A stretch of 64,000 nt of DNA, from the NCBI RefSeq assembly GCF_964058935.1, contig NZ_OZ060372.1:310001-374000 (forward strand), written 5' to 3'. The notes under the pieces were generated by a model, which saw nothing but the letters and a program-made list of their open reading frames with translations, was not told the DNA's origin and made no database searches. Shown here piece by piece: positions 1-64,000 of the stretch. Within the stretch, counting starts at the first letter, position 1. Each line of letters starts with the position of its first letter. Both the position numbers and the translations under genes were made by a program. This DNA comes from Buchnera aphidicola (Pemphigus populi) (GTDB lineage Bacteria > Pseudomonadota > Gammaproteobacteria > Enterobacterales > Enterobacteriaceae).

Positions 1-747
1 TTTAACTTGCTGAAAAATAACATCTGTTTTTGGATCTGTAGGAAAATGTTTTTTCCATTGGTTAAAAAACAAATTTATTCCATGTTTATTGGTTGGGAAT
101 TCATGTGCCGGCATAAAATTTATTGATTTCACCTCATCTATAGATCTTTGACTATGAATGTCAAAAGTTTTTATAGACAAGATTTTATTGTTTAAAAAAT
201 ATAATCTATACGGAAAATTGTTACCCATGGTATATAATTCAATAAAATCATTATTTATACAATATTCCCCATGTTGTATTACTTGATTAACCAGTTTATA
301 ACCTTTATCCTGTAATATTTTTATTAAATCATCGTTTGATAGACTCATATTTTTTTTTATTTCTAATACTTCATTATTTAAATATTTATAAGGACAAACT
401 TTTTGCAAAAATGAATTAATAGAAATAATTAATAATGTTTCTTTTAATTTAGGTAATTGGTGCAATAAAAACATTCTAGAAGAAATAATATCTCGATTAG
501 GAGAAAAAACATCAAATGGTAAAGTATCCCAATCAAAAAAAATATATATATTTTTTTTCGTAAACAATTGTATTTCATTTTTGAGTTTTAGTGATTCTTG
601 TATATTTTTTGTGATTAATAGTATTAAGTTATCTGAACTTTCAAGAATTTTAGCGGATTCAAAAGCAATTGCTGATTCGGTTAATTGACCGAGTATTTTT
701 TTTTCTCCCAATTGATTGGGCAGTTTATACGTAGTATATTTTAACAC
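1..747 (-). CDS. mfd: Mfd transcription-repair coupling factor, N-terminal part (gene runs off the window)
   Basis: Mfd is the ATPase that removes stalled RNA polymerase and recruits UvrA to lesions on transcribed strands. Only the first ~249 codons are here, covering the UvrB-like N-terminal module. The translation begins VLKYTTYKLPNQLGEKKILG and contains the recognisable stretch DWDTLPFDVFSPNRDIISSR, which matches the family motif around the WDTLPYD segment of enterobacterial Mfd. I chose the GTG at 745-747 because AAGGA lies 8 bases upstream. This reading frame stays open to base 1, so the 3' end is outside. It is divergent from gapA. Confidence 0.88.
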   Translation of the reverse strand, partial: MLKYTTYKLPNQLGEKKILGQLTESAIAFESAKILESSDNLILLITKNIQESLKLKNEIQLFTKKNIYIFFDWDTLPFDVFSPNRDIISSRMFLLHQLPKLKETLLIISINSFLQKVCPYKYLNNEVLEIKKNMSLSNDDLIKILQDKGYKLVNQVIQHGEYCINNDFIELYTMGNNFPYRLYFLNNKILSIKTFDIHSQRSIDEVKSINFMPAHEFPTNKHGINLFFNQWKKHFPTDPKTDVIFQQVK

Positions 748-2465
<1,718 letters not shown>

Positions 2466-2481
2466 TGAAATAAAAATCACC

Positions 2482-2519
2482 ACATTAAAAAAAATAAATT
2501 TTTTTATTTTTTTTAATGT
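2482..2519. terminator. Bidirectional terminator-like hairpin between gapA and fldA
   Basis: Perfect 17-bp inverted repeat: arms 2482-2498 and 2503-2519, loop TTTT. Each arm contains an 8-base A or T run. It lies 16 bases past the gapA stop and about 60 bases from the fldA stop, so it could end both convergent transcripts. Confidence 0.7.
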
Positions 2520-2579
2520 TCGTTTATTTATACAAATAAAAAATTTTATTTGTAGTACATTTTTATCTTAGTATCTATA

Positions 2580-3107
2580 CTAGATATTTGATATAGGTTT
2601 TGATAACTCACAATATAATTGTTTTACCCATTTTTCTACTCTTTTTTCGCTTTTTTCTGGCTGTCTGTCTTCATCTATTACCATACCATAAAAATTATTA
2701 GAATCTTTTAAAGCTTTAGATGATATAAATGTGTATTCTTTTGTTGGCCATGTTCCAATTATTTTTGCTCCTTTTTTATGAATAATATTGTAAATAATAC
2801 CAATTCCATCACAAAAATATTCTGAATAATCTTCTTGATCACCGCATCCAAATAAAGCAACTATTTTATTCTTAAAATTTATTTTTTTTAAAACTGGTAA
2901 AAAATCATCCCAATCACATTGCATTTCACCATAATACCAAGTTGGTATACCAAATATTATAATATCAAAATATTCTATATTTTCTTTTTTAGTATGAGCA
3001 ATATCATAAATTTGAGCACAATTAGAACTCATATATTTTTGAATTAGTTTTGCAATTTTTTCTGTATTACCAGTATCACTACCAAAAAATATTCCAATTT
3101 TTTTCAT
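2580..3107 (-). CDS. fldA: Flavodoxin 1 (FldA)
   Basis: Small FMN electron carrier that supplies low-potential electrons to reductive enzymes, in enterobacteria from NADPH through Fpr. The protein is 175 residues (E. coli 176). The phosphate-binding loop [11 protein letters not shown] sits at residues ~9-19. The FMN-stacking region [15 protein letters not shown] and the later [16 protein letters not shown] loop are intact. An AGGA box lies just upstream of the ATG. It is convergent with gapA, and nothing else is in its transcription unit. Confidence 0.95.
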
Positions 3108-3573
3108 CTTTTTTCCTAAAAATAATTATATACTTTTTACATAAAGTATTTTTTTAAAATATGTTTAGATTAATATCTAACATTTTAATTTATATTAAAA
3201 AATTTTATTTTCTTATATGAAACTGTTTATATAAAATTACTATAGATTAAAAATCTACTATCAACTAGATTATTTTTACTTCTCTACAATATAATTACAT
3301 TTTTATTAATCAGAATCATACACCAATATTTATTAGTTATTATTTTACTTGAAAACAAATGACGTTAATATGTTTATTTTTATAATAATTTTATATACTA
3401 TGAATAAATAAAAATATAAAATATATCAGATTAAATTTCTACTAAAATGAATTAATCAATTGTTACCAAAACATCAATATTGTATGCAATATATTATTTT
3501 TAAAATGTATTTATGTAATACAAAAATAAAAATATTATCAATTGTAAGTACATAAAAATATTGAGGAACATAT
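3108..3573. other. Divergent fldA/phrB spacer
   Basis: About 465 bases with no open frame, tRNA or hairpin that I trust. It must carry the start signals of both flanking genes. Only the phrB ribosome site (GAGG, 3562-3565) is clear. Confidence 0.45.
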
Positions 3574-5019
3574 ATGACAGTAAATCTTATGTGGTTTCGC
3601 AATGATCTACGAATACATGATAATATCGCGTTGTACGCTGCCTGCAAAAAAAAAGAAGCGAATGTGTTATCTATTTTTATTGCTACTCCTCAAAAATGGA
3701 AAAAAAACTTCATGTCTTTTAAAAAATCAGAATACATTTATAAAAATTTATTAATGTTACAAAAAAATATCATGAAAATAGGTATTCCTTTATATTTTTA
3801 TGAATCTAAAAATTCTTTTACATCAGTTAAATTTTTAATAAATTTTTGTCAAAAAAATAAAGTAAATTCTATTTTTTATAATGATCAATACGAAACTAAT
3901 GAGATAAAAAGAGACTTTTTAACTAAAAAAATGCTCGAAAAAGAAAATATTTCTGTGCGTACATTTCATGATGCAACACTTATATCTCCTGATAAAATAT
4001 ATAAAAAAAATGGACAATCATATAATAATTTTTCTTTTTTTAAAAAGAATATTATAAAAAAAATACAGAGAAAATTGCCACAATCCTTCCCTGTGCCCGA
4101 TATTAGACCATTTCTAAAAATAAAAACATATGCTATAAAATTTAGTTATCCACGTGAAAATATTGATGAAAATTTATTTCCTATCGGAGAGCATTCTGCT
4201 CTAAATAAATTATCATTTTTTATAGATAAACAAATAAATAAATATGAATTAGAACATAATTTTCCCAATGTAAATTGTACAAGTTTTTTATCTGCATCTC
4301 TATCAATAGGAATCTTATCATCTCGTCAATGTATAAAGTTATTATTGAAAAAAAAAATTTATAAAAATAAAATCAACATCAATGAATGCAAATGGTTAAA
4401 TGAACTAATATGGCGCGAGTTTTATAAATATATATTAGTTAAATATCCTACATTAATTCAATGCAAATCTAAATATAATTTAGAAAATAAAATTACATGG
4501 AATAATAACAAAAAAAACTTAATAGCTTGGAAAGAGGGGAGAACAGGATATCCTATTGTCGATGCCGGCATGAGGCAATTAAATGAATTGGGATGGATGC
4601 ATAATCGAATTAGAATGATTACTGCAAGTTTTTTAGTAAAAGATCTTTTAATAAATTGGAGAGAAGGAGAAAAATATTTTATATCAAAATTAATTGATGG
4701 AGATACAGCTATCAATAATGGTAATTGGCGATGGATAGCTTCCATAGGCTATGGTAGCAATCCCTACTTTAGGATATTTAATCCCATCTATCAAGCTAAA
4801 AAATTTGATAAAGAAGGTTATTTTGTTAAAAAATATATTCCTGAACTACGCATGGTACCAAATTTATACATTTTTAATCCCCATTTATGGTCTCAAAAAA
4901 TAGGAAAGAAAATTAATTACCCCTTTCCGATAGTTGATCATGAAAAAACAAAAAAAAATGTTATTACTGTTTTTAAATTGGCTAAATTACTCTCTTTAAA
5001 AGAAAATAATCTAAAATGA
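3574..5019 (+). CDS. phrB: Deoxyribodipyrimidine photolyase (PhrB)
   Basis: Class I CPD photolyase: FADH- and a folate antenna use blue light to split cyclobutane pyrimidine dimers. It is 481 residues (E. coli 472). The N-terminal antenna domain starts MTVNLMWFRNDLRIHDN. The C-terminal FAD domain has GRTGYPIVDAGMRQL, MHNRIRMITASFLVKDL, the DGD segment and NNGNWRW, which carries a Trp of the electron-transfer chain. A GAGG box precedes the ATG. Its TGA overlaps the ATG of ybgI (ATGA), so the two are co-translated, as in Enterobacterales. Confidence 0.96.
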   Translation: MTVNLMWFRNDLRIHDNIALYAACKKKEANVLSIFIATPQKWKKNFMSFKKSEYIYKNLLMLQKNIMKIGIPLYFYESKNSFTSVKFLINFCQKNKVNSIFYNDQYETNEIKRDFLTKKMLEKENISVRTFHDATLISPDKIYKKNGQSYNNFSFFKKNIIKKIQRKLPQSFPVPDIRPFLKIKTYAIKFSYPRENIDENLFPIGEHSALNKLSFFIDKQINKYELEHNFPNVNCTSFLSASLSIGILSSRQCIKLLLKKKIYKNKININECKWLNELIWREFYKYILVKYPTLIQCKSKYNLENKITWNNNKKNLIAWKEGRTGYPIVDAGMRQLNELGWMHNRIRMITASFLVKDLLINWREGEKYFISKLIDGDTAINNGNWRWIASIGYGSNPYFRIFNPIYQAKKFDKEGYFVKKYIPELRMVPNLYIFNPHLWSQKIGKKINYPFPIVDHEKTKKNVITVFKLAKLLSLKENNLK

Positions 5020-5759
5020 ATAATTTAAATTTAGAAAAAATTATTAATGAAAAGTTAAAAATACACTTATTTCAAGATTTTGTCCCAAATGGATTACAAG
5101 TAGAAGGATCTTCCAATATCAAAAAAATAATTACTGGTGTTAGTGCTTGTCAAGATTTATTAGATCAAGCTGTGAAATTGCATGCTTCTGCTATTATTGT
5201 TCATCATGGTTATTTTTGGAACAATACAGATAGAATTATCAATTCTATACAAAAAAAAAGATTAAAAACTATTATTAGTAACGATATTAATTTATATAGT
5301 TGGCATTTACCTTTAGATGCACATCCAGAATTAGGAAATAATGTACATATAGCAAAAAAATTAAATATAAAAATCAAAGGATATCTACTTCCTTTGGTTC
5401 CATGGGGAATATTTGAATATGGTATTTCAGGATCGGAATTATTAACAGAAATAATAAAGAAATACAATCGTACACCTTTCTATGAACCTCAAAAATACAA
5501 TTCTAAAATTTTTAAAATAGCTTGGTGTAGCGGAAAAGGACAAGGATTTATGAAAAAAATTAATCTTTCAAATCTAGATGCTTTTTTAACAGGAGAAGTA
5601 TCTGAAGAAACTATTTATATTTCTAGAGAAAATGACTTACATTTTTTTTCAATCGGTCATCATGCCAGCGAAAGAGATGGTATCATAGCACTTAGTAATT
5701 GGTTAATTAATAAATATAATCTCGATGTAACATTTATTGATACTGATAATCCTATCTAA
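5016..5759 (+). CDS. ybgI: YbgI, Nif3-family dinuclear metal-binding protein
   Basis: Member of the NIF3/YbgI family, whose hexameric rings bind two metal ions per subunit; the cellular role is not settled. It is 247 residues, the same as E. coli. Metal-site motifs are visible: IIVHHGYFW near residue 65, HLPLDAHPELGN near residue 97, and the C-terminal SIGHHASERDG. The start codon lies inside the phrB stop (ATGA). Retention in a reduced genome suggests a useful housekeeping role, but the sequence does not say which. Confidence 0.93.
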   Translation: MNNLNLEKIINEKLKIHLFQDFVPNGLQVEGSSNIKKIITGVSACQDLLDQAVKLHASAIIVHHGYFWNNTDRIINSIQKKRLKTIISNDINLYSWHLPLDAHPELGNNVHIAKKLNIKIKGYLLPLVPWGIFEYGISGSELLTEIIKKYNRTPFYEPQKYNSKIFKIAWCSGKGQGFMKKINLSNLDAFLTGEVSEETIYISRENDLHFFSIGHHASERDGIIALSNWLINKYNLDVTFIDTDNPI

Positions 5760-5885
5760 TTTTTAATGAAAAAATTTTTACTCATTTTATACATAATTAA
5801 AAATATATTTTTATATATAAAGATATTTATCTTTATATATATTAATGACTAAAATTTTTATAAAAAAATAGTTTAAGAGAACATC

Positions 5886-8657
5886 ATGAAAGATGATAAA
5901 TTAATATCTTGGCTAAACTATTCTTGTTTATCCAGAAATAATCAAAGTTATATTCAAAGCTTGTATGATACATTTTTAATCAATCCTAATTCTATTGAAA
6001 AAAAATGGAGAATATTTTTCTCAAAAATAAACAATATAAGAGAAAAAAAAGAACATAAGTCTAAAAAACAATGTAATTACGATACTATAAGTAAATATAA
6101 TACGTTTCTAAAACGGGAAAAAATATTACAATTAGTTGATGCTTTTCGTAAAGATGGTCATAAAAATGCTAAATTAGATCCTTTAAATATGTATCCACAA
6201 CGAGATCTTTCAACCCTGAATTTAAATTATTATAACTTAATGGAAACAGATTTATATATCGATAATAATATTGATTTTTTAAAAAAAAGTAATGCAATAT
6301 ATTCTAAAACTCATTTATATCAAAATCTAAAAAAAACATACTGTGATTCAATAGGTTTTGAATACATGCACATTGAAAATAATAAAGAAAAAAAATGGAT
6401 TCAAAATTATATAGAAAATTATAAAAAAGAAAATTTATTAAATACAGATGAACAAAAAAAAATATTAACAGCATTAATACATGCGGAAGAATTAGAAATA
6501 TTTCTTTCTAATAAATTTCCAGGTTCTAAAAGATTTTCTTTAGAAGGTTCCGAAACATTAATTCCAATGCTACATGAAATTATAAATTATTCAGAATCGC
6601 TGCAAGTATCTGATATAATCGTAGGAATGGCTCATCGAGGCAGATTAAATGTGTTGGTAAATATTTTTGGAAAAAAAGAACGAGATTTATTTAAAGAATT
6701 CTCTAATACTTATCGAGATGTTTCTAAAAGTGGAGATGTAAAATATCATTTGGGTTATCACTCGAAAATAAAAAAAAATAATAAAATTATAAATTTAATC
6801 TTGAAATGTAATCCATCTCATTTAGAGATTATTAATCCAGTAGTAATGGGTTGTACACGAGCTCATATAGATATGTTTGATAATTATGATTCTAATAAAA
6901 TATTATCTATTTTAATTCATGGTGATGCAGCGATTACGGGACAAGGAATAGTTCAAGAAACACTAAATATGTCTCAAACTAAAGGTTATAGTGTTGGAGG
7001 ATCTATTCATTTAGTGATTAACAACCAAATTGGTTTTACTACTTCAGATAAAAATAGTTTACAATCGAGTTATTATTGTACCGATATTGCTAAAATGATT
7101 AATAGTCCAATATTTCACGTCAATTCTGATGATCCAGAAGCAGCAATATTTATCACACGAATGGCATTAGATTTTCGTTTTCACTTTAAAAGAGATGTAT
7201 TCATAGATTTAGTTGGATATAGACGACGAGGTCATAATGAATCTGATGAACCTTACGTAACTCAACCAATAATGTATCAAAAAATTAATAAACATCCTAC
7301 AGTAAAAAATATATATCAAAATAATTTAATAATAAGAAATATTATCACCGTAGATTATGTTAATCAAATACTGTATAACAATAAAGTTAAATTAGAAGAA
7401 GAATATTTATTGTTCATAAAAAATAATACTGATAATACAAAAAAAAATAAAAAATATAAAATAATAAAAAATATTTCTATAAAAACAATAAGTTTTAAAG
7501 AACTTCAAAAAATAGCCATTTCTATCAATACCATACCGTCTGAAATAAATATTCATCCAAGAGTAAAAAAAATATATGAAGATAGAATTGCAATGGCTTA
7601 TGAAAGAAAAAAAATAGATTGGGGAGCAGCTGAAAATTTGGCGTATGCTTCTTTAGTTAGTCAAGGGATTTCTTGTCGTTTATCTGGTGAAGATATTAGT
7701 CGTGGTACATTTTTTCACCGTCATTCTGTTATACATAATCAAAAAAATGGTTCTATGTATATACCTATTAAACATATTGATAATCCAAAAGGAAAATTTT
7801 ATATTTGGGATTCTGTTTTATCAGAAGAATCTGTATTAGCTTTTGAATACGGATATTCTAGTACTAATTATGATATTTTAACGGTTTGGGAAGCACAATT
7901 TGGTGATTTTGCGAATGTAGCACAAGTAGTAATAGACCAATTTATTACTTCTGGTGAACAAAAATGGGGATACAAATGTGGATTAGTAATGTTACTACCT
8001 CATGGCTATGAAGGACAAGGTCCTGAACATTCTTCAGCTAGATTAGAACGTTATCTACAACTTTCTGCTGAAAATAACATCACAATATGTATACCAACTA
8101 CAGCTGCTCAAATGTATCACGCATTACGTCATCAAGTATTACAATCTGTAAGGAAGCCTCTTATCATTATGTCACCTAAATCACTTTTAAGATACCCTTT
8201 ATCTTTTTCTCATTTAACTGATTTGCATAATGGAAAATTTTTAGAAATTATAGATGAAATAGATATGGTAAAAACAAAATTTTTAAAAAAGATTATTTTT
8301 TGTTCAGGAAAAATATATTATGATTTGTTAGAACAACGTCGTATAAATGAACAGAATGATGTAGCAATCATTCGTATTGAACAGTTATATCCTTTTCCTA
8401 AATTGTTACTATTAAAAATTTTGAAATCTTACAATGAAATATTTAATTTTGTATGGTGTCAAGAAGAACCTTTTAATCAAGGAGCATGGAATTATATTCA
8501 ATACCACTTGAATAAAGTATTACCAATGAATTCATATTTAAAATATATTGGACGTTCATCATCTTCAGCATCAGCTGTAGGGAATTTTTATATCCATAAG
8601 AAACAGCAAAAAAAAATTATAAATGATGCACTTAATATAAATTTGATAAAAGGATAA
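5886..8657 (+). CDS. sucA: 2-oxoglutarate dehydrogenase E1 component (SucA)
   Basis: Thiamine-diphosphate E1 subunit that decarboxylates 2-oxoglutarate and transfers the succinyl group to the lipoyl arm of SucB. It is 923 residues (E. coli 933). An N-terminal helical segment (SWLNYSCLSRNNQSYIQSLY) is followed by the core, with GMAHRGRLNVL, the TPP/Mg motif GDAAITGQGIVQETLNMSQ and GYRRRGHNESDEP. The transketolase-like half has SGEDISRGTFFHRH and LLPHGYEGQGPEHSSAR. AGAGA precedes the ATG. It is the first gene of sucAB; sucB starts 8 bases after it ends. Confidence 0.96.
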   Translation: MKDDKLISWLNYSCLSRNNQSYIQSLYDTFLINPNSIEKKWRIFFSKINNIREKKEHKSKKQCNYDTISKYNTFLKREKILQLVDAFRKDGHKNAKLDPLNMYPQRDLSTLNLNYYNLMETDLYIDNNIDFLKKSNAIYSKTHLYQNLKKTYCDSIGFEYMHIENNKEKKWIQNYIENYKKENLLNTDEQKKILTALIHAEELEIFLSNKFPGSKRFSLEGSETLIPMLHEIINYSESLQVSDIIVGMAHRGRLNVLVNIFGKKERDLFKEFSNTYRDVSKSGDVKYHLGYHSKIKKNNKIINLILKCNPSHLEIINPVVMGCTRAHIDMFDNYDSNKILSILIHGDAAITGQGIVQETLNMSQTKGYSVGGSIHLVINNQIGFTTSDKNSLQSSYYCTDIAKMINSPIFHVNSDDPEAAIFITRMALDFRFHFKRDVFIDLVGYRRRGHNESDEPYVTQPIMYQKINKHPTVKNIYQNNLIIRNIITVDYVNQILYNNKVKLEEEYLLFIKNNTDNTKKNKKYKIIKNISIKTISFKELQKIAISINTIPSEINIHPRVKKIYEDRIAMAYERKKIDWGAAENLAYASLVSQGISCRLSGEDISRGTFFHRHSVIHNQKNGSMYIPIKHIDNPKGKFYIWDSVLSEESVLAFEYGYSSTNYDILTVWEAQFGDFANVAQVVIDQFITSGEQKWGYKCGLVMLLPHGYEGQGPEHSSARLERYLQLSAENNITICIPTTAAQMYHALRHQVLQSVRKPLIIMSPKSLLRYPLSFSHLTDLHNGKFLEIIDEIDMVKTKFLKKIIFCSGKIYYDLLEQRRINEQNDVAIIRIEQLYPFPKLLLLKILKSYNEIFNFVWCQEEPFNQGAWNYIQYHLNKVLPMNSYLKYIGRSSSSASAVGNFYIHKKQQKKIINDALNINLIKG

Positions 8658-8665
8658 AATAATAT

Positions 8666-9892
8666 ATGAATAGTGTGGATATTCTTGTTCCTAATTTACC
8701 TGAATCGGTAAATACAGCTCAAATTGTAACTTGGCATAAAAGAATAGGAGACATTGTAAAAATAGATGAAATATTGGTAGAAATAGAAACCGATAAAATT
8801 ATTTTAGAAGTTCCAGCTACCTCTTCTGGTGTCTTAAATTCTATTCTTGAAGTCAAAGGTGCTATAGTACGATCTCAACAAATTTTAGGAACGATTACAT
8901 ATATTCAAGATAATAACAATCAATCTCTTTGTCACATAGATAAAAAAATATTAAAAACAGAAATTACTCAAAATAATAAATCATTAAATAAAAAAACAAA
9001 TAATACTTTTAGCCCAACAGTAAGACGCTTAATATCTTTTCATAATCTTAAAAATTTTGAAGTAAAAGGTACTGGTGTAAACAATAGAATTACTCCTCAA
9101 GATATTGAAATCTATATGAATAATAAAAATAAAAATAATAAAAAAAATGAAATAAAATACGATGTAGAAAAAAAATTACAGAGTACATGTGAAAGAAGTA
9201 TTACTAAAATTAAAATGAGTAATTTAAGAAAATGTATTTCAGAAAGACTACTAAATGTAAAAAATAATACGGCGATGTTAACTACTTTTAATGAAGTCAA
9301 TATGCAGTCAATAATAGAATTAAGAAAAAAATACGGAGATAAATTTAAAGAAAAATACGGTATACGTCTTGGATTTATGTCTTTCTATGTAAAAGCAGTA
9401 TTAGAAGCATTGCAACGTTTTCCAGAAATTAATGCTACTATTGATAATGAAGATATAATTCGTTATAATTATTATGACATAAGTATCGCTGTTGCCACTG
9501 AAAAAGGTTTGATTACACCAGTTATAAAAAATGTAAATTTAATGAATATGTATGAAATTGAAAAGAAAATAAAAAACTTTGTTATACAAGCTAAGGAATC
9601 CAAACTAAATATTGAAGATTTAACAGGAGGTAATTTTACCATTACAAACGGGGGGGTATTTGGTTCATTATTTTCTACACCAATTATTAATCCACCCCAA
9701 TCTGCTATTTTAGGAATTCATAATATTCAAGATCGTCCGGTAGCCATAGAAAATAAAATTTGTATACGTCCCATGATGTATATGGCTCTTTCTTATAATC
9801 ATTGTGTTATAGATGGAAAAGAAGCTATTAGTTTTCTTAAAACTATAAAGGAAATATTAGAAGATTTTAATAGAATTATACTTAATATTTAA
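8666..9892 (+). CDS. sucB: Dihydrolipoyl succinyltransferase E2 component (SucB)
   Basis: Core E2 of the 2-oxoglutarate dehydrogenase complex, making succinyl-CoA. It is 408 residues (E. coli 405). The lipoyl domain has its modified Lys in [11 protein letters not shown] (~residue 44). A charged linker leads to the E1/E3-binding domain ([13 protein letters not shown]) and then the catalytic domain, ending with the active-site motif [10 protein letters not shown]. sucC and sucD do not follow, so this complex works outside a full TCA cycle. The E3 subunit Lpd must come from elsewhere. Confidence 0.96.
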
Positions 9893-10711
9893 TATACATT
9901 AAATAATTTACTTAAAAATAAAGTTTAATAATTGTACGGTGCTATGATGAATCTTAGCACCAATTTTATTATTTAATAAATAATAATTATTTAAAAAATT
10001 ATTATTGTTTTTTCATGCAATTATTTGATATTACTATTAATAATTTATTAGTCTTTAAAATAATTAGCAAAATAATTTTTTCTAATATTTTTTTTAATAC
10101 AATATGACTTTACTACTTTTAGATTTTATCCTCGATAATATAAAGTTTTATGTATTATATAAACGTCATTAATATATATTTCTATTAATATTTTAATTCT
10201 TTTATTACAGTAAAAAACTGGTAATATGATTAAGAAGTTTAAAAAATATTTAATTAATATTAGATTAATATATATCATGTTACTTTTATATAAATTTTAT
10301 CATAAATATTAAATATGAGAAACATATGTAATTTTCTTTTTTATTTTTATTAAGTACCCGTACTATTACTATTTTTTAAATTATTATTTTTAATAATCTT
10401 ATTATTATATAAAATAGGTATAATAGACAATATAGATATCAATATATAGAATATATGTTATATAAAAAATATATTTTATATATTTAATTATATAAAAAAT
10501 AAAAGTTTTTCATTTCTATAAAATATAAATAAAAATTGATTTTTTATAGTAATACTTGCAATAATAAGGTTGATTTATACATAGAAAATTTAAAAAATAT
10601 TTTTTAATATTAATAAAAAATTATACTAACGGTATATTCGTTATTTTATAAAAAAAATATTATTATAAAATAATACGCACTATAAAATTCACATAATATA
10701 AAAGAAAACCT
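9893..10711. other. sucB-gpmA spacer, no gene recognised
   Basis: About 820 bases. Apart from the sucB terminator at its start it is A/T-rich sequence broken by stops in all frames. In E. coli sucCD follow sucB, but I could not read any sucC or sucD remnant here. I see no tRNA and no further strong inverted repeat. Confidence 0.5.
9938..9961 (+). terminator. sucAB terminator
   Basis: Stem GGTGCTA / TAGCACC (7 bp, four G-C pairs) with a 10-base loop, followed by AATTTTATTATTT. It lies 46 bases past the sucB stop. The G/C content is conspicuous in this background. Confidence 0.7.
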
Positions 10712-11410
10712 ATGATATTTACTAAATTAATTTTAATTAGACACGGTGAAAGTCAATGGAATGCACTCAATAAATTTACTGGTTGGGAGGATATAGACTT
10801 ATCGTCTAAAGGAGAAAAAGAAGCTAAAAATGCTGCAAAATTATTAAAATTAAAAGAATTTACTTTTGATATAGCATATACGTCGATGTTAAAAAGAGCC
10901 ATTCATACTTTATGGTTTATTTTAAAAGATTTAAATCAATCTTGGATTCCAATTAATAAATCTTGGCGTTTAAATGAACGACATTATGGATCTTTACAAG
11001 GTTTAAACAAATTAGAAACTGTTAAGAAATATGGAATAGAACAAGTCAAAAAATGGAGAAGAAGTTTTGATAGCATACCTCCTGAAGTAAATATATTAGA
11101 CAAACGATTTCCTGGTAATGACATTCGTTATACTAATTTAAAATCAAATCAATTACCTGTTTCTGAAAGTTTAGAATTAACAATAAATAGAGTCATACCA
11201 TATTGGAATAATATAATTCTACCATGTTTAAAACAAAATAAAAAAATTATCATTGTGGCTCACGGTAATTCATTGCGTGCATTGATAAAATATTTAAATA
11301 ATATTGATAATGATAAAATATTAAAATTAGAAATTCCTACAGCTGCACCTATTGTTTATGAATTTAATAAAAAATTTGAACCTATTAAATATTTTTATTT
11401 AAAAAAATAG
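10712..11410 (+). CDS. gpmA: 2,3-bisphosphoglycerate-dependent phosphoglycerate mutase (GpmA)
   Basis: Interconverts 3- and 2-phosphoglycerate through a phosphohistidine in glycolysis. The phospho-acceptor His is in [10 protein letters not shown] (residues ~8-17). [32 protein letters not shown] and the second catalytic His in [10 protein letters not shown] are all present. It is 232 residues against 250 in E. coli; the missing part is the flexible C-terminal tail that covers the active site. It lies 65 bases before pfkA, so co-transcription is plausible. Confidence 0.95.
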
Positions 11411-11475
11411 TTATAATATTTGAATGTAAAAATGTTGTTATAATTTATTTTAATAATATTTATTATGAGGAATAT

Positions 11476-12438
11476 ATGATTAAAAAGATAGGAATACTTA
11501 CTAGTGGAGGTGATGCTCCTGGCATGAATGCAGCCATTAGAGGTGTGGTCAGGACTGGTCTTGGAAAAAAATTAGAAATTTTTGGTGTCTATGATGGGTA
11601 TTTAGGATTGTATAATAATAAAATTTCTAAACTAGATAGATATAGTGTTTCTAATATGATAAATAGAGGAGGAACTTTTTTAGGATCTGCACGTTTCCAT
11701 AAATTTAAAGAAATTGAAATAAGGGAAATAGCTATTAAAAATTTGAAAAGAAAAGAAATAGATTGTCTTGTGGTGATTGGTGGAGATGGATCTTATATTG
11801 GCGCGAAACTTTTAACAGAAATGGGTTTTCCTTGTGTATGCTTACCAGGTACAATAGATAATGATGTAGCGGGCACAGATTATACCATAGGATATTTTAC
11901 CGCATTAGAAACTGTTGTTAATGCTATCGATCGATTACGAGATACATCTTCTTCCCATCAACGCATTTCTATCGTAGAAATTATGGGAAGATATTGCGGT
12001 GATTTAACGTTATCTGCTGCTATTGCAGGAGGATGTGAATTTATTGTGTTACCAGAAATTAATTATAAAAGAGAAGAATTACTAATCGAAATAAAAAATG
12101 GAATAAAAAAAGGAAAAAAACATGCTATAATAGTGATAACCGAATATATTTGTGATGTTGAAGAACTTGCAAAATATATTGAAAAAAAAACCAAAAGAGA
12201 GACAAGAGCTACTATTTTAGGACACATCCAAAGAGGAGGATCTCCCGTTGCTTATGATCGTATTTTGGCCTCAAGAATGGGTGCATATGCTGTAGAAATA
12301 TTATTAAAAGGATATAAAGGTCGTTGTATAGGCATAAGGAATGAAAACATGATACATAACGATATTACCTATGCTCTTAATAATATGAAACGTACATTTA
12401 AGAAAGATTGGTTGAAAATTGCAAAAAAATTATATTAA
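11476..12438 (+). CDS. pfkA: ATP-dependent 6-phosphofructokinase (PfkA)
   Basis: Commits fructose-6-phosphate to glycolysis. It is 320 residues, identical in length to E. coli PfkA. The ATP site [15 protein letters not shown] is at residues ~6-20. The catalytic loop [16 protein letters not shown] holds the base Asp. [13 protein letters not shown] and the late [13 protein letters not shown] motif complete the fold. A GAGG box sits upstream of the ATG. It is convergent with tpiA across AT-only hairpins. Confidence 0.96.
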
Positions 12439-12486
12439 ATAATATTTATTTAAATATTATTATCAATAAATATAAATATTTATATT

Positions 12487-12516
12487 AAATATTTTTTATA
12501 TATATAAAAAATATTT
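12487..12516. terminator. AT-only hairpin between pfkA and tpiA
   Basis: Perfect 14-bp inverted repeat, arms 12487-12500 and 12503-12516, with a 2-base spacer. A second 10-bp repeat lies at 12438-12461. Both are between convergent genes and consist of A/T only, so they may be weak bidirectional terminators or simply composition. Confidence 0.4.
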
Positions 12517-12575
12517 TATCCAGAACACTAAAAATAACTGAACATGGATAAAAATAATTTATTTTATATATTTAT

Positions 12576-13340
12576 CTATAATTGATTTACAATATCAATA
12601 ATTTTTATAAATTTTTTATAATTTAAAGAAGCCCCTCCTACTAATACACCATCGATATCACGTTCATTTAGTAATACTGATACATTATTTTCATCTACGG
12701 ATCCCCCATATTGCACTAATATTTTTTCAGGATCTATCATCCTATATTTTTTTAAATACGATTTAATACATCTATGTATTTTTTGTATGAGATGTGGTTG
12801 AGCAGTATCACCTGAACCAATGGCCCAAATTGGTTCGTAAGCAATAATGGTATTATTAAATATATGAGGACCCAACATTGAAATAATAGCTTGTAATTGT
12901 CTTATGCATACCTCTTGAGTCTTACCTGATTCTTTTTCTTCCTTATTTTCACCTATGCATAATATTGGTATTAAGTTTGCTTCTTTAATAATTTTAAATT
13001 TTTTTGCAATAATATTATCACTTTCTTTATGATATCTGCGACGTTCAGAATGACCTAAAATAACATAACTAACACCCATATCTTTTAACATATTGACAGA
13101 TATTTCTCCTGTAAATGCACCTTGAAGATTAAAATCTACATTTTGCGCCCCTAAAAAAATATTTTTTTTTAAAAAAAATTGTTGCGCTAAATATAAATAT
13201 ATCACTGGAAAAGCTATTACTATTTTACATAATTTATCTTTTTTTTGATCATGATATGTATTTAATAAATTCAAAAAATTAAAAATACAAGATTTATTAC
13301 CATTTAATTTCCAATTTGCAATAATTAACTTTTTTTTCAT
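12576..13340 (-). CDS. tpiA: Triosephosphate isomerase (TpiA)
   Basis: TIM-barrel enzyme interconverting dihydroxyacetone phosphate and glyceraldehyde-3-phosphate. It is 254 residues (E. coli 255). It opens with IANWKLNGNKS, which carries the catalytic Lys. The electrophile His is in ILGHSERRRYHKE and the base Glu in AYEPIWAIGSGDTAQP. The phosphate-binding VQYGGSVDENN and VGGASL are at the end. It is followed on the minus strand only by the pfkA spacer. Confidence 0.96.
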   Translation of the reverse strand: MKKKLIIANWKLNGNKSCIFNFLNLLNTYHDQKKDKLCKIVIAFPVIYLYLAQQFFLKKNIFLGAQNVDFNLQGAFTGEISVNMLKDMGVSYVILGHSERRRYHKESDNIIAKKFKIIKEANLIPILCIGENKEEKESGKTQEVCIRQLQAIISMLGPHIFNNTIIAYEPIWAIGSGDTAQPHLIQKIHRCIKSYLKKYRMIDPEKILVQYGGSVDENNVSVLLNERDIDGVLVGGASLNYKKFIKIIDIVNQL

Positions 13341-13380
13341 ATTTTAAAATCACCTTTAAAATCCATAGTATTTTATTTTA

Positions 13381-13431
13381 TTAATACAACTAAGTTAAAA
13401 TACTATAATCGTAGCTACTTAGTTGTATTAA
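13381..13431 (-). terminator. Strong hairpin between ihfB and tpiA
   Basis: Perfect 15-bp inverted repeat, arms 13381-13395 and 13417-13431, around a 21-base loop. It lies 38 bases past the ihfB stop and about 40 bases upstream of tpiA. It most likely ends the rpsA-ihfB transcript. It lacks a clean T-run after the stem. Confidence 0.55.
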
Positions 13432-13468
13432 ATAATAGAACATTTATTTATTTATAAATAATAATTAA

Positions 13469-13747
13469 TTATATATTCACTCTATCCCGTAATTGCTTAC
13501 TAGCCTTAAAATAAGGCACATGTGTATTTTCAAGATAAATGATAGTACCTGTCTTTGGGTTTCTACCTGTTCTAGAATGTCGATAATGTAAAGAGAAACT
13601 ACCAAATCCTCTTATTTCTACTCGATTTCCCTGTGTTAATGAAAAAACCATATATTCTAAAATTTCTTTTACTGCTGCATCAATTACCTTTTTTGGAATA
13701 TAAGGTACTGATTTAAAAATTCTTTTAAATAATTCTGATTTTGTCAT
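13469..13747 (-). CDS. ihfB: Integration host factor beta subunit (IhfB)
   Basis: HU/IHF-family DNA-bending protein, which in enterobacteria pairs with IhfA to bend specific sites. It is 92 residues (E. coli 94) and starts [10 protein letters not shown]. The DNA-binding beta-arm region [20 protein letters not shown] contains the Pro that intercalates between base pairs. [11 protein letters not shown] precedes it. It lies directly after rpsA (76 bases), the same order as in E. coli. Confidence 0.95.
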
Positions 13748-13823
13748 AAATCCTCTAGTAAATATTACTATATATAAGAATCAACTAGAATCCTAAAATA
13801 CTCTTATTTACTAAATAAACCAA

Positions 13824-15506
13824 TTATTCCACATTTTTTGCTGCTTTAAATGCTTCAATCATGGCATTTGAAAAATTCTTGTCTTCTTTTTTTTTATTAA
13901 TATTTAACACTGGTTCCGTTTCTTTTATTATTTCTTTTAATTGAACAGTCAAATAAATTAGTCTATTTTTACGATCAATATTGTTTAATTGAGCTTCTAT
14001 AGAATCTCCAATATGTAATTTAAATTCTTTTTCTGAAGCATGAGTTATAGGAATAGATATATCAGAATGTTTTAAACAACCTTCAACTCCTTCAGATAAC
14101 TTAACAGTAAAAGATTTTTCATCACTTTTAATAATCGTACCATTAATCGTTGATCCTTTTTTATTATTCATAATATAATTTTGAAAAGGATCATCTTTTA
14201 ATTGTTTGATACCTAAAGATATGCGTTCCCGATCTGCATCTACTTGCAATACAACAGCAGAGATTTCTTCTCCTTTTTTATATTCTCGAACAGCTTCATC
14301 TCCAGGAATATTCCAAGAAATATCAGATAAATGAACTAATCCATCGATTCCACCTAACAATCCAATGAATATTCCAAAATCTGTAATAGACTTAATTTTA
14401 CCTTCAACTCGATTACCTTTATTATGTGTTTCAGAAAATTTTTTCCAAGGATTAACTTTGCATTGTTTTAAACCAAGGGAAATACGACGACGCTCTTCAT
14501 CTATATCCAATACCATGACTTCTACTATATTATTGACTTCAACTACTTTAGCAGGATGGATATTTTTATTAGTCCAATCCATTTCTGAGACGTGTACAAG
14601 ACCCTCCACTCCTTCTTCAATCTCGACAAAACATCCATAATCTGTTAAATTGGTTACTCTTCCCTTAATTTTTTTCTCTTCAGGATAACGAGTAGAAATA
14701 GCTATCCATGGATCTTCTCCTAATTGTTTAAGACCTAACGATACTCTGGTTCTTTCTCGATCAAACTTTAAAATTTTTACGTTAATTTCTTCACCGATAC
14801 TTACTATTTCGTTTGGATGTTTAACTCTTTTCCAGGCCATATCTGTGATATGAAGGAGTCCATCAACTCCACCTAAATCTACAAAAGCACCATAATCAGT
14901 AAGATTTTTCACTGTACCTTTAACTTCCATACCTTCTTGCAAGTTTTTTAAAAGATGATCTCGTTCTGCACTATTTTCTGATTCAATAACTGCTCGACGT
15001 GAGACTACAACATTATTTCTTTTTTTATCTAATTTAATTACTTTAAATTCTAATTCTTTTCCTTCTAAATGAACAGTTTCACGAACTGGTCTGATATCAA
15101 CTAAAGATCCAGGTAGAAAAGCTCGAATATCGTTTAGTTCAACCGTAAAACCACCTTTAACTTTACCATTTATTATCCCTAATACTGTATCAGATTTTTC
15201 ATGTGCCTGTTCCAAAATTATCCAAGCTTCATGTCTTTTTGCTTTTTCACGAGATAAAATAGTTTCACCAAATCCATCTTCTATAGCATCCAAAGCGACA
15301 TCCACAACATCACCTAATTTTATTTCTAATTTCCCTTGATGATTTTTAAATTGTTCAATAGGAATTGCTGATTCAGATTTAAGACTTGCATCAACTAATA
15401 CAATATCCTTATCTATAGAAACAACTACTCCTTGAATAATAGAACCTGGTCGAGTTTCAATTTCTTGTAGAGACTCGGTAAATAACTTAGAAAAAGATTC
15501 AGTCAT
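13824..15506 (-). CDS. rpsA: 30S ribosomal protein S1 (RpsA)
   Basis: RNA-binding ribosomal protein that captures mRNA leaders on the 30S subunit. It is 560 residues (E. coli 557). Six S1/OB repeats are readable: two divergent N-terminal ones, then four clear repeats, each with a pattern like [23 protein letters not shown] and a SLGLKQ/SLGIKQ ending. It is in the cmk-rpsA-ihfB order of Enterobacterales. S1 matters more than usual here because many genes lack a good Shine-Dalgarno sequence (inference). Confidence 0.97.
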
Positions 15507-15614
15507 ATTAATAATATTAAAATACTTTTTATAAACGTCGATTTAGCTTCATGCCAAATTAGTGTTATTTGTATGATTTATGATATCCTTATCATAAAAT
15601 TATAATATTAAATT

Positions 15615-16301
15615 TCATGTTAAATTTAATTTAAATTTTTTATATATGAATTGTATGGAAGTATTAAATACTTCTTCAATGCTACTATTAGTAGAATTTA
15701 TTATAATAGCATCTTTTGCTACTAATAAAGGAGAATATAATCTTTTACGATCCCGTTGATCTCGTTCTTTCATATCGAATAAAATCGTATTAAAATTAGC
15801 ATTAATGCCTTTATTATGCAACTCTAGAACACGCCTTTTTACCCTGATATTAATATCAGCATCTAAAAAAAATTTAATCTTAGCATCTGGAAAAATCACT
15901 GTACCCATATCACGTCCATTAGTCACTAAACCTGGAAATCTTCTAAACATTTTTTGTTTATCAAACAATAATTTTCTAATATAAGGTAAAGTAGCAATTT
16001 TTGATGAAAGATTTGCAATATCTTGTAGCATTAATTTTTTTTCTAAAATTTTATTAGAAATAATATTTTTTAGAATATTGTTTTCAAAAAATAAATAAGA
16101 ATTTAAATGTTTTTCAATAATATGAATATTTTTTATACCAATGGAAATTTTATTTTTTAATATAATAAACGATACCAATCTATATATAAAACCAGATTCA
16201 AGAGAATTCCATTTCAACGCTTCAGCAATATTCTTACAAAGAATACTTTTTCCAGCCCCACTAGATCCATCAATTGTAATTACAGGAGCTAGTTTTTTCA
16301 T
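15615..16301 (-). CDS. cmk: Cytidylate kinase (Cmk)
   Basis: Phosphorylates CMP and dCMP using ATP, for nucleotide recycling. It is 228 residues (E. coli 227). The P-loop GSSGAGKSIL is at residues ~12-21. TNGRDMGTVIFPDAKIKFFLDA and RVKRRVLEL form the NMP-binding and LID regions, and RDQRDRKRLYSPL closes the CMP site. It lies upstream of rpsA with a 108-base gap and may share its transcript. Confidence 0.95.
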   Translation of the reverse strand: MKKLAPVITIDGSSGAGKSILCKNIAEALKWNSLESGFIYRLVSFIILKNKISIGIKNIHIIEKHLNSYLFFENNILKNIISNKILEKKLMLQDIANLSSKIATLPYIRKLLFDKQKMFRRFPGLVTNGRDMGTVIFPDAKIKFFLDADINIRVKRRVLELHNKGINANFNTILFDMKERDQRDRKRLYSPLLVAKDAIIINSTNSSIEEVFNTSIQFIYKKFKLNLT

Positions 16302-16448
16302 TGATAATCCTAAGATATATAAGAAAATTTATTTAAGTATTGTACAATAATGAAATAACACTTGATAATAAAAATATTATTGCGTAATAAAATCATTAAA
16401 CTGATTTTTTAATAAATATTCATCACTAACATACAGTAAAATTGTTAA

Positions 16449-17735
16449 TTAAAAACTAATGCTTGATAACATAGGAAAATAGTTAGGAAATGTTTTTGAA
16501 GTACATGTTGGATTTAAAATAGTAACGGAAATATCAGCAAGTGCAATTAAAGAAAAACACATGGCTATTCGATGATCATTATAAGTTTCAATTTTAGCAT
16601 TTAAAAATTTTTTTGGCGGAGAAATAGATATGTAATCTTTTCCTTCTATAATCTCTGCTCCGATTTTTCTTAATTCGGTAGACATTGCGGTTAATCTATC
16701 AGTTTCTTTCACTCTCCAATTATAAATGTTACGAATAACAGTAGTTCCTTTAGCAAATAATGCTACCATGGCTACTGTCATTGCTGAATCAGGTATATGG
16801 TTCATATCTAAATTAATCGCTTTTAAATTATTTTTAGTACATGAAATAAAATCAGATCCCCAATTTATTATAGCTCCCATGGATTTTAATACGTTAGCAA
16901 AATCTATATCTCCTTGTATACTATTTGATCCAATTCCACTTACACATACTGTACCACCTTTTATAGCTGATGCTGCTAAAAAATATGAAGCTGAAGAAGC
17001 ATCTCCTTCTATCCAATACTTTCCAGGAGATCGATATTTTTGATTCCCTTTTATAAAAAAAGTACTATAAGCGTTATTTTTAATATATACGCCAAATAAT
17101 CTTATTATGTTTAAAGTTATGTCTATATAAGGCTTAGAAACTAATTCTCCTTTAACGCAAATTTCTGTATCTAATGGAGCAAAAGGTACTGCCATTAATA
17201 ATGAACTTAAAAATTGACTAGAAATACTCCCATCTATGATCAATTTTCCACCTAAAAAACCTCCTTCAATATTAATAGGAGGGTATCCATCATTCTCACA
17301 ATATTTAATACAAGCTCCACCTTGCCTTAAAGCATCTACCAAATGATCAATAGGCCTTTCTTTCATTCTATTATCACCAGTAAGTATAATGTTATTTTTT
17401 TCTAAAGATAACAAAGAGACTAATGGTCTCATAGCAGTGCCTGCATTTCCTAAAAATAAAGAACATTTTTTTTTAATATTAAATGGTGACCCACGACCAT
17501 ACACCTTACATGTTGTATTATTATTAGACATGATATATTTAATACCTATTTTTTTTAAAGCATTGAGCATATATCTAGTATCGTCACTATCTAATAAGTT
17601 ATTTAAGTATGTATTTCCATCCGCTATAGCAGATAATAATAAAACCCTATTAGAAATACTTTTGGAACCAGGTAACTGTATATTTCCATTAATATAGGTA
17701 ATAGAATTTAAGGTTAAAGAATCCTGAATATTCAA
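16449..17735 (-). CDS. aroA: 5-enolpyruvylshikimate-3-phosphate synthase (AroA)
   Basis: Joins shikimate-3-phosphate with phosphoenolpyruvate in the shikimate pathway, needed to make aromatic amino acids for the host. It is 428 residues (E. coli 427). Family motifs are intact: [16 protein letters not shown] near residue 22, [11 protein letters not shown] near residue 94, [20 protein letters not shown] and the late [11 protein letters not shown]. It follows serC by 52 bases, the classical serC-aroA operon. Confidence 0.96.
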
Positions 17736-17787
17736 AATAATCTCCGTATAATTAAATTAATATTTAAATTCAATACTGTAAAAGTAA

Positions 17788-18873
17788 TTAGACATATTTA
17801 TCTTCAAAGTCAATCATAAATTTTGCTAATTTTTCAACTCCTTCTATTGGCATGGCATTATAAATAGATGCTCTAAAACCTCCTACTATGCAATGTCCTT
17901 TTAAAGCATGTAAACCGTTATCATAAGATTCTTTTAAAAACAAATTATTTAAATTATTATTTAACAATTGAAACGTAACATTTGTATTAGACCGATTAAT
18001 ATTGTTTATATTATTAATATATAAATTGCTATTATCTATTGTTTTATATAATAAATCTGCTTTATTGTTATTTATTTCTTGAATTTTTTTAATACCACCT
18101 ATATTCTTTAACCATTTAAAAATTAATCCAGAGATGTACCAGGAAAAAGTTGGAGGAGTGTTAAACATCGAATTATTATTCGATAATATTTGATAATTTA
18201 ATATAGAAGGTGCAATATTATTATTTTTTAATAAATCATCTCGAATGATGACTAATGTTATTCCAGCTATTCCAATATTTTTTTGTGCACTAGCATAAAT
18301 AAGACCATATTTTTTTATATTAATAATCCGAGATAAAATCATTGAAGAAAAATCACCTATAATGATCTTATCATCAAAACTAGGTTCTTCATAAATAGCA
18401 ATACCATCAATAGTTTCATTTGGACAATAATGAATATACGCAGATTGTGACGATATTTTCCAATCATATATAGATAAAATAGCGTTTGTTTTATTAAATT
18501 TTTTTCTAATATTAATAACATTAGGTGTGCAATATTTTTCTGCCTCTATACGCGCAGCTTGAGACCAATAACCACTCTCTATGTAATCAGGGTTACAACT
18601 AGATTGATTTAATAAATTTACAGGAATAGCAGAAAATTGGCCTCGAGCTCCTCCTTGACAAAATAATACTTTATAATTAGATGGAATTTCTAGCAACTCC
18701 CTTAAATCTTCTTCAGTTTCTCTTACGAATCTAAGAAAATACTCACTACGATGACTGATTTCCATTACTGATGTACCCAATCCTTTCCAATTACATAAAT
18801 CTTGCTTTATTCGATTCATTACTGGAATCGGCAACATTGCTGGACCTGCACTAAAATTATAAATTTTTTCCAT
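17788..18873 (-). CDS. serC: Phosphoserine aminotransferase (SerC)
   Basis: PLP enzyme making 3-phosphoserine (and, in the B6 pathway, 4-phosphohydroxythreonine) with glutamate as amino donor. It is 361 residues (E. coli 362). It starts MEKIYNFSAGPAMLP. CQGGARGQFSAIP and GDFSSMILSR frame the cofactor site, and YASAQKNIGIAG holds the PLP-binding Lys. GFRASIYNAMPIEGVEKL is the usual C-terminal motif. It is the first gene of serC-aroA. Confidence 0.96.
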   Translation of the reverse strand: MEKIYNFSAGPAMLPIPVMNRIKQDLCNWKGLGTSVMEISHRSEYFLRFVRETEEDLRELLEIPSNYKVLFCQGGARGQFSAIPVNLLNQSSCNPDYIESGYWSQAARIEAEKYCTPNVINIRKKFNKTNAILSIYDWKISSQSAYIHYCPNETIDGIAIYEEPSFDDKIIIGDFSSMILSRIINIKKYGLIYASAQKNIGIAGITLVIIRDDLLKNNNIAPSILNYQILSNNNSMFNTPPTFSWYISGLIFKWLKNIGGIKKIQEINNNKADLLYKTIDNSNLYINNINNINRSNTNVTFQLLNNNLNNLFLKESYDNGLHALKGHCIVGGFRASIYNAMPIEGVEKLAKFMIDFEDKYV

Positions 18874-19163
18874 TATTTTTATCTCTTTTTTAAATTTATA
18901 ATTTTTACATTAAATAAAAATTTATACATACATACATTTAAAGAAAAAAAGTTTTTATTACAACCTATTATATTGATTTAATTAAATTAATGGTCATCAA
19001 TAGAGTTAATTATTATTATTATTAATAATAAATACGTATTATTATGAATATTATTTACAATAAAATTATTAATGTAGAATTTAAAATAAAGTTTTTCTCA
19101 AATAAAATTATTATTTTTAATATATATTAAATATTTCATATATATCATTAGTTCAACGTGATA

Positions 19164-20459
19164 CTAAGAGATAAATTCTAAACCATTCATATAAGGAACT
19201 CTTAACACTTCAGGTATTTCAATGACACCATGATCACACTGATAGTTTTCTAAAACCGCTGCTAATGTTCGTCCTATAGCTAATCCCGAACCATTGACAG
19301 TATGAATAAAATAATTTTTTTTATCTTTATTGCTATAAAAACGCGCTTTAATACGACGAGCTTGAAAATCTGACATATTAGAACATGAAGAAATTTCTCG
19401 ATAAATATTTTGACTTGGAAACCATACTTCTAAATCATATGTTTTAGTTGCAGCAAAACCTATATCTCCTGAACATAACAATACTTTTCTATATGGTAAT
19501 TTTAATAACTGTAGTACTTTTTCTGCATGATTAGTTAATTCTTCTAATGTTTCCATAGATTTATTAGGATGCGCAATTTGAACGATTTCTACTTTATCAA
19601 ATTGATGCATACGGATCAAACCTCTAGTGTCTTTTCCATAAGAAGCGGACTCTGAACGAAAACAAGGGGTAAGAGAAGTTATTTTGATAGGTAATTCTTT
19701 TTCTTTTAAAATTGTATTTTGTACTAAATTAGTCAATGGCACTTCTGCAGTTGGTATCAACACATAATTTTCTTGGTTACTTTTTTCAGATAAATAGTTT
19801 GTGTAAAATAAATCATCACTAAATTTAGGTAACTGACCAGTGCCATATAAACTTTTACGATTAACTAAATATGGTACATTAGTTTCTATATATCCATGTT
19901 TTTTTGTGTGTAAATCTAACATAAATTGACCTAGAGCACGATGTAACAAAGCAATTTTCCCTTTCATAATTACAAATCTAGATCCAGATACTTTTGCTGC
20001 TGTACTCCAATCAAAACCATTTAAATGGTTCCCTAAATCAACATGATCTTTAACAAAAAAATTATATCTTTTTATCTTCCCCCATCGCAGGATTTCTTTG
20101 TTATTCATAGATACCATACCATCAGGTATATCATTATCAGGTATGTTAGGTAAGTCTATTAAAAAATTATCAAGTTGTTTCTTTAATTTATCAAATTCTA
20201 ATTTAGCGATACTTAAATCTTGATTGATTTTGTTCACTTTCTCTATTAATAATTGCATATCTTTGTGTATATGTTTTTTTTGTCCAATTAATTTTGACAA
20301 TTTATTGCGATTAAATTGTAATCTTTCAGTTTTTATTTGTGATGCTTTTCTTTTTTCCTCCATAGATAAAAATTTTTTTACATCTAAAAGAAAACCGCGT
20401 CGTGCTAATTTTTTAGCAATTAATTGAGGTTCATTGCGTAATAGATTATAATCAAGCAT
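19164..20459 (-). CDS. serS: Seryl-tRNA synthetase (SerS)
   Basis: Charges tRNA-Ser with serine. It is 431 residues (E. coli 430). An N-terminal helical hairpin (residues ~30-100) grips the long variable arm of tRNA-Ser. The class II catalytic core follows, with motif 2 ([17 protein letters not shown]) and motif 3 ([18 protein letters not shown]). It stands alone between long AT spacers. One of its substrates, tRNA-Ser(UGA), is also in this window. Confidence 0.96.
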
Positions 20460-20918
20460 AATATATTTTAGTATGTGTATATTATATTAATAACAGTGAG
20501 TATTTTTTATAATTAAATATTAATCTAATCATTATTCGTAATATAGACGAATTATTTTATTGATATATGTCATATATATCATGATTTTCTGTATATAATA
20601 ATTTTAATATGTTAAATTATTTATTTTATTTTAAATTTATCTTTAAAAAGAAAATAATATGATAAAATTTCATATATTAATTTAATAATTAAAATATTTT
20701 TAATAATTGATTTTTAAAATAATTTATTAAATAGATTTCAATAAAAATTCCTAATGTATAAAATAATTAGCAAGGAAATCAACTTATTAATTCGTAAATA
20801 TTAATTTTTGATTAATAAACTATAATAATATCATAAACCATATATTGTAATTTGTTCCTTTTATGGTTACTATGAAATAAAAATATAATATCTTATATGT
20901 ATAAAAATGATAGCATAA
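20460..20918. other. Divergent serS/trxB spacer
   Basis: About 460 bases separating two divergent genes. I found no open frame, tRNA or hairpin with G/C content. In E. coli rarA, lolA, ftsK and lrp lie between serS and trxB; no remnant of them is readable here. Confidence 0.45.
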
Positions 20919-21884
<966 letters not shown>

Positions 21885-22037
21885 TTTATTGCCTAAAATT
21901 ATTATAAAATGGAACATATATTCTGCATAAAAATATTAAAGAAAATTATATGTACATATAAATATTATAATTTAGTTTGGTATATTGTATATAAAATATA
22001 TTTATGTTAAATAATTTTAATATCTTTGCTATATCAA

Positions 22038-22066
22038 TAGCACTTTATTATTAATATTAAGTGCTA
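22038..22066. other. Stem-loop in the trxB-infA spacer
   Basis: Inverted repeat TAGCACTT / AAGTGCTA (8 bp) with a 13-base loop. It lies ~155 bases after trxB and ~110 bases before infA. It could end the trxB message or sit in the infA leader. There is no T-run after it on the plus strand. Confidence 0.4.
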
Positions 22067-22174
22067 AAAAATATTAATTTAAAATATATTCTTATATAGT
22101 GTTATATATATTATAATTGATTTCATATTTTTATAAATCAGCAAAAACTATCAAAATTAAATTTAGAGAATTCA

Positions 22175-22393
22175 ATGACAAAAGAAGAAAATATAGAAAT
22201 GCAAGGTGTTGTAATCGATACATTACCAAACACCACATTTCGAGTAGAATTAGAGAACACACATATTATTATTGCTCATATATCAGGAAAAATGAGAAAA
22301 AATTATATTCGTATATTAACTGGAGATAAAGTTACGGTAGAACTTACTCCATACGATCTTAGTAAAGGTAGAATTATATTTAGAAGCAGATAA
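22175..22393 (+). CDS. infA: Translation initiation factor IF-1 (InfA)
   Basis: OB-fold factor that occupies the 30S A site during initiation. It is 72 residues, exactly the E. coli length. The sequence runs [13 protein letters not shown], then [20 protein letters not shown], and ends [13 protein letters not shown], nearly identical to enterobacterial IF-1. A competing open frame from 22117 in another register codes for nothing recognisable. Confidence 0.97.
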
Positions 22394-22739
22394 TAATCAA
22401 TTCTCTTTATGGTATTTATAAAGTTATTATTTTTTATAATAATGTTATTCTTTTAAAGGAAATGTTTATTTTAAAAATAATTAATATATTTACTCTCTAA
22501 GAGTTATCTTATAAATAACATAAAAAATAATATAGATTGTTATTTTTTTATTTTTTAAATAAATTATATTCTTATACTTATTTTTAATAAAAATATTGTT
22601 TATTTTATAATTGATCTAGTTTTAAAATAAGTAAGATCCTCTAGACTATATTATAAAAATTTTTAAAATATTTAAAATTATAAAAATAGCATAATTTTTT
22701 ATATAAAAAAAGAAAGTATATTTGTATTAAAGGAAAATA
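22394..22739. other. infA-aspS spacer
   Basis: About 345 A/T-rich bases with no gene that I can read. AAAGGAAAATA just before 22740 is the aspS ribosome site. Confidence 0.45.
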
Positions 22740-24512
22740 ATGAGAACGAAATATTGTGGAGAATTAAGATTATCAGATATTGATAAAAAAGTAATTCTGT
22801 GCGGTTGGGTTAATAAAAGTCGTATGTTTGGAAATATTCTTTTTATTGATATGCGTGATCAAGAAGGTATTATTCAAATTTTTTTTGATTCCAAAACAAT
22901 ATGTTTTCAAGATGCTTTAAGGCTTAAAAATGAATTTTGTATCCAAGTAAAAGGCATAGTTCGAGAAAGAGAAAAGAAAAACAAAAATCCTAATTTAAAT
23001 ACTGGAGATATAGAAGTATTTGCATATCAATTAATAATTATAAATACCTCTGATATTTTACCTATAGATTACAAAAAAAATAATACCGAAGAACTACGTT
23101 TAAAATATAGGTATTTAGATCTTCGTAGATCTGATATGATAGAAAAAATTAAAATAAGAAATCATATCTATTATATCGTAAGATCTTTTATGAAAAAAAA
23201 TAGATTTTTAGAAATTGAAACACCTATATTAACAAAACCAACACCTGAAGGTGCTAGAGATTATTTAATACCTAGTCGTGTACATCCAGAAAAATTTTAT
23301 GCATTACCTCAGTCTCCTCAATTATTTAAACAATTATTAATGATTTCAGGAATTGATCGATATTACCAAATCACAAAATGTTTTCGAGATGAGGATCTAC
23401 GTTCTGATAGACAACCTGAATTCACACAAATCGACGTCGAAATGTCTTTTATTAATCCCATAAAATTGCGTAATATTATGGAAAAATTAATACGTAAACT
23501 ATGGATAAAAATAAAAAAAATAGATTTAAAAAAATTTCCTATAATAACCTTTAACGAGTCTTTACAACGTTTTGGTTCTGATAAACCAGACTTAAGAAAT
23601 CCAATTGAATTAACGGATATTGCTGATATATTAGCATGTGATAATCATTCTATATTTTCAAAATACATAAATAATGATAATTATCGAATAGCAGTTTTAT
23701 GTATTCCTGGAGGGAATATATTAAGCCGAAAAAAAATAAATTCATATATAAGTTTCGTAAAAAAGTATGGAGCACAAAGCTTAATCGATATTAAAATTAA
23801 CAATATAGAATTAGAGAAAAAAGGTATGCAAGGTTCAATTGTTAATTGTTTAAATATAAAAACATTAAAAAAAATAATAAAAAGAACATCAGCAAAAAAT
23901 ACAGATTTACTATTATTAATGGCAGATAAAAAATATATAGTTAATAAAGCATTAGGTGCTTTACGATTAAAAATAGGAAATGATACCAATATTACTAAAA
24001 AGTTGAGTTGGAAACCATTATGGATAGTTGATTTTCCTATGTTTAAAAAACATAAATCAGGTAGCTTTTCTTCCATACATCATCCTTTTACAGCTCCTAA
24101 AAACATGTCCATCGAAAAAATAAAGGAAAAACCAGAATTAGCAATTGCTAATTCTTACGATATGATTATTAATGGATATGAAGTAGGAGGTGGTTCAGTA
24201 AGAAATTATACTAAAAAAATGCAAAAAACCGTTTTTGAAATTCTTGGTATGAATTCTGCTATTCAAAAAGAAAAATTTGGTTTTCTTATTGATGCATTGG
24301 GTTATGGAGCACCTCCTCATGCAGGTATCGCTTTTGGATTAGATAGATTGACAATGCTTTTGACCGATAGTAATCATATTAGAGACGTAATTGCTTTTCC
24401 AAAAACCACTTCAGCATCTTGTCTTATGACCAACGCTCCAAGTAACATTGATATGAATATTCTAAAAGAATTATATATTGATATCAAAAAAAACAATAAA
24501 AAATTTTTATAA
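22740..24512 (+). CDS. aspS: Aspartyl-tRNA synthetase (AspS)
   Basis: Class II synthetase charging tRNA-Asp. It is 590 residues, the same as E. coli. The N-terminal OB anticodon domain (CGWVNKSRMFGNILFIDMRD) is followed by the catalytic core with motif 2 (CFRDEDLRSDRQPEFTQID). A bacterial GAD insertion (residues ~290-420) and motif 3 (GIAFGLDRLTMLL) follow. AAAGGA is positioned correctly before the ATG. yebC follows after 24 bases. Confidence 0.96.
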   Translation: MRTKYCGELRLSDIDKKVILCGWVNKSRMFGNILFIDMRDQEGIIQIFFDSKTICFQDALRLKNEFCIQVKGIVREREKKNKNPNLNTGDIEVFAYQLIIINTSDILPIDYKKNNTEELRLKYRYLDLRRSDMIEKIKIRNHIYYIVRSFMKKNRFLEIETPILTKPTPEGARDYLIPSRVHPEKFYALPQSPQLFKQLLMISGIDRYYQITKCFRDEDLRSDRQPEFTQIDVEMSFINPIKLRNIMEKLIRKLWIKIKKIDLKKFPIITFNESLQRFGSDKPDLRNPIELTDIADILACDNHSIFSKYINNDNYRIAVLCIPGGNILSRKKINSYISFVKKYGAQSLIDIKINNIELEKKGMQGSIVNCLNIKTLKKIIKRTSAKNTDLLLLMADKKYIVNKALGALRLKIGNDTNITKKLSWKPLWIVDFPMFKKHKSGSFSSIHHPFTAPKNMSIEKIKEKPELAIANSYDMIINGYEVGGGSVRNYTKKMQKTVFEILGMNSAIQKEKFGFLIDALGYGAPPHAGIAFGLDRLTMLLTDSNHIRDVIAFPKTTSASCLMTNAPSNIDMNILKELYIDIKKNNKKFL

Positions 24513-24536
24513 GAATGATTTAGAGAATAATAAAAA

Positions 24537-25268
24537 ATGGCAGGACATAGCAAATGGGCTAATACGAAACATCGTAAGGCTGCTCAAGATTTCAAAAAAA
24601 GTAAAATTTTTACAAAAATAATTAAAGAACTTATCGTTGCCTCTAAATCCGGAGGAGAAAATCCCGACACAAATCCAAATTTACGTACTATTATAGAAAA
24701 AGCTCTGAATTATAACATGTCTCGAAATACTATAAAAAAAACTATTAGTAAAAATATATCTATTGCTAAAAACTCTGATTTTAAAAAAACCCAATACGGA
24801 ATATTTGGTAAAAAAGGAATAGCTATTATGTTAGATTGTTTAAGTAATAACAAAAATAGAACTGTTTCCGATATACGTTACATCTGTTCTAAATTTAATT
24901 TTAATTTAGTACCTATTGCATCTGTAAATCATATTTTTAAAAAACAAAGAGCAATTTTTTATTTAAAAAAACTTGACATTTTAAAAATAAAAAATATATC
25001 CATACAATATGGTGCTGAATATATTTTTAATCACAATACTCAATATGTTAAAGTAATTTCTGATATAAATTCGTTAAATATTGTTAAAAAAAAACTGAGC
25101 TCCATTAATATCAAACCCAGTTATACAGAATTATTCGTCTCCCCTTATGTTTTTCTTAGTTTAAATAAAGAAGAAAATATTATTTTTAGTAAATTCATTA
25201 AAAAATTAAAAAATAATGCAGACATTAAAAACATTTATCATAATTTAAAAATAATTAATACTGAATAA
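24537..25268 (+). CDS. yebC: YebC/TACO1-family protein
   Basis: Small three-domain protein of the YebC/TACO1 family, associated with translation of difficult peptide stretches and described earlier as a DNA-binding regulator. It is 243 residues (E. coli 246). The N-terminus MAGHSKWANTKHRKAAQD is the family signature, followed by KIFTKIIKELIVASKSGG and PNLRTIIEKAL. The C-terminal half is much more diverged and lysine-rich than the N-terminal half. It is probably co-transcribed with aspS. Confidence 0.94.
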   Translation: MAGHSKWANTKHRKAAQDFKKSKIFTKIIKELIVASKSGGENPDTNPNLRTIIEKALNYNMSRNTIKKTISKNISIAKNSDFKKTQYGIFGKKGIAIMLDCLSNNKNRTVSDIRYICSKFNFNLVPIASVNHIFKKQRAIFYLKKLDILKIKNISIQYGAEYIFNHNTQYVKVISDINSLNIVKKKLSSINIKPSYTELFVSPYVFLSLNKEENIIFSKFIKKLKNNADIKNIYHNLKIINTE

Positions 25269-25338
25269 AATAAAAAATATAATTTTATTACAAATAAATA
25301 TTATTTATATAAAAAAATAAAAACTAATACATGTGTAC

Positions 25339-26130
25339 CTATTTAAAATTATAATTTTTAAAATTACTTAATAAAAAGAAAAATGATAAAAACAAAACGA
25401 TAGATGGACTAGTTGGAATATCAAAAAATATAGCTATTCCCATTCCAATAGTAACTCCCAACATGCCTATACATGAAGCAAGCATAGCCATATTTTCTGG
25501 AGAAGTAGCAAATCTTCTTGCGGTAGAAGAAGGGATGATTAGTAATGCAGTTACAACTAAAGAACCTATAAATTTTATAGAAATCGCTATCACTAAAGTG
25601 GTCATTAAGATGAAAATTAAACGAATTTTAGCAATATTAATTCCATCTACTATTGCTAATTCTGGATTGATTGTAAGAAATAATATTTCTCTCCAATAAA
25701 AAATTAAAAAAAATGAAATAACAATAATAACTGATACTATAATCATTAAATCTACATCATTAACTTTTAATAAGTTTCCAAAAAAATAATTAGCAATACT
25801 AATTCTTTTTTTTTCTGACATTATGCTTAATATGATCATTCCTAAAGATAAAGCACTATGAGATATTATACCTAATATTGTATCCAAAGAAAGAAAAGAA
25901 ATATGTTCTAACAAAACGATGAAACTGGAAATTAATAACAAAAAAAATAAAATCATATAAAAAGAGTTAATATTAAATAAAACTCCTACAGATAATCCTA
26001 GTAAAGAAGAATGAGATAACGTATCTCCAAAAGCAGACATGCGACGCCATACAATAAAAGAACCTAAAGGACCAGTAGCTAAAGTTAATAAAATCCCTGC
26101 TAACCATCCTGGAAAAAGTAATTCAGTCAT
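25339..26130 (-). CDS. znuB: Zinc ABC transporter permease (ZnuB)
   Basis: Membrane-spanning subunit of the high-affinity zinc importer. It is 263 residues (E. coli 261) with about seven or eight hydrophobic segments. The family segments MTELLFPGWLAGILLTLATGP (split: MTELLFPGW at the start, GILLTLATGPLG next), FGDTLSHSSLLG and IPSSTARRFATSPE are recognisable. It follows znuC by 33 bases. The periplasmic zinc-binding partner ZnuA is not in this window. Confidence 0.94.
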   Translation of the reverse strand: MTELLFPGWLAGILLTLATGPLGSFIVWRRMSAFGDTLSHSSLLGLSVGVLFNINSFYMILFFLLLISSFIVLLEHISFLSLDTILGIISHSALSLGMIILSIMSEKKRISIANYFFGNLLKVNDVDLMIIVSVIIVISFFLIFYWREILFLTINPELAIVDGINIAKIRLIFILMTTLVIAISIKFIGSLVVTALLIIPSSTARRFATSPENMAMLASCIGMLGVTIGMGIAIFFDIPTSPSIVLFLSFFFLLSNFKNYNFK

Positions 26131-26163
26131 AATTAAAAATAATTTTACCTCATATATTATGTA

Positions 26164-26880
26164 TTAAAAATCATGATGATGATTATGTTCATGACGATAT
26201 AAAGCAAAATTTTTTATTCCTGATACACCAAAGATAGAAATAAATTCTGAGTTTTTACAAACTATTTCAGGTGTACCAGAACAACATATATGTTGATTTA
26301 AACATATTACTTCATCTGTTCTTGCCATAACTAAGTTTAAATCATGAGAAACTATTAATACAGAACATTGTAATTCGTAACGAATATTATTGATTAATTT
26401 ATATAAAGCAATTTGTCCCGTAATATCTATACCTTCAGTACACTCATCTAATATTAATAATTCTGGTTTTTTTAATAAAGCTCGAGCTAGTAACATACGT
26501 TGCATTTCACCACCAGATAATCTTTGTAATTGATAATCTTGTATGTGTACTATATTGATGCGATTTAAAACTGCAGTGACTAATGATCTAGTTATACCTT
26601 TAGATAATCTCATAAAACGATCTACTGTAATAGGAAGAGCTGTATTTAAATATAATTTCTGAGGTACATAACCAACTTTTAAATTTATTTTACGAAAAAT
26701 TTTCCCAGAATTAGGTTTTAATAAACCTAAAATAACTTTTACTAATGTAGATTTCCCTGCACCATTGGGTCCTATTAAAGTTAGAATTTGGTTTGGTATT
26801 AAATTTAATGAAATATTTGAAAGAATACAACGATGATTGAAATTGATAAAAATATTTTTCAATTGAATTAATGAGTACAT
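26164..26880 (-). CDS. znuC: Zinc ABC transporter ATP-binding protein (ZnuC)
   Basis: ATPase subunit that powers zinc import through ZnuB. It is 238 residues (E. coli 251). Walker A GPNGAGKST is at residues ~37-45. The signature RLSGGEMQRMLLARAL, Walker B LLILDE and switch IVSHDLN are intact. The C-terminus keeps a His-rich tail (YRHEHNHHHDF) as in enterobacterial ZnuC, probably a zinc-sensing or binding end. In E. coli znuA is divergent from znuC; here only a 410-base empty spacer is upstream. Confidence 0.95.
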   Translation of the reverse strand: MYSLIQLKNIFINFNHRCILSNISLNLIPNQILTLIGPNGAGKSTLVKVILGLLKPNSGKIFRKINLKVGYVPQKLYLNTALPITVDRFMRLSKGITRSLVTAVLNRINIVHIQDYQLQRLSGGEMQRMLLARALLKKPELLILDECTEGIDITGQIALYKLINNIRYELQCSVLIVSHDLNLVMARTDEVICLNQHICCSGTPEIVCKNSEFISIFGVSGIKNFALYRHEHNHHHDF

Positions 26881-27291
26881 GTTTAGTATATAAAATATTA
26901 AAATTAATTAAATTATACTACCACACCAGTTTTAAAATATTTAAAACATATTGATGTTATATAATATTATATTAAAAATATTTATTTTTTATTTCTTAAA
27001 AAATATACGAATAACAATTCATATATTTAAATTATAATTTATATTATTTATTAATAAATAATATATTGATGTTATATATAACATTGTTTTTTACGTTAAA
27101 TAAAATAAGGTATTTCTATATTACTTAAGAATACTATATTCAATAAAGAAATAAGAATACATTATTTATAATCATGGTAGTTTTTTAAACTATATGTAAA
27201 AAAAATTATAATTAATAATTAATAATTATTAAGTGAAATATATTAAATTTATATAAAATATAAAAAATGATTATATAAATTTACTTAAAAA
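26881..27291. other. pykA-znuC spacer; expected znuA site is empty
   Basis: About 410 bases. In E. coli znuA (~930 bp) is divergent next to znuC. I could read no ZnuA remnant, signal peptide or His-rich loop here on either strand. Confidence 0.45.
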
Positions 27292-28737
27292 TCATTCAAA
27301 AACTTTTAGTATTTTAGTTGTATTAGTTTGACCACTTTTTCCTATTTTATCACCTTTTGTAAGAATCACCAGATCACCTAATGATAGAAATCCTTTTTTA
27401 TATAACAAAATAATAGCATCTTTTTCAGCAGATGTACCTAAATTTTCGTTATTGAAATATATTGGTACCACACCTCTATATAAAGTCGCTAAATTTAATG
27501 TATTTTTATGACGAGATAAAGCAAAAATCGGAAGACCTGATGTAATTCGAGAAGTAATTAGAGCAGTTCTTCCTGATTCTGTCATAGCAATTATAGCACG
27601 AACTCCTTCTAAATGATTCGCTGCATACATAGCAGACATAGAAATAGTTTCTGTTATATTAGTAAACTTTAAATTTAATCGATGTCTTGAAACATTGATA
27701 CTCGGTACTTTCTCTGCTCCTTGACATATTTTTGACATCATCATCACTGTTTCTGAAGGATAATTTCCTGAAGCAGTTTCTGCCGAAAGCATGACGGCAT
27801 CACTTCCATCTAATACAGCATTTGCTACATCCATCACTTCTGCTCTAGTAGGCATCGGATTGTCAATCATGGATTCCATCATTTGTGTTGCAGTGATTAC
27901 TACTCTATTTAATTGACGAGCTCTTCTTATAAGATTTTTTTGAATACCTGCTAATGCAGGATCTCCAATTTCTACACCTAGATCACCTCTTGCTACCATA
28001 ATAGCATCAGAAGATAATATAATTTCATCAATGATGCAATCATTTTCCACCACTTCGGCTCTTTCTATTTTAGCAACTATTTTTGCATGACTACCAGCTT
28101 GATGTGCTAATTTTCTAGCTAAATGTAGATCTTGAGCACATCTTGGAAAGGAAACTGCTAGGTAATCAACTCCAATATTAGATGCTAAAATAATATCATT
28201 CTTATCTTTTTTCGTTAAAGATTCTGAAGATAATCCTCCTCCTAATTTATTGATTCCTTTATTGTTTGATAAACATCCACCTATTAATACTATTGTAAAT
28301 ACCTTTTCATGAGTAGACTCCAATACTTTTAATTGAATCCTTCCATCATCTAATAATAAAATATCGTTAGATACAACATCTTTAGGTAAATTTTTATAAT
28401 CAATACCTACTTGATTTTGATCTCCTAAATTAGGATTTAAAGTTGAATCTAATGTAAACAAATCTCCTATATTTAAATTTATTTTATTTTTTTTAAATTT
28501 GGAAATACGAATTTTAGGTCCTTGTAAATCACCAAGCAAAGCTAAATGATAACCTAATTTTTTCATTATCCTTTTAGCTATTTTTGCTCTATATTGATGT
28601 TCTTCTTTTTTACCATGAGAAAAATTTAATCTTAATACATTAGCTCCTGATTTAATAATTTTTTCAAGAACATCTTCTTTATCTGTAGCTGGTCCCAACG
28701 TAACAACTATTTTTGTTCTTCTAAGACGTTCTAACAT
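27292..28737 (-). CDS. pykA: Pyruvate kinase II (PykA)
   Basis: Last glycolytic step, making pyruvate and ATP from phosphoenolpyruvate. It is 481 residues (E. coli PykA 480; PykF is shorter, which favours PykA). It opens [39 protein letters not shown], the GDLGVEIG metal/substrate segment and TQMMESMI are intact. It stands alone and is divergent from zwf, as in enterobacteria where pykA and zwf are near neighbours. Confidence 0.96.
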
Positions 28738-28988
28738 ATATTGTCCTCGTTAAAAAAAATTAAAAATATTTTTTAAAAAAATAATATTTTATAAAACTTA
28801 TTTATACTTTTATTGATAATAAATACAAGTATAATATAGTGATGTCAAATAATAAAAATAATTTATACGTAATTAAAAACAAAAGTATTTTATATTAATA
28901 AAATGGTATCTAAATTAGATTATTATCTATGATATTATCATCATTTATTAAAAACAATTATGTATATAATTAACTTATAAAATACGTA

Positions 28989-29017
28989 TTGACATTATTA
29001 TTATATATAAAATATAT
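28989..29017 (+). promoter_or_regulatory. Candidate sigma-70 promoter upstream of zwf
   Basis: An exact TTGACA is followed after 17 bases by ATATAT, which keeps four of six TATAAT positions. It points toward zwf but lies ~275 bases from the zwf ATG. The exact -35 box is unusual in this composition; the -10 box is not informative. Confidence 0.35.
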
Positions 29018-29078
29018 CAATCAATAATTAATATATGTATATATAAATAAAAATAAATATTGCATATATCAATCAATA
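29012..29078. repeat. Pair of 15-base direct repeats upstream of zwf
   Basis: ATATATCAATCAATA occurs at 29012-29026 and 29064-29078, a 52-base period. The first copy overlaps the candidate -10 of the promoter above. It may be an operator pair or a local duplication remnant. Confidence 0.6.
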
Positions 29079-29292
29079 TTAAACTTTATGTACAAAAATT
29101 TATTTTATTTAAAAATATTATATATACTAAAAAATATATTATTAATATATAACATTATTTCTAATATAAATTAGAAAAAATATTAAACGTAGTCATATAT
29201 TATTTCATCTAAAATAATTTTTTAACATAAATTATTATTAATAATATTGATTTTTGAAAGAATAGATTCAAGACGATAAAAAAGGGATAAAA

Positions 29293-30768
29293 ATGGTCAC
29301 GAAAATAAATGAAGCTTGTGATTTAGTTATTTTTGGTGCTAAAGGTGATTTGACTCGTAGAAAACTTTTACCAGCTCTTTACCAATTAGAAAAAAATAAT
29401 CAATTGCATGAAAATACACGAATTATTGGAGTAGGACGCGCTAATTGGAATAAATTTTTTTTTCATTCTATTGTAAAAGAATCATTAAGTGTTTTTATGA
29501 AAGATAAGATAAATAATTTCTATTTAAAAAAATTATGTACGCGATTATTTTTTTGTAATCTAGATGTTAATCATATAGAAAATTTTATAAAATTAAAAAA
29601 TATACTAAATCAAAAAAATAATATTATCATCAGCTATTTTGCAGTCCCCCCTAGTATATTTGGTGCCATATGCCGAGGGCTAGGAGCAATCCAATTAAAT
29701 ACTCCTCCAACCCGGATAGTAATAGAAAAACCATTAGGCACATGTTTCAAAACATCACAAGAAATAAATAATCAAGTAAGTAAATATTTTAAAGAATATC
29801 AAATATTCAGAATAGATCATTATTTAGGTAAAGAAACCATATTAAATTTACTTACATTACGTTTTGCAAATACTTTATTTTTTAATAATTGGGATAATAA
29901 AATTATTGATCATGTACAAATTACTATTGCTGAAAAAGTAGGGATAGAAGGCAGATGGGGATATTTTGATCAATCTGGACAAATTAGAGATATGGTTCAA
30001 AATCATTTATTACAAATTTTATCTATTGTTGCAATGTCTCCTCCTAAAAATTTGAATACAAATAGTATTAGAAAAGAAAAGATAAAAATATTACGTGCTT
30101 TACGTCATATAAATCCGATTAATTTTAACAAAAATATTATTCTTGGTCAATATTCATCTGGTCAATTAAATGGTATTTCAGTACCTTCTTACATTAATGA
30201 AGACAATGCTAATAATAATAGCAATACTGAAACTTTTGTTGCTATGAAAGTTAATATCGATAATCATAGATGGTCTGGTGTCCCATTTTATTTACGCACA
30301 GGAAAAAGATTACCTATCAAATGTTCAGAAATAGTGATTTCTTTTAAAAAACCTATAATGAATTTATTTAATGATAATAATAAAAGATTATCATCTAACA
30401 AGCTCATCATTACGTTACAGCCAAATGAAGGAATTACTCTTCAAATTTTAAACAAAGTACCTAGTTTAAATTCTGAACACATATTAAATAATATTGATTT
30501 AAATTTTAAATATTCCGATACACTGGATAAAAATAGTTTATCGGATGCTTACGAGCGATTGCTATTAGAAAGCATGAAGGGCATACAAACATTATTTGTT
30601 AGTAGAGAAGAAGTAGAAGAATCATGGAAATGGATTGATACAATTATTCATACTTGGGATAAAAAACAAAAATCTCCAAAGCTTTATACAGCTGGTACAT
30701 GGGGTCCTCATGAATCTAAGAAAATCATTCAACAAGATGGCAGAATTTGGCATAACATTAATTATTAA
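29293..30768 (+). CDS. zwf: Glucose-6-phosphate 1-dehydrogenase (Zwf)
   Basis: First step of the oxidative pentose phosphate pathway, yielding NADPH. It is 491 residues, equal to E. coli. The dinucleotide-binding motif VIFGAKGDLTRRKLLPALY is at residues ~12-30, the active-site motif FRIDHYLGKE near residue 175, and VPFYLRTGKRLP near residue 337. A GGGA box precedes the ATG. It is single; edd and eda do not follow. Confidence 0.96.
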   Translation: MVTKINEACDLVIFGAKGDLTRRKLLPALYQLEKNNQLHENTRIIGVGRANWNKFFFHSIVKESLSVFMKDKINNFYLKKLCTRLFFCNLDVNHIENFIKLKNILNQKNNIIISYFAVPPSIFGAICRGLGAIQLNTPPTRIVIEKPLGTCFKTSQEINNQVSKYFKEYQIFRIDHYLGKETILNLLTLRFANTLFFNNWDNKIIDHVQITIAEKVGIEGRWGYFDQSGQIRDMVQNHLLQILSIVAMSPPKNLNTNSIRKEKIKILRALRHINPINFNKNIILGQYSSGQLNGISVPSYINEDNANNNSNTETFVAMKVNIDNHRWSGVPFYLRTGKRLPIKCSEIVISFKKPIMNLFNDNNKRLSSNKLIITLQPNEGITLQILNKVPSLNSEHILNNIDLNFKYSDTLDKNSLSDAYERLLLESMKGIQTLFVSREEVEESWKWIDTIIHTWDKKQKSPKLYTAGTWGPHESKKIIQQDGRIWHNINY

Positions 30769-31353
30769 TTAATACTATTAATATCTATTCAACATAATCA
30801 TTACTAAATTAATATTTATATATTTGAATATATTAAACGTTAATAAATAAACAGATCACGTTGAATAATTATTCGATACATTTAATTTTAATTATTGAAA
30901 TAAATATTTTTTAATCTTTACAATTAGTATTGTAAATTTTTTTAAAAAATCACATCAGAATTACTATTCTTAATATTTTTTAAAAATATTATAATTTAAT
31001 TAATCATTAAAAATATTAATTTTATCATATCAAAAATAAAATTTTTTCATCATATTTATATATAAAAATATTTTATATATAAAAATTATTTGTGAATATT
31101 ATAAAGAAATGAATATTATTAATAATCTACTTATTAAATAAAATTTATATTTTTTTTATTAATGAGATTATTTTTTTAAAATGTAAAGGTATTTATGATA
31201 AAATAATCTTAGTAAAAGTTACTATATATTAAATATATTTAAATAAAAATGATTTCATTAAGTGTAATCTTTTAGTTAAAAACATTTAAACAAATGTATT
31301 ATAAAAATAATTCTTTTATATACTTATATTTTGCGAATTCAAGGAAAAATATT
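30769..31353. other. zwf-htpX spacer
   Basis: About 585 bases with no readable gene. Short A/T palindromes such as GAATAATTATTC (near 30863) are present, but nothing convincing as a terminator. AAGGA at 31341-31345 is the htpX ribosome site. Confidence 0.45.
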
Positions 31354-32232
31354 ATGATGCGTATTATTCTTTTTATGTTGACTAATTTATCTGTTATGTT
31401 CATATTTGGAATAATTCTTAGTCTTACAGGAATTAAATCTCATAGTATATATGGTTTAATAATTATATCTGGATTATTTGGATTCAGTGGTGCCATAGTA
31501 TCATTACTTTTGTCAAAATGGATTGCTTTACGATCTGTTAACGGAAAAATTATTCATCACCCATCTAATGAAAATGAAATTTGGTTAACTAAAGTAGTTA
31601 AACAACAAGCTAAAAAAATGGGTATTATTACTCCAGAAATAGCTATTTATGACGCTTTAGATATGAATGCTTTCGCTACAGGTGCACGTCGTAATTCTTC
31701 CTTAATTGCTGTATCTACTGGATTATTAAGTAATATGACTAAAGATGAAGCAGAAGCAGTAATTGCGCATGAGATTAGTCATATTGCTAATGGTGATATG
31801 GTTACTATGACTTTAGTACAAGGAGTTGTGAATACATTTGTAATATTTATATCACGTCTGATTGCACAATCAGTTTCTGCTATTATATCAGGAAATAAAG
31901 AAGAAAATGAGTCTAAAAGTAGTCATTCTATGATATATTCTTTTACTTCAATTGTATTAGAGTTAATATTTGGAATGCTAGCTAGTATTATTACTATGTG
32001 GTTTTCACGTTACCGAGAATTTCATGCTGATGCAGGATCTGCCAGATTAGTTGGTCGTAATAAGATGATTGCTGCATTAGAAAAGTTAAAAATGAGCTAT
32101 GAACCACAAGTATCAAGCAGTATACTTGCATTTTGTATTAATGGAAAAAATAAATCAATAATAAATTTATTTATGTCTCATCCTCCATTAGATAAAAGAA
32201 TTACTGCATTGTATAATAATTCATATCTATGA
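31354..32232 (+). CDS. htpX: Membrane zinc metalloprotease HtpX
   Basis: Inner-membrane M48 protease that degrades misfolded membrane proteins. From 31354 it is 292 residues (E. coli 293) and begins [12 protein letters not shown] chose this ATG because AAGGA ends 8 bases before it and the upstream 20 codons (from 31294) do not align. Two N-terminal membrane spans are followed by [14 protein letters not shown] with the HEXXH zinc site, then further hydrophobic spans and [13 protein letters not shown] with the third ligand. Confidence 0.95.
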
Positions 32233-32341
32233 TATATATTAAAAAATAAAATAGTGTTTTTATTTTAAGTATTTTTTACTTTATACAATTTTTAAATAAA
32301 AAATTTTTAATAAATATATATACTAGAGATAGTATAAAAAT

Positions 32342-32384
32342 ATGTATAATGAGATTAAGCAATACGATTAATTTCATTATACAT
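32342..32384 (+). terminator. htpX terminator-like hairpin
   Basis: Arms 32342-32352 and 32374-32384 form 11 perfect pairs. They are extended by a G-T pair and five more pairs (ATTAA/TTAAT) around a 9-base loop, then CTGATATTTTTT. It lies 110 bases past htpX and 60-100 bases before the cspC remnant, so it may have served htpX or the cspC leader. Confidence 0.55.
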
Positions 32385-32439
32385 CTGATATTTTTTATAT
32401 TGTAATTCACCTTAAAATATTTTGTAGTAAAAAATTTTC

Positions 32440-32615
32440 AGTCATTATTAGTTTTAAATATTTTATCCTGATTATACCAGATAACGGTAGTAAATACGTT
32501 TTTTAAATTTTTCTTCTGTTAAAGGAAATATTTTTAAAAAATTATTAAAGAGTAAAATATTACATTTAGAGTTCAAGACAGAAAAAAGTTTCTGCTACAG
32601 AGAACCTTTTTATAT
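32440..32615 (+). pseudogene. cspC: Remnant of a cold-shock protein gene (cspC)
   Basis: Between htpX and yoaE three shifted frames read as pieces of a CspC-type cold-shock protein. FKYFILIIPDNGSKYVF aligns with SKGFGFITPADGSKDVF. After an in-frame TAA and a frame change, KE-stop-NITFRVQDRKK aligns with AEGQNVEFEIQDGQK. VSATENLFI then fits the last residues. The N-terminal RNP segment upstream is not readable. The position agrees with the htpX-cspC-yoaE order of enterobacteria. At least two stops and two frameshifts make it non-functional. Confidence 0.72.
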
Positions 32616-32894
32616 GTAATATTGTAAACACTTGCATATTAAAATAAAAATATTTTTTAAAGATTTTTACATATCAATACATAGGTCTTTATGATTTATA
32701 TATCTAAATAATATTCTATATACATTATATAGATACACACCAATCGTATCTTTAATATTATTAAAATTCATGTCATAATATAATGTTATTAAAATTAAAT
32801 AAATATTTTATTCTAATCTTATATTCCTTGAATTAATTACTTTTTTACTAAACATACTAAATGTTATGCTGCTTATTTTTCCATGGAGTTTTTA

Positions 32895-34469
32895 ATGGAA
32901 TTTCTTTTAGACCCATCAACCTGGGTTGGATTACTTACACTCATTGTATTAGAAGTAATACTAGGAATTGATAACTTAGTATTCATAGTTATTTTAGCGG
33001 ACAAACTTCCATTTTATCAACGCGATAAAGCTCGTATATTAGGAATCAGTCTTACTTTATTAATGCGTTTAATATTACTATCATTAATATCCTGGATGGT
33101 AACATTACGATCTGTATTAATTACTAATCAATATTTTACCCTGTCAGGACGTGATCTAATTCTACTATTTGGAGGTTTTTTTTTACTATTCAAAGCAACT
33201 GTAGAATTGCATGAAAGATTAGAAAATCATCCAGAAGAAAATAATAATAATAAAAATTGTGCTAATTTTTGGACTGTAATTATTCAAATGGTCTTATTAG
33301 ATGCGATTTTTTCATTAGATTCTGTAATTACCGCTGTTGGTATGGTTAATAATTTAATAATAATGATGATAGCAGTAATTATTGCCATGAGTTTAATGTT
33401 ATTAGCTTCGAAATCTCTCACTAAATTTGTAAATCTACATCAAACTGTTGTGGTATTATGTTTGAGTTTTCTTCTTATGATAGGATTAAGTCTAGTTTCA
33501 GAAGCATTTGGATTTTATATACCCAAAGGGTATTTATATGCAGCCATAGGATTTTCCATCCTAATTGAATTATTTAATCAAATAGCACGTCGAAATTTTC
33601 TTCTTCATCAATCTCGTCGTCCCATGAGACAAAGAGCAGCTGAAGCTATTCTACGTTTAATTATTAGAGAACAAAAAAATAATGTTACTACGATTTTAAA
33701 TAAAGAACAAAATAAAAAAATATCGTATAAATCAGTACCAGAAACAGAATATTTTAAGGATGAAGAAAGATATATGATAAACGGTGTACTCACTCTTGCT
33801 GCTCGTTCTATTAGAAGCATAATGACTCCTAGAAGAGAAATATCTTGGGTCAATGCAGATCAAGATACATGCAGTATTAGATTGCAATTATTAGATACAC
33901 CTCATAGTTTATTCCCAGTATGTAAAAATGAACTAGATGAAATTATTGGTATAGTTAGAGCAAAAGAGTTATTAGTTGCTATTGATAAAAATATAGATGT
34001 AACCACATTTGCATCCAAAACTCCTCCTATTATTATTCCCGATACCTCAGATCCTATTAATTTATTAGGAGTTTTAAGACGAGCTAAAGGTGGTTTAGTA
34101 ATAGTTACTAATGAATTTGGAGTTATTCAAGGGTTAATTACTCCTTTAGACATGTTAGAAGCAATTGCAGGAGAGTTTCCAGATGAAGATGAAACTCCGG
34201 AAGTTATAGTAGAAAAAAATAGTTGGTTAGTGAAAGGAGGTACAGATTTACATTCTTTACAACAATTATTAAATACAAAAGAATTGATACAAACAAAAAA
34301 TACTTATGCTTCTTTAGCTGGTTTGTTAATTTCACAAAAAGGACAATTACCTCTAACAGGAGAAACTATTTATATTGCTCCATTATATTTTCATATTGTA
34401 GAGGCTACACAATATCGTATTAACCTCGTTCGTATTACAAAATGTAAAGAAATAAATAAAAAAAATTAA
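32895..34469 (+). CDS. yoaE: YoaE, TerC/CBS-domain inner membrane protein
   Basis: TerC-family membrane protein with a C-terminal CBS pair and CorC/HlyC-type domain; transport function unproven, possibly metal-related. From 32895 it is 524 residues (E. coli 518). It begins [16 protein letters not shown], then about seven hydrophobic segments with the LGIDNLVFI and [16 protein letters not shown] acidic motifs. A CBS pair starts near MTPRREISW and [10 protein letters not shown], and DETPEV leads the last domain. The ATG at 32883 is rejected because GGAG at 32885-32888 sits 6 bases before 32895, which also matches the homologue. Confidence 0.94.
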
Positions 34470-34548
34470 AAATAATAGATTGACTGATATAATCACATAA
34501 TAAATATATCGATAACGTCATTTTCTTAAAAAAATATTTGAGAATAAT

Positions 34549-35205
34549 ATGTGTAAAAAAATTTTAGCAATTGATGCCTCCATGGACAGGTGTTCTGTAT
34601 CTTTATTAAAAAATAATTCAATAGCAAATAAATTTAAATTATGCAAAAAAAAACATACAGAAATTATTTTACCTATGATTAAAAATATTTTAAACGTTTC
34701 TAATACCAATATTAATGAACTTAATATTATTGCTTGTTCTAAAGGACCAGGTAATTTTACTGGTATTCGTCTTGCGATTTGTATAGCGCAGGCAATGGCT
34801 TTACAAAATAAATTGCCTTTAATAGGAATATCTAATTTTGCTAGTATGGCTGAACAAGCTTGGAGAAAACATTCTGCTAAAAAAGTACTTATCGCTTTTA
34901 ATGCAAAAAAAAGAGGTATATTTTGGGCTGAATATAAAAGAAATAAAAATGGAACATGGAAAGGAGAAGATACAGAAATATGTTTAAAAATAGAAAATAT
35001 TAGTAATAAAATTAATCAATTATCTGGTTTATGGACGGCTGTTGGTGATGGATGGGAAAAAATTAATATAAAAAATACAGAAAAAATAAAACTGGTATCT
35101 ACTAATATTACTGCGTCTCATTCAAAAGATATAATTACTTTTGTTGAATTATTATTAAAAAAAAATTATTATCTTGTATTTAAAAATATAACACCTATAT
35201 ATTAA
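34549..35205 (+). CDS. tsaB: tRNA threonylcarbamoyladenosine component TsaB
   Basis: Partner of TsaD and TsaE in making t6A at position 37 of ANN-decoding tRNAs. It is 218 residues (E. coli 231). The N-terminal ASKHA fold begins ILAIDASMDRCSVSLL. The dimer-interface motif CSKGPGNFTGIRLAI is near residue 65. The C-terminal half is diverged. yoaE is ~80 bases upstream. It is followed by nearly 1.5 kb of decayed DNA. Confidence 0.93.
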   Translation: MCKKILAIDASMDRCSVSLLKNNSIANKFKLCKKKHTEIILPMIKNILNVSNTNINELNIIACSKGPGNFTGIRLAICIAQAMALQNKLPLIGISNFASMAEQAWRKHSAKKVLIAFNAKKRGIFWAEYKRNKNGTWKGEDTEICLKIENISNKINQLSGLWTAVGDGWEKINIKNTEKIKLVSTNITASHSKDIITFVELLLKKNYYLVFKNITPIY

Positions 35206-35352
35206 ATATACTAGATGAAATATGGTCAAATGTTAAATATTTATAAATAAATTTTAATATACTTTTAAAATATGTTACATGTTATTTAAAATGAAATGCA
35301 TAATTTAGTTCAGTTTTATTTTTTATTCATTGATAACGATTTTTATCTATCT

Positions 35353-35394
35353 AAGGCACAATAGGATTTTTCAAAAAAAATCCTATTGTGCCTT
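35353..35394. repeat. Perfect 19-bp hairpin with 4-base loop
   Basis: Arms 35353-35371 and 35376-35394 pair perfectly; the outer part is AAGGCACAATAGGA and the inner part T5/A5; the loop is CAAA. It lies 148 bases past tsaB. Unlike a standard terminator it is not followed by a T-run on either strand. Its perfection inside decaying DNA suggests selection or recent origin. Confidence 0.85.
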
Positions 35395-35519
35395 CTAAAT
35401 AATGGTATAAGAAATATTATTTTTCTTTTCTAATCAATAGAATTACATTCTTTTCTAAGAAAATACATTTCAACATTCAAAAATATTGTTTAATGTTATA
35501 TTAAAACCTAAAAAAACGA

Positions 35520-36120
35520 ATTACTGATAGAAACTATAAAAATAATAGTATTTTTTTTGTAAAAAAATCTATTGATGCAATTAATATAATATTAACTACA
35601 TCATCTATACTTAGATATATTTATCTATAAAACTATTTTAAAATTGAGTAAATAAATAACATAAATTTTATTTTATTGAATATAACTTCAAAAGTTTTTT
35701 GATAATAATAAGTATTATTACTTATATTATATATAAATGAAGTAATAATAAAAATATTTAGGATGGACGATTATCGTTTTATCATCAGGAAAATATATTG
35801 TATATACCATGCTTCTTCTATATTGATAAATTCATCAATAATAATAAAATAAAAAATTTATATTTTATATAAAATTTTAATATCATTAATATTTTATATT
35901 TTGTTAAAAAATACTAATTATTATAAATAATAAAAATAAATAATTTTTACATTTTTATCAAATTTATTGATTATTTAACTTAAAAAATTAAATAATAAAA
36001 TTTATTTACTTGGCATTATTGTGGTAATGATATACCATATCATATTATGATAATATACTCATATTTATTTATGTAACATTTACTGATTTTAAAATAATCA
36101 GAGCATTACTACCTTAATAA
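35520..36120 (+). pseudogene. Probable remnant of minC-minD
   Basis: AGGATG at 35761-35765 is followed, one frame off, by IIVLSSGK, matching the MinD start RIIVVTSGKGGVGKTT. After further damage SSILINSSIIIK resembles SSAAIATGLAQK. Around 36020-36110 pieces such as C-x-x-D-I-P fit the CDSPAGI region less clearly. Upstream, from ~35525, DRNYKNNSIFFVKKSIDAI resembles the C-terminal DRETQIFCTNLMAELVSIA of MinC. The order C then D on the plus strand fits the min operon. No MinE is readable. The MinD start is the strongest evidence; the rest is suggestive. Confidence 0.5.
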
Positions 36121-36680
36121 TCTAATTTTATTCCCTTATAAATCAATATCATCCTAATTTAAATATTAATTTGTAGAACAATATTTTTAATAAAAAATAT
36201 ATGCATCCTTCAGATAAATTGAAGAAAAATCTAATTATGAATGACATTCTAAATACTAAGATGTTTATCTTTAATCAATATTTGCTCTTTTTCTTACATT
36301 ATTTTTGAATATGAATAAAAAATATTTAGTACATATATATGTATAAAGTGAATCATAAATATTCATTTATAGATTATTGAAAAAATATATTTTTTATTGT
36401 GACTAATTTTATATTTACTTATAGATAAAAAACTCAAATATAATTTTTTTAATGAATATAGTTTACGATAACTTATAATATTTAGTGATTAAAATAACTA
36501 ATAGTTAATATCAATTGTGTTTAGCTTTTAAGATGCATTTTAAATAAAAAATAAAATATTTGATTCATATAGTACATTACTATGTATAACATTTTTAAAA
36601 TTATTTTATGAATTTGGACCATAACTAATATATAAATACATTTATATAAATAAAAATATATAAATAATAAGGAGTTTATT

Positions 36681-37694
36681 ATATTTAACCTAACACAATC
36701 CAGTAAACTACTTTTAAAAAATAATTCATTTTTTAAGAAAAAAAAAGTTATTTTTTCAGGAAATATACAAGATAAGATTGCATCTTATATTGAAACTATT
36801 TCAACTAAAATATTTACCCATATGTATGATACATATAAAATATTAAGTAATATTAAAGAAAATCAAGTATTCTACTCTTTATTTCCTAACAAAAAAATAA
36901 TTTTAGAACATGATTCTTTGATTTATTTTTGGCCAAAAAATAAATCTGAAGCTAATTTTCAATTGCAGTATTTACTTTCAATTTTTAAAAAAAAATCTCA
37001 TATTTTTATAGTAGGAGAAAATAACAGTGGAGTAAAAAGTGCAGTATTAATATTAGAAAATTGGATTAAATTAAAAAAAATAGATACAGCTAAACATTCA
37101 ATTCTTTTTTATGGAATATTACATGAAAAAACATATTTTAAATTAGAGAATTATTTTAATAATCATACACTAAATTATTTAAAAATAAAAACTTTACCAG
37201 GTGTATTTGGACATAAAAAAATAGATACTGGTAGTAAATTATTGATTTCTACTTTTAACAAAGAAATTAAAGGAAATATATTAGATCTAGGAACTGGTTC
37301 AGGTATTATATCTATGTCATTGGCTGATATATCAAAAAAAACGAGTCTGACTTTAACAGATATTAATCTTACCGCATTGTTATCATGTAAAATAAATTTA
37401 TTAAATAATAAAATTCAAGGGAAAGTATATTCTAGTGATTTATATTCTAATATTGATAAACGTTTTAATATGATAATTTGCAATCCACCAATACATAGAG
37501 ATTTAAAATTATCTCTTATAATAACTACTAATATGATAAAAGAATCTATCAATTATTTAACCCCAAGAGGAGAATTGAGAATCGTTACGAATACATTTTT
37601 ATCTTATAAAAAAATACTTGATAAAACTTTCCATAAACATGTAATTTTAAAAAAAAATAATCATTTTAAAGTATATCAAGCTAAATTAAATTAA
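36681..37694 (+). CDS. rsmC: 16S rRNA m2G1207 methyltransferase RsmC, with an ATA start
   Basis: Methylates G1207 of 16S rRNA with S-adenosylmethionine. The frame continues 47 codons upstream of the first ATG (36822), and these codons are clearly homologous: (M)FNLTQSSKLLL aligns residue for residue with MSAFTPASEVLL of E. coli, and VIFSGNIQD with ILFAGDLQD. The first position is ATA at 36681, 6 bases after a perfect AAGGAG (36669-36674). No ATG, GTG or TTG exists between it and the upstream stop. Full length is 337 residues (E. coli 343). The SAM motif LDLGTGSGIISM is intact, and the catalytic NPPF motif reads NPPI. Confidence 0.85.
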   Translation: MFNLTQSSKLLLKNNSFFKKKKVIFSGNIQDKIASYIETISTKIFTHMYDTYKILSNIKENQVFYSLFPNKKIILEHDSLIYFWPKNKSEANFQLQYLLSIFKKKSHIFIVGENNSGVKSAVLILENWIKLKKIDTAKHSILFYGILHEKTYFKLENYFNNHTLNYLKIKTLPGVFGHKKIDTGSKLLISTFNKEIKGNILDLGTGSGIISMSLADISKKTSLTLTDINLTALLSCKINLLNNKIQGKVYSSDLYSNIDKRFNMIICNPPIHRDLKLSLIITTNMIKESINYLTPRGELRIVTNTFLSYKKILDKTFHKHVILKKNNHFKVYQAKLN

Positions 37695-37714
37695 TAGAGT
37701 CTTTAATAAATAAA

Positions 37715-37798
37715 TACCCGGAGCGGGACTTGAACCCGCAAAGCTATTAAGCCGAGGGATTTTAAATCCCTTGTGTTTACCAATTTCACCATCCGGGC
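37715..37798 (-). tRNA. tRNA-Leu (anticodon UAA)
   Basis: Complete cloverleaf closely matching E. coli leuZ: acceptor GCCCGGA/TCCGGGT, anticodon loop TTTAAAA on an AGGGA/TCCCT stem, long variable arm, T-arm GCGGGTTCAAGTCCCGC. CCA is not encoded. It lies 17 bases after tRNA-Cys on the same strand, the cysT-leuZ order of enterobacteria without the glyW that precedes them there. Confidence 0.97.
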
Positions 37799-37815
37799 TT
37801 ATTACTTTATTATTA

Positions 37816-37886
37816 AGGCGTATCCCGGAATCGAACCGAGTTATACGGATTTGCAATCCGCTGCATCACCAATCTGCCAATACGCC
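37816..37886 (-). tRNA. tRNA-Cys (anticodon GCA)
   Basis: Cloverleaf with acceptor GGCGTAT/ATACGCC, discriminator T, anticodon loop TTGCAAA on a GCGGA/TCCGT stem, and T-arm containing GGTTCGATTCC. CCA is not encoded. It is upstream of tRNA-Leu in one likely transcript. Confidence 0.97.
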
Positions 37887-38060
37887 TAAATATTAAATCT
37901 TATATGAAAATATTTAAAAATTGCTGATATTAGTATATCAAAATATTAAAAATTTACAATACTCTTGAAATAGTATTTATAAAATATTTTTATTGAATTT
38001 TATTTCAAAATTGAATAAAATGATATATGTTATTTTTATAAAAAAATTTAAAAATAATCA

Positions 38061-38145
38061 GGAGGGGTGGCCGAGAGGCTTAAGGCAGCGGTCTTGAAAA
38101 CCGCCGATGAGAAATTATCCGAGAGTTCGAATCTCTCCTCCTCCA
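38061..38145 (+). tRNA. tRNA-Ser (anticodon UGA)
   Basis: Acceptor GGAGGGG pairs with CTCCTCC (one G-T pair). The anticodon loop CTTGAAA sits on GCGGT/ACCGC. A long variable arm is present, and the T-arm is GAGAGTTCGAATCTCTC. The base after the acceptor (discriminator) is A, whereas E. coli serine tRNAs have G. CCA is not encoded. Confidence 0.95.
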
Positions 38146-39935
38146 AAATAAAAAATATATTTTTATCAACTTGCATTGATTAAATTAAATAAAAAAATTA
38201 AATATATAATATTCTATATACTATTTAATAATAGTAAAATATTAATTTTGAATATAAATCAATTGTTATACATAACGTAAAAATAGATTCATTTAAAAAT
38301 AATTAATATTAAAATAAGAAAATGTATTAATAATTATTAACATGATACATACGTAAAATTCAGAGATAAAAGTTATTTTCTTTAAAATATTAATAAATAA
38401 TTAATAATATAAAAATAAAAACCAACCAATAAAAATAAAATAGTTTTTTTTAAAAATGAAATTTTAAAAAATGATCATATGGATATAGTATTTATAAATA
38501 TAACAGTGAATACAGCATTTGTATTATTACAATACATTTTTAATAGGTATTATTACTAATAATATTAGCATTTGCATAAATAGTTAATTCTACCAATAGG
38601 AAAATATTGATAAAATTTAATCTGTTAAATTAAATTAATCATTATTAAATATTATATAGCTAAAAAAGTAATAATTTTTATAAAAATAAAAAAATTATTA
38701 TCAAAAAAAAATTAATATAAAATTCTAAATTAAATAATATTTAATACCTTTAATTTTTTATAATTTTAAAGAATTAGATAATAAAATCAGTAATTTACTT
38801 CTTAATAAAGAAAACTTACAATAATGTAAAATTATTTAACTGATTGATATATATGAAATATATAAGTTATACAATCAAAAAAATAAAAAAAATGTAAATT
38901 ATAAATTGAATATTAAAGTAGCTAAAAATCTTAAATTAGCTGAAACAAAGTTCAACATTACTTAAAAAGTAAAACTTTTTAACACTAATATTACATGTCA
39001 ATAATAGTGCTATTTTTTTAAATAATCCATTATTAAGTATTATAAATTTTTAGATAGATTAAACCGTTTTTTATATTTAAAATAACCATCACTTTATGGT
39101 TGAATTAAAACAGGATTACAAATCCTAAATATAGAAAAATATTAATATTATTACAATTCGACATATAAAAAATAAAATGTTTAGTAATATACTTATACGT
39201 AAAATATTTACATTTAATCGAATCCATACTTGATAAAAAATTTACCATAAATTTTTTATCAAAAAAAATTATAGAATAAATATTCTTCAATAAAATGATC
39301 AATATATATTTCTGAAACATTCCATACAAAAATAAAATATAAGCATAAAACTTAATCAAACTAAATTTTCCAAACATTTTAAAAAAAATATTAATTAATA
39401 AAAAAAATATTATTTATTTGTTCAAAATAAAAAATATACTTTTATATATTAAAATCTATGAAAATTAATAAAAAGTCTTTCATAAATATGAAATATAAAT
39501 TTTATAAATGCGTACAATATAATATATATTATTAAGATATTTATTATATCAATAATTAATTTCTATCTTATGAATCATAATAAGACATACAAATTTCAAA
39601 TGGTAATAAAATTAAAATAACATTAATAAAAATCATCATCTATTTTTTTATTTATATTTTTATTAATATAAATTAATACATATCCTTTACTATTTAAAGT
39701 TCACCTATTTTTGTTAATTCGTGATTTTTTGTATAAAAATTCTGTTTTTAATTATAAATATATTTATAATATAAAATACTAATACTAGATTTATTATGCA
39801 TAATACATTATACATAAGTTTTATCTAGAAATAATTAATGAATTAAAGAATTTTATTTCTATAAGTGGATTAACTAAATAAAAAACAAATATTAATAAAA
39901 AATATATAATATTATTAGAAAATAAGGAACATAAA
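38146..39935. other. Long decayed spacer between tRNA-Ser and flgB
   Basis: About 1.8 kb with no intact gene. It contains a murJ remnant at 38443-38625. Short open stretches of 18-20 codons occur at ~38758-38822 and ~38912-38964 on the plus strand without a clear homologue. A 90-codon minus-strand frame at 39105-39377 looks like chance. In E. coli flgN, flgM and flgA lie here; I could not read them with confidence. Confidence 0.55.
38443..38625 (+). pseudogene. murJ: Remnant of the lipid II flippase gene murJ (mviN), C-terminal part
   Basis: A frame reading FFKNEILKNDHMDIVFI, then NITVNTAFV, aligns with MurJ FYSRQDIKTPVKIAIVTLI and LTQLMNLAFI around residues 370-400. The NLAFI asparagine and the ACLN asparagine are 24 residues apart in MurJ and 73 bases apart here. 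After that frame change SICINS, stop, FYQ, stop, ENIDKI fits ACLNASLLYWQLRKQKIF. It lies upstream of the flg genes, the murJ position in E. coli. The N-terminal two thirds are gone. Confidence 0.6.
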
Positions 39936-40343
39936 ATGTTTACTAAAATCAACAATTTATTTCAAATTAACAAAAATTTTTTAAATCTTATGGCATACCG
40001 ACAAAAAATAATATCATCTAATATAGCAAATGCTGAAACTCCAAATTATCGTCCTTTAAATATTAATTTTAAAAATGAAATAAATAATATTCTACATAAT
40101 AAAATAAATAAAAAAAAACAGATTTTTTTAAAAAAAACATCTTCAAATCATTTATCTTTACATCATATGAATAAATTTAATATAGTACCTGACTATCCCA
40201 TAAAAACGTTTTTTAATAAAAATGTCATAGATATGAATCAAGAACGTATTTCATTCATAGAAAATTCTTTAAAATACCAATCTCAAATTAGTTTTTTAAC
40301 ATATGAAATAAAAAATATCATGAATACTATATTAGGACAATAA
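39936..40343 (+). CDS. flgB: Flagellar proximal rod protein FlgB
   Basis: Rod subunit of the flagellar basal body, exported by the flagellar type III system. It is 135 residues (E. coli 138). The N-terminal rod/hook motif NLMAYRQKIISSNIANAETPNYRP is recognisable (ISSNIANAETPNY), and the C-terminus SLKYQSQISFLTYEIKNI has the expected amphipathic helix. AAGGA precedes the ATG. It is the first gene of the flgB-flgJ operon; flgC starts 2 bases after its stop. Confidence 0.95.
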   Translation: MFTKINNLFQINKNFLNLMAYRQKIISSNIANAETPNYRPLNINFKNEINNILHNKINKKKQIFLKKTSSNHLSLHHMNKFNIVPDYPIKTFFNKNVIDMNQERISFIENSLKYQSQISFLTYEIKNIMNTILGQ

Positions 40344-40345
40344 AT

Positions 40346-40756
40346 ATGTCATTACTAAATATATTAAATATTTCAGGTTCTGCAATGATAGCACAAGCTG
40401 AAAAAATGAGAATTCATGCAAAAAATATAGCTAATTCGGAAAGTATAACTAATAGGAATGGTAAATTTTATCCATATATAGCTAAACAAGTAATTTTAAA
40501 ACAAAATACTAATTTTGAAAAAAATATTGGCGGAGTACATATAGATCAAATTATAAATGACCCTAATCCTTGTAAATTAATATATAACCCAAGTAATAAA
40601 ATGGCAGATAAAAAAGGTTATGTACATATGTCTAACGTAAACATTATTACAGAAATGGTAAATACTGTTTCTGCAGCAAGAAATTATCAAGCAAATGTAG
40701 AAGTTATTAATACAGTAAAACTCATGATTATAAAGACACTGAATATTGGTAAATAA
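40346..40756 (+). CDS. flgC: Flagellar proximal rod protein FlgC
   Basis: Rod protein that assembles on FlgB. It is 136 residues (E. coli 134). The N-terminal helix has MRIHAKNIANSESITNRNG and the C-terminal motif is VNIITEMVNTVSAARNYQANVEV, typical of rod/hook proteins. The spacing to flgB (2 bases) and flgD (16 bases) implies one transcript. Confidence 0.95.
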   Translation: MSLLNILNISGSAMIAQAEKMRIHAKNIANSESITNRNGKFYPYIAKQVILKQNTNFEKNIGGVHIDQIINDPNPCKLIYNPSNKMADKKGYVHMSNVNIITEMVNTVSAARNYQANVEVINTVKLMIIKTLNIGK

Positions 40757-40772
40757 AATAGGAAAATAAAAA

Positions 40773-41456
40773 ATGAGTATACCTGTGAATTTTTTTTTTA
40801 AAAAAAACGCACCTATGATAAATATAGATGTTAATAATAATTTATTAAAAAATAATAATCAACTTGACTTAAAAAATAATTTTTTAAATATATTTTTAGC
40901 ACAAATAAAAAACCAAGATCCTACTGATCCGTTAAAAAATAATGATTTAACATCTCAATTAGCACAAATAAACATGGATAACGGTATTACAAACATAAAT
41001 AAAACACTGTCAACTATCTTAGAAAATGTTAATCAACAAAAATTAATTCGATCTTCAGAATTAATCGGACGTGGTATTCTTTTTCCTAATTCTACAATTA
41101 CGCATGATGGCAAAAAAGATACTATTTTTGGGGTAGATATACCTAAAGATATTTCATCAGCAGATATTGTTGTCAATGACAAAAATGGAAAAATATTATT
41201 TTTAAAAAAAGTGGGTCATTTAAAATCTGGCGTACATAGTTTTACTTGGAATGGAATTAATAATAATGGTAAAAAAGTGAATAATGAAACTTATCATATT
41301 TCTATATATACAAAAAATAAAAACAAGATTATATCTTACCAACCATTAAAATATGCAGTAATTCATGGAATTATCAATCTTACTAATAAGGAAACAATGA
41401 TTGATTTAGGAAAATTAGGAATGATAGAGTTTAAAAATATTCGTAAAATTTTTTAG
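40773..41456 (+). CDS. flgD: Hook-capping protein FlgD
   Basis: Scaffold that caps the growing hook. It is 227 residues (E. coli 231). NNFLNIFLAQIKNQDPTDPL is the FlgD N-terminal signature. The C-terminal part has the Ig-like segment HSFTWNGINNNGKKVNNETY. A long A/T run at codons 8-13 encodes FFFKKNAP and would be prone to slippage. Confidence 0.95.
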   Translation: MSIPVNFFFKKNAPMINIDVNNNLLKNNNQLDLKNNFLNIFLAQIKNQDPTDPLKNNDLTSQLAQINMDNGITNINKTLSTILENVNQQKLIRSSELIGRGILFPNSTITHDGKKDTIFGVDIPKDISSADIVVNDKNGKILFLKKVGHLKSGVHSFTWNGINNNGKKVNNETYHISIYTKNKNKIISYQPLKYAVIHGIINLTNKETMIDLGKLGMIEFKNIRKIF

Positions 41457-41489
41457 CTCATTCCAAAATACTTACATTAGGAAAATAAA

Positions 41490-42704
41490 ATGGGGTTATT
41501 ACAAGCTATTAGTGGATTATATACAGCTAACACTGTTATGAATGTAATAAGTGATAATATTTCCAACGCTTCTACTATTGGATTTAAATCTAAAAGCGTT
41601 GTACTTACCAATCTTGAAAATAATAAAAATATAATCAATAAAACAACAGGAATGGGTGTAAATATTTTAAAAAAAAAATATAATATTAATTCTGGAGAAA
41701 TATTTTACACTAATAGAAATTTAGATTTAAGCATAACTAAGAACGGTTTTTTTCGTTTGTCGACAGATAATGGAGAAATATATTATACCAGAAACGGTCA
41801 TTTTTATATTGATAAAAACTATCATATTATTAACAAATTAGGTATGTATCTCACAGGATATCCTATTGATCACTCTTCCACAAAATTAGAGAATAATTAT
41901 TCCAAATTAATTCCAATTAATTTATCTCATTTTACAAAAACAATGATCCAACCTACTACCATTTTAAAATTCTTTGTTACTTTAAATAATAATCATGATA
42001 TCAAAATAAATAAACCATTTGATATAAAAACAGCAACCACGTATAACCATAAATTAAAAACAAAAATTATCGATCATTTAGGAAAAGAAAGATTCATATA
42101 TTTTTATTTTATAAAAGCTACCAGTAAAATATGGTATGTATATCCATGCGAAAAATATAGACAAAAAAAAATTATACCATTCAAAATAGAATTTGATAAA
42201 AACGGACATGTAATTTCTAAAAAAACAATTTTAATAAAAATAAAACTAAATAAAGAAAAAAAAGAAGAAAAAATTTTATTAGATTTAACAAATCTATCAC
42301 AAAAAAAAACCACCAATAATAGAAACTATTTTTCTCAAAACGGATATACAGAAGGTACAATTCAAAATTATGAAATTGATAAATTTGGAACCATTTACGG
42401 TATTTATTCTAATCAAAAAAAAATACCATTAAGTAAAATTATATTATCTCATTTTACTAATTCTGAAAATTTAACATACGAAAGAAATAGTATTTGGTCT
42501 AAAAATAATTATTCTGGGTTGGAAACGATAGGATTACCTAATAGTCTAAATTTTGGAAAAATAATATCAGGTTCATTAGAAAAATCTAATGTTGATTTGA
42601 ATAAAGAATTGATCAATATGATTATTGCTCAAAGAAACTATCAATCAAATGCTCAAGTTATTAAAACAGAAGAAAAAATGTTTAATACACTAATCAATTT
42701 ATAA
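41490..42704 (+). CDS. flgE: Flagellar hook protein FlgE
   Basis: Main hook subunit. It is 404 residues (E. coli 402). The N-terminal MGLLQAISGLYTANTVMNVI and SDNISNASTIGFKSK are followed by the LDLSITKNGFFRLS core. The C-terminus NVDLNKELINMIIAQRNYQS is the usual closing motif. The central surface domain is diverged and lysine-rich. A GGAAAATAAAATG start region follows flgD by 33 bases. Confidence 0.95.
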   Translation: MGLLQAISGLYTANTVMNVISDNISNASTIGFKSKSVVLTNLENNKNIINKTTGMGVNILKKKYNINSGEIFYTNRNLDLSITKNGFFRLSTDNGEIYYTRNGHFYIDKNYHIINKLGMYLTGYPIDHSSTKLENNYSKLIPINLSHFTKTMIQPTTILKFFVTLNNNHDIKINKPFDIKTATTYNHKLKTKIIDHLGKERFIYFYFIKATSKIWYVYPCEKYRQKKIIPFKIEFDKNGHVISKKTILIKIKLNKEKKEEKILLDLTNLSQKKTTNNRNYFSQNGYTEGTIQNYEIDKFGTIYGIYSNQKKIPLSKIILSHFTNSENLTYERNSIWSKNNYSGLETIGLPNSLNFGKIISGSLEKSNVDLNKELINMIIAQRNYQSNAQVIKTEEKMFNTLINL

Positions 42705-42727
42705 TAACTAGAAAACAGGATTATATT

Positions 42728-43498
42728 ATGAATTCAATAATGTATATCAGTATGATGGCTGCTAATCGAATGTTAGAAAAACAAGCAATAATAGCTAATA
42801 ATTTAGCTAATATATCTACTCTTGGTTTTAAAGAACAATTAGTAACTCAAACATTATCATCCATCAATAATTCAAAATTATATAAAAATGACTCTATTAT
42901 TTCAGAAAAAAATTATCTATATTCGAATTTTTCATCAGGTCCAATAAATTACACAAAAAGAAATTTAGATCTATCTATTAAAGGAAATGGATGGTTTGTA
43001 GTTAAAGACTATAATTCCAAACATCAAGAAGGATATACCAGAAATGGACATTTAAAAATTAATTCCGATGGAAAATTAATGATTAATAATTATTTAGTAA
43101 TGGGTACATCAGGAACAATTTCTTTACCAAAGAATAAAAAAATTTCCATATCATCATCTGGTATAATTTATCTCATGGACTTAAAAAAGGAAAAAATAAA
43201 AAACAAAATTTTAGGAAAACTAAAATTAATTGATACCGATCCTAAATACCTTAAAAGAGGAAATAATGGAATATTTTATCTTAATAAGCAAGGACGAAAA
43301 AAATTGGGAAAAGTGATACCTGATAACCATCATATTCGCTTAAATTCAGGAATGTTGGAAGATAGTAATGTTAATATAAATGAAAATTTAATTAATATGA
43401 TTTCTAATGAAAGAAGTTTTTCCATAGAAATGAAAATTATTTCTAATGACGATGAAAATTCACAACGTGCAAATCAATTACTTAATATTAATAGTTAA
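42728..43498 (+). CDS. flgF: Flagellar proximal rod protein FlgF
   Basis: Rod subunit between FlgC and FlgG. It is 256 residues (E. coli 251). It starts MNSIMYISMMAANRMLEKQA and has ANNLANISTLGFKEQ, LDLSIKGNGWFVV and GYTRNGHLKI, then the C-terminal NVNINENLINMISNERSF. The last 25 residues are less conserved than in FlgG. Confidence 0.94.
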   Translation: MNSIMYISMMAANRMLEKQAIIANNLANISTLGFKEQLVTQTLSSINNSKLYKNDSIISEKNYLYSNFSSGPINYTKRNLDLSIKGNGWFVVKDYNSKHQEGYTRNGHLKINSDGKLMINNYLVMGTSGTISLPKNKKISISSSGIIYLMDLKKEKIKNKILGKLKLIDTDPKYLKRGNNGIFYLNKQGRKKLGKVIPDNHHIRLNSGMLEDSNVNINENLINMISNERSFSIEMKIISNDDENSQRANQLLNINS

Positions 43499-43522
43499 CT
43501 AAAAATAAGGATTTAAAATATT

Positions 43523-44305
43523 ATGATTCCTTCTTTATGGATAGCAAAAACTGGATTAGATTCTCAACAAACGAATATGAACATTATTTCAAATAATTTA
43601 GCAAATGTCAGTACTAATGGATTTAAAAAATCGAGAGCTATATTTGAAGACTTAATTTATCAAAATATACGCCAACCTGGTTCGGATTCATCAGGTGAAA
43701 CGAATTTACCTTCAGGTTTACAATTAGGAACAGGAGTAAGACCAGTATCGACAGAACGTATCCATAGTCAAGGAAATTTGTCTAAAACTGATTCGTCAAA
43801 AGATCTTGCAATCAATGGTCAGGGTTTTTTTCAAGTACAATTACCAGATGGTAATTTAGCATATACAAGAGATGGATCCTTTCAAATTAACCAAAATGGT
43901 CAATTGGTAACTAATAGTGGATTTCCTATTTTACCTAATATGAATATACCAACAAATACCATTGACTTAACCATTGGACGAGATGGCACAGTAACAGCTA
44001 AAATACAAAATCAATCTAAATCTGCACAAATTGGACAATTAAATTTAGTTAATTTTATTAATAGTTCTGGATTAGAAAGTATAGGAGAAAATTTATATCA
44101 AGAAACGTCCTCTTCAGGTGCTCCTATTGATACCATACCGGGTTTTAACGGAACGGGTCTATTATATCAAGGTTATGTAGAAACATCTAATGTTAATGTA
44201 GCAGAAGAATTAGTTAATATGATTCAAACTCAAAGAGCTTATGAAATAAATAGTAAAGCTATTAATGCATCTGATCAAATGTTACAAAAATTATCTCAAC
44301 TATAA
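43523..44305 (+). CDS. flgG: Flagellar distal rod protein FlgG
   Basis: Distal rod subunit that passes through the P and L rings. It is 260 residues, identical to E. coli, and the most conserved product of this operon. Motifs: [54 protein letters not shown] and the C-terminal [19 protein letters not shown]. Confidence 0.97.
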
Positions 44306-44367
44306 TATATTATTTTAATAATTAATTATTATTATATCCATCCATTCATTATTATAAGGTATTGTTA

Positions 44368-45075
44368 GTGTCAAAGTTATTATTAAAATTTAAATATTGC
44401 TTAGTAGCTATATTGTTATTAATGCTAAATGGTTGTAGTTCATTATCTTTTAATCCAGAAAAAGAAAAAAAAATAATGAATACTAAATTATCTAATCCAG
44501 GTATGAAAATAAAAAACAACTCATTATTGAAAGAAATTGGACCTATAAATAACACATATCGTCCTCTATTTGAAGATTATAAACCCCAAAATATCGGAGA
44601 TACCATTACCATTATATTACAGGAAAACTTAAGTACCAGTAATAAAATGTATTCTAATATCAGTCGAAATGGAAACAGCAGCATTGCTGTAGGTATACCA
44701 AGTCTAGCAGACAGTTTTTCATCCAGCAATGGAAATAAATCAGGATTGGATACATTAGCAAAAAATAACTTTTCCGGAAAAGGTAGTGCATCTGCACAAA
44801 ATTCTTTTTTAGGTGTTATTACGGTAACTATTAATGAAATATTACCAAATGGTAATTTTAAGATTACTGGAGAAAAAAAAATATCAATTAATAAAGGAAA
44901 AGAATTTATTCGTTTTTCTGGTATTCTTAATCCTCGTGTAATTTCAAAAAATAATTCTGCTGTATCTACCCAAGTTGCTGATGCACACATAGAATATATT
45001 AGTGATACCTATGCTGGAACATCAAATAAAATGGGTTGGTTACAACGTTTTTTATTTAAAATTTCACCAATGTAG
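44368..45075 (+). CDS. flgH: Flagellar L-ring lipoprotein FlgH
   Basis: Outer-membrane ring of the basal body. I chose GTG 44368 because AAGG (44356-44359) ends 8 bases before it; the TTG at 44362 would be too close. The protein is 235 residues (E. coli 232). A signal sequence ends in the lipobox LNGC (Cys ~residue 24). The core reads YRPLFEDYKPQNIGDTITI and EFIRFSGILNPR, and the end is MGWLQRFLFKISPM. Confidence 0.94.
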   Translation: MSKLLLKFKYCLVAILLLMLNGCSSLSFNPEKEKKIMNTKLSNPGMKIKNNSLLKEIGPINNTYRPLFEDYKPQNIGDTITIILQENLSTSNKMYSNISRNGNSSIAVGIPSLADSFSSSNGNKSGLDTLAKNNFSGKGSASAQNSFLGVITVTINEILPNGNFKITGEKKISINKGKEFIRFSGILNPRVISKNNSAVSTQVADAHIEYISDTYAGTSNKMGWLQRFLFKISPM

Positions 45076-45254
45076 ATACATATATTGCTTGAATTAAGAT
45101 ACAATTTTGGTATATTATCAATAATTTTTAGAGTCTTACTAAAATAAAAAATATTTAATACTATTAAAAGTAAGCTCTAAAATTATTGAATTCAATATAT
45201 TCTATTTATCATTATTACTTTTGATAATCGTATTATATATATTAGGGTATATTC

Positions 45255-46367
45255 ATGTTTTATTTACTATTTTTAAGATTCATTTTTTTATTTTTTTTAG
45301 CAACAAGCTCTGTCATATATGCTGATAAGATTCGAGATCTTACTAGCATTCAAGGGACACATGAAAATAAATTAATTGGTTATGGTTTAGTAGTAGGGTT
45401 AGATGGTACAGGAGATCAAATCATACATGTTCCTTTAACACTTCAGACGTTAAATAATATGTTATCTCAATTTGGAATAAACGTTCAATCAAATACACGT
45501 GTCCAACTAAAAAACATAGCAGCAGTTGTAGTAACAGCTGAATTACCTAATTTTAGTCATCAGGGACAAAAAATAGATGTGGTCGTATCTTCTATAGGTG
45601 ATGCTAAAAGTTTAAAAGGTGGTACCCTATTGATGACTCCATTAAAGGGAATAGATAATAAAATTTATGCTATTGCACAAGGTAATATTATAATCAGTGG
45701 TAATATCAACCAATCTTTTACACATTATCATCAAAATTCTATTAATCAATTAAATGGCGGAAGAATCAGTAATGGAGCAATAATTGAAAAAGAAATAAGA
45801 ACACAATTTGGTCAAGATAAAAAGTTTAATTTACAATTGAATCAAGAAGATTTTACGTTAGCTCAACGTATTAGTGATATAATTAATATTCATTATCCGA
45901 ATACATCTGTGGCATTAGATTCCAGAACTGTTCAATTGAAAGCACCAAATAGCAGCAGCATGCAAGTTCGCATGATCTCTAATATTCAAAATATTAATAT
46001 TGATTTACCAGAACAAGATGCAAAAATAATTCTTAATGCACGTACTGGATCTATTGTTATGAACAAAACAGTACGATTAGATGCATGTGCCGTATCAGAT
46101 GGAAATATATCAGTTATTATTAACAAAAAGCATAATATCAACCAATCTCATTCATTTGTTGTTAATGCACAAGTAAGAGGTGTATTAAAAAAAAATAATA
46201 AGATAAAATCTGTTACTACTAATATACAATCTAATGAAAATAATGTTAACCTTAACAATATTGTTAATATCTTAAATATTTTAGGAACAACTCCTATAGA
46301 ATTAATGTCAATATTACAAGCTATGCAAAATGCTGGTTGTCTTCATGCTAAATTAGAAATTATATAA
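45255..46367 (+). CDS. flgI: Flagellar P-ring protein FlgI
   Basis: Periplasmic ring that holds the rod in the peptidoglycan layer. It is 370 residues (E. coli 365). A hydrophobic signal peptide ends near SSVIYA before DKIRDLTSIQG. The body has NKLIGYGLVVGLDGTGDQ, VVVTAELPNFSHQGQKIDV and TPLKGIDNKIYAIAQG. The C-terminus IELMSILQAMQNAGCLHAKLEII is family-typical (IELMSILQAMQNAG). It lies 180 bases after flgH. Confidence 0.95.
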   Translation: MFYLLFLRFIFLFFLATSSVIYADKIRDLTSIQGTHENKLIGYGLVVGLDGTGDQIIHVPLTLQTLNNMLSQFGINVQSNTRVQLKNIAAVVVTAELPNFSHQGQKIDVVVSSIGDAKSLKGGTLLMTPLKGIDNKIYAIAQGNIIISGNINQSFTHYHQNSINQLNGGRISNGAIIEKEIRTQFGQDKKFNLQLNQEDFTLAQRISDIINIHYPNTSVALDSRTVQLKAPNSSSMQVRMISNIQNINIDLPEQDAKIILNARTGSIVMNKTVRLDACAVSDGNISVIINKKHNINQSHSFVVNAQVRGVLKKNNKIKSVTTNIQSNENNVNLNNIVNILNILGTTPIELMSILQAMQNAGCLHAKLEII

Positions 46368-46383
46368 AAAAAGGAAAAATAAA

Positions 46384-46710
46384 ATGGAAAATAATTTTAA
46401 TATTTTTATTACTCCAACATATAGTAACAATACTTTATCTCTATCCGCTAAAAAATCAGAAAAAAATATTAAAAACAATCTATTTAATACAGCTAAAAAA
46501 GTTGAAGGGCTATTTCTTAATATTATTTTAACTAATATGAGAAATAGCTTACCAAAAAATGATTTATTTAATAACGAAACTGAAAGAATGTATACAGATA
46601 TATATGATCAAACTATGTCACAACAAATAAGTAAAAAAGGTTTTGGTTTAGCAGAAATTATTGTAGAACAAATACTAAAAAAAAATATTTTAAAAAAAAA
46701 TTACCAGTAA
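46384..46710 (+). CDS. flgJ: Rod-capping protein FlgJ, N-terminal domain only
   Basis: FlgJ guides rod assembly. In E. coli its 313 residues join an N-terminal rod cap to a C-terminal peptidoglycan-cutting domain. Here the protein ends at 108 residues and keeps only the cap (KKVEGLFLNIILTNMRNSLP, YDQTMSQQISKKGFGLAEIIVEQ). The muramidase domain is missing. No flgK or flgL follows. Confidence 0.92.
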   Translation: MENNFNIFITPTYSNNTLSLSAKKSEKNIKNNLFNTAKKVEGLFLNIILTNMRNSLPKNDLFNNETERMYTDIYDQTMSQQISKKGFGLAEIIVEQILKKNILKKNYQ

Positions 46711-47056
46711 AAAATACACATTAAATTGATGAAAATATCAGTCATCGCAAATATAATAAAAGTATAGTATTATATAAACTAATATCTATTGATATATAGA
46801 TATCATCGTTTATAAAAACTTTATTTCTAATATTTTGATATTATAAAATACTGTATTTGAAAAATCCTATTGCTAAATATTTTTACATATATTTTAAAAA
46901 ATTTTAAAAAATATTTTTACGAATCATATAATATTATTTTTATGGCAAAGAATTATACAATATATATAAAGCATCCCATATTTAATTCTTAATTCATTAA
47001 TAAATAAAAAATGGGATGCAATAAAAAATATCAATATTACATGAATAAATAAAAAG
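46711..47056. other. flgJ-rne spacer
   Basis: About 345 bases between convergent genes. In E. coli flgK and flgL lie here; no remnant of either is readable, so the deletion looks complete. The only structured element is the hairpin at 46971-47019. Confidence 0.5.
46971..47019 (-). terminator. rne terminator-like hairpin
   Basis: Stem GCATCCCAT / ATGGGATGC (9 bp, five G-C pairs) around a 31-base A/T loop. It lies 38 bases past the rne stop. On the minus strand it is followed by TTTATATATAT. Confidence 0.6.
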
Positions 47057-50000
47057 TTACACACGTGTAACAGGAGCACTTGAAATATTACTTGCTGCGT
47101 GACCACCTGCAGCATTTTTTGTTTTATAATTCATTTTATATGGTTTAAAACCATAACTTAATTTTTTTTTTCTGTTTTTCATTGATATTGGAACTTTTGT
47201 AATAGGAGCACTGGATATACATTTTTTACTTTTGTTTTTTTCTGATTTATTAAATTTTTTATATTTTGAATCTAAAAAAAACACGTCTTTTTTATTATTT
47301 TTAAATTTTGATTTAGATTTTTCTTTTATTTTTTTATAAAATATATTATTTAATAATGTTTTTTTTTCATGTAATCCGATATTACTGTTTTCTTTATTCA
47401 ATTTTTTTTTTATTATATTATTTTCTATTACACTACCATATCTACGAAACATTACTTTTTTTGTAGTATAATCAATAGACGTTATATAATGACGTTGCTT
47501 AATATTATTCTTATTTATAGGAAATAAGTTCATTAAATATTTTTCATATATTTTATGCTGATGATTTATTTTTTTATGAGGTTTACTTATAGGATAACGA
47601 ATCCATATTTTTCCTAAAGCTAATTCTAATGAAGAAACCCCAGATATAATAGGCATAGGAGATTTAAATTCATTCCAATTATTTACATCATTTCTCGAAT
47701 AATTAGAAATAATATTAGATGGTAAAAAAGTAAATTTCTTAAAAAAGAAATGACTCTCCTCTTTTATTTTTTTATTTTTTATTCTATATGATGTAGTAAT
47801 AAGATTATTTAGAATAATATTTTCTTTTTTTAAAAAACTAGTATTACCCATTTTGGTAAAATATAATTTAATAATATTTTCATATAATATACGATTGGTA
47901 TAATGAGCCATATGTAAAGCATATATTATTAAATTAATATTTTTAAAACTTATTTTTTTAAATTTCTTTCTAGGTAAAATTAATTTTTTATCTAATCTAT
48001 AATATTCATTTTTTAGTAAAGATTTATCTTTTTTTATTTTTATATCATTATACTTTATATTTAAATTTAAATTATTGAGTTGATATGGATTTTTAAATAT
48101 ATTTTTATAAGAATTGTGTTCATAATTCTTTTTTTCTATCTTCATCAAGTTATTATCATTTAAACAATAAGTATTGTTATAATAAAAGTTAGTGTTATAT
48201 TTATTAAATTGAAAAAATCTAAATTTTTTGTTTTCTTCCTTATCACATCTATTTCGAATATTATTCAAATTCTTATTTTTTTTATTTGATACATCGATAT
48301 TACTATTCTTTTTATGTTTCATATTTAAGTTAAAATTAAAAAAAGGAGATTTCAACCAAAAAATTATTTTTTCTAACAAATTCAATTTACATACAGACGG
48401 AGAAACTGATTTATTTTTTTTTAAAACATTTGATTCTGGCTTTTTCTTATTTTTTATTTCTTTTTTTAATAAAAATGTATTATAAATAGATAAAGTAGAA
48501 AGAATAGATTTTTTATTTTTTTTTCTGTCTAAAACATCTTCTTCTACAGTACGAATAATTCCATTTTCATAAAATCTTGGAAGATGATAACTAATTGTTT
48601 CTATTTCTTCACCTTTTCTAATACGTAAAACAGAATAATGTGGTGTTTTAATCTGGTCATTAGGTACAATAATAGTTTTTCCACCGCTTTGACGTTTTTC
48701 AATAGCATTAACAGCTTCTCTTTTTTCATTTAATAAATAACATGCAACTTCTACAGGTACGATAGCATGAACTTCATGAGTATTTTCTTTTAAAGCTTCT
48801 TCTTCAATAACTCTTAAAATAGAAAGAGAAAGAGATTCATTATCTCTTATGGTCCCAGTACCACTACATCTAGGACAAATATGATAATTTGATTCTCCTA
48901 AAGAGGGACTCAATCTTTGTCGAGACATTTCTAATAAACCAAATTTAGAAATATTGCCTATTTGAATTCTAGCACGATCTTGTCTGACGGATTCACGAAA
49001 TTGATTTTCAATTTTACGTTGATTTCCAATAGGTGTCATATCAATAAAATCAATAACTATTAATCCTCCCACATCACGTAATCTCAATTGTCGAGCAATT
49101 TCATCAACAGCTTCAATATTGGTATGCAGTGCTGTTTCTTCAATATCAATACCTTTAGTAGAACGTGCAGAATTAACGTCAATAGCTGTTAAAGCTTCTG
49201 TCGAATCTATCATAATAGATCCACCAGAAGGTAATCTTACCTCTCTTTGAAATGCTGAGTTAATCTGTGATTCTATTTGATAATGACTAAATAAAGGAAT
49301 ATCTCCTGTGTATAATTTAATTTTGCTGCTAAAATCAGGACGACCTAATGCAGTCATATGCTGATGAGCTAAAGATAAAATTTTAGGATTATCAATAAGT
49401 ATTTCTCCAATATCCGGTCTAAGATAATCTCGAAACGCACGTACAATTACATTACTTTCTTGATGAATTAAAAAAGGAGCAGAACGTTTTTTTGCAGATT
49501 CTTGAATGGCATCCCAATGTTGCAATCTAAAATTTAAATCCCACTTCAGTGCCGCTAAAGATTTTCCTACACCAGCTGTTCTGATGATTAAACCCATATT
49601 ATCAGGTAATGTTAATAAAGATAAAGTTGATTTTAATTCAGATCGCTCATAACCTACTATTCTTCTAGAAATACCACCAGCTTTGGGATTATTAGGTAAT
49701 AATACTAAATAACTACCAGCTAAGCTAATAAAAGTAGTTAATGCAGCACCTTTCGTCCCTCTTTCTTCTTTATCTACTTGTACAATTACTTCTTGTCCTT
49801 CCTTTAAAATATTCTTTATATTAGGCTTAGCACAAAATGTGTCATTTTTCAAAAAATAATCTTTAGAAATTTCTTTTAAAGGAAGAAATCCATGTTTTTC
49901 AGAACCGTAGTCAACAAAAACAGCTTCTAAACTAGGTTCAATTCGAGATATCTTTCCTTTATAAATATTCGATTTTTTTTGTTCATATCTAGGTGTTTCT

Positions 50001-50086
50001 ATATCTAAATCATATAACCGTTGTCCATCTACAAGGGCAACTCGTAATTCTTCTTGTTGAGTTGCATTAATTAACATTCTTTTCAT
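47057..50086 (-). CDS. rne: Ribonuclease E (Rne)
   Basis: Endonuclease that starts mRNA decay and processes rRNA/tRNA. It is 1009 residues (E. coli 1061). The catalytic half (1-~520) is highly conserved: S1 domain near [16 protein letters not shown], catalytic Asp residues in [10 protein letters not shown] and VIDFIDMTP, and zinc-link [12 protein letters not shown]. The lysine/asparagine-rich C-terminal half is barely alignable, but two islands remain. One is a hydrophobic segment [15 protein letters not shown] at ~569-583, the place of the E. coli membrane anchor. The other is the last residues [18 protein letters not shown], matching the PNPase-binding tail. It stands alone on the minus strand. 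Confidence 0.96.
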
Positions 50087-50702
50087 TAGAACATCTCTCG
50101 TATTTTTTCGATAAGTGTTAAAATGGTAGGAAATATAGAAATAAAATAAAAAATAAATTTATATATCTTACATTCTGTGCTTGTTAATTACATTATAAGT
50201 AATCAAAAATAAATAAAATATTTTTTATATTTAATTATTTTTGATAAATACCTATTTTAATTTAATTTTTATGATATATAATTTTTATTTATATTTTTTA
50301 AGCATAAATTATATATTTAAAATATTAATCTTAATTACGTTACATTATTTTCTTAACGTATTAATCTTATTTTTCTTATATTACAAATATATACAATTTT
50401 TATATCAAACATAAAATATATTCATTAAATATAATATTGATTGATATTTTATCATATATATGATCAATAATTTTTAAAAAATAAAAAACTATTATTTAAT
50501 AAAATATACTCTAAATAAAGAATAAAAAAATTATGTTTTATACATAACAGACCTAAAATAAAAATATATTTATTAGATATAAAATATCTATATTATAAAA
50601 ATTAATAAATATATGTTATATATAATGAATCATCTATAATAAATAGAAAATAAAATATTTTTAAAACATTAATATTTATGAATGAAAATAAATAAAAAAT
50701 AT
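50087..50702. other. Divergent rne/rluC spacer
   Basis: About 615 bases, A/T-rich. In E. coli the rne leader (~360 bases) has hairpins used for autoregulation; I see no comparable G/C-containing stem here. No gene or tRNA is present. Confidence 0.45.
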
Positions 50703-51665
50703 ATGAAAAAAAAAATACCTGATACATATAGTATATCTGTCAAAGAAGATATGGAAAGACAACGCATTGATAATTTTTTAATAAAAAAATTTAAAAAGAT
50801 ACCTAAAAGTATGATTTATAAAATCATAAGAACCGGTAAAGTTAAAATCAATAAAAAAAAAATATTACCAAAATATAAATTAGAAATCGGAGATAAAATT
50901 TCAATACCTTCAATAAAAATAGACGTAAAAAGAATAAAAAAGATTCAAAATAACAATATAATATGTAGTAATAAAAAAATAAATAATATATTAAAAGAAA
51001 TCCTATATGAAGATGATTGTTTACTAATAATAAATAAACCATCCGGTATAGCAGTACATGGCGGCAGTGGAATAAATTTTGGTATAATAGAAATTATTAG
51101 AAAATTAAGACCAAAAAATCGTTTTCTTGAACTAGTACATCGCTTAGATCGTGATACATCTGGAATTCTTATACTAGCTAAAAAACGGTCAGCATTACGT
51201 GATTTACATCAACAATTAAGAGAAAAAAAAATAAAAAAAAAATATATAACTTTAGTTCATGGAAAATGGCCCAAATACAGAAATAACATTTCTGCTCCTT
51301 TATTAAAAACAAAACTATTAAATAAAAAAAATATTGTTCAAATTAGTAAGCAAGGTAAAATTGCAGAAACTCATTTTTCTATTAAACAACAATATTCTAA
51401 ATACACTCTATTATTAGCTACTCCTATTACCGGAAGAACCCACCAAATAAGAGCACACGCTGCACATGCAGGATATCCAATAGTTTTTGATACACGTTAT
51501 GGAGAAAAAAAATTAGACTTTGAAATTAAAATAAAAAATTTAAAAAGTAGATTGCTACTTCATGCTTGTAAAATTCACTTTATACACCCATGTCATAAAC
51601 ATGACATGACAATATTGGCACCCTTAGAAAAAATTTTTAAAAAATATTTAGATTCACTAATGTAA
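50703..51665 (+). CDS. rluC: 23S rRNA pseudouridine synthase RluC
   Basis: Makes pseudouridines 955, 2504 and 2580 in 23S rRNA. From 50703 it is 320 residues (E. coli 319); the ATG at 50682 adds seven non-homologous residues. Neither start has a clear ribosome site, so I rely on alignment to RIDNFL. An S4 RNA-binding domain (RIDNFLIKKFKKIPKSMIYK) is followed by the catalytic motif VHRLDRDTSGILIL with the nucleophile Asp. TGRTHQIRAHAAHAGYPI closes the domain. Divergent from rne as in E. coli. Confidence 0.94.
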   Translation: MKKKIPDTYSISVKEDMERQRIDNFLIKKFKKIPKSMIYKIIRTGKVKINKKKILPKYKLEIGDKISIPSIKIDVKRIKKIQNNNIICSNKKINNILKEILYEDDCLLIINKPSGIAVHGGSGINFGIIEIIRKLRPKNRFLELVHRLDRDTSGILILAKKRSALRDLHQQLREKKIKKKYITLVHGKWPKYRNNISAPLLKTKLLNKKNIVQISKQGKIAETHFSIKQQYSKYTLLLATPITGRTHQIRAHAAHAGYPIVFDTRYGEKKLDFEIKIKNLKSRLLLHACKIHFIHPCHKHDMTILAPLEKIFKKYLDSLM

Positions 51666-51894
51666 TAAATATTATTTTAACAAAAAATTAATGTAATACA
51701 TTTTCAATATAAATCTCATCATACTAATCTTTTTTTATTAAAATTTTTTTTGAATAAAAATATAAATATATATTATTTTTAATATAAAAAATATTACTTT
51801 TTATTAATATTTAGTTTATTATAAAATAATTATAATTTTTACATTTTTTAAAACATATAATTGAAAATATATTTCATAAAAGGGACCTATATCT

Positions 51895-52065
51895 ATGGCT
51901 GTACAAAAAAATAAACCTACTCGTTCAAAACGAGGCATGCGCAGATCTCATGATAAACTAAATACATCAAATTTATCCATAGATCGTTTATCTGGAGAAA
52001 TACACCTTAGACATCATATTACAGAAAAGGGATATTACAAAGGAAAAAAGGTTTTAAAAAAATAA
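51895..52065 (+). CDS. rpmF: 50S ribosomal protein L32 (RpmF)
   Basis: Small ribosomal protein of 56 residues (E. coli 57). The sequence begins [20 protein letters not shown], then [21 protein letters not shown], with only the middle diverged. An AGGGACC region precedes the ATG. The neighbours yceD, plsX and fabH of E. coli are missing between rluC, rpmF and fabD. Confidence 0.97.
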
Positions 52066-52161
52066 AATTAATTACTTATTATAAATAATACTAAATATAG
52101 TCGACTATTTATTATATTTAATAGTTAACCAGATTAAAAATCTAATTTTAAGGCTATGGAA

Positions 52162-53127
52162 ATGAATTTATTTTCCATGATTTTTCCAGGGCAGGGTATA
52201 CAAAAAAAAGGAATGCTAACTGCTGAATTAGTCAATCATCCTATTATAGTAAAAACATTCAATGAATCATCATGTGCTCTGGGTTATGATGTATTAAAAT
52301 TAATAAAAAATGATACAAAAAAAAAATTAAATAAAAGTGAATTTGCTCAACCAGCAATTTTAACAGTATCTGTTGCTATTTACCGTTTATGGATTTATAA
52401 ACAAGGTCCTTTACCTTTTATGATGGCAGGACATTCTCTTGGAGAATATTCTGCTTTAGTATGTTCTAACGTTATACAACTTTATGATGCAGTAAAATTA
52501 GTCCAATTTCGTGGTAAATTAATGCAAAGGTTAGTACATCATATACCTGTTGCTATGTTGGCAATTATTGGATTAAATAAAGAGCAAATTATTAATATTT
52601 GTAAAATACACAAAAAAAATTCAATTGTGGATTTATCAAATTTTAATTCATTAGATCATATAGTTATTTCTGGACATAAAGAAGCAGTAGAACGAACTGG
52701 TACATATTGTAAAAAAGCCGGTGCTAAGTATGTATTACCACTTGCTATCAGTACTGCTGCTCATTGTAGTTTAATGCACCCAGCTAAAAAAAAGCTCATG
52801 AATGCTCTAAAAAATATTCAATTTAATACACCAATATGTCCTATTGTTAACAATGCTGATGTAAAATGTGAATTTTCCAAAAGAAATATCTGCAATGCAT
52901 TAACTAAACAACTTACTAAACCAGTAAGATGGCATGAAAGTATAGAATATATGGTTAAAAAAGGCGTATCATTAATTTTAGAAGTAGGACCTACTTCTAT
53001 TCTAACGAATATTAACAAAAGAAACATTTTTTTAGAATCGATATCATTACATAACAAAAAAAATTTTTTAAAAGCCCTGAAATTAATAAAAACAAAAAAT
53101 ATGAAAATAAAAAAAAAACTGCAATAG
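52162..53127 (+). CDS. fabD: Malonyl-CoA-ACP transacylase (FabD)
   Basis: Loads malonyl groups onto acyl carrier protein. ATG 52162 is chosen because AAGG (52150-52153) is 8 bases away and MNLFSMIFPGQG matches E. coli MTQFAFVFPGQG; ATG 52156 is too close. The nucleophile Ser is in MAGHSLGEYSALV and the catalytic His in STAAHCSLMHP. It is 321 residues (E. coli 309). The last eight codons, MKIKKKLQ, are not FabD-like: they are the ancestral start of fabG read in the wrong frame. Confidence 0.94.
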   Translation: MNLFSMIFPGQGIQKKGMLTAELVNHPIIVKTFNESSCALGYDVLKLIKNDTKKKLNKSEFAQPAILTVSVAIYRLWIYKQGPLPFMMAGHSLGEYSALVCSNVIQLYDAVKLVQFRGKLMQRLVHHIPVAMLAIIGLNKEQIINICKIHKKNSIVDLSNFNSLDHIVISGHKEAVERTGTYCKKAGAKYVLPLAISTAAHCSLMHPAKKKLMNALKNIQFNTPICPIVNNADVKCEFSKRNICNALTKQLTKPVRWHESIEYMVKKGVSLILEVGPTSILTNINKRNIFLESISLHNKKNFLKALKLIKTKNMKIKKKLQ

Positions 53128-53834
53128 TAACCGGAGCATCTCGTGGGATTGGACTTAATATTGCAAAAAAGCTAATAGAAAAAGGAATTAGAGTTATTGG
53201 AACTGCTACAAACCAATTAGGTATTGATAAAATCGATGATCATTTACAAGACCAAGGAAAAGGAGTAATTTTAAATATAGGTGATTTTTCTACTATCAAA
53301 AAAACAATAGATGAAATCTATAAAAATTTTGGCAATATTGATATTTTAGTAAATAATGCTGGAATCAAAAACGATAAATTATTAATTAATATGAGCCCAA
53401 AAAATTGGAATGATGTATTAAATATTAACTTAACAGGAATATTTTATCTATCAAAATCAATTTTACCTAAAATGATAAAACAACGCAAAGGTCGTATCAT
53501 TACTATTGGCTCAATTTCCGGACATATTGGCAACTACGGACAAACAAATTACGCAACAACTAAATCTGGATTAACAGGATTTCATAAATCTCTAGCATTA
53601 GAAGTTGCGTCTTATGGTATTACCGTAAATATGATTGCTCCAGGACTAATTAAAACAGATATGACTAAAACTCTTAATAAAAAAAAATATGATAAATATA
53701 TTGCAAGAATACCTATGAAACGTTTTGGAGAAGTTAGTGATATATCCGAAGCAGTATTTTTTTTAGCTTCTGATAAAGCATCTTATATAACAGGTCAAAC
53801 ATTACATATCAATGGTGGCATGTACATGAGTTGA
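53101..53834 (+). CDS. fabG: 3-oxoacyl-ACP reductase (FabG), start out of frame (needs frameshift or slippage)
   Basis: NADPH-dependent reductase of fatty-acid elongation. The FabG frame is intact from TAIVTGASRGIG (ACT at 53118) to the end NGGMYM. It has NNAG and catalytic Ser (IGSISGH) and Tyr/Lys (NYATTKSG). Homology places its start at ATG 53101 (MKIKKK-TAIVTG against MNFEGKIALVTG), but ATG and TAIVTG are in different frames across A10 (53109-53118). One added A gives 244 residues, exactly the E. coli length. The first in-frame ATG is 53391, inside the catalytic domain. No ribosome site precedes 53101. Confidence 0.85.
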
Positions 53835-53889
53835 TTGCGTTTATTAACATAATTATCTCTATATAGTAAAATACTAGGATATAGAATAT

Positions 53890-54126
53890 ATGAACACTAT
53901 AAGTATACGTATCAAAAAAATTATATCTAAACAATTGGGGATAAAAGAAAAAGATATCCTTGATCATAATTCTTTTTTAGAAGATCTTGGAGCTGATTCA
54001 CTCGATGCTATTGAGTTAATCATGAAATTAGAAGAAGAATTTAATATTGAAATATCAGATGAAGCCTCTGAAAATTTTAATACGGTAAAAAATATGATTG
54101 ATTATATCAATACTATAATAGTATAA
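53890..54126 (+). CDS. acpP: Acyl carrier protein (AcpP)
   Basis: Carries acyl chains on a phosphopantetheine arm. It is 78 residues, as in E. coli. The modified Ser is in LGADSLDAIELIMKLEEEF (residue ~37). It is acidic overall, in contrast to the basic neighbours. It lies 55 bases after fabG, the usual fabD-fabG-acpP order; fabF does not follow. Confidence 0.97.
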   Translation: MNTISIRIKKIISKQLGIKEKDILDHNSFLEDLGADSLDAIELIMKLEEEFNIEISDEASENFNTVKNMIDYINTIIV

Positions 54127-54156
54127 AAAATATATTTTAATCAAATATTAATACTT

Positions 54157-54175
54157 TAAGTAAAAATTTTACTTA
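54157..54175 (+). terminator. Weak acpP terminator candidate
   Basis: Stem TAAGTAAA / TTTACTTA (8 bp) with a 3-base loop, 30 bases past the acpP stop, followed by TATTTGAAAT. Mostly A/T. Confidence 0.4.
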
Positions 54176-54284
54176 TATTTGAAATATAATTTTCACTTAT
54201 GCAAGTTTATTTATTTCTATCAATAAAAATATTTTAGTATTATATGTAATTAAAATAAAAAAATTTTTATTATTTTTTTTAAAA

Positions 54285-54329
54285 GTTAATATTAATATAT
54301 TTTAATATAAATTAATAAAAAATATTAAC
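54285..54329 (+). terminator. Hairpin before tmk
   Basis: Stem GTTAATATT / AATATTAAC (9 bp) around 27 A/T bases, followed by TTTATTTTTAT. It lies 52 bases upstream of tmk and may end the fab transcript. Confidence 0.4.
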
Positions 54330-54380
54330 TTTATTTTTATAAAATTAAATTCAAAGAATATATATAAGTGATTTCATAAA

Positions 54381-55046
54381 ATGAATAAAGGTAAATTTAT
54401 TGCAATTGAGGGTATAGAGGGATCTGGAAAAACTAATACTTGTATATTTATATCAGAAATATTAAAAAAAAATAATATAAAAAATATAATTTGTGTACGT
54501 CAACCAGGTAGCACACCTATTGCTGAAAAAATACGTCATTTAATAAAAAAAAATCATAAAGAAAAATTAATTAATATAAGTGAATTATTATTAATGTATG
54601 CAGCTAGAATGCAATTAGTAGAAAATGTAATAAAACCGGCATTAAAAAAAGGAACATGGGTAATTAGTGATCGACATGATTTATCTTCTTTCGCTTATCA
54701 AGGAGGAGGTAATGATATAGATATAAAAAAAATTTTTATATTACATAAAATATTATTAGGAAATTTTAATCCAGATTTAACTTTTTATTTAGATATTGAT
54801 CCAGAAATAGGTTTACAGCGTGTTCATGCTAGAGGAATACCAGATCGTATAGAAAAAAATAAACTAATTTTTTTTATACGAACCAGGGATAAATACTTAG
54901 AACTAGTGGGATCTGATCCCAATATTATTACTGTTAATACCAATCAAAAAATAAAAAGTGTAAAAGAAATATTGAAAAAAAAATTAAAAAATTGGTTAAA
55001 AAAACATGATCATAAATCGGTACCCCTGGTTAATAAAACCGTATAA
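54381..55046 (+). CDS. tmk: Thymidylate kinase (Tmk)
   Basis: Phosphorylates dTMP for DNA synthesis. It is 221 residues (E. coli 213). The P-loop reads IEGIEGSGKTN (residues ~8-18). The DRHDLSSFAYQGGG nucleotide site and the LID motif HARGIPDRIEKN are intact. The C-terminus extends ~10 residues beyond the homologue and overlaps holB by 41 bases, in a different frame. Confidence 0.95.
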   Translation: MNKGKFIAIEGIEGSGKTNTCIFISEILKKNNIKNIICVRQPGSTPIAEKIRHLIKKNHKEKLINISELLLMYAARMQLVENVIKPALKKGTWVISDRHDLSSFAYQGGGNDIDIKKIFILHKILLGNFNPDLTFYLDIDPEIGLQRVHARGIPDRIEKNKLIFFIRTRDKYLELVGSDPNIITVNTNQKIKSVKEILKKKLKNWLKKHDHKSVPLVNKTV

Positions 55047-56010
55047 AAATATTATACATCAACATCAAGTAGGAAAGGCTCACCATGCTCTTTTAATTAA
55101 TACTTATCCAGGAATAGGAGTACTAAATCTTTGTTGGTCCATTACTCGTTGGCTATTATGTAAAAAAAAACAAGGTATAAGGAGTTGTGGACAATGTCAC
55201 GGTTGTTATTTAATGACATCCAATAATCATCCTGATTGGTATTATCTTAAAACAAAAAATAATACTGATTTATTAGGTGTTGAAATAATTAGAAATACTA
55301 TTGACAAAATATTTTATACAGCCCAACAAAATGGAGAAAAGGTTATATGGTTTCCGAATACTAAATATATTACCTATGCTGGAATTTGCTCTTTACTTAA
55401 AACTTTAGAAGAACCTCCAAAAAATACATGGTTCTTCCTAATAAATTACAATTCTTTTAAACTTTCTTCTACTTTACGTAGTCGTTGTTTATCCTATTAT
55501 TTATCTCCACCTTCAGAAGAAAAAGGAATATATTGGTTAAAAAAAAATAATTGTTACCAAAATGAATTATTATCTTTAACTGCTTTACGCATTACAGAAG
55601 GAGCACCAATTTTAGCAAAAAAAATTATTAAAGGAACATTGTGGTCAGAAAGACAGTTATTTTTTTTAAATTTAGAAAATGCAATAAATAAAAAAGATTT
55701 ATTTAATTTATTACCTTTTTTTACTAAAAATAAAATGCATGTAATAATTTATATAGATTGGATTTGCTATTTATTATTTGATTCTATTAAGTGGAAATAT
55801 AGCTTATTTGCATATATAAAAAACTTAGATCAAGAAAAATTTATCATATATCTATCTTTAAATTATTCTATTACATTTTTAGATAAAAGTATTCAATCAT
55901 GGATAATATGTAAACATCAATTAATGCATGTTATAGGTGTTAATTACGAATTACTTTTAACAGAACAATTATTAAGATGGGAAAAAAATTTACCTCATCA
56001 CAAAAAATGA
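55006..56010 (+). CDS. holB: DNA polymerase III delta-prime subunit (HolB)
   Basis: Clamp-loader subunit of the replicase. It is 334 residues, as in E. coli. The N-terminus reads NRYPWLIKPYKNII, followed by the zinc site CGQCHGC. The AAA+ core has SLLKTLEEPPKNTWFFL and TLRSRC, the SRC sensor motif. It starts inside tmk, so translation is probably coupled. ycfH follows after 30 bases. Confidence 0.95.
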   Translation: MIINRYPWLIKPYKNIIHQHQVGKAHHALLINTYPGIGVLNLCWSITRWLLCKKKQGIRSCGQCHGCYLMTSNNHPDWYYLKTKNNTDLLGVEIIRNTIDKIFYTAQQNGEKVIWFPNTKYITYAGICSLLKTLEEPPKNTWFFLINYNSFKLSSTLRSRCLSYYLSPPSEEKGIYWLKKNNCYQNELLSLTALRITEGAPILAKKIIKGTLWSERQLFFLNLENAINKKDLFNLLPFFTKNKMHVIIYIDWICYLLFDSIKWKYSLFAYIKNLDQEKFIIYLSLNYSITFLDKSIQSWIICKHQLMHVIGVNYELLLTEQLLRWEKNLPHHKK

Positions 56011-56040
56011 TAATAAATAAGTATTGTAGAGAGAAAAACT

Positions 56041-56823
56041 ATGTTCTTAATAGATTCGCATTGCCATATAGATCTTTTAGATGATAAAAAAATACATAAT
56101 GGAATAGAAGATATATTGAAGAAAGCTGCTAAGAGAAATATAAGATTAATTTTAACAATATCTACTTCTATTAAAAATTTCCTAGATGCAAAAAAAAAAA
56201 TAGGCACTAATAAAAACATTTTATATTCATGCGGCATTCATCCCTTATATTTGACTAAAAATGATAAAAAAGATCTAAAAAATTTAAAAATACTAGCTCA
56301 AAAAAAAAGTGTTGTTGCATTAGGAGAAACTGGACTTGATTATTTTTATCAAAAAAACAACAAAAATAATCAAAAATATGTATTTCGAAAACACATTGAA
56401 ATTAGTACCGAATTAAATAAACCAATTGTTGTACATACAAGAGAATCTATTGATGATGTTATTTCTATTTTGAATGAAAAAGAATCAAAAAAATGTAAAG
56501 GTGTTATCCATTCTTTTACTGGAGATGTATCTTCTGCTAAAAAAATATTAGATATAGGATTTTATATCTCTTTTTCAGGAATAGTTACCTTTAAAAATGC
56601 AGAAGATATCCGCAAAACAACCAAATATGTACCTTTAGATCGTCTCTTAATAGAAACTGATTCACCTTATTTATCTCCTATTCCTAAACGTGGGCAGGAA
56701 AATCAACCTGCATACTTACAATATATCGCTGATTATATAATCCAATTAAAGAAAATAGATATGGAATATTTTATGTATGTTACAAAAAAAAATTTCTATA
56801 CACTATTTCAGTTAAATGAATAA
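56041..56823 (+). CDS. ycfH: TatD-family metal-dependent hydrolase YcfH
   Basis: TIM-barrel metalloenzyme of the TatD family, with D-tyrosyl deacylase or DNase-like activities proposed. It is 260 residues (E. coli 265). Metal ligands are in LIDSHCHIDLL, ALGETGLDYFY, VVHTRES, IHSFTG and IETDSPYLSP, all intact. It is in the conserved tmk-holB-ycfH cluster. Confidence 0.94.
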   Translation: MFLIDSHCHIDLLDDKKIHNGIEDILKKAAKRNIRLILTISTSIKNFLDAKKKIGTNKNILYSCGIHPLYLTKNDKKDLKNLKILAQKKSVVALGETGLDYFYQKNNKNNQKYVFRKHIEISTELNKPIVVHTRESIDDVISILNEKESKKCKGVIHSFTGDVSSAKKILDIGFYISFSGIVTFKNAEDIRKTTKYVPLDRLLIETDSPYLSPIPKRGQENQPAYLQYIADYIIQLKKIDMEYFMYVTKKNFYTLFQLNE

Positions 56824-57053
56824 TTAAATAATTTAACTGTTTAAAAAATTCTAAAAAATATAAATAAATAATCTATTGTAATATTAAAATGTATATTTCA
56901 TGTTAAAATATTTTATATATGTTTAAAAATACTCTACCTATTTAAAATATCTATTTTATTAACAATATTACTGAATACTAGTATTATCTGAAATAACACA
57001 TGAATAATTGATATACGTCAATTATTGTAATAATATTCAAGGGTTTTTTATAT

Positions 57054-58487
57054 ATGTTTAAAAATACATTTTCTTACCTACAAAAAATAGGTAAATCACT
57101 CATGTTACCAGTATCTGTTTTACCCATTGCTGGTATTTTACTTGGAATAGGATCAGCTCAACTGAGTATAATCCCAGATGTTATTTCCAAAATTATGGCT
57201 GAATCAGGAGGTTCAATATTTGCTAATATGCCATTAATATTTTCTATAGGAGTAGCACTAGGATTTACTAATAATGATGGAGTGTCAGCATTAGCTTCAG
57301 TTATTGCTTATGGTATCATGGTTAAAACATTATCTGTTGTAACACCGATATTCTTGAATATACCAATAACAGAAATAAATAGTAAACATCTTGCTGATAC
57401 CGGAATTTTAGGAGGTATTATAGCAGGTTCAGTTTCAGCATACATGTTTAATAAATTTCATCGTATTCAATTACCAGAATATTTAGGTTTTTTTTCTGGA
57501 AAACGTTTTGTTCCAATTATATCAGGTGTTACTGCCATACTAGTTGGTATTTTTTTATCTTTAATCTGGCCTCCTATTGGAAAATATATCCAAATTTTTT
57601 CTAAATGGTCTGCTTATCAAAATCCTATGTTTGCTTTTGCGATTTATGGCATAGTAGAAAGGGCTCTAGTTCCTTTTGGATTACATCATATATGGAATGT
57701 TCCATTCCAAATGCAAATAGGGGAATATACTAATACCATGGGACAAATATTCCATGGAGATATTGCCAGATATATGGCTGGAGATAACACTGCAGGTAAA
57801 TTGTCAGGTGGTTTTATTTTTAAAATGTATGGTCTTCCTGCTGCTGCTATTGCTATATGGCACACTTCTAAATTAGAAAATAAAGCTAAAATTGGAGGAA
57901 TAATGATATCTGCTGCATTAACTGCTTTTTTGACTGGGATAACAGAACCTATAGAATTCTCATTTATTTTAGCATCACCAATGCTTTATGTTATCCATTC
58001 TATATTAGCAGGATTGTCTTTTCCAGTCTGTATTTTATTAGATATGAGAGCAGGAACTAGCTTCTCTCATGGAATTATAGATTTCATTATTCTTAGCGGT
58101 AATAGCAACAGATTATGGTTATTCCCTATAGTAGGAATTATTTATGGTATTATATATTATTTGATTTTTTATTTTTTAATAAAAAAACTCGATTTAAAAA
58201 CACCTGGAAGAGAAAAAATAAACAATATTTTTTTAAATAGAAATGCAGATGAAATGGCACCATATCTTACCAAAGCATTTGGTGGAAAAGATAACATAAA
58301 ACATCTCGATGCCTGTATTACACGTCTTCGTGTTACTGTAAACAACATATCTAAAGTTAATAAAAAAGAACTATATAAGCTTGGAGCTGCTGGAATATTT
58401 ATATCTGGATCAGGAGTTCAAGTTGTATTCGGCACAAAATCTGATAATTTAAAAACAGCTATAGATCATTATATAGTAAAATTATAA
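57054..58487 (+). CDS. ptsG: PTS glucose-specific EIICB (PtsG)
   Basis: Inner-membrane glucose permease that phosphorylates glucose as it enters, using phosphate from Crr (EIIA-Glc). It is 477 residues, as in E. coli. The IIC domain (1-~380) has about ten hydrophobic segments, [11 protein letters not shown] and the substrate motif [10 protein letters not shown]. The IIB domain carries the phosphorylated Cys in [10 protein letters not shown]. It keeps the enterobacterial position after ycfH and is followed by its own hairpin. Confidence 0.97.
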
Positions 58488-58505
58488 AAATTTTTAATCA
58501 TATTA

Positions 58506-58532
58506 AAGGGTAAGAATTATATGCTTACCCTT
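58506..58532 (+). terminator. ptsG terminator
   Basis: Stem AAGGGTAAG / CTTACCCTT (9 bp) with a 9-base loop, 19 bases past the ptsG stop, followed by ATTTTAT. Confidence 0.75.
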
Positions 58533-58649
58533 ATTTTATATGAATATGTTATCAACTATTTTAAAAAAAAATATTATTAATTTGATATAGATTAAAATAA
58601 AATATAGTGTAGTATACAAATATAATTTATTAAAAAATAAGATTAAATT

Positions 58650-58994
58650 TTGAATAAAAAAAATATTTTTGAACAGATTATAAAAGGAAAAATTAAATCT
58701 GATATCGTATATCAAGACAAAATAGTAACAGCGTTTAAGGATATAAAACCAAAAGCACCAATACATATTTTGATTATACCTAACGTTTTAATTGTTTCAG
58801 CAAATCAAATTAATGAAAAAAATAAAGACATCTTAACTCATGTCTTCATTACCGCTATTAAAATAGCAAAAAAAATAGGAATACATGAAAAAGGATATCG
58901 TTTAGTATTAAATTGTAATAGAAATGGAGGTCAAGAGGTTCCTTATCTACATCTGCATTTACTTGGAGGAAAATATCTTGGATCTATATTATAA
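58650..58994 (+). CDS. hinT: HIT-family purine nucleoside phosphoramidase HinT
   Basis: Hydrolyses AMP-linked phosphoramidates such as lysyl-AMP adducts. It is 114 residues (E. coli 119) from a TTG start at 58650; no ATG is available upstream and no clear ribosome site is seen. SDIVYQDKIVTAFKDI and HILIIPN are typical. The signature region reads PYLHLHLLGG: the first His of HxHxH is Tyr, while the middle (catalytic) His remains. The C-terminal tail is shorter. Confidence 0.9.
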   Translation: MNKKNIFEQIIKGKIKSDIVYQDKIVTAFKDIKPKAPIHILIIPNVLIVSANQINEKNKDILTHVFITAIKIAKKIGIHEKGYRLVLNCNRNGGQEVPYLHLHLLGGKYLGSIL

Positions 58995-59415
58995 AAATGT
59001 TAATTTCCTATAAAATTTTTGCTAAAAAAATTTTTTATACAATACGCTAAATAAATTTAATTTTTATATATCCAAATCATTAAAAATTTAATAGAAAATC
59101 ATTTCTCATATTAGGTTAATTTTTAATTATATCAGATAGAAATCTAATATTTACTATCTTATAAAAATTTATTAAAAGTTTAATATACATTAATTAACCT
59201 ATAAATATTTTATTACTAATCAATCAAACATAAATTACTTTTCATAAAAAACCTTTAAGAAGTAAATAATATTTTAAAAAATAAGTATTATTCAATAATA
59301 CATTTTTCTCTGCTGAATGTTTATTTTTTAAAAAATAATTTCAAAAATCAGCAGAGATATAATTTATATATTATTGATTAATAATTTATCTACAAATCAA
59401 AGAAAATATATTTTA
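58995..59415. other. hinT-porin convergent spacer
   Basis: About 420 bases with no readable gene. It contains the long hairpin at 59307-59357, the only structured element. Confidence 0.5.
59307..59357. terminator. Long two-part hairpin between hinT and the porin gene
   Basis: Outer stem TCTCTGCTGA / TCAGCAGAGA (10 bp, five G-C pairs). Inside lies a second stem TTATTTTTT / AAAAAATAA. It sits 59 bases past the porin stop on the minus strand, so it probably ends that message. No T-run follows on the minus strand. Confidence 0.55.
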
Positions 59416-60513
59416 TTAAAATTTATAAACCATACCTGCACTTAAAACATTATCATTAAATTGATCTGCAATATTTCCATCATTATTATTTTTTGAAAAA
59501 TTAAATTTATAATCTATGTAAGTATATATCTTTTTATTAAAATTATAATGACTAGAAATATTTACTTGTTTATTAAAAATTCTTTTTTTTCCAAATAATA
59601 TAGAATTAATAGATTTCATATTGTTACCAAAAGATTCAGAATATGCCAAAGAAGAACTCAAACCACAATTGAAATCATATTCACCGAAAAATTCCAAATT
59701 ACCAGATTGACTAGAAAATTTTGTAAATTTTGCATATGGTGTAATATTTCGTCCTTCTCCATAGAATGCTGCCATGTAAATATTATTCTTTTCATATTTT
59801 AATCCAACTCCATATGCATCAGCACTATCTCCTTGACCATCAGTAATTTGACGTGAAGTACGATTTTCAGAAAACCAAGAAGCTACCGCTGTTATTCCTT
59901 TTTTATTTTTATATTTTATAGAACTCCCCCATCCGCTGCCATTCTCTCTCATAGAATTATTATTTTTATGTTTTTCTTGATATTGTAAACTAGTAGTCAC
60001 ACTATTGGATAAACCAAAAAAATTATAATTACGATAAGTTACTACATCACTAGCTCTATCCATTAAAAAAACATCATTTTCTTTAAACATATTGCTAGTA
60101 TTAATGAATGAATGACGATTAGTTAAAGATTTAGCCTCATATATCACTCCATGATTTCTACCGTAATCCAAAGAGCTCCACTTACCGAACTTAATACCTA
60201 TCAATCCCAAACCCATTGTATTAACATGGTTATTTTCTGCAATAAATCCTTGTCCTCTATATTCTAAACAACCATATCCCACCCATTTATCATTTATCTT
60301 TGTTTCACCAAGAAAACCTAACATATATTCATTTGGATCTTTATTAAATTTTTTAGTCGTAGTTTTAGAAAGATTAAGAAATTGATGTTTTTGATTCATT
60401 CCACCATAAACTTTTAGTTTATTACCATTTTTATTATATATTTCCGCTGCATTAACTGTACTGATCATTAATATGATCGGAATCATAATTAGTAAAGACA
60501 TACGTTTTATCAT
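59416..60513 (-). CDS. OmpF/OmpC-type outer membrane porin
   Basis: Trimeric 16-strand porin for passive uptake of small solutes. It is 365 residues. A signal peptide of ~22 residues ends at TVNA before AEIYNKNGNKLKVYGG, the usual first strand. Alternating beta segments follow, and the chain ends in the C-terminal Phe (GMVYKF) recognised by the BAM machine. Loop regions are lysine/asparagine-rich. It sits directly after asnS, the place of ompF in E. coli, but OmpC-like identity cannot be excluded, so I give no symbol. Confidence 0.92.
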   Translation of the reverse strand: MIKRMSLLIMIPIILMISTVNAAEIYNKNGNKLKVYGGMNQKHQFLNLSKTTTKKFNKDPNEYMLGFLGETKINDKWVGYGCLEYRGQGFIAENNHVNTMGLGLIGIKFGKWSSLDYGRNHGVIYEAKSLTNRHSFINTSNMFKENDVFLMDRASDVVTYRNYNFFGLSNSVTTSLQYQEKHKNNNSMRENGSGWGSSIKYKNKKGITAVASWFSENRTSRQITDGQGDSADAYGVGLKYEKNNIYMAAFYGEGRNITPYAKFTKFSSQSGNLEFFGEYDFNCGLSSSLAYSESFGNNMKSINSILFGKKRIFNKQVNISSHYNFNKKIYTYIDYKFNFSKNNNDGNIADQFNDNVLSAGMVYKF

Positions 60514-60628
60514 TGTTATTTATTACCTCATTATTTAAGTGAGTTTTTTAAAAATTAAAATTATTAATTTATTTTATAAAAATATTACAATATTTGTTCA
60601 ATATTTTTTATTAGAATATTTCTATTAA

Positions 60629-62035
60629 TTAACAATTAGCATGACGTACAGTTCTTGGAAAAGGAATCGTATCTTTTATATTTTTTATTCCTGTAATATA
60701 CATAATCAAACGCTCTATTCCTAATCCAAAACCTGCATGAGGAACTGTACCGTAACGTCTCAAATCACGATACCACCAATAATTTTTATTTTTTAATCCT
60801 AACTCTGACAATCGTTTATCTAAAATTTCAATTCTTTCTTCTCTTTCTGAACCACCTATTATTTCTCCAATTCCAGGTAATAATAAATCCATTGCTGATA
60901 CTGTTTTTTGATCATCATTTAAACGCATATAAAATGCTTTTATTTCTTTAGGATAATTCATAACTATGACAGGTTTTTTAAAATATTTTTCTACAATATA
61001 TCGTTCATGGTCAGCAGATAAATCTACTCCTAAAAAAATAGATTTTTTAAATTTAATGTTTGATTTAAGTAAAATAGTTATCACATCTTTATAATCAACT
61101 TTAAAAAAATCATTTTCTAAAAAATTTTTTAATCTCGTTATGATATTATCATCATAAAATTTTTTAAAAAAAATAATATCTGGTTCACATTCTTTTAAAA
61201 CAACTGATACAACATATTTCAACATTTTTTCAGATAATATACAAATGTCTTGTAAATTAAAAAAAGATGTTTCTACTTCTAACATCCAAAATTCTGCTAG
61301 ATGTCGACTAGTATTTGAATTTTCTGCACGAAAAGTAGGTCCAAGAGTGTATACCTTAGATAAAGCACAAGCATAAGTTTCTAAAGTTAGTTGTCCAGAT
61401 ACAGTTAAAAAAGTCTCTTTTTCAAAAAAATCTTTACTAAAGTCAGTAGCATCTTTTTTAGAAATATTTTTCATATCTAATGTAGATACTCTAAACATTT
61501 CCCCAGCTCCTTCAGCATTTATTTCTGTTATAATTGGCGTAGATACTAAATAATATCCTTTTTCATCAAAAAATCTATGTAATGATTTTATTAAAGTATG
61601 TCTAATTCTAGTAATAGCTCCAATAAAATTAGTACGAGGTCTTAAATGAGTAAAATCTCTTAAATATTCTACAGTATGTTTTTTTGCTGAAATAGGATAA
61701 CTTTTAGGATCATTAATCCAACCAATAACTTCAACTTTCGTGGCCTGAATTTCATATTTTTGTCCTTTCCCAGCTGATAAAATCAAAAGACCGGTGATAA
61801 TAACAGAACAACCTGCTGTTAAACGTAATATTTCCTCTTTATAATTAGATAAATTACAATTAGCCACTACTTGTATCGAACAAAAATAAGATCCATCATA
61901 AACATTAAGAAATGATATTCCAGATTTTGAATCTCTTCTACTTCTTATCCATCCCTGAATACTAATGATACTATTTATCTTAATACGATTAAGATACAAA
62001 TTTAATATAGGTACCATATTAATCAATTCTTTCAT
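60629..62035 (-). CDS. asnS: Asparaginyl-tRNA synthetase (AsnS)
   Basis: Charges tRNA-Asn directly. It is 468 residues (E. coli 466). The N-terminal OB domain reads [17 protein letters not shown]. Class II motif 2 is [16 protein letters not shown] and motif 3 is [15 protein letters not shown]. The end, [11 protein letters not shown], matches the family. The ATG at 62015-62017 (six codons downstream) is an alternative start; neither has a convincing ribosome site. In E. coli pncB lies next to it, and here its wreck does. Confidence 0.95.
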
Positions 62036-62259
62036 AACGGCATCATGTATGATTTAAAATTAAATTTTTAAAAAAATTTTATAAAAAACTAAAATAATTC
62101 TAAAGAATATCAATTCATAGATTATTCATAATCTAAAGTATAACAGTTATGTTACTATAATTTTGTAAAATTTAATATTTTCTATATTAAAAAAGATTAA
62201 AGTTGATACAAATAGTTTTTATTTCTTACTTTAATATATTTTTTATTAATAAAATTATT

Positions 62260-63414
62260 TTAATCTACATTAAAATCTTTACACAATGTATACATAAATT
62301 TTTTATCTAATCCAGGTATTTTCTTAACCATTAGATACTTTATCCAAAGATTTACCATTGTATTTAATAAATTACATTACAACATTTAACAATTTTATTT
62401 TAGGAATGTTATACGTTAATTTAGTTCCAATCCCAAACATAACATGAATTTTTTTAAAAAAATAAAAGTACAGAGATAGTATTTTAAAACATTTAAATTA
62501 TCTAAAATAATCATTTTTTCAGTTAACGGATAAATACTTAAGATTTTATAATAAGCTATAGATTTTTTCTCCCTATAGATAGGATCTCTGCTGAATTATA
62601 ACTTATAACTGTATAACTGGTATAAACTATATTTCAAAATTTTCTAAAATTCTTCTATATTAATAGAATTAATTATAGCTATACTTAATTCTTTTTTATA
62701 TCTCTTTAACTGTAATTTAAATTTAAATTCTAACGGTTTTCTAATATTGAACTACTTTTCTAATTATCTTGACACTATTCCTGAAATCATATCATTATCA
62801 TAAGTTAAAATTCTAACATAAAGGGATATAATATATATCAAATCTAAATAAATAAGGCACTTTATTTTTTAATATTTCAATAAAATAAAAATAAAAATAG
62901 TAAGAAAACTGTCTAAAAAATAAAAATCTATTAATTTTAAATAGGAAAAATCTAAATTTTTCCTATTTTATAAAAAATATTAATTTTTTGTTTAAATTAT
63001 TTACTAATATTTTACAATTCATATAAATCGACTAAATATAATGCACCAATTAATTATAAAACCAATACTTCCCGTAAAACCACTTCTATCCAAAAACTAC
63101 TAATTCATATATATAAATATCAATAATAATTTTTATAATTATTTAAAAACTATCTTAATGAAAATTTTTAACCAATTTAAGCATTTTTTAAAAAATAAAA
63201 AGTATAAAGATGTATCTTTATAACTTAAAGAAGGTAAATATATCATACTAAATTTTATCTTAAATTTTTTTATTAATTACATTATATATCTTATCCCAAA
63301 AAAAAATGCTACTAAAATAGCAGTATAAGATAATGATAAAAATAACTTATTTTATAAAACTTTTAAACATCAGTGTCTAAAAAATTTTTAATATTAGATA
63401 ATTAATTTTTTCAT
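62260..63414 (-). pseudogene. pncB: Nicotinate phosphoribosyltransferase pseudogene (pncB)
   Basis: The 1.6-kb gap upstream of asnS on the minus strand is a near full-length broken pncB (1155 bases; E. coli 1203). Readable blocks in order are: LDTD (~63370-63381); FWIEVVLREVLVL against PWREVILWEVPLL (~63055-63110); LSIAIINSINIEEF against LGIALTDCITMDAF (~62665-62715); GEK; DNLN; then [20 protein letters not shown] against [20 protein letters not shown]; and DKKFMYTLCKDFNVD before the TAA at 62260. Many stops and frameshifts lie between the blocks. Confidence 0.9.
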
Positions 63415-63696
63415 AACACAGAATAGCATTCTATTTTTTACATCTTTTAAACTTATAAACATTGATTCATATTTTTTAAATATACAATATTGAATATTAT
63501 GAGATATAAAATATTAACTTAGTTTAGATCAACTAAACAAATAAAAATGAAATTTAAATAATACAAAAATGAAATGTTTAAAAATATTAACGATTTTATA
63601 TAAAATTATAATATATTTTATGGAAGTAAAGTAATTTTTATACCAAAACACATATTATCAATATCTTGATATTAATTTTCAAAAAATTAAATATTT

Positions 63697-64000
63697 TTAA
63701 TTTCTATTTTGTTTTATTAATATTAAATTATTTAAACATTGCTCTGAACAACAACTTTTAAATTTTTCACTACATCGAACACATTGAATCAATAGGGTAT
63801 GACATAAACTATATCTACAATTGATATGGACATCGCATTTTACCCCACAATAATGGCAATAGGATATTACATCATCAGAAATCCGTTCTCCTAAACGCGC
63901 ATCAAAAACAAAATTCTTTCCTTGAAACAATATTGGGACTTGATTTTTTTTAGCATCATGACAATATCCTATAATACCACCATCAATATGATATATGTTC
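63697..64000 (-). CDS. trhO: tRNA uridine(34) hydroxylase TrhO (YceA), C-terminal part (gene runs off the window)
   Basis: TrhO forms 5-hydroxyuridine at position 34 of certain tRNAs through a rhodanese domain. About 100 C-terminal codons are present; the frame is open to base 64000. YHIDGGIIGY and GKNFVFDARLGERISDDV match the family. A Cys-rich segment follows (YCHYCGVKCD, CRYSLCH, CVRCSEKF, CCSEQC), probably a zinc site. The C-terminal tail is much shorter than in E. coli. The catalytic rhodanese Cys lies outside the window. Confidence 0.92.
   Translation of the reverse strand, partial: NIYHIDGGIIGYCHDAKKNQVPILFQGKNFVFDARLGERISDDVISYCHYCGVKCDVHINCRYSLCHTLLIQCVRCSEKFKSCCSEQCLNNLILIKQNRN

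Follow-up and report, generated by a model that had tools for sequence, protein, structure and literature searches.

The window, a 64,000-base stretch of DNA analysed as a whole, belongs to a Buchnera genome of 618,636 bases in four contigs (G000:C1:310001-374000). An rpmF-fabD-fabG-acpP-tmk cluster spans its positions 51895-55046, in which the following features were placed.

51895..52065, forward strand: rpmF, upstream gene of the cluster
52156..53127, forward strand: fabD, malonyl-CoA:ACP transacylase (TIGR00128, 316.8 bits against a cut-off of 260.9)
53101..53103, forward strand: ATG at the predicted FabG start position (alignment to 1i01_A), lying in the fabD frame and one base off the FabG frame
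53109..53118, forward strand: run of ten A (A10) across which the frame is offset, the proposed slip site; the same A10 is present in loci L004 and L085
53118..53834, forward strand: FabG (3-oxoacyl-ACP reductase) frame lacking an initial ATG, GTG or TTG (TIGR01830)
53890..54126, forward strand: acpP, intact, next gene of the cluster

The fabD open reading frame encodes 323 aa and ends at TAG 53125-53127, 3' of both the A run and ATG 53101. This ATG is found in the fabD frame, 945 bases (315 codons) from the fabD start, and as the DNA is written, reading from it ends at the same TAG. The FabG frame proper (53118-53834) comprises 238 codons and a stop, and is open over 53055-53834. The stop preceding it is TAA 53052-53054, so that 21 codons, and not the 15 stated in the initial annotation of this DNA, separate the opening of the frame from the T of TAIVTG. 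The other statements of that annotation on the frames were confirmed: no ATG, GTG or TTG of the FabG frame occurs before 53391, where the earliest such codon opens a 147-aa ORF, and ATG 53101 belongs to the fabD frame, whose stop ends at 53127, with the offset falling across A10.

The frame was matched over its full length by the TIGR01830 equivalog profile at 305.4 bits, above the cut-off of 297.75, and by the narrower NF004197 at 303.5 bits, under the cut-off of 332. Residues 2-237 of the frame align over equal lengths with residues 8-243 of 1i01_A, a FabG chain of 244 residues, and the alignment to 6t77_A is gapless. Because of the equal-length match to 1i01_A, ATG 53101 is placed at FabG residue 1: the first residue of the frame (from 53118) corresponds to FabG residue 7, and the ATG lies six codons earlier, counting one extra A. 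With one A added to A10, ATG 53101 would be read as MKIKKK (then TAIVTG...) followed by the 238 residues of the frame, giving 244 aa. The alignment agrees with the proposal, made by homology, that this ATG is the ancestral start. Inspection by eye of the sequence 5' of ATG 53101 found no GGAG-like site, in agreement with the absence of a ribosome site noted initially. The gene carries a single one-base offset, in A10, and FabG is otherwise open through 238 codons, as is typical of genes rescued at poly(A) runs.

A second intact fabG had been named as an observation that would speak against slippage here. In searches of the window's own genome, matches to PF13561 were confined to fabG and pieces of fabI, and the FabG protein as query returned the same two places and no other fabG. 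The fabI gene of this genome (enoyl-ACP reductase; L001, about 1508; G000:C1:273869) itself has a one-base offset at A10, and the fabI ORF of G003 is full-length. Slippage would thus be needed for two fatty-acid reductases.

The comparison of the A run among related strains that the initial annotation had called for showed that two sister species share the ATG, the A10 and the offset. The nearest named relative found was Buchnera aphidicola of Pemphigus obesinymphae (G002, locus L004), whose FabG is 78% identical. Both this genome and G003 (L085), which belong to the window's genus, carry ATG ATA AT, then A10, with an equal offset. In a FastTree phylogeny of FabD, FabG and AcpP (midpoint root), the window's genome (G000), G002 and G003 form one clade, and G001, which has an in-frame fabG ATG and no long run, falls outside it. 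Between the offset sisters G002 and G003, FabG shows a dN of 0.030 and a dS of 0.225, and pN/pS is 0.15 for FabG, 0.28 for fabD and 0.10 for tmk; FabG is therefore under purifying selection between them. When the window's genome was compared with the two sisters, pN/pS of FabG was 0.29 and 0.37, similar to that of its neighbours (fabD 0.28-0.42, tmk 0.10-0.29). The offset is thus common to these species without decay, as in poly(A) rescue. The simplest reading would be that it is older than the split of the window's genome from its sisters and that FabG has been kept since.

To place these genomes in a wider setting, 92 small genomes were compared, of which 74, lying outside a clade of 18 others on the tree, are termed Buchnera-like. 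Sampling of the family covered 198 and 392 genomes, and small genomes were included; the window's own genus and five genera were searched whole and other genera by samples only. The rpmF gene was found 5' of fabD in 74 of 74 Buchnera-like genomes versus 3 of the 18 others. Among the 74, 58 genomes have an in-frame fabG and 14 a fabG that is one A short (G000, G002, G003, G094, G279, G326, G260, G055, G184, G021, G408, G418, G402 and G329); it is one A too long in G395 only and broken several times in G112, and all 18 others have it in frame. The offset frames of G329 and G184 were taken from fabD, with G184 having no ATG within 40 bases. The excess of short over long runs (14 to 1) gives a two-sided binomial probability of 0.001 when genomes are taken as independent of kinship, and parsimony on the tree, where counts of changes are rough, requires at least 10 changes for the 14 one-short genomes. 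Offset genomes occur in neighbouring lineages (G260/G326, G094/G279 and G055/G184), as if the offsets there were long-lived. In G112 (L159), two internal A11 runs, both lacking one A, split fabG, and fabD is broken too, which may reflect either multiple slips or decay.

The idea of fabG as a special case was rejected, since A runs also break fabD in the same loci. Of the 74 Buchnera-like genomes, 14 have such a break, with the run short in 11 and long in 3 (the sign being less sure for the long calls in G428 and G409, which come from overlapping alignment pieces); a further break, in G091, falls outside these 74. By the same method, which misses breaks near gene ends, tmk was broken in 1 and acpP in 0 of these loci, with only 61 of the 74 genomes giving a tmk match as far as residue 190. 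An A10-A11 run at about residues 150-154 of fabD is one A short in six loci of one genus (L092, L181, L188, L189, L192 and L201). The tmk of G094 (L099, about 2638) is 34% identical to that of the window and has a pN/pS of 1.10 against L126, unlike its neighbours, which may indicate decay or misalignment.

Breaks were also scanned for by mutual comparison of stretches of G000, G003 and G001, a procedure from which two duplicates were removed and which misses near-end breaks such as that of fabG. At A runs of at least nine, 19 one-short breaks (9 in G000, 4 in G003 and 6 in G001) were found versus 6 one-long breaks, fabG not counted; T runs of at least nine gave 3 one-short breaks. A further 11 breaks had no A or T run of this length (3 short and 8 long), and therefore not every break is of the poly(A) kind. 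In G000, A runs are one short in fabI, tilS, rsmH, erpA, rluB, lgt, holA, recC and ruvX; the A9 offset of recC recurs in G003. Across the three genomes, in-frame A9 runs (674) far outnumber in-frame A11 runs (18); chance single-base changes should therefore mostly yield A10 runs that are one A too long. The broken A10 runs instead comprise 12 short (10 from the scan plus fabG of G000 and G003) versus 2 long. Such an excess of short runs is to be expected where the gene is rescued by transcripts that gain an A or by ribosomes that shift by -1, and a deletion bias in replication could also be its source. A genome-wide scan for missing starts was too noisy in its broad version, and its narrower version, which missed fabG itself and so undercounts, turned up 7 other A-run offsets near gene starts in the three genomes (6 short and 1 long), none of them with an in-frame start. 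The start-proximal offset of fabG is therefore not alone.

Several individual genes were noted in the course of these comparisons. A pheA-like gene of G001 (chorismate mutase/prephenate dehydratase, an amino-acid gene) carries A11 runs at G001:C1:375081 and 375530, both of them short by one A; it is a relative of G000:C1:404307-405455. The lgt gene is seemingly split in three genomes of the group (G000:C1:452894, G001:C1:411756 and G003:C1:443578-443976), with A10 breaks in two of them and an ORF in the third whose match stops after the first 126 of the 280 positions of the profile. Offsets of one A too many were seen at an A10 of rnpA (RNase P protein) in G003 (G003:C1:15211), an unusual direction, and at the same A12 of an rsmD-like gene in both G000 (24487 of contig C1; G000:C1:24487) and G003 (G003:C1:24460).

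From the offset, its conservation, the constraint on FabG, the lack of another fabG in the searches made and the course of the fabD frame, all of them directly observed, we infer a slip, its transcriptional nature and a resulting fusion. A working fabG whose start is split from its frame by a one-short poly(A) run, and whose transcripts gain an A by RNA polymerase slippage to yield FabG, is the probable explanation. RNA polymerase would slip on A10 and lengthen the run by one A in part of the transcripts, from which translation starting at ATG 53101 would give a normal 244-residue FabG. The same slipped transcripts would lose the fabD stop, such that ribosomes arriving from fabD would make a FabD-FabG fusion (315 + 6 + 238 = 559 residues); unslipped transcripts would give the normal fabD end and no FabG. 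Slippage of this kind has precedent, poly(A) transcription slippage in one aphid and one ant endosymbiont being reviewed with 12-50% of transcripts corrected (PMC5009743). In Blochmannia, offsets are conserved between species with no detectable decay in the account given by PMC3017870, and lacZ reporters with 7-11 A showed insertion to be at least twice as efficient as deletion (other work cited in PMC6260861). Counting against slippage on A runs, E. coli RNA polymerase slips preferentially on T over A runs (PMC6260861). Transcript indels have been measured in Buchnera, with 151 of 157 insertions located in homopolymers, and that study describes no frame-restoring transcription error, which also counts against slippage (PMC5574713). 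The earlier proposal that slippage on the A run yields FabG is nevertheless well supported by the conserved offset, purifying selection, the lack of a second fabG in the genome searches, the bias in direction and precedent, rescue of Buchnera genes by polymerase slippage at poly(A) being of a published kind (PMC5009743).

The same product could arise by a -1 ribosomal frameshift on A-AAA-AAA, either during translation of fabD or from ATG 53101, since its direction equals that of one added A. The slippery heptamer is present in the ATG/fabD frame, plain A runs can shift ribosomes too, and fabD ends just past the run in 7 offset genomes, like classic -1 shift pairs. Against codon shuffles, structure of the RNA 3' of the run, pseudoknots apart, gave z values of -1.5 to 1.4 in 14 of the 15 offset genomes (-0.2 in the window's genome), with G279 (-2.6) the sole one below -2 and the 59 others averaging -0.24. 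The absence of a consistent downstream structure speaks mildly against a programmed shift, and known cases in Buchnera and Blochmannia have been assigned to transcription (PMC5009743); a ribosomal shift is thus less likely than RNA polymerase slippage, and we regard it as unlikely.

It is very unlikely that fabG is a fresh pseudogene from which no FabG is made. Homopolymer frameshifts in Buchnera are commonly read as recent inactivations (PMC3164680), but the shared offset is best explained as predating the split from the Pemphigus-type sisters (FabG identity 78%), the 238 codons hold no second lesion, purifying selection has acted after the offset, and no other fabG was found in the genome. 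An error of assembly or sequencing in the run length is more improbable still: homopolymers are error-prone and the evidence here is assembled sequence, yet the same run and offset recur in three separate genomes, which makes such an error hard to credit, and the one-short counts of 9, 4 and 6 show no excess over the published range of 1-18 per Buchnera genome (PMC3164680). The least probable reading is an in-frame FabG start at a non-standard codon (AUU, AUA or ACU). The codon at residue 1 is ATT in L004, L099, L122 and L126 and ATA in L123, L137, L139 and L196, but no codon is common to the offset genomes (ACT in the window, L085 and L193; GTA in L138 and L197; GTT in L171), and a start at residue 1 of the frame would also shorten the first strand.

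RNA polymerase slippage would join FabD to FabG in the window's genome because fabD, in the frame of the ATG, stops past the run. In G002 and G003, the fabD TAA lies 24 bases 5' of FabG residue 1, before the ATG, and therefore the same slip would give FabG alone. The fusion predicted initially thus follows from the frames of this genome (about 559 aa) and is not needed for FabG to be made. Seven of the 15 offset genomes (G000, G055, G094, G184, G279, G329 and G418) have a fusion-prone layout, versus 9 of 59 others (58 without the multiply broken G112), an association that is suggestive only (Fisher p 0.014, kinship ignored). None of these 59 genomes, scored as in frame, showed an in-frame fabD-fabG fusion at the DNA level. 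Five of the 7 fusion-prone genomes have an ATG 14 to 26 bases 5' of FabG residue 1 in the joined frame. The nearest joined-frame ATG, GTG or TTG in G184 and G329 lies 50 and 59 bases 5' of that residue, inside the fabD frame, the ATG of G184 being 5' of the first A run; the sole source of FabG there would therefore be a fusion or a form of FabG with a long N-terminal extension. Tentatively, and with some doubt, poly(A) slippage may act as a recurrent splice in several Buchnera lineages, with unslipped transcripts giving FabD and slipped ones a bifunctional FabD-FabG.

Rescue at poly(A) tracts in Buchnera and Blochmannia was reportedly described by Tamas et al. in 2008 and Wernegreen et al. in 2010. 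The present case resembles that rescue in its long A runs, one-base offset, constrained and intact gene and offset common to species, but differs in that the run sits at the fabG start codon and that the slip in this genome would remove an upstream stop and join two enzymes. Pairs expressed by programmed -1 frameshifting or slippage are also known from IS orfA-orfB. As in programmed -1 pairs such as dnaX (PMC8254509), the upstream frame ends past a slippery A run and would continue into the -1 frame as a fusion; unlike them, no stimulatory structure was seen here, the pair consists of two housekeeping enzymes, and two sister species have the stop before the run. Homopolymeric frameshifts number 8-18 in 6 of 8 Buchnera genomes, and 1 and 3 in the other two, and are convergent among Aphidinae Buchnera, e.g. 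in murF (PMC3164680). The same gene is likewise hit repeatedly in separate lineages here, whereas the bias in direction and the start-codon location are additions, and the excerpted text of that work names neither fabG nor fabD. No published report of the fabG offset was found in the literature searched, a scope outside which supplements fall, whose gene lists may name fabG. The kind of phenomenon is already in print; what is new is its position at the start codon and the possible joining of FabD and FabG.

By these results, fabG, an essential lipid gene, joins those that the symbiont seems to keep by imprecise copying, and does so at its start codon. The offset state is common to related species and has arisen repeatedly, the run being almost always short. 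If the fusions are made, error-prone expression would create a bifunctional enzyme without a DNA-level gene fusion.
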